Assembly: GCA_903931355.1 (NCBI GenBank)
Contig: CAIZCB010000012.1
Coordinates: 1-22,622 of the forward strand
DNA: 22,622 bases
Direction: 5' to 3'
From: an uncultured Pseudomonadota bacterium
GTDB taxonomy: Bacteria > Pseudomonadota > Gammaproteobacteria > Methylococcales > Methylomonadaceae
Part shown: positions 1 through 22,622 of the stretch, piece by piece
Layout of the letters: every line of letters starts with the position of its first letter
Position numbering within the stretch: the stretch's first letter is position 1
Position numbers and translations under genes: made by a program
The notes under the pieces: generated by a model
Databases searched by the model: none
The model's input: the letters and a program-made list of their open reading frames with translations, nothing else
What the model was told of the DNA's origin: nothing

Positions 1-1
1 A

Positions 2-157
2 GGCAAAAATATTCAAGAAATGTCACGTTTTTTGCAGCTTAGCGATAAAACCATCAATACTTACCGCTATAGACTTTACAATAAACTTGCAATTAAAAAT
101 GATGTTGAATTAACTAGACTTGCAATCAAATTTAGTTATATCGAAGAAAAGATGTAG
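2..157 (+). CDS. C-terminal end of a UvrY/GacA-family LuxR-type response regulator (5' end outside window)
   Basis: The reading frame from base 2 to the TAG at 155-157 gives 51 residues and is open at the left edge, so only the C terminus is present. It reads as the end of a LuxR/GerE helix-turn-helix: LSDKTINTYRYRLYNKL is the recognition-helix region, followed by NDVELTRLAIKF. The YRYR...KL and DVELT.LAI pattern is very like the end of E. coli UvrY and pseudomonad GacA, response regulators of the BarA/GacS system that drive small RNAs titrating CsrA/RsmA. The receiver domain is not in the window, so that part is inferred from the family. It converges on the mtdB genes and is separated from them by a hairpin. 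Confidence 0.75.
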   Translation, partial: GKNIQEMSRFLQLSDKTINTYRYRLYNKLAIKNDVELTRLAIKFSYIEEKM

Positions 158-177
158 GGCTTAAGAAATAAGCCCTA
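155..177. terminator. Hairpin between convergent uvrY-like gene and mtdB copy 1
   Basis: A perfect 9-bp inverted repeat, TAGGGCTTA at 155-163 and TAAGCCCTA at 169-177, encloses a 5-nt loop. It starts on the regulator stop codon and lies 9 bases past the mtdB stop. There is no strong T tract on the plus side. The minus side runs into CATCTTTTC, so the better terminator reading is for mtdB. It is probably a shared bidirectional terminator. Confidence 0.6.
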
Positions 178-185
178 CGATAGAC

Positions 186-1088
186 TTAGACCAGATTTCG
201 AGCTTTTACAAACGCTTCACGAAAATCTAAAAATACCGGCTGTTCAGTTTGCAACAAAGTTTGTAACAAAGTTTGTTGCAACTGGTATTTCACATTTCCA
301 ATCGCCAAAGCACCCACCCCAACAGCATTGCATTGAGAAGCTTCGACTAACGGCGCAGCAAAATCTTTAACTTTAATCCCTTCAATGCCAGATGGCGGCA
401 CCGCATTGACATCACCCGCTACTTTCAACTGCTTAGCTTGCGCTAAAACCGCGGCGTTTAATACCCGAACCCCTGCTTTTGCAGTACAAAATACGATGTC
501 AGCATCAGCAATCAAAGCCGCTTTTTCTTCATCATTTCTTGCTACAGCGCCGGTTAATTGTGAATTGAAGCGGCGATTGTATTGTTTGGCGGTATCTTCA
601 GCCGTATCAACCGACAAGTGATCAACCAAAACAGTTTGTGCGCCTTGCAACGAGGCAATCACCCCAGTCGCAATCCCCACCGGCCCAGTACCACCAAACA
701 CTAAAGCTTTGCAGTCTGCTAATGCTCTACCGTGTTTATCTTGCAAAGCTTTTTCAACACAGGCCACCAATGCCGCCGCAGTGGTGAAAGCACCGCTAGG
801 ATCAGCTAAAACAGAAACCTCAAAAGGCGCAACCATGGCCGGTTTACACGCCTCAAGCATTTCAATCGCCAAGCCCATATCGCGACCGCCGATAAAAATA
901 GCGGTTTTTTTAACACCCGCAGGCCCGCGAGAAAAAATCACGTCTTGGGTTAAGTTTTGGATGCTATCCAATTTAACCCCAGCGTAAGGCATCAACACAT
1001 CAAAGCCAGCATCCAGTGCCATATTGACATCAAATGGACTGTTGTTTGGCATCGGATCAAACATGTGCAAGATGCTACGTTTTTGCAT
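186..1088 (-). CDS. mtdB: NAD(P)-dependent methylene-tetrahydromethanopterin dehydrogenase, MtdB family (copy 1)
   Basis: MtdB oxidises methylene-H4MPT to methenyl-H4MPT with NAD(P)+ in the cytoplasmic formaldehyde oxidation pathway of methylotrophs. The 300-residue protein has the expected length. It has the family signatures SPFDVNMALDAG (17-28), IFIGGRD (64-70), ADPSGAFTTAA (95-105), the nucleotide-binding turn GGTGPVG (132-138) and DVNAVPP. After the second strand of the Rossmann fold it reads LVDHLS (154-159). The acidic Asp156 there is more typical of NAD than NADP binding, which is my inference. AAGGAAGG sits just before the ATG. It lies 47 nt downstream of a second mtdB paralogue on the same strand, so the two are probably co-transcribed. 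It resembles the remembered Methylobacterium MtdB slightly more than copy 2 does. Confidence 0.88.
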   Translation of the reverse strand: MQKRSILHMFDPMPNNSPFDVNMALDAGFDVLMPYAGVKLDSIQNLTQDVIFSRGPAGVKKTAIFIGGRDMGLAIEMLEACKPAMVAPFEVSVLADPSGAFTTAAALVACVEKALQDKHGRALADCKALVFGGTGPVGIATGVIASLQGAQTVLVDHLSVDTAEDTAKQYNRRFNSQLTGAVARNDEEKAALIADADIVFCTAKAGVRVLNAAVLAQAKQLKVAGDVNAVPPSGIEGIKVKDFAAPLVEASQCNAVGVGALAIGNVKYQLQQTLLQTLLQTEQPVFLDFREAFVKARNLV

Positions 1089-1135
1089 GATTTCCTTCCT
1101 TGTATTGATGAATAAGCTGGGCTTTACAAAAGCAA

Positions 1136-2044
1136 TTAACGAGGCGTTTTAATGAATTCACGAGCCACTTCAAATGCGTGTTCAAAATGCAGATATAAAG
1201 GCTTTTCGCTTTCTAACATTCTTTTCAGCAAACGGCTTTGCGCTTGGTACTTAATGTTACCAATTGCTAAAGCGCCAATACCGACCGCACCACTGATTGA
1301 ACCAGCAATGGGTGTACCGTTATCAAATGCGTCAACACCAGCAATACCAGCAGGTGGTACAGCGTTAACGTCAGCAGCTACTTTCAATTGTGGTGCAGAA
1401 GCGATTAACTCAGCACTTAATAATTCGATACCAGCCGCACCCGTTGCAAATACCACGTCAGCGGTTTTGATGTATTCCGCTTTGTCAGCATCAGCGCCAG
1501 CTGTGATAGTGATTTTGCCATCGCCAAACTCTTGGCTGCACAATTCAGCAGTACGCTCTGCTTTATCTAATTGTCTGCCAATAATTCTGACGTTAGCACC
1601 AGCTTGAGCAGAAATAACCGCAGCTGCTTGACCAACGGGGCCTGTACCACCAAGAGCCAAAATATTTTTGCCTTCTAAAGTTGTACCAAATTTGTCCGCT
1701 AATTCTTTTTCAACCGCTGCAACCATACCAGCAGCGGTAGTAAATGCACCACTTGGATCAGCAAATACAGACACTTCAAACGGTGGCACCATGGCATTTT
1801 TAGCCAATTTCAACATATCCATCGCTTGTTTAGTTTCGCGACCACCAATAAAAATACCGGTACGCACTAAACCTTTTGGACTTCTTGAGAAAATAGCGTC
1901 TTGCACTAAGCCTCTAACTTCACTTGGCTCAACATTGATATAAGGAACCGCTGAAATCCAACCAGCATCAATCGCCATATTAACGTCGAACGGGCTTAAA
2001 TTTTTTGCTGTAGTCAGCATGTGCAAAATAAAGGGTTTTTCCAT
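1136..2044 (-). CDS. mtdB: NAD(P)-dependent methylene-tetrahydromethanopterin dehydrogenase, MtdB family (copy 2)
   Basis: This 302-residue paralogue of the next gene carries the same signatures: SPFDVNMAIDAG (17-28), IFIGGRE (64-70), ADPSGAFTTAA (95-105), GGTGPVG (132-138), DVNAVPPAGIAG and a GIGALAIGN.KYQ stretch near the end. The expected reaction is methylene-H4MPT oxidation in C1 catabolism. Its cofactor loop reads IIGRQLDKAERTA (154-166), with Arg157 and Lys161. That matches the GRKLDKA loop I remember for the NADP-specific MtdA, so NADP preference is inferred. An AGAGG ribosome site precedes the ATG. It is first in the mtdB pair, 90 nt downstream of suhB with a terminator-like hairpin between them. 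It could alternatively be an MtdC-type enzyme. Confidence 0.87.
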   Translation of the reverse strand: MEKPFILHMLTTAKNLSPFDVNMAIDAGWISAVPYINVEPSEVRGLVQDAIFSRSPKGLVRTGIFIGGRETKQAMDMLKLAKNAMVPPFEVSVFADPSGAFTTAAGMVAAVEKELADKFGTTLEGKNILALGGTGPVGQAAAVISAQAGANVRIIGRQLDKAERTAELCSQEFGDGKITITAGADADKAEYIKTADVVFATGAAGIELLSAELIASAPQLKVAADVNAVPPAGIAGVDAFDNGTPIAGSISGAVGIGALAIGNIKYQAQSRLLKRMLESEKPLYLHFEHAFEVAREFIKTPR

Positions 2045-2073
2045 GATTGCCTCTTAAAACTTGATTTTGAGTA

Positions 2074-2079
2074 AGTATA
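2074..2079 (-). promoter_or_regulatory. Possible -10 element for the mtdB pair
   Basis: On the minus strand TATACT lies 29 bases upstream of the copy 2 ATG. TTGTCA at 2100-2095 is the nearest -35-like hexamer, but the spacer is only 15 bp and the hexamer sits in the right arm of the suhB terminator hairpin. The call rests almost only on the -10 match. Confidence 0.3.
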
Positions 2080-2117
2080 AAAGAAAAGGTAGGCTGACAA
2101 CAGTAAGCCAGCCGACC
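2080..2117 (-). terminator. Rho-independent terminator after suhB
   Basis: Read on the minus strand, GGTCGGCTG (2117-2109) pairs with CAGCCTACC (2096-2088), eight of nine positions matched, around a 12-nt loop. A pyrimidine run TTTTCTTT follows directly. It lies 18 bases past the suhB stop, so suhB and the mtdB pair are probably separate transcription units. Confidence 0.6.
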
Positions 2118-2134
2118 ATTATCTACGATTAAAA

Positions 2135-2929
2135 TTATTTGAGATTGTCGGGAATATGCGGCTCAAGGGTGTGATACATCAATTGATGCATACGCGGATT
2201 ACCGACGATGATATTGCCAGACTGCAAGTATTTGTCATTAAAGGCAAAATCAGTAGCAACGCCACCGGCTTCTTGCACCAACAACACACCCGCAGCAATA
2301 TCCCACTCACTGACACCGGTTTCCCAATAAGCATCTAAGCGACCGCAAGCCACATAAGCCAAATCCAAAGCCGCAGCGCCAGCGCGTCGAATACCGGCAG
2401 TATCCTGCGTTACCGCACGAAACATATTCAAATAGGGTTCAAGATTTTCTTGTTTTTTAAACGGGAAGCCAGTACCAATCAATGCACCACGCATACTATT
2501 GTGTTTAGCAACGCGAATTTTACGATTGTTAAGCATTGCGCCACCGCCACGTTCGGCAGTAAACAACTCATCACGAAGCGGGTCATAAATGACACCTAAT
2601 TCCAATTTGTTTTTATTTTTCAGCGCGATAGACACGGCGTATTGTGGAAAGCCGTGCAAAAAATTAGTGGTTCCATCTAAAGGATCAATCACCCAAACAT
2701 AATCATTGCCTTGATGCTCGCCGCTTTCTTCAGCAAGAATGGCGTGATCAGGAAAAGCGGTACGAATGACTTTAATAATCTCATGCTCAGCCATGCGATC
2801 AACTTCAGAGGCGTAGTCGTTACGGCCTTTTTGATCGATGTGAATATTATCGAGATTTTGCGATGAACGTTGAATCAGGTCGCCAGCATTCCGCGCAGCG
2901 CGGATGGCAATATTAAGCATTGGATGCAT
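2135..2929 (-). CDS. suhB: Inositol-1-monophosphatase SuhB
   Basis: This is a Mg-dependent inositol monophosphatase of the FIG superfamily. E. coli SuhB also acts in rRNA transcription antitermination with NusA. The 264-residue protein begins MHPMLNIA.RAAR as in E. coli. Metal ligands are visible: Glu67 in LAEESG, Asp82 and Asp85 in IDPLDGTTNF (81-90), and Asp210 in EWDIAAG. Length is close to the 267 residues I recall for E. coli. It is divergent from trmJ across 92 bases, the same arrangement as in enterobacteria, which supports orthology. No strong promoter was recognised for it in the gap. Confidence 0.95.
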   Translation of the reverse strand: MHPMLNIAIRAARNAGDLIQRSSQNLDNIHIDQKGRNDYASEVDRMAEHEIIKVIRTAFPDHAILAEESGEHQGNDYVWVIDPLDGTTNFLHGFPQYAVSIALKNKNKLELGVIYDPLRDELFTAERGGGAMLNNRKIRVAKHNSMRGALIGTGFPFKKQENLEPYLNMFRAVTQDTAGIRRAGAAALDLAYVACGRLDAYWETGVSEWDIAAGVLLVQEAGGVATDFAFNDKYLQSGNIIVGNPRMHQLMYHTLEPHIPDNLK

Positions 2930-2985
2930 AGATCGAATTGTAAATGAGCAGTTAGAAAACCGAGATAGGATAACAAATCTTTTGC

Positions 2986-2991
2986 TAGAAT
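2986..2991 (+). promoter_or_regulatory. Possible -10 element for trmJ
   Basis: TAGAAT lies 30 bases before the trmJ GTG, in the 92-bp gap between divergent suhB and trmJ. No good -35 hexamer sits 16-18 bp upstream, so this is tentative. Confidence 0.25.
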
Positions 2992-3021
2992 CGCCGCTTT
3001 TTTAGCCAACGAGCCACACCT

Positions 3022-3750
3022 GTGCTATCGAATTTCAAAGTCGTTCTGGTCGAAACCTCGCATCCAGGCAACATCGGCGCAGTTGCGCGGGCGATGAAAA
3101 ATATGAATATGAACCAACTAAGACTGGTCACTCCCAAACATTTTCCGCATGCCGACGCCACCGCTCGCGCTTCCGGTGCTGATGATGTTTTAAAACACGC
3201 CAGCGTTCATGACACGCTTCAAGATGCAATTGCTGACTGCCAAATTGTTCTAGGCGCCAGCGCCCGAGATCGAACCATTAGCTGGCCGTCTTTCACCGCT
3301 CGCGAATCTGCCGAAAAATGGGTCAACGCTCCACAAAAAGCCAATATCGCTTTAGTGTTTGGCCGCGAAAACTCCGGTTTAAAAAATCACGAACTGGATT
3401 TATGCCATTTTTTACTGCGGATTCCTTGTAATCAAGAATACAGCTCGCTGAATTTAGCCGCTGCCGTGCAAGTAGTTTGTTACGAATTATTTATCGCGTC
3501 TGGACAAGAATTAGTCAGCGAGATTGGCGACCAAGGCGAAGACCCATTAGCCAGCGCCGAACAAATGGAAGGTTTTTATCAACATTTGCAGCAAACCATA
3601 GCGGATATTGGCTTTCTACAACCCGAACGCTCAAAATCCATCATGCGCCGTTTGCGTCGAATTTTTAATCGCACTCAACTCGACACCAAAGAACTCGACA
3701 TCCTTCGAGGCATCCTGCGATTTTCGCAAAATCATAATACCAAAAACTAA
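3022..3750 (+). CDS. trmJ: tRNA (cytidine/uridine-32 2'-O)-methyltransferase TrmJ
   Basis: TrmJ is a SPOUT-class enzyme that methylates the 2'-OH of nucleotide 32 in the tRNA anticodon loop using S-adenosylmethionine. The 242 residues show VLVETSHPGNIGAVARAM (8-25), LVFGRENSGL (111-120) and IPCNQEYSSLNLAAAVQV (134-151), which form the SpoU knot motifs. A C-terminal RRLRRIF.R..LD.KELDILRGIL region follows. The start is GTG; residue 1 aligns with the E. coli start as I remember it (MLQNIRIVLVETSH). The ribosome site is weak (GAG 8 nt upstream). It precedes iscR with only 12 bases to the iscR -35 box, the usual gammaproteobacterial order. Confidence 0.94.
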   Translation: MLSNFKVVLVETSHPGNIGAVARAMKNMNMNQLRLVTPKHFPHADATARASGADDVLKHASVHDTLQDAIADCQIVLGASARDRTISWPSFTARESAEKWVNAPQKANIALVFGRENSGLKNHELDLCHFLLRIPCNQEYSSLNLAAAVQVVCYELFIASGQELVSEIGDQGEDPLASAEQMEGFYQHLQQTIADIGFLQPERSKSIMRRLRRIFNRTQLDTKELDILRGILRFSQNHNTKN

Positions 3751-3758
3751 GCCGCATA

Positions 3759-3791
3759 ATACTTGACCAAATTACTAGGTTTATTTATAGT
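3759..3791 (+). promoter_or_regulatory. iscR promoter overlapped by a type-1 IscR operator
   Basis: A sigma70 promoter is well formed: TTGACC at 3763-3768, a 17-bp spacer and TATAGT at 3786-3791, predicting a start near 3798 and GAGG at 3816-3819 before the iscR ATG. Over the -35, bases 3759-3783 match the type-1 IscR consensus as I remember it (ATASYYGACTRWWWYAGTCRRSTAT) at about 19 of 25 positions, including the left half ATACTTGAC and the central AAATTA. The right half is weaker. By analogy with E. coli, [2Fe-2S]-IscR would repress its own operon here. Confidence 0.75.
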
Positions 3792-3825
3792 CACCTTACT
3801 TACATTAGGTTTTATGAGGCTTATG

Positions 3826-4311
3826 ATGCGACTCACCACCAAAGGACGTTATGCAGTAACGGCAATGCTAGATTTAGCATTTCACAGCCAAACCAAACCG
3901 GTTACGCTGACCGACATTGCCACTCGCCAAACCATCTCCTTATCGTATCTGGAGCAATTATTCGCCCGCCTCCGCAAAGCCGGCATGGTTAAAGGCGTCA
4001 GAGGTCCAGGCGGCGGTTACACACTCAGCCGTCCAGCTAAAGACATCAATATTGCTGAAATTATCGAAGCGGTTGACGAACCAGTTGATTCGACCAAATG
4101 CGGCGGCAAATCCAATTGTCACAACGACCAACCTTGCTTAACCCATGATTTATGGATGGGTCTCAGCGAACAAATCCGCGCCTATTTAAAACAAATCAGC
4201 CTAGGCCAATTATTAGAACGTGATTTGGTCAGCGAAGTCGCAATCCGACAAAGCCAAGAAATCGAACAAGTGATTGGTTTTCAACCTATGCAGGAAAGAA
4301 AATCAGCGTAA
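3826..4311 (+). CDS. iscR: Fe-S cluster-sensing Rrf2 transcription regulator IscR
   Basis: IscR holds a [2Fe-2S] cluster and, when loaded, represses the isc operon. From the ATG at 3826 the protein is 161 residues: MRLTTKGRYAVTAMLDLA is the N-terminal wing and helix, SLSYLEQLF.RLRKAG (39-53) the recognition helix and RGPGGGY (59-65) the wing. The cluster ligands Cys92, Cys98, Cys104 and His107 (CLTH) are at E. coli spacing. The frame stays open up to a TTG at 3763, but that TTG is the -35 box of the promoter. GAGG at 3816-3819 and homology fix the start at 3826, with ATG 3823 the only close alternative. The stop abuts the iscS ATG. Confidence 0.95.
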   Translation: MRLTTKGRYAVTAMLDLAFHSQTKPVTLTDIATRQTISLSYLEQLFARLRKAGMVKGVRGPGGGYTLSRPAKDINIAEIIEAVDEPVDSTKCGGKSNCHNDQPCLTHDLWMGLSEQIRAYLKQISLGQLLERDLVSEVAIRQSQEIEQVIGFQPMQERKSA

Positions 4312-5403
4312 ATGATCTATCTCGATCACAACGCCACCACCCCGCTCGATCCGCGGGTACTCGAAGCGATGTTGCCGTACTTAACCACCTTGTACGGCAA
4401 CCCTTCCAGCCTTTACCGACTCGGTAGAATCGCCCGTAGCGCCATCGACACCGCTAGAGAACAACTCGCCAGCTTAATTGACGCCAACCCCGCCAACATC
4501 ATTTTCACCAGCGGCGGCACCGAAGCCAATAATTTGGCCTTAGCCAATGCGGGTAATCAAAATCTATGGATTTCAGCGATTGAACACCCTTCGGTATTTG
4601 AATTTGCCGAATCGCTCCCGCAACCGCTTTCAAGACTGGCCGTCAATCCAGCAGGCTTAATTGACTTACAAAAATTCGCTGCCGAACCAATCCAAAGCGG
4701 TGATTTTGTTTCCATCATGTTAGCCAACAACGAAACCGGAGCCATCCAACCCATCGCCGAAATTGCCAGACTATTGGCAAATCGTGGCATCAGTTTTCAC
4801 ACCGATGCCGTCCAAGCCTTAGGCAAAATCCCCATGTCATTTAAACAACTTGGGGTACAAATGATGAGCCTATCCAGCCACAAAATATACGGCCCTAAAG
4901 CTTGTGGCGCACTGGTGGTGAGTGATGAAATTCGTTTACAAGCCCGTCAACGTGGCGGTGAGCAAGAACACGGCTTACGAGCAGGCACTGAAAATATCGC
5001 CGCGATTGTCGGCTTTGGCAAAGCCGCTGAATTAGCGCAACAAGCACTCAGCGAACGTAACCAAAAAATCCTAGCCCTGAAAACCGAATTGGAACAACAG
5101 CTACTGAGCCTGCCTAACTTAGTGATTTTTTCTGAACACAGCCCTCGCCTACCCAACACCGTGCAATTCGCCGTCGAAGGTTTAAGCGGTGAAATGCTAT
5201 TAATGCAGCTGGATCAAAAAGCCATCGCAGTATCCAGCGGCTCAGCCTGTGCCTCTGGCTCCGAAGCGATTAGCCCCGTTTTAGCGGCGATGTCGATAAA
5301 GCCATCACTCGCCAAAGCTGCGATTCGCGTCAGCTTAGGCAAAGACAACACCGAACAAGACATTCATCAATTTGTCAGCATTTTAAAAACTTTATTGAGG
5401 TAA
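4312..5403 (+). CDS. iscS: Cysteine desulfurase IscS/NifS family (short C terminus)
   Basis: This PLP enzyme takes sulfur from cysteine as a persulfide for Fe-S clusters. The 363 residues show [12 protein letters not shown] (3-13), SGGTEANN (67-74), His92 in the EHPS motif, NNETG (139-143), HTDAVQ with Asp165, and the PLP lysine Lys191 in SSHKIYGPK. The persulfide Cys313 lies in [10 protein letters not shown]. The protein ends about 40 residues before E. coli IscS (404 aa) and lacks the conserved tail that contacts IscU, so it is nearer NifS in length. ATG directly follows the iscR TAA; AGGAAAG at 4292-4298 is somewhat far, so translational coupling is likely. The next gene is iscA, not iscU. 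Confidence 0.92.
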
Positions 5404-5407
5404 CCCC

Positions 5408-5731
5408 ATGAGCATTACCATTACCGAAAGCGCCGCCCGTCAAATTCAAAAACAGCTACAAAAACGCGGCAGTGGCGTTGGTTTACGCTTAGGCGTTAAA
5501 CCATCAGGCTGTTCCGGCTACGCCTATGTACTGGACTACGCCGACCAAGTCGCCGAAAACGAACAAGTGTTTGAACAATACGATGTCAAAGTATTGGTAA
5601 AAGACGAAGATTTAGACAAATTAAATGGCATTGAACTCGACTATGCCAAAGAGGGATTTAACGAAGCCTTTAAATTCAACAATCCGAATGTCAAAGGTAT
5701 GTGTGGTTGTGGCGAGAGTTTTGCAGTTTAA
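5408..5731 (+). CDS. iscA: A-type Fe-S carrier protein IscA
   Basis: IscA is an A-type carrier that binds iron or Fe-S clusters and delivers [4Fe-4S] clusters to target proteins. All three ligands are present in the 107-residue protein: Cys35 in [10 protein letters not shown], and Cys99 and Cys101 in GMCGCGESF. The start [12 protein letters not shown] and the block [17 protein letters not shown] are typical of IscA rather than ErpA or SufA. GAGGTAA, which includes the iscS stop, is the ribosome site; the gap to iscS is 4 nt. It ends the operon: a strong hairpin follows 8 bases after the stop. Confidence 0.94.
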
Positions 5732-5739
5732 ACATTAAA

Positions 5740-5769
5740 CAGGTGGTTCGAGATTTGCCGAACCACCTG
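5740..5769. terminator. Bidirectional terminator between iscA and the small Cys-rich gene
   Basis: A perfect 11-bp stem, CAGGTGGTTCG (5740-5750) with CGAACCACCTG (5759-5769), encloses an 8-nt loop between convergent genes. Beyond the stem the minus strand runs TTTAATGTTTAAA, and the plus strand has a TTATTTTTT run about 17 bases further on. Confidence 0.8.
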
Positions 5770-5783
5770 AAAACTAGAACCGC

Positions 5784-6083
5784 TTATTTTTTAACGTCAG
5801 CCGGTGCTGGAGCCGCTGGTTTGTTACCAGCACATTTACCTTCAACGGCTTTTTTATCCGCCGCAGGTGCTGCAGGTTTCATCATCGCCGCGCCGCATTT
5901 GCCTTCGCCACAAGCGCCGTCTTTCATTTTAGACGCGCCATCAGCCGCAGCACCCGCTTCCGCAGTTTGCATATAGCCTGAATTCAAATCAGACAAAGCA
6001 AATGGATTGCTTTCTGCTTGAACTGCAAACGGTAACAAAGATGCACCCATTGCTAACGCCAAAGGGGTTTTATAATTTTTCAT
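5784..6083 (-). CDS. Small exported Cys protein with EGKC motifs, HvfA-like (possible copper-binding RiPP precursor)
   Basis: The 99-residue product has a signal peptide (residues 1-23, ending AVQA before ESNPF), then SNPFALSDLNSGYMQTAE (25-42) and a low-complexity Ala/Pro/Lys/Gly tail. Its only cysteines are Cys58, Cys63 and Cys84, the last two in GEGKCG (59-64) and VEGKCA (80-85). Signal peptide, NPF/SGYM block and EGKCG repeats match what I know of HvfA-type precursors, whose EGKC cysteines are converted by a DUF692 enzyme (HvfB) with HvfC into copper-binding oxazolone-thioamide groups. No such enzymes lie in this window, so modification is a guess; an unmodified metal-binding exported protein is possible. 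AGGAG precedes the ATG. It is transcribed alone. Confidence 0.7.
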   Translation of the reverse strand: MKNYKTPLALAMGASLLPFAVQAESNPFALSDLNSGYMQTAEAGAAADGASKMKDGACGEGKCGAAMMKPAAPAADKKAVEGKCAGNKPAAPAPADVKK

Positions 6084-6249
6084 AGCATTCTCCTGATCAT
6101 TTTTATAAAAATTCCAAACGGGCTAAGCACCCGCAGCCTCAATCTTGCGGCAGGCACTATCCCAAAAAAGCCTTTTAAAGTAAAGCTAAGCGCCTTGCCT
6201 AACTAGCCCTAAACAACCTACCACGCAAATATGCGAAAATCCTGATTTT

Positions 6250-6265
6250 CGGCAGTATACTGCCG
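6250..6265. promoter_or_regulatory. 16-bp perfect palindrome in the def1 promoter region
   Basis: CGGCAGTATACTGCCG is its own reverse complement and ends 29 bases before the def1 ATG. The centre holds TATACT (6256-6261), a good -10 hexamer on both strands, though no good -35 was seen on either side. It could be an operator over a promoter, or a short hairpin in the leader. Confidence 0.4.
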
Positions 6266-6294
6266 CCCCAATCCAATCATCCGACGCTATCAAT

Positions 6295-6822
6295 ATGAAC
6301 AACACGCCAGAAATCGCCCAACTCGGTGCCGAAGTTCTCCGCCAACCCGCGCAAGCTATCGACAACTTCAATAGCCCACAGTTCCAAACCTTGATTAGCA
6401 ACATGCAGCAACTGATGGAACAAGGCAACGGCGTTGGCATTGCCGCCCCGCAAATTGGCGAATCTTGGCAAGTGATTATCATCGCCTCTCGCCCAACCGC
6501 TCGTTATCCCAAAGCACCGGAAATGCCAGCAACGCTGATGGTTAATCCACAGTTTGAAATACTCGACGCCAGCTTAATTAAAGATTGGGAAGGTTGTTTA
6601 AGCGTTCCTGGCATCCGCGCTTTAGTACCGCGTTACCGCAAGATTAAAGTCAGCTATCAAAACCCACAAGGCCAAGCCTGTGAAATGGTTTTAGACGATT
6701 TCCCCGCCCGCGTGTTTCAACACGAATTCGATCATCTCAACGGCATGGTTTACTTGGATAGAGTCGAAACCAACACCGATATCGTCGCTGAAAGCGAATT
6801 TTTCAAACGCATCGCCGCCTAA
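6295..6822 (+). CDS. def: Peptide deformylase, paralogue outside the fmt operon
   Basis: Peptide deformylase removes the N-formyl group from new proteins using a bound divalent metal, usually Fe2+. The 175 residues carry all three motifs: GVGIAAPQ (46-53), EGCLSVPG (99-106) with metal ligand Cys101, and QHEFDH (142-147) with His143, Glu144 and His147. It is an intact type 1 enzyme and the second in this window; the other heads def-fmt-rsmB. The N terminus (IAQLGAEVLRQPA) and the C-terminal end differ clearly from that copy. No clear Shine-Dalgarno is seen. The SoxH-like hydrolase gene follows after 12 bases, so the two form an operon. Confidence 0.93.
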   Translation: MNNTPEIAQLGAEVLRQPAQAIDNFNSPQFQTLISNMQQLMEQGNGVGIAAPQIGESWQVIIIASRPTARYPKAPEMPATLMVNPQFEILDASLIKDWEGCLSVPGIRALVPRYRKIKVSYQNPQGQACEMVLDDFPARVFQHEFDHLNGMVYLDRVETNTDIVAESEFFKRIAA

Positions 6823-6834
6823 GGAGTCGCCAAT

Positions 6835-7749
6835 ATGAAATCAGTTTTAGCCCTGTTGGGATTATTGCTCAGCCCCGCCAGTTTCGCCGTCAGCGCCTTA
6901 CCGGTCAACGAAGTCGCTCCTGGCATTTATCTACATTTATCCGATCATCACTGGCCAGACCGCGACAACCACGGCGAAATCGCCAATATCGGTTTTATCG
7001 TTGGCGATAAATGCGTCGCGGTCATCGACAGCGGCGGCAGCCCACAACAAGGCATCGCCTTACGCAACGCCGTCAAACAAGTCACCAGCACACCAATTTG
7101 CTATGTAATCAACACCCACGTCCACCCCGACCACATCTACGGCAACCTAGCATTTAAAGGCGCTGGCGTGCAATTCGTCGGCCACCACAAACTCGCCCGC
7201 GCCATGGCCAGCCGCGCCCCGCATTACATCAGCCGTGCCGATGAATTACTCAACATCCACGTTGACCAAGACAACATAATCCCGCCCGATATTGAAGTCA
7301 AAGACAGCTTAAACCTCGATTTAGGCAATCGCAGTTTGCTATTAACCGCCCATCCAACCGCCCACACCGACAACGATTTAAGCATTTACGACAAAACCAC
7401 CAACACCATGTGGCTGGCGGATTTATTGTTTTTAGAACACATTCCGGTGATTGATGGCAGTTTAAAAGGCTGGTTAAACGAATTAACTAAACTCGAAAAA
7501 AACCAATATAAATTGGTTATTCCAGGTCACGGCAAATTGGTTAAAGACTGGCCAGTTTCAATGCAAGCCGAAAAAAACTACCTAACCCAACTCAGCAACG
7601 AAATCCGAGCTGAGATCAAAAGCGGTAAGACTTTGGAACATGCTGTGGCCAATGTTGGCTTAAATGCTAAAAACCAATGGCAGCTTTACGAACAATTTCA
7701 CCGGAAAAATGTGACCTTGGGGTTTGCGGAGTTGGAGTGGGAGGATTGA
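6835..7749 (+). CDS. Exported metallo-beta-lactamase-fold hydrolase, SoxH-like, quinoprotein relay type
   Basis: The 304-residue protein has a signal peptide (about 1-18, cleavage near SFA-VSA) and a metallo-beta-lactamase fold. Metal residues are all visible: His95, His97, Asp99 and His100 in THVHPDHIYGN, His177 in HPTAHTDND, Asp196 in WLADLLF and His232 in PGHGK. The block HVHPDHIYGNLAF...FVGHHKLARA fits the family named quinoprotein relay system zinc metallohydrolase, found in bacteria with PQQ dehydrogenases and related to SoxH. Its substrate is unknown to me; it is probably periplasmic. AAGGAG overlaps the def stop, 12 nt upstream. The natural partner, a SoxYZ-like carrier, lies at 9906-10736. 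Confidence 0.82.
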   Translation: MKSVLALLGLLLSPASFAVSALPVNEVAPGIYLHLSDHHWPDRDNHGEIANIGFIVGDKCVAVIDSGGSPQQGIALRNAVKQVTSTPICYVINTHVHPDHIYGNLAFKGAGVQFVGHHKLARAMASRAPHYISRADELLNIHVDQDNIIPPDIEVKDSLNLDLGNRSLLLTAHPTAHTDNDLSIYDKTTNTMWLADLLFLEHIPVIDGSLKGWLNELTKLEKNQYKLVIPGHGKLVKDWPVSMQAEKNYLTQLSNEIRAEIKSGKTLEHAVANVGLNAKNQWQLYEQFHRKNVTLGFAELEWED

Positions 7750-7786
7750 GCCATTTAACAACTAGGCTTAGAAAAGAACTATAAAG

Positions 7787-7814
7787 CGGGGCATGATGTT
7801 AGCATCATGCCCCG
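7787..7814. terminator. Strong hairpin between convergent genes
   Basis: A perfect 12-bp stem, CGGGGCATGATG (7787-7798) and CATCATGCCCCG (7803-7814), has a TTAG loop. It sits between the hydrolase stop (7749) and the lipoprotein stop (7868). The minus side continues CTTTATAGTTCTTTTC; the plus side has no T run, so it mainly suits the minus-strand gene. Confidence 0.75.
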
Positions 7815-7867
7815 ATTAGCAAAGCGTAATGAACAAGACCAATCAAAGCATTGGTAGCCTAGCTAAA

Positions 7868-8428
7868 TTATTGCTTGCGCTGAGTAAATTCCTGCGGAAT
7901 TTGAGGAGCACCACTCTCATACATATCCACAAATAAAAATTTATCAGTATCTGAACCGTCTACGCGTATACGATAAACATCCAGAATCGACATATTCAGA
8001 AGCGGATCGCTCGAATTGGCTCCCTCTATACGATGCTGACAGCAAGCCCCCTTTCTCTCATATTCGACAGACTCACCATTAGGACCTCTGAGAGCATTTA
8101 AATACAATAGATGTAAATTTCTTTTTGAAGGCGAAAACGGCCCCGTCTTGATTGGGTTCTTTTCAGAATAACCATAAGATGTTTCAGTAGCTATCCGAAT
8201 AACATCTTTTAAAAAAGGAGCTGCTGAGTCGCTACGTCCATTTGGAACACCTTTACCAGCTTGATGTAAACTGGTTTTAATTGTAGGCAGTTCACTCTCC
8301 TTATAAGACAGCGATGATTTGGCTGTTTCAGGTCGAGTACCAGATTCTTTGACTGACTGACAGGCTGAAACCAATACAGTTAGAACCAGTACAACTAACA
8401 ATCGAAAACCATTATGCTTTGGTTGCAT
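7868..8428 (-). CDS. Lipoprotein of unknown function with a conserved CC motif
   Basis: The 186-residue product is a predicted lipoprotein: a charged start, a hydrophobic stretch (9-20) and the lipobox LVSAC with Cys23. No +2 Asp follows, so outer-membrane sorting is likely. The mature part contains YGYSEKNPIKTG, YLNALRGPNGESVEYERKG, ACCQHR and a late FLFVDMYESGAPQIPQEF. I have seen this pattern (SYGY.E.NPIK.G, LNAL.GPNGE, CC, MY..G....P) in small exported proteins of unknown function, some mislabelled as KDO-8-P synthase, which this cannot be by size. AAGGAA precedes the ATG. No partner gene suggests its role. Confidence 0.78.
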   Translation of the reverse strand: MQPKHNGFRLLVVLVLTVLVSACQSVKESGTRPETAKSSLSYKESELPTIKTSLHQAGKGVPNGRSDSAAPFLKDVIRIATETSYGYSEKNPIKTGPFSPSKRNLHLLYLNALRGPNGESVEYERKGACCQHRIEGANSSDPLLNMSILDVYRIRVDGSDTDKFLFVDMYESGAPQIPQEFTQRKQ

Positions 8429-8652
8429 CTTTATTTCCTTAAATTAAGTGACTATTGCTAACATTCGCATCAGTTGAATATAGCAATGAAAAGATCCCAC
8501 ATATCCAACAAAAAGAATGAGAGAAATTACTAGAATATTAAGCGTTTTGGGATTTCAGGGCAAAGACTTTAAGAGTTAAGCTAAATTTCGGTAGCCAATT
8601 GTTTGGTTATTTATATATCGTGACTCAGACGAATTTATCACCTTTAAAAACT

Positions 8653-8991
8653 ATGAACTCAGCCCAACTAAAATCCTTAGCCGTTTTTTCCCTATTCGCC
8701 ATTATTGGTTTTGGCCCTATTTCGCCGGGCTGTTTAATTGGCATGTATATCGTAACGATGCGACCAGCTTGGTTTTTGGCTTTAACCGAAAATATGTATC
8801 GGGATAAAGCATTGAATGTGATTACTTACATCAAAAATCCACGGATTAAAGCCTTCCTTTCCTTATTCAGCTTATTTCTGATCGACATTGCACCAGTGCC
8901 TGTCACGCCAGTTATCGCCTTTGGCATTATTTTGGTCAGGCCGCTGTGGTTTTATCGGGTGGTGGTGAGTGTTTATTCACACTTAGATTGA
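8653..8991 (+). CDS. Small inner-membrane protein of unknown function
   Basis: From ATG 8653 the product is 112 residues with two clear hydrophobic segments, about LKSLAVFSLFAIIGFGPISPG (6-26) and FLSLFSLFLIDIAPVPVTPVIAFGIILV (68-95). Near-repeated motifs follow each, MRPAWFLALTENMYRDK and VRPLWFYRVVVSVY, so the protein may be an internal duplication. The frame is open upstream to TTG 8599 and GTG 8626 without a good ribosome site, so the start is uncertain. I do not recognise the family. It stands alone between the divergent lipoprotein gene and the toxin-antitoxin pair. Coding character is moderate; it is probably real because of the coherent membrane topology. Confidence 0.6.
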   Translation: MNSAQLKSLAVFSLFAIIGFGPISPGCLIGMYIVTMRPAWFLALTENMYRDKALNVITYIKNPRIKAFLSLFSLFLIDIAPVPVTPVIAFGIILVRPLWFYRVVVSVYSHLD

Positions 8992-9073
8992 AAGCTTTTG
9001 ATACCGACTCAGGCTTTCACCCCTAGAGCTGTTACAATTTTAAAAACAGTTTCTGGTTATAGAGGTACAAGCC

Positions 9074-9331
9074 ATGCAGCTAACTTTAGACATACCCGAT
9101 CAATACTTGCAAAACCACACGGCAATACAAACGGCGCAACAGATTAAGCTATACGCAGCCCTACTTATGTTCCAATCAGGCCAGTTATCTCGTGGCGCAG
9201 CTTGTGAGTTTGCCGGTGTAGACATTTATGATTTTTTCACCGCTTGCAAGCAACATCAAATCAGCGTGATTAACGTTTCAGAAGACTCAATTGAAGCCGA
9301 TGTTTTGCGCTTTCAGCAACGGTACACTTAA
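9074..9331 (+). CDS. UPF0175-family antitoxin
   Basis: The 85-residue protein begins MQLTLDIPDQYL and has a small DNA-binding-like region, LYAALLMFQSGQLSRGAACEFAGVDIYDFF (about 27-56). The block LY..G.LSRG.A.E.AGV....F is the UPF0175 signature. UPF0175 proteins are commonly encoded just before a DUF3368 PIN-domain toxin, as here, and are taken as the antitoxin and probable autorepressor. AGAGG lies about 9 nt upstream of the ATG. The stop codon overlaps the toxin ATG by one base (TAATG), giving translational coupling. Confidence 0.82.
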   Translation: MQLTLDIPDQYLQNHTAIQTAQQIKLYAALLMFQSGQLSRGAACEFAGVDIYDFFTACKQHQISVINVSEDSIEADVLRFQQRYT

Positions 9332-9804
9332 TGATAGTGATTGCCGATAGTTCCGCATTAGTGGCTTTATCAATCTGTGATTGCCTATCGGTTTTAGATG
9401 AATTGTTCGGCGAAGTTAAAGTCCCTCAGGCTGTTTATGATGAAGTTTGTATTTTCGGCAAAGCCGAATCTAAATCATTAAGCATCTATCTACACGATAA
9501 AGTTTGCGATATATCAACCGCCATTCATATTGAAAAAACCAATGGTTTGGGAAAAGGTGAATTGGCCGCAATCAATCTGTACAAACAATTAGCCGCCGAT
9601 TTATTATTGATTGATGACGCACGCGCCAAGAAGATTGCTTACATCAACAATGTAGAGGTGATGGGTCGTCTAGGCGTGCTATTACTAGCCAAACAAAAAG
9701 GACTAATAAGTGCAATTAGACCTTTTATTGATAGATTGCGAAGTTCAGATATTTTTATCAGCGACCATTTGCTAGAGCGATTATTAGTCATAGCTGGTGA
9801 GTGA
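9331..9804 (+). CDS. DUF3368 PIN-domain toxin (VapC-like ribonuclease)
   Basis: The 157-residue protein is a PIN-domain nuclease of the DUF3368 type. The acidic set is present: Asp6 in VIADSSAL, Glu38 in VYDEV, Glu77 in GKGELAAI and Asp95/Asp96 in LLIDDARAKK. GRLGVLLLAKQKGLI (112-126) is the typical DUF3368 helix. As with VapC toxins the likely activity is Mg-dependent RNA cleavage, silenced by the upstream UPF0175 protein; this is inferred from the families. It starts on the last base of the antitoxin stop. The sequence looks intact. It sits between the two quinoprotein-relay genes, which suggests the module was inserted there or the relay genes were rearranged. Confidence 0.84.
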   Translation: MIVIADSSALVALSICDCLSVLDELFGEVKVPQAVYDEVCIFGKAESKSLSIYLHDKVCDISTAIHIEKTNGLGKGELAAINLYKQLAADLLLIDDARAKKIAYINNVEVMGRLGVLLLAKQKGLISAIRPFIDRLRSSDIFISDHLLERLLVIAGE

Positions 9805-9905
9805 TGTTGTGCTAAACATTCCTCATAACAAACTCGTTATCAAAAGCTGCTTCTAAAATCAGTTCTTGCAAACTATAAGATTTAAAAAAACACAGGAGAT
9901 TTTTA

Positions 9906-10736
9906 ATGAAAAAACCCCAGCTACTCGCAACGATTTTGCTACTCAGCTTTTGTGGCCTTGCCCAAGCGGAAGGTGATGACATCACTTGGAACACTAGCTT
10001 AAAAAGCCAGTTTTTTGCCGGTAAAACCATTGAAGAATCAGACAGCGTAATCGAGTTAGAAGCGCCCTACCGCGCTGAAGATCCTGCTATCGTGCCAATC
10101 AAAGTCAGCAGCAAATTCGCGCAAAGCAAAGACAAATACATCAAAAAAATCTGGTTACTGGTCGATAAAAATCCATTCCCCTTCGTCGGCGAGTTTGAAT
10201 TCTTTCCCGAAAGCGGCAAGGCTGATTTAGCGATGCGTATCCGCGTCAACACCTACAGCAACATCCGCGCCATAGCCGAAACCAATGACGGCAAATTCAC
10301 CATGACCAAAAAATTCGTTAAAGCCAGCGGCGGTTGTTCTGCACCGATAGGCGCGGATTTGGATGAAGCGATGAGTCGAATTGGTAAGGTGAAATTTCGT
10401 TTAGATGACGGGGTTAAAAACGGCGAAGCGTCGTTAGCGCAGTTGATGATTAGCCATCCCAATTTGACCGGAATGCAGATGGATCAAATCACCCGCTTTG
10501 TCAGAAAATCGCATTTTATCGACCAGTTAAAAGTCAGCTTTAACAACAAACCGGTGTTAAACGCCAAAATCGACATTGCGATCAGTGCCGACCCCAACTT
10601 CCGTTTTTACTTCGTGCCCGATAAAGCCGGTGAATTAAAAGCCGAGTTCACCGATATTTCTTGTGAATCGCCGATTAGCCGCGATGCTTGTAAAAAAGGC
10701 AGTAGCTACACCCAAAGCTATACCGTCACCCCTTAA
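9906..10736 (+). CDS. Quinoprotein dehydrogenase-associated SoxYZ-like carrier protein
   Basis: The 276 residues have a signal peptide (1-21, cleavage LAQA-EGDD), an N-terminal SoxY-like beta domain (about 35-145) and a C-terminal SoxZ-like domain (about 165-275). The SoxY swinging-arm cysteine is retained as Cys144 in SGGCSAP, here between the domains instead of at a free C terminus. MISHPNLTGMQMD matches the SoxZ M.HPM.TG motif. Fused proteins of this kind accompany PQQ-dependent dehydrogenases in methylotrophs and are thought to carry a substrate or redox group on the cysteine in the periplasm. AGGAG precedes the ATG. Two further cysteines (253, 262) lie near the end. Transcribed alone; the hydrolase partner is at 6835-7749. 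Confidence 0.83.
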   Translation: MKKPQLLATILLLSFCGLAQAEGDDITWNTSLKSQFFAGKTIEESDSVIELEAPYRAEDPAIVPIKVSSKFAQSKDKYIKKIWLLVDKNPFPFVGEFEFFPESGKADLAMRIRVNTYSNIRAIAETNDGKFTMTKKFVKASGGCSAPIGADLDEAMSRIGKVKFRLDDGVKNGEASLAQLMISHPNLTGMQMDQITRFVRKSHFIDQLKVSFNNKPVLNAKIDIAISADPNFRFYFVPDKAGELKAEFTDISCESPISRDACKKGSSYTQSYTVTP

Positions 10737-10751
10737 TCGCTAAGCCAAAAC

Positions 10752-10779
10752 AATCGCCGTTAAGTTTGTAACGGCGATT
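10752..10779. terminator. Hairpin between convergent SoxYZ-like and barrel genes
   Basis: AATCGCCGTTA (10752-10762) pairs perfectly with TAACGGCGATT (10769-10779) around a 6-nt loop. The distal arm touches the stop codon of the minus-strand barrel gene. T tracts are short on both sides, so the strength is uncertain. Confidence 0.6.
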
Positions 10780-11495
10780 TAATGAAAATAAATCCCCAAC
10801 ATACCTTGATAAGGATCACTAACGCCCTGCGCGGTAGCGATTTGGACACCTAAACCCAATTGCCAATTTTTAGCCAGCGGATATAACAACTTAAAAGTGG
10901 CCGAGCTTAAACCATTATTGCCGGACAAATAATCACTATTCAGCCTAAGCTCCGCGACTAACGGCAGTTCCAAATTAAGATGTAATCCAGCGCTTTGAAA
11001 GCCAGCCAGCGCAGCATTACCGTAATAACTACCGACATCAAAATCCGCATCCCATCGATCAAAATGCTGCTGAAATTCTAAATAGCTGTAGTTAATGAAA
11101 CTGGTTCCCTGCGCGAAAAAACCAGCGCCAGCCTGACTACCGACAACAACTCGCCCTAGCTCGAATTGCCAATGTTTTTCGATATTCACTAAGGCATCGG
11201 GTTGAAAAAGCCAAGTTTGTGCGCCGTAGAACTGGGCGTTGAGTAAGCTAAGGCCGACATTCCAATCATTGGCTAAACCGTAATCGAGGGTTGAATTGGA
11301 TAAGCCCGATAAGCCAGAAAGATTGAATTCTTGATCAATTGCCAGATTTTTGACCTCGGTTAAATCAATGTCCGGCAAGTTGCGAATATGCGATTTTAGC
11401 TGTTTTTTGTTGGGGGTAGCGGCATCAGAGGTAGCAGCGATTAAAATCAAGCTGCTACTAAGTAAGATAACCAGACAGTTTGAAAACCGCTGCAT
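10779..11495 (-). CDS. Predicted outer-membrane beta-barrel protein of unknown function
   Basis: The 238-residue product has a signal peptide (1-25, cleavage near TSDA-ATP) followed by a short polar linker and then alternating hydrophobic/polar strands rich in Gly, Asn, Tyr and Trp: DYGLANDWNVGLSLLNAQF, WQFELGRVVVGSQAGAGFF, WDADFDVGSYYGNAAL, LHLNLELPLVAELRLNSDYL and WQLGLGVQIATAQG. The protein ends GMLGIYFH, close to an outer-membrane C-terminal aromatic signature. I infer a barrel of roughly 10-12 strands; I do not recognise the family or function. The ribosome site is weak. It lies 37 nt downstream of a small membrane ORF on the same strand and may be expressed with it. Confidence 0.7.
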   Translation of the reverse strand: MQRFSNCLVILLSSSLILIAATSDAATPNKKQLKSHIRNLPDIDLTEVKNLAIDQEFNLSGLSGLSNSTLDYGLANDWNVGLSLLNAQFYGAQTWLFQPDALVNIEKHWQFELGRVVVGSQAGAGFFAQGTSFINYSYLEFQQHFDRWDADFDVGSYYGNAALAGFQSAGLHLNLELPLVAELRLNSDYLSGNNGLSSATFKLLYPLAKNWQLGLGVQIATAQGVSDPYQGMLGIYFH

Positions 11496-11532
11496 GAAAA
11501 TTTGTGATGATTTCAGATCAGGCTAAAACGAA

Positions 11533-11685
11533 TCAAAAAAACTGCTTAGCAAAATTAGCAATCGCCAACACAGTCAAAACACCTAGCATCCAACGAGTAT
11601 GCGAATTATCTGCCCGCAATAGCTCAATCTTGGCGTCAAAATGTTGGCGGGTAAGATTAGGATTCTTAAGTGTAGCCGTGGTCAT
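11533..11685 (-). CDS. 50-residue single-span membrane protein, possible remnant of a DUF1640/CCDC90-like coiled-coil protein
   Basis: A short minus-strand frame runs from ATG (11685-11683) to TGA (11535-11533). The product starts MTTATLKNPNLTRQHFDAK, continues IELLRADNSHTRWMLG and ends VLTVLAIANFAKQFF. It has an amphipathic helix (15-30) followed by one membrane span (32-45). AAGGTGAT stands 8 nt before the ATG. FDAKIELL.A......W.LGVL. resembles the C-terminal end of DUF1640 coiled-coil membrane proteins, often seen near toxin-like or mobile regions in methylotrophs, but with most of the coiled coil missing. It begins 39 nt after the helicase stop and ends 37 nt before the barrel gene, all on the minus strand. 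It may be a genuine small protein or a decayed copy. Confidence 0.55.
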   Translation of the reverse strand: MTTATLKNPNLTRQHFDAKIELLRADNSHTRWMLGVLTVLAIANFAKQFF

Positions 11686-11724
11686 AACATCATCACCTTA
11701 TTTTTATTTCAAAATCAATCACGA

Positions 11725-14700
11725 TTAGCTGCTCTTAATAATTTCTTTGACGAGGAAGTTTCTGGCTGTGGTGCCAGGTAGATGGAGAATCACCTCGTCG
11801 CCAATGACAGCGCCAAGTAGAGATTGTGCAAGCGGTCGGCTTTCATTGACGATACCGTTTGAGAAATCGTCCTTCCCTCTGGTTATCTGGACCGTCAGTA
11901 TATCGTTCGGCTTGGCAAGATCGATGTAGCGAATCACATCGTCTACATCGATCTCCAGGTCGTCCTCTGTGTTGATCAATACCGAGCTAATGGCCTTACG
12001 CTCCATCTCGGCTTGAGCAGTGTTTTCAACCTGTTCAATTTCCTGATTCACACGCGCTCCCTGACCTTCCTCGATCCATGCATCACCAGAAGTGTGCTCA
12101 GGCTTCCAGTTCTCACGCAAATCCTCAAGGAAGCTGATGAGTTTCTCAGTCTCTTGTCTTGGTGTACGGAACCAGTCAGTAGACCAGATGCGCCAAATAC
12201 GACCACGCCAACCAAGTGATTCAAGAATCTCTTGGCGAATGCGATCACGGTCACGAACAGAAAGGGCTGAGTGGTAGGAGGCTCCATCGCATTCGATAGC
12301 AGCCAAATACGAACCAGGGGCATCTGGATGCTTGACGGCAATATCGATGCGGTAGCCCGCCACACCCAGCTGAGGTGTGACTTCGTAGCCTCGCAGCTTG
12401 AGCATGTCCATAACAGAGATTTCAAAATCACTGTCTGGCTCGCGGCCTGTTTCTTCGTAGGTAGTCAGTGATCCTGTTCGAGCGTACTCAAGGTAATTGC
12501 GCAGTGCCTTGGTCCCATCTGGGGTGGTCCCATCCATCACAATGTCTTCGGGGCGCAATGATGTGTAGAGAGCAATCGACTTTTTTGCTCGAGTGAACAA
12601 GACGTTCAAACGACGCCAGCCACCTTGGCGGCTGATGGGGCCAAAGTTTTGACGAACGGCACTTGAGCCGGCAGGTTTGCCAAAGGTCGTCGAGATGATG
12701 ATGGCGTCGCGTTCATCACCTTGGACGTTCTCAAGGTTCTTAATGAAAAGAGGCTGACCCTCGACTGCCCAGTGATCACGATAGGAGTCAGTTCCACGAA
12801 CTGACTTGAGACGTTCTTCCAGGAGCTCGGCAATCAGGTCACGCTGCTTGATGTTGAGCGTCACAATACCAAGGGACTCATTAGAGCGGGTTGCAATGTG
12901 CTCGACAACCGCTTCCACCACTCGCTTGGCTTCGCGCAGATTGGTCTGGTTTTCGTAGATAGCATCGGCTAAGTAAACTGCCCGCACCCCCAACTTACCA
13001 CCTTGTCCATATGGCGAAGGGAAGATAATCAGGTTCCCGCGGTAGAAACTGTGGTTCGAGAAGGCAATCAGGGAATGATGCTGCGAGCGGTAATGCCAGC
13101 CCAACGATCGGGTAGGCCTGAAATGCGACGAACAGACGTCCAGAATGCTCTCAGCGTCAGTGGTGGTGAAGTGATCATCTCCACCATCTCCATCCTGCGT
13201 CATTCGTGAAAAGAACGATGTGGGAGGCAGCTGCTTTGGATCACCGACCACAACCAGCTGACCGCCACGAGCAACCGAACCAATCGCCTCCTCGGGCTTC
13301 AATTGAGACGCCTCGTCCATGATGACGAGGTCAAACTTGATGACGCCTGGAGCCAAATACTGTGCCACTGCTTGTGGCCCCATCATGAAGCAAGGTTTCA
13401 ACGCTTGGATTGACCCACCTGCTCGGGTGAGAATTTTCCGAACGGGCATGCGCGGACGTTGCTGAGGCATCAGGTAGTTCAGGAGAACCATCTCAGTGCG
13501 GTCGTCGACACGGGCACCATTCCTGCCGGTTGGTAGCGAAGCCTTGCGGGAGCATTCATAGGCTATTGCCTTTCCACGCAGTGAAATGATTTCCCTGTCC
13601 AGTCGTTTAAACTCGTCGCGGATCTGATTGTGCTTGAGTCCTGTGAACCGACCTAGCTCAGGGATGTTTCGGAATGCTTCGCGTGTGATCGTGCTGTAGG
13701 TGCAGTAAGCGTAAGCATCGTTCAACTCATCGGGCTTGATACGTTTTTTCTCGAGAAGCTCCACGAACTCAGTCAAGGTCAGCTCACCGGCTTCCTTGCG
13801 GAGCGTCAAATACAGAGCCCAGGGAATCAGAAGATCCTGATCTTGGGTAGCTTTTTGAACGACCCCATGCAGAGCACTGACAAATAGCTCTAGGTCTTCG
13901 TCAGCAGGCGATCCTGTCCATGTGTCTATTTCAAACTTCCCGAATTGGGACAGAGCAATGCTCAAGTTCTCGACGTGCTGCAGGCCGGTATGCACATCTT
14001 CTAGCGCGGTAACCAACGTGCAACAAGTCTCAATCGGATGTCCAGAGCGCAGCTTGTATTTAACCTGCGGCGACAAGTTGAGACCATCGATGCTTTGACC
14101 AAAAGAGAGAGCTTCAATGGCTGTTGAGCAGTCGGTGTCCACCCCCGAATAGAGTTCGCCAAGAAGCGCCTTGACGCGGGCATTGCCTTGAATTTGGGAC
14201 TTCAAAGTCGATCGTTCCAAAGCTGCATCACATCCTGTTATCACCTGACTAAAGGTAGCCTGGCTTCGCGCCTCCAACTCCAGCCATTCGAAACGGTTCT
14301 CGAGAGCTTCGATAAATTCCGCAGTCTTTTCGATCACCTTCTCGAGCAGATGAATGCCGCTGAACTCAGAGAGTCTTTTGAGCTTCTCGTTGATGCTGTT
14401 GAAGGCTGCAATCGCGGCTATGATCTCCAACTTGACTGCAGAGAACTCGCGTCGCAGCGCGCGTGCTTGGTCGGCTGTAAAGCTGATTGGGTCAATAAGT
14501 ACAGCTTGGATGTCCTCGGATGCTAACTTAATGTCACGATTCCAACTAGCCAACGCAAGGTAGCCCTCTAAGGGCGATGGCGATGACGTTGCTGGCGCTA
14601 GGAAGCCGAGGAATTGTGTCCAGGTTGGAGAGGATTTCCACTGCTCCTTAAGACCCAGAAATTTGATGATTTTCTCGAGCTGTTCTAGGCGCTTGTGGCC

Positions 14701-17133
14701 AGGCATCTTTAGCTTGGTGCGCTGAAGCGCCTTGTGTAATCCCACCGCCTTGCGCCATCGCCCTTGAAAGATCCGATACCAAGCATCACCCTCACGCAGG
14801 GTCAGGATAGCTTGCTTGATGTCTCCCTCATGCGGCAAGGTGTCTAGGTAGAGAGAGTCACCCAGTTCTTTCTCAAGTCCGGTCCATTCGGCTTGAAGAA
14901 CAAGCAACTGATCAATGGCTTGGACTGCGCCATCGCGAGTCAGACCCGGAGTCTGAAGATGGAAGTGCTCCTCAGGGGCATCCAATACGAGGTCGGTGAA
15001 ACTGAGCAACTGCTCCAGTTTCTGCTTCGATCCGTCATATGGAATATTTTTCACACAGAGAAAACTGATGACAGCGGCATTAGCTGTTGAAAGCTTGCCC
15101 ACAGTCTCAACAAGCTGTTGATGAAGGGTTCGCAGTTCGTTGAACGTGCCCAAATCAGCCCCTAAGCTATCTGCTTGTCGTTTAAGACTTTTCAGATCAT
15201 CCGCACCAGATTTCGTGACGCTGAATTCCAGCTTGAGGGCTGCTTTGACAGCACCTTCTAGGCTGTGGAACTGCTCCACCTGGTTGGAGAAAGATTCAAG
15301 CGCTTGAGCGGCTTTTATGCCTGTCTCATCGTCTTCGAAGAATCCAGGGATGAGATGCAGGGGGAGTTGTTGATTGGCGGTCTCAAGCAGACGCTTGAGA
15401 ACAGCCAATTGCTCCCTGCTAAAAGCCAATGAAAGATTATGAGCTCGCCCCCCGAGAACCTGCGAATAGTGTTTCGAGGCGACCACTAAAGCCTTCCCCC
15501 AGGTGTCTGCGGCTTCGAATAACTGAGTTAGTTTAACTTCGTCACCAGGGATCAGCCGCTCAGGGTAGAACCCCCAGAAGGTACAACTTGCATCGAAACC
15601 ACCTACGGATTTGTACTGAGAGCCCAGATACCCAAGGCAGTCCATACGCCGACCGAACTCAAATTCGGAAATTTGAGTCGCGTCACCGACGGTAATCTGA
15701 CTAAGCATGCTTTCTTCGTTGCTGAGACCTTGACGGTGCTTCTCAGCACGCCACATGATTTGATGCAGCGTCAATCCGAACGCATTATGAGCGATGGAGT
15801 TGATAAGATCTGTATAGGATTTTAGGTCTTTACGATGCGCTTCCAGCTGCTGTTGCAGACGAGGAAGATCATTTGGGTGATTTGGTGTGAAGGTGGTTCG
15901 CTTAGCGATTTCCTCCAATACCCGCTTTTTGTTGGTCTTGTTACTGTGCAGTTCGAGCACAAATGGATCAAGCCCAGCGAGTGAGAGGCGGTTTTTCACA
16001 ACCTCAAGAGCTGCCAACTTCTCAGCGACAAACAGAACCTTCTTGCCTTCTGCAAGGCAAGCCGCGATCAAGTTGGTGATGGTTTGAGACTTGCCTGTTC
16101 CCGGAGGGCCTTCGATAACTAGGTTCTTCTTGAGCGACAAGACATCAATTAGGGCGCTGTGCTGGGAACTGTCGGCGTCGTAAACGAGCGGAATGCTCGC
16201 TCCGGGTCCTTCTTCAACCAAATGTTCTTCGGCAAGACTGAGACCCACTCCACCTTCATCAGCCCTACCCTCGAATACTTCACGGACGATCGGGTGATCG
16301 ATGAGAGAGTTTTCATCACCGTTTGACGGCCATTTAGTCGGATCCAAGTCTCGAACTAACAACATCTTGCTGAAACTAAGCAAACATAGGGAAACCCGAT
16401 GCTTGATTGCGAATCCAGGTTGTTTCTTGATGATTGCCTGAATTTCGGCGAAGTAGCCGTTGACATTGATTTGTTCTTCGGCGAGTTCTGGCAAAACCAT
16501 TCCGAAGTCGTTCCGCAGCTTCTCTCTTAGCGAGAGATTCTCTGAAATGTCGTCGCCCGTGTACTGGAGTGAGAATTGCTGGATGCCTGCAACTTCCTTC
16601 TTTTGCAAAGATACAGGGACGCTGATCAAAGGGGCTGTGAATGACTTGTCGCTGTCTCGCTGGTCAGGGAACTCCAAGAACCCTAGCACCAAGAACAGCA
16701 TGTTCGCACCGGTTTCCTCAATTGCCAGCGTGGCCTCGCGCTCGATCTTGCGGCAATGTTTGGCCAGATCGTCTGGATACATCAACGCACGGACATTTGA
16801 CTCGCCTGAGTCTTCCCCTGCACCTGATATGTCGTAGCCCGTAGGGATTCCCACAGACTTGGCCCACTCTCGAGGTTCGGGTCGCTGTAGACGCCCGTTG
16901 TGTTCAACCCAGTCGCTCTGGGCCGGATCAGGGAGCCCGAGAACGCTGATGTAGGCCTTGTTGTTCGCCTCAACCAGCTTTTGATAAATAGCGTCAGGAT
17001 GCCCTTCTACAAACTGCAGCGACTTGCCAGCGGTATGTTTGAAATTGAGAAGCCGATTGCGCCCTGTCAGGTCGAGCAGTTTCAGTCGTAACTGCTCGAG
17101 AGCGGAAGTAAGTATTGATGCGCTATAGCTCAT
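11725..17133 (-). CDS. DUF4011-SF1 helicase-Vsr-like nuclease with GreA/B-like C-terminal domain (predicted anti-phage protein)
   Basis: The intact 1802-residue protein has four parts. DUF4011-type N terminus: LRLKLLDLTGRNRLLNF (15-31). SF1 helicase split by a long helical insert (about 400-1230): Walker A GPPGTGKS (342-349), VIMDEASQL with Asp1273/Glu1274, VVGDPKQLPP (about 1295-1304), WHYRSQ, NVQGDERDAIIIST (about 1472) and NVLFTRAKKS (about 1512). PD-(D/E)xK nuclease like Vsr/MTES_1575 (about 1568-1665): Glu1571, RIDIA with Asp1597, and IECDG with Glu1614. Last 74 residues (1729-1802) like the GreA/GreB C-terminal fold: SRPLAQSLLGAVIGDEV. Single-gene DUF4011-helicase-Vsr proteins are catalogued as defence (Hhe), so nucleic-acid degradation during phage infection is inferred. 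The gene is visibly more G+C rich with more C/G-ending codons than its neighbours, suggesting transfer. AAAGGA precedes the ATG. Confidence 0.88.
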   Translation of the reverse strand: MSYSASILTSALEQLRLKLLDLTGRNRLLNFKHTAGKSLQFVEGHPDAIYQKLVEANNKAYISVLGLPDPAQSDWVEHNGRLQRPEPREWAKSVGIPTGYDISGAGEDSGESNVRALMYPDDLAKHCRKIEREATLAIEETGANMLFLVLGFLEFPDQRDSDKSFTAPLISVPVSLQKKEVAGIQQFSLQYTGDDISENLSLREKLRNDFGMVLPELAEEQINVNGYFAEIQAIIKKQPGFAIKHRVSLCLLSFSKMLLVRDLDPTKWPSNGDENSLIDHPIVREVFEGRADEGGVGLSLAEEHLVEEGPGASIPLVYDADSSQHSALIDVLSLKKNLVIEGPPGTGKSQTITNLIAACLAEGKKVLFVAEKLAALEVVKNRLSLAGLDPFVLELHSNKTNKKRVLEEIAKRTTFTPNHPNDLPRLQQQLEAHRKDLKSYTDLINSIAHNAFGLTLHQIMWRAEKHRQGLSNEESMLSQITVGDATQISEFEFGRRMDCLGYLGSQYKSVGGFDASCTFWGFYPERLIPGDEVKLTQLFEAADTWGKALVVASKHYSQVLGGRAHNLSLAFSREQLAVLKRLLETANQQLPLHLIPGFFEDDETGIKAAQALESFSNQVEQFHSLEGAVKAALKLEFSVTKSGADDLKSLKRQADSLGADLGTFNELRTLHQQLVETVGKLSTANAAVISFLCVKNIPYDGSKQKLEQLLSFTDLVLDAPEEHFHLQTPGLTRDGAVQAIDQLLVLQAEWTGLEKELGDSLYLDTLPHEGDIKQAILTLREGDAWYRIFQGRWRKAVGLHKALQRTKLKMPGHKRLEQLEKIIKFLGLKEQWKSSPTWTQFLGFLAPATSSPSPLEGYLALASWNRDIKLASEDIQAVLIDPISFTADQARALRREFSAVKLEIIAAIAAFNSINEKLKRLSEFSGIHLLEKVIEKTAEFIEALENRFEWLELEARSQATFSQVITGCDAALERSTLKSQIQGNARVKALLGELYSGVDTDCSTAIEALSFGQSIDGLNLSPQVKYKLRSGHPIETCCTLVTALEDVHTGLQHVENLSIALSQFGKFEIDTWTGSPADEDLELFVSALHGVVQKATQDQDLLIPWALYLTLRKEAGELTLTEFVELLEKKRIKPDELNDAYAYCTYSTITREAFRNIPELGRFTGLKHNQIRDEFKRLDREIISLRGKAIAYECSRKASLPTGRNGARVDDRTEMVLLNYLMPQQRPRMPVRKILTRAGGSIQALKPCFMMGPQAVAQYLAPGVIKFDLVIMDEASQLKPEEAIGSVARGGQLVVVGDPKQLPPTSFFSRMTQDGDGGDDHFTTTDAESILDVCSSHFRPTRSLGWHYRSQHHSLIAFSNHSFYRGNLIIFPSPYGQGGKLGVRAVYLADAIYENQTNLREAKRVVEAVVEHIATRSNESLGIVTLNIKQRDLIAELLEERLKSVRGTDSYRDHWAVEGQPLFIKNLENVQGDERDAIIISTTFGKPAGSSAVRQNFGPISRQGGWRRLNVLFTRAKKSIALYTSLRPEDIVMDGTTPDGTKALRNYLEYARTGSLTTYEETGREPDSDFEISVMDMLKLRGYEVTPQLGVAGYRIDIAVKHPDAPGSYLAAIECDGASYHSALSVRDRDRIRQEILESLGWRGRIWRIWSTDWFRTPRQETEKLISFLEDLRENWKPEHTSGDAWIEEGQGARVNQEIEQVENTAQAEMERKAISSVLINTEDDLEIDVDDVIRYIDLAKPNDILTVQITRGKDDFSNGIVNESRPLAQSLLGAVIGDEVILHLPGTTARNFLVKEIIKSS

Positions 17134-17480
17134 GGCTATCCTTTTTTTCTTTTATAGCCTGGAGTGCAAAAATATCCATTTAAGTCTTTCTGATTTTTTA
17201 ATTGATAAAAGATTTATTACTTAAGTCCCAAGCCAAAAAGACTTGCCATCTTAGTTCTATTCCGCCATTAATCAGCAACAAAATTTTGCCGAAGTAATTT
17301 GCTAGCGTCCTATTTTCCAGAGAATAACTCAAGTAGTTTTTCTGAAATGTGTTTATACAATCATCATTACGAATGCCAGCGGGAAATACTCCAAAACTAG
17401 ACCCCAATCACACGCTCACATGTAAAGTCGCCGCGATTTCAGATAAAATCCTTGAATTAGTTAAAGTTATGGAGTGTTGG
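17134..17480. other. A+T-rich intergenic region between the helicase gene and def2
   Basis: These 347 bases separate divergent genes. They contain the helicase ribosome site, enclosed by a short GGCTAT/ATAGCC repeat (17134-17139, 17154-17159), a minus-strand TATAAA (17156-17151) that might be a -10, and the def2 ribosome site GGAG (17471-17474). An open minus-strand frame of 69 codons (17198-17407) has no recognisable product and no good ribosome site. I saw no tRNA, no integrase remnant and no clear direct repeat matching the other flank of the helicase gene near 11686-11724. Confidence 0.6.
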
Positions 17481-17987
17481 GTGAGTATTCTAACCATTCT
17501 TGAGTTTCCCGATAAACGTCTTAGAACCGTTGCCAAAAAAGTCGATAAAGTCGATGCCGGCATTCAGCAATTGGTCGATGACATGCTGGAAACCATGTAT
17601 TCGGCAAAAGGTGTGGGCTTGGCGGCAACGCAGGTCAATGTACATAAGCAAGTGATTGTGATGGACATTAGCGAGGAGAAAAACCAGCCGCTGTGTTTAA
17701 TCAATCCTGAGATTATTTCAAAAGATGGCGAAGAACAAGGCGAAGAAGGCTGTTTATCGGTGCCAGGATTTTTTGAGCCGGTGACGCGTGCGGCTAATAT
17801 TAAAGTCAGTGCTTTGAATCGTGACGGCCACCATTTTCAATTGGAAGCCAGTGATTTGTTAGCGGTGTGTATTCAACATGAAATGGACCATTTACAAGGC
17901 CATTTGTTTGTCGATTACTTATCAGCTTTTAAACGCAATCGGATTAAATCCAAGCTGGAAAAAATCCATAAATCACAAGGCCGCTAA
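17481..17987 (+). CDS. def: Peptide deformylase (fmt-operon copy)
   Basis: This is the housekeeping deformylase acting on formyl-Met of nascent proteins. From GTG 17481 it is 168 residues: GVGLAATQ (44-51), EGCLSVPG (89-96) with Cys91, and QHEMDH (132-137) with His133, Glu134 and His137. The start [20 protein letters not shown] matches the E. coli start as I remember it. The frame continues upstream to 17349, but those codons have no homology, and GGAG at 17471-17474 is placed correctly for GTG 17481. It precedes fmt by 9 bases in the classic def-fmt-rsmB order. A second deformylase is at 6295-6822. Confidence 0.95.
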
Positions 17988-17996
17988 GGACATATC

Positions 17997-18923
17997 ATGA
18001 AAATCGTTTTTGCCGGCACACCTGATTTTGCGGTGCCGACCTTACAGGCTTTGCTAGATTCAGAACATCAAATCTGCGGTGTTTACACCCAACCCGACCG
18101 CCCTGCTGGCCGAGGTCGCAAGCTAACGGCTAGTCCGGTTAAGGCTTTGGCGGTCTCCGCGAATCTGCCAGTTTTTCAGCCGGAAAACTTTAAACAAGCC
18201 GATGCTTTAGAACAATTAGCTGCGCTGGAGCCGGATTTGATTGTGGTGATTGCTTATGGCTTGATTTTGCCGCAAGCGGTTTTGGATATTCCCAAATTTG
18301 GCAGTATTAATGTTCATGGCTCTTTACTACCGCGTTGGCGCGGTGCAGCACCGATTCATCGGGCGGTGATGGCCGGTGATGAGAAAACCGGCATTACCAT
18401 TATGAAGGTGGTGAAAAAACTCGATGCGGGCGACATGCTGTATAAAATCGAATGCCCGATTAACGCAGATTCCACTTCTAGCGAACTCCACGACCAATTA
18501 GCCGAGATCGGCGCACAAGGTTTAATCCAAGTCGTTAATCAAATCGAACAAGGCACGCTAATTACCGAGCCGCAAGACGAAGCTTTAGTCACTTACGCTC
18601 ACAAATTAGAAAAAAACGAAGCCATGCTGGATTGGCAAAAATCGGCGCAGGAATTAGATCGTCAAGTTCGCGGTTTAAATGCTTGGCCGGTGGCGCAAAC
18701 TTTATATAAAGGTGAAGTGTTACGAGTTTGGCACAGTGAAGTGATTGACGGCGAAAGCGATTTGCCAGCTGGCACGATTAGTTGCCAACAACATGCGCTG
18801 GATGTCGCAACCGGTAATGGCATTTTGCGGTTACTGGAAGTGCAATTACCCGGTGGCAAACGGATTGCTGGTAAAGATTTTCTCAATGCGCATCAAGCCG
18901 ACAATCTAAGGTTAGGTCTATGA
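17997..18923 (+). CDS. fmt: Methionyl-tRNA formyltransferase
   Basis: Fmt transfers a formyl group from 10-formyl-THF to initiator Met-tRNA. The 308 residues start KIVFAGTPDFAVP.LQALL and contain TQPDRPAGRGRKL (31-43), the catalytic Asn105 and His107 in INVHGSLLPRWRGAAPI (104-120), and Asp143 in KKLDAGDM. The C-terminal OB-type domain follows from about residue 205 (NAWPVAQT onward). Length is slightly below the 315 residues of E. coli. AAGGA precedes the ATG. The TGA overlaps the rsmB ATG by four bases (ATGA). Confidence 0.97.
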   Translation: MKIVFAGTPDFAVPTLQALLDSEHQICGVYTQPDRPAGRGRKLTASPVKALAVSANLPVFQPENFKQADALEQLAALEPDLIVVIAYGLILPQAVLDIPKFGSINVHGSLLPRWRGAAPIHRAVMAGDEKTGITIMKVVKKLDAGDMLYKIECPINADSTSSELHDQLAEIGAQGLIQVVNQIEQGTLITEPQDEALVTYAHKLEKNEAMLDWQKSAQELDRQVRGLNAWPVAQTLYKGEVLRVWHSEVIDGESDLPAGTISCQQHALDVATGNGILRLLEVQLPGGKRIAGKDFLNAHQADNLRLGL

Positions 18924-20215
18924 ATTTACGTCGCTGCGCGGCACAGGTTTTGTCGCGAGTGTTGAGCGATGGCCAATCATTAACCGCCGCTTTGGATTCG
19001 GCTCTGCCAAAAATCCCCGATCCTAAAGACCGCGCTTTTGTTCAAGCTTTATGCTACGGAGTGATTCGTCATTATTTTGATTTGGAGTTTTTGTTAAGTC
19101 AGTTGCTGACTAAACCGCTCAAACAAAAAGACAACGACATCAAAGCTTTGTTATTAGTCGGTTTGTATCAGCTACAACAAATGCGGGTGAAATCCCATGC
19201 CGCCGTTTCGGAAACGGTGGCTGCTGCTAAACATAAAGTTTGGGCAAAATCTCTAGTGAATGGCATTCTTAGACAATATTTGCGTGATGCCGAAACTTTA
19301 GAAGCCACTTGCGCCGCCCATCATCAAACGCATCACAACCATCCTGAATGGATGATGAAGCTGATTCAACAAGCTTGGCCGGAACAGGCTGAAGCGATTT
19401 TTAGCGCTAATGACCAAGCGTCGCCAATGAGCTTGCGGGTTAATCTGCATAGAACCAGCCGCTCAGATTATATGGCGTCTTTAAAAGCCGAAGGCATTGA
19501 TGCTGAGCGTTTTGACGCTTGCGATAGCGCGATCACTTTGCCGCAAGCGGTCAGCGTGGAAAGTTTGCCGGATTTTCATGATGGTTTAGTGTCGGTGCAA
19601 GATTTAGCCGCTCAACTGGCCGCGCAATTGTTGGATGCTCAAGCCAATCAATCAGTATTGGATATGTGCGCGGCACCAGGAGGCAAAACCGCAGCGATTT
19701 TAGAGCGCCAGCCTGATTTAAAAAGCTTGTTGGCGATTGATGTCGATAGCCAGCGTTTGGAACGGGTCACCCAAAATCTACAGCGGCTACAGTTGTCCGC
19801 AGAAACTTTGGCTGCCGATGCCTCTCAGCCACAAAACTGGGCTAAAGGTCGGCAATTTGAACGGATTTTGCTGGATGCGCCCTGCTCTGGCTTGGGGGTA
19901 ATTCGTCGTCATCCTGACATCAAATTACTGCGCCGCGAAAGCGACATTGCCGCCTTGCAAAGCTTGCAAGCACAGATTTTAGAGGCGGCTTGGTCATTGC
20001 TAACTGTTGATGGGATTTTGCTGTACGCCACTTGTTCAATCTTGAAACAAGAAAACGAACAGCAACTTGAGGCGTTTTTAGCTCGTCATACCGATGCGGT
20101 TGAAATCAAAATCGAGGCGGATTGGGGTATCGCTAGACCGTATGGCCGCCAAATTATCACTGGCCAACAGCAAATGGATGGCTTTTATTATGCCAAGCTT
20201 CGCAAAACCGCTTAG
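18920..20215 (+). CDS. rsmB: 16S rRNA (cytosine-967-C5)-methyltransferase RsmB (Sun/Fmu)
   Basis: RsmB methylates C967 of 16S rRNA with S-adenosylmethionine. The 431-residue protein has an N-terminal NusB-like RNA-binding domain (1 to about 130, with RAFVQALCYGVIRHYFDLEF) and a C-terminal methyltransferase domain: DMCAAPGGKTAAIL (248-261) for SAM, DVDSQRLERV.QN (274-286), LDAPCSGLGVIRRHPDIK (318-335) with Cys322, and LLYATCSILKQENE (367-380) with Cys372. These two cysteines are the pair used by the NSUN/RsmB enzymes. It overlaps fmt by 4 nt and the next gene by 26 nt. Confidence 0.96.
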   Translation: MNLRRCAAQVLSRVLSDGQSLTAALDSALPKIPDPKDRAFVQALCYGVIRHYFDLEFLLSQLLTKPLKQKDNDIKALLLVGLYQLQQMRVKSHAAVSETVAAAKHKVWAKSLVNGILRQYLRDAETLEATCAAHHQTHHNHPEWMMKLIQQAWPEQAEAIFSANDQASPMSLRVNLHRTSRSDYMASLKAEGIDAERFDACDSAITLPQAVSVESLPDFHDGLVSVQDLAAQLAAQLLDAQANQSVLDMCAAPGGKTAAILERQPDLKSLLAIDVDSQRLERVTQNLQRLQLSAETLAADASQPQNWAKGRQFERILLDAPCSGLGVIRRHPDIKLLRRESDIAALQSLQAQILEAAWSLLTVDGILLYATCSILKQENEQQLEAFLARHTDAVEIKIEADWGIARPYGRQIITGQQQMDGFYYAKLRKTA

Positions 20216-20753
20216 GCTGGGCTTGCTATTGTGGCTGGTTTTATTACCGGCTATGAGTTATGCCGATCCATCGACCACAGAAATTCGCCATGCTGAGTTG
20301 ATTGACCATCACGATGGTTATCAAATCGAAACCGAAATTGATTATCAACTCAGCGCAACCGCCAAAGAAGCCTTAGATAAAGGCATTCCACTGGCTTGGG
20401 ATGTTTATTTGGAGATTCGCCGCCCTGGTTTTTTGTGGGGGCCGACCCTTTATAAAGATAAACTACGCTACACCCTGCAATATCACGCTTTATTAAAACA
20501 ATATGCCGTCAAAGACCCGCGCGGTAATTCGGAAATGTTTTTAACCTTAACTGCAGCGCTTAATTTCATGTCGATACCGCGTCCGGTTCGAGTGATTGAT
20601 TACCAATTGCTCGAATCAGGAAAACGCTATCAATTGGCAGTACGCAGCAAATTTAACCGCGAACAACTCCCCGTCCCTTTGCGTCCGTTTGCTTATCTGG
20701 ATTCACAATGGTTTCTGTCTAGCTCTTGGTTTTTATGGCCTATTCAAAAATAA
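20190..20753 (+). CDS. DUF4390-family exported protein
   Basis: From ATG 20190 the product is 187 residues: an N-terminal signal peptide or anchor (PLRLGLLLWLVLLPAMSYA, then DPS) followed by a beta-rich domain with YQIETEIDYQLSA.AKEALDKGIPL, WDVYLEIRRPGFLW and the ending LDSQWFLSSSWFLWPI. This matches the DUF4390 family, usually placed between rsmB and an NtrY-like kinase in gammaproteobacteria and betaproteobacteria. Function is unknown to me; the genetic linkage suggests a periplasmic role connected with the kinase. The start is inside rsmB (26-nt overlap); the frame is open further upstream, but those codons lie before the signal peptide. The end overlaps the kinase gene by 19 nt. Confidence 0.85.
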   Translation: MPSFAKPLRLGLLLWLVLLPAMSYADPSTTEIRHAELIDHHDGYQIETEIDYQLSATAKEALDKGIPLAWDVYLEIRRPGFLWGPTLYKDKLRYTLQYHALLKQYAVKDPRGNSEMFLTLTAALNFMSIPRPVRVIDYQLLESGKRYQLAVRSKFNREQLPVPLRPFAYLDSQWFLSSSWFLWPIQK

Positions 20754-22622
20754 AACTCCCCGCCAGCGCTTCGATTCTGTTGCTATTTGGCTTTGTGTTG
20801 TTATCGCTACAGTTGATGAGTAGCGCAACTCAAGAGTCATCGGAATTAGGCGAACTGTATTCTTGGCTGCTGGTCATCAACACATTGGGCTCGATTATTC
20901 TGCTGGGTTTGGTGGCGGTTAATGCCTATTCATTAGTTCGCGAGCTAAAAAAGAAGGAAGCTGGTTCCAAGTTAACCACGCGAATGATCTCGCTGTTTGT
21001 GTTGCTGGCTTTAGCGCCAGCGGCGATTGTGTTTTATTTTTCGGTACAGTTTTTACATCAAGGCATTGATAGTTGGTTTAACGTCGAAGTTGACCGCGCA
21101 ATGGATGATGCTTTGGAGCTAAGCCAGTCGTCATTGGCGCAACGGATGAATTGGCATATCAAACAAACCCGCCAAATTGCCTCTAAGCTCAACAACCAAT
21201 CGGAAACCTCTATTGCCTTGGAAATTGGCAATTTATGGCGTGACTCGGAAGCGATGGAAATCGCGGTATTTTCAAGCCAAGGCCATATCGTCGCTTCAAG
21301 CAGCACCAACCCTAGCGATATTTTGCCGCATTTACCGGACGAACTAGTTTGGCTGCAATTGCGCCAAAACAAAGAATATTACGCTTACGACGCCAGTGAT
21401 ACCGACCAAATGGTGGCGCGTATCATTGAACCTATCGCCGGCGATCAATCGCGATTTGTGCAAGTGTTATATCCGGTGCCGGTGCGGGTAACTGATTTAG
21501 CTGATTCGATTGAGTTTGCCTTTATCCGTTATCAGGAAATGACTTATTTGCGGGATTCATTGAAGACCAGTTTTTCGTTGATCTTGCTGTTGGTACTGTT
21601 ATTGAGTTTATTAGCGGCGATTTGGGTGGCGTTTATTAGCATTCGTAATATCGTCGCACCGGTTAAAGATTTGGTGAAAGGTACCCAAGCGGTTGCCAGC
21701 GGTGATTATCAACAACAATTGCCGATTACTAATCAAGACGATTTAGGTTTTTTGGTGGAATCGTTTAACCAAATGACCAAGCGCATTGCCCGTTCCCGTG
21801 ATGAAACTCGAATTGCGGGGCTTGAGGTGGAAAATCAAAGGGCTTATCTGGAAACCATTCTCGCCAATTTAACCGCTGGTGTGATCAGTTTTGATGGCAA
21901 TTTTTATATTCGTACCGCCAATCAAGCGGCTTATCGCATTTTGCATATTCCAGTCAGCCACTTTGTCGGCCAAACCTTGCTGACCTTATCAATCAAACAT
22001 GCAGAATTAGCTGACATTTTGATTGTGATCCAAGGCTTACTTGAACAGGCCGATGATATTTGGGAGCAACGGATTGTATTTCTAGGCCCGAATGGTCGCC
22101 AAGAGTTGTTATGCCGCGGCACACCTTTGTTTTCGCAAGATGGCAAACGGGTCGGTGCGGTAGTGGTTTTTGATGATGTTACCGATTTGATTCAGGCACA
22201 GAAAAATGCGGCCTGGGGCGAAGTAGCGCGACGTTTGGCGCATGAAATTAAAAACCCACTCACGCCGATTCAATTATCCGCCGAACGCTTGCAACATAAA
22301 CTAGCTAAAGAGCTTCCCGATACTTCCGCTGAATTTTTACAGCGCGGTACTCGGACCATCGTGCAACAGGTAGAAGCAATGAAGCGGATGGTCGATGATT
22401 TTGCTGAATATGCTAAACCATCGAAAAAACAGGTGGAGCGCATCAATTTATTGGATTTGATTCAAGAAGTTTTAGCGCTGTATATGCAATCGGGGGTGGT
22501 GTTTAAAACTGCGTTTAGTAGCCATCGAGCGATTGTCGAGGTTGATCCGGTCCGCATTCGCCAAGTGCTGCATAATTTAATTAAAAACGCGCTGGAAGCC
22601 ACCAGTGACAAATGCCAGATTG
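20735..22622 (+). CDS. ntrY: NtrY-like membrane sensor histidine kinase (3' end outside window)
   Basis: The frame opens at ATG 20735 and is still open after 629 codons at the window edge. Order: two N-terminal membrane helices (about 13-30 and 44-63), a third (about 84-104), a periplasmic sensor region (105 to about 280), a fourth helix (LILLLVLLLSLLAAIWVAF, about 284-302), HAMP (about 303-356, with IVAPVKDLVKGTQAVASGDY), PAS (about 375-480) and HisKA with the phospho-acceptor His503 in RRLAHEIKNPLTPIQLSAERL. The ATPase N box starts at HNLIKNALEAT (Asn614, Asn618). PLTPIQLSAERL is typical of NtrY rather than NtrB. The following gene is expected to be an NtrX-type sigma54 response regulator, which cannot be seen. 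It overlaps the DUF4390 gene by 19 nt, so it is translationally coupled. Confidence 0.88.
   Translation, partial: MAYSKIKLPASASILLLFGFVLLSLQLMSSATQESSELGELYSWLLVINTLGSIILLGLVAVNAYSLVRELKKKEAGSKLTTRMISLFVLLALAPAAIVFYFSVQFLHQGIDSWFNVEVDRAMDDALELSQSSLAQRMNWHIKQTRQIASKLNNQSETSIALEIGNLWRDSEAMEIAVFSSQGHIVASSSTNPSDILPHLPDELVWLQLRQNKEYYAYDASDTDQMVARIIEPIAGDQSRFVQVLYPVPVRVTDLADSIEFAFIRYQEMTYLRDSLKTSFSLILLLVLLLSLLAAIWVAFISIRNIVAPVKDLVKGTQAVASGDYQQQLPITNQDDLGFLVESFNQMTKRIARSRDETRIAGLEVENQRAYLETILANLTAGVISFDGNFYIRTANQAAYRILHIPVSHFVGQTLLTLSIKHAELADILIVIQGLLEQADDIWEQRIVFLGPNGRQELLCRGTPLFSQDGKRVGAVVVFDDVTDLIQAQKNAAWGEVARRLAHEIKNPLTPIQLSAERLQHKLAKELPDTSAEFLQRGTRTIVQQVEAMKRMVDDFAEYAKPSKKQVERINLLDLIQEVLALYMQSGVVFKTAFSSHRAIVEVDPVRIRQVLHNLIKNALEATSDKCQI

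Follow-up and report, generated by a model that had tools for sequence, protein, structure and literature searches.

A horizontally acquired, Hhe-like helicase-nuclease gene in a Methylomonadaceae genome carries a GreA/GreB-type domain in an exchangeable C-terminal slot

Domain layout and setting of the giant gene

The window analyzed here (i.e., the whole 22,622-nt stretch of DNA) harbors a single giant gene at 11725..17133 on the minus strand, which forms one ORF running from an ATG at 17133 to a stop at 11725 and encodes a protein of 1,802 aa; a plus-strand reading of the same interval was discarded because of its many stops. According to ORF and Pfam analyses, the protein consists of DUF4011, a split SF1 helicase, an MTES_1575 REase, a linker and a GreA/GreB-C tail, and both the Pfam domains and the predicted fold bear out the architecture originally proposed (i.e., DUF4011, SF1 helicase, Vsr-like nuclease and Gre-like C terminus). 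More specifically, and with all features on the minus strand, DUF4011 spans residues 18-206 (16516..17082; PF13195, 121.6 bits, cut-off 22.2). The letters GPPGTGKS at residues 342-349 (16087..16110) and DEAS at residues 1273-1276 (13306..13317) are present in the protein, and we take them to be a Walker A and a Walker B-like motif, respectively. The two motifs lie about 920 residues apart, indicating that the first RecA-like half of the helicase is split by a long insert; Pfam reported AAA_11 in two stretches. The second RecA-like half (AAA_12) occupies residues 1395-1521 (12571..12951; PF13087, 48.9 bits, cut-off 27), and is followed by the MTES_1575 REase, a Vsr-like PD-(D/E)xK nuclease domain, at residues 1570-1669 (12127..12426; PF18741, 118.2 bits, cut-off 38.2). 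REase residues E1571, D1597 and E1614 are all present, and these residues as well as Walker A stand at the numbers given in the original prediction. The linker (residues 1690-1722; 11968..12066) contains two stretches with pLDDT below 50 (model residues 31-46 and 52-63), and leads into a GreA/GreB C-terminal (FKBP-like) domain at residues 1729-1802 (11728..11949), assigned by fold, profile and homologues.

The gene lies on an acquired segment, 11655..17408, delimited by blastn break points at 11654 and 17409 and by GC contrast (49-53% in the gene's blocks, 39-49% in the surroundings). Of the relatives examined, the nearest is L126 (genome G004), which has 93% DNA identity to window 17409-19483 but lacks the gene, 201 bp (1216-1416) lying in its place; L127 and L129 also lack the gene at the same site. 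Full-length relatives at 82-89% identity were found mostly in records labeled Burkholderiales or other Pseudomonadota. The acquired stretch carries the giant gene alone. Window 11536-11654 shows homology to the 3' portion of a CCDC90-like ORF of 88 aa in L126 (1097-1360). The acquired segment begins inside this CCDC90-like gene, of which only a remnant is left in the window. A mobile element around the gene was considered and dropped, as neither boundary stretch contained a repeat of at least 14 bases and, among the relatives compared, the non-coding part matched only L126 and a few short ones.

Elsewhere in the window, a UPF0175 gene (9074-9331) is followed by a DUF3368 gene (9331-9804), 2 kb from the giant gene. 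DUF3368 is presumably PIN-type, and the two genes are likely a toxin-antitoxin pair. Tandem methylene-H4MPT dehydrogenase-like genes (186-1088 and 1136-2044; Mpt_N tested in the first only) and a quinoprotein-associated SoxYZ-like carrier (9906-10736) suggest that the organism is a methylotroph.

Housekeeping genes (def, fmt and rsmB) also neighbor the giant gene in the window. This setting would suit not a defense gene but a factor for transcription repair or polymerase recycling, akin to HelD, UvrD or Sen1, that removes stalled complexes and cleaves R-loops or damaged DNA, as would the combination of an SF1 motor with a Gre-like domain, which recalls HelD, and the solved relatives of the helicase by sequence, given that the five distinct solved sequences matching the protein at E ≤ 0.001 are two of SMUBP-2, two of Sen1 and one of a 5'-3' RNA helicase-like protein. 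We nevertheless regard such a role as distinctly unlikely, because the gene is sporadic (a homologue occurs in 20 of 369 genomes of the class sample, its own genome included), is missing at this position from all three relatives with which the site was compared, is kin to Hhe and PDC-S37, and has relatives whose neighbors, in a scan without a control set covering 107 of 133 listed ORFs at 12 of 15 loci, include Wadjet JetD (L003) and matches to type I restriction models, with up to 6 of the 107 ORFs for the methyltransferase and up to 3 for the specificity subunit. HelD itself, as described in the available part of PMC7749160, is an SF1-type motor held on polymerase at the secondary channel by a Gre-like domain; it differs from the window protein in that its Gre-like part is N-terminal with a coiled coil, and in that it is described there as a recycling factor, neither a nuclease nor a defense protein.

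A Gre-type tail behind the nuclease

The top structure-comparison and profile matches of the tail were Gre-type proteins only, and Gre, Gfh1 and Rnk chains ranked above FKBPs in the fold comparison. Consistently, the predicted structure gave the GreA/GreB C-terminal fold for the last 74 residues, as had been anticipated, and the tail shares both the fold and the motifs of the GreA/GreB/Gfh1/Rnk C-terminal domain (PF01272), including PLAxxLLG and GDEV. The PF01272 profile search put forward with the original prediction succeeded in part: relatives exceeded the gathering score of 26.9 bits, and the window protein stayed below it, at 17.6 bits (23.3 in the genome search). A comparison of the tail by hhalign with nine GreA proteins of the relatives (those caught by pattern, at 9 of 20 Gre loci) gave a probability of 56% (E 1.1e-4), with very shallow alignments that make it weaker than the other tests. 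Some relatives already bear the name "transcription elongation GreA/GreB family factor" in JGI annotation.

With regard to the remainder of a Gre factor, no N-terminal coiled coil with an acidic tip was seen ahead of the tail, where the stretch is variable and of low confidence in the model, its only helices lying at model residues 2-16 and 49-60; the PDB profile alignment of the tail extends weakly into the Gfh1 coiled coil. Since no Gre coiled coil was seen, a transcript-cleavage role is not expected. Thus, in contrast to GreA, GreB, Gfh1 and Rnk, the window protein has no visible coiled-coil N-terminal domain, and its Gre domain is fused behind a nuclease. Across the window gene and 11 close relatives, with synonymous sites near saturation, dN/dS was 0.018 for the REase, 0.12 for the linker region (residues 1680-1728) and 0.10 (median) for the tail, which is under purifying selection, though weaker than that acting on the REase.

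Relation to Hhe and distribution of the tail

All domains of the Hhe-like set (DUF4011, SF1, MTES_1575) exceed their Pfam cut-offs within the one window protein, and Hhe shares with it DUF4011, a split SF1 helicase and an MTES_1575-type REase in the same order. The NCBIfam model for Hhe (NF042953) matched the window protein with 1365.4 bits, below the curated cut-off of 2000, so we did not file the gene as Hhe. The match covers model positions 1-1730 of 1797 and protein residues 11-1720 of 1802, leaving the model's C terminus unmatched. In contrast, the positive control, the NCBI-named Hhe L146, matched the full model with 2194.8 bits; it ends in a different, helical-looking tail that is included in the model (to 1797), and its C terminus matched neither PF01272 nor the family tail profile. 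Taken together, the incomplete, below-cut-off match and the absence of a Gre tail from the control indicate an Hhe-like sister family with a C terminus of its own. Among other named defense families, the score for anti-phage ProA (NF058533) was 1079.7 bits, below the 1500 required. PDC-S37 was the best PADLOC model for the window protein (1204 bits, versus 903 bits for Hhe), but PDC-S37 is a candidate family and the match is unspecific, as the Hhe control scores 1202.5. The C-terminal 143 residues alone matched no PADLOC model at E ≤ 0.001. Homology and context thus point to a putative defense role for the window gene.

By eye, the C termini of L036, L045, L098 and L146 were labeled as an Hhe-type tail (LRPxM). 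As none of the four yielded a Pfam match of its own there, the C-terminal part of Hhe itself appears to be an unnamed domain.

A Gre-type tail was present in 48 of the 70 genome-contig loci with a readable C terminus (of 73; L030, L035 and L043 were unreadable there), a set biased by having been drawn with the window protein as query; the 22 tail-less loci include some cut by a stop or frame change, e.g., L004, in which the tail lies in the next ORF piece. In addition, 241 proteins were classed for the tail. The class sample comprised 21 genes (20 loci plus the window), of which 20 were readable, L103 being cut by the locus end. Three of these 20 carry the tail, namely, the window gene, L097 (PF01272, 42.1 bits) and L115 (27.8 bits, cut-off 26.9), in line with the original view that the tail lies outside the basic architecture, and the Hhe control likewise lacks a Gre tail. 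Universal presence of the tail together with its prior description had been named as grounds for abandoning the original prediction: the tail is not universal, and it has been described in part, through the JGI names of relatives and, for GreA/B-C in another system, in the available part of PMC8195603. The remaining class-sample C termini carry an Hhe-type helical tail, DUF3320 (L102, 48 bits), WGR or nothing; L107 and L108 have no Pfam match at the C terminus, and the label DUF3320-like for L106 and L107 was given by eye. WGR ends the distant relatives L110 (2926-3486, 53.9 bits) and L112 (2914-3408, 61 bits).

In a core tree of 78 of 97 cores (cores with the same label and >92% identity were dropped, and L004 was left out), the Gre tail characterizes a single clade (47 rows, SH-aLRT 99), comprising 40 Gre, 1 DksA, 1 FGE and 5 with no tail or cut. 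This tree comes from a quick search, with SH-aLRT as the only branch support, and contains long branches, among them P0119, L109, L114, L108 and L104. The Gre clade adjoins the clade of NCBI-named Hhe, with the joining fork poorly resolved, and the label Gre needs 7 changes over the whole tree, 5 of them forced by starred branches. Judging from record titles, members of the clade come from Pseudomonadota, Thermodesulfobacteriota, Myxococcota, Nitrospirota, Acidobacteriota, Bacteroidota, Bdellovibrionota and one Planctomycetota MAG, with tail-less members in Chlorobiota. The tail is missing from a Chlorobium/Methylococcaceae subgroup of this clade, in which L038 carries another domain and L029, L031 and L033 stop at about the same point, and the giant gene of L020 is in two pieces with ~1.2 kb between them (9801-10981).

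Domain exchange at the C-terminal slot and RNA polymerase docking

Our main new result is that the C-terminal slot is exchangeable. L064 (contig CAMCYL010000036, labeled Akkermansia) has the same core, with a DksA/TraR domain at its C terminus (PF01258, 27.9 bits, cut-off 24.9), which matched the solved structures of the "DnaK suppressor" DksA (6ptg, 1.2e-17) and a DksA chain (1tjl, 5.9e-4). The swap stands on this one MAG contig, in which the reading frame is continuous into the DksA domain and a GTG at 13047 is the sole in-frame start codon a short way ahead of it, making a misjoined contig unlikely. An AlphaFold2 model of the L064 tail alone from a single sequence was too weak to use (pLDDT 61.6). 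No second REase-DksA fusion was found in 398 genomes of the phylum (the matches listed covered either the REase or the DksA part), in viral contigs or in a protein search with the L064 tail, and, among the best 10 places listed from 314 plasmid records, none matched more than 80% of the REase-DksA query. The nearest relative of L064 is P0122, at 85% identity across 71% of residues 1560-2183. The family profile identifies the end of P0122 as a Gre-type tail, scoring 53.9 bits for the C-terminal piece and 47.3 bits for the whole protein, although Pfam's own Gre model does not reach E 0.1 there; in the core tree, the fork between the L064 and P0122 cores is separated from them by branches of 0.02 and 0.07.

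Further variation was observed at the same end of the protein. In P0229, Gre-C is followed by PcrA_UvrD_tudor (30.1 and 34.8 bits, respectively; cut-off for the latter 23.9), and in L046 by TopA-like zinc ribbons (only 28.5 bits against a cut-off of 32). P0119 and P0120, representing a distant SF1-REase protein without DUF4011, also bear a Gre tail, with PF01272 scores just under the cut-off (25.5 and 26.4 bits) and, for P0119, 104.7 bits with the family profile; in a short tail tree, their tails adjoin those of L003, L002 and L006. L115 (1453-1860, minus strand) belongs to a separate clade, beside the tail-less L100 of the same genome (G056), and its Gre-C is likely a second, independent gain; phmmer of its tail against PDB sequences found no Gre protein. 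Given its presence on P0119/P0120 and on L115 of another clade, Gre-C was probably gained more than once. Not every occupant fits a pattern of polymerase binders: L038 (1544-2437), within the Gre clade, carries an FGE-sulfatase domain in the tail's place (97.9 bits).

These exchanges bear on what the tail might bind. Unlikely, in our assessment, is the possibility that it is a Gre-derived FKBP-like module serving folding, dimerization or a non-polymerase partner, with the slot being merely a site of exchange; against it stand the ranking of Gre, Gfh1 and Rnk chains above FKBPs and the fact that, of the three over-threshold extras or replacements found in the Gre clade (DksA/TraR, PcrA/UvrD Tudor and FGE), two are kin of polymerase binders. 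Domains of both Gre factors and DksA are those of secondary-channel binders, so their exchange at one slot makes polymerase a testable suspect. The available parts of published work are consistent with this notion: Gre factors and DksA contact the β' rim helices through their globular domains (PMC7527559), the C terminus or Tudor domain of PcrA/UvrD binds polymerase (PMC5397179, PMC3797733, PMC8318588, PMC7585439), and topoisomerase I reportedly interacts with it via its C-terminal domains (PMC4678816). The same part of PMC7527559 also provides a counterpoint, as specific GreA binding seems to require both the coiled coil and the globular domain, the former being missing in the window protein.

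A precedent comes from a GreA/B-C-PIN-TPR conflict system, for which the available text of Kaur et al. (2021, PMC8195603) proposes GreA/B-C as the polymerase-recruiting part of a mostly standalone defense protein. That system resembles ours in its proposed polymerase dock but combines it with a PIN RNase and TPR, where the window protein has DUF4011, an SF1 helicase and a Vsr-like nuclease. Neither DUF4011 nor Vsr is mentioned in the main text of PMC8195603, and the 21 Pfam families reported for the window protein at E ≤ 1 include neither PIN nor TPR. In the literature listings, we found no description of a Gre tail in DUF4011 proteins (nor by term in the available portions of PMC10250203, PMC7159879, PMC13092281, PMC12839542 and PMC8565338), and no publication applying GreA/B-C polymerase recruitment to DUF4011 helicase-nucleases or answering what Hhe-like helicase-nucleases sense.

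Our favored reading, to which we attach an even degree of belief, is that the window gene encodes a horizontally acquired, single-protein Hhe-like helicase-nuclease whose GreA/GreB-C tail is an RNA polymerase docking module, directing it to cut transcribed foreign DNA. By analogy with Gre factors, the tail would grip the β' rim helices at the mouth of the secondary channel, and the flexible linker would keep the helicase and REase, both presumably active, close to the template being transcribed, such that foreign DNA, e.g., that of a phage, would be engaged and cut in the course of its transcription or where polymerase stalls. The proposed polymerase docking gains independent support from the domain swaps in the same slot, and the swap for a polymerase-factor domain in a close relative suggests that such enzymes act on DNA under transcription.

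Host polymerase is a target of many phages. The tail could therefore rest on polymerase as a guard while the nuclease is silent, until it is displaced by phage proteins that take over or alter polymerase, which would trigger the nuclease. Such a sensor would be in keeping with the flexible linker and with exchangeable modules that are kin to polymerase binders, but the present data do not separate a resting guard from active targeting, and we consider the guard an improbable form of the mechanism. If the tail docks on RNA polymerase, DNA-cutting defense would be tied to transcription, and not to sequence, modification or replication. With somewhat less than even confidence, we propose that such proteins form a widespread, undescribed class conducting transcription-coupled restriction, in which giant helicase-nucleases ride on or police RNA polymerase via interchangeable docks and cut foreign DNA where it is transcribed. 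The docks themselves may, equally tentatively, comprise GreA/B-C as the rule, gained more than once, with DksA/TraR, PcrA/UvrD Tudor and TopA-like zinc ribbons replacing or supplementing it. The Gre/DksA exchange also provides a handle on what Hhe-like helicase-nucleases sense.

As a separate observation, the stretches that follow the Gre tail in P0213 and P0137 (the last 163 and 71 residues, respectively), which have no Pfam match, are cysteine-rich and zinc-ribbon-like.
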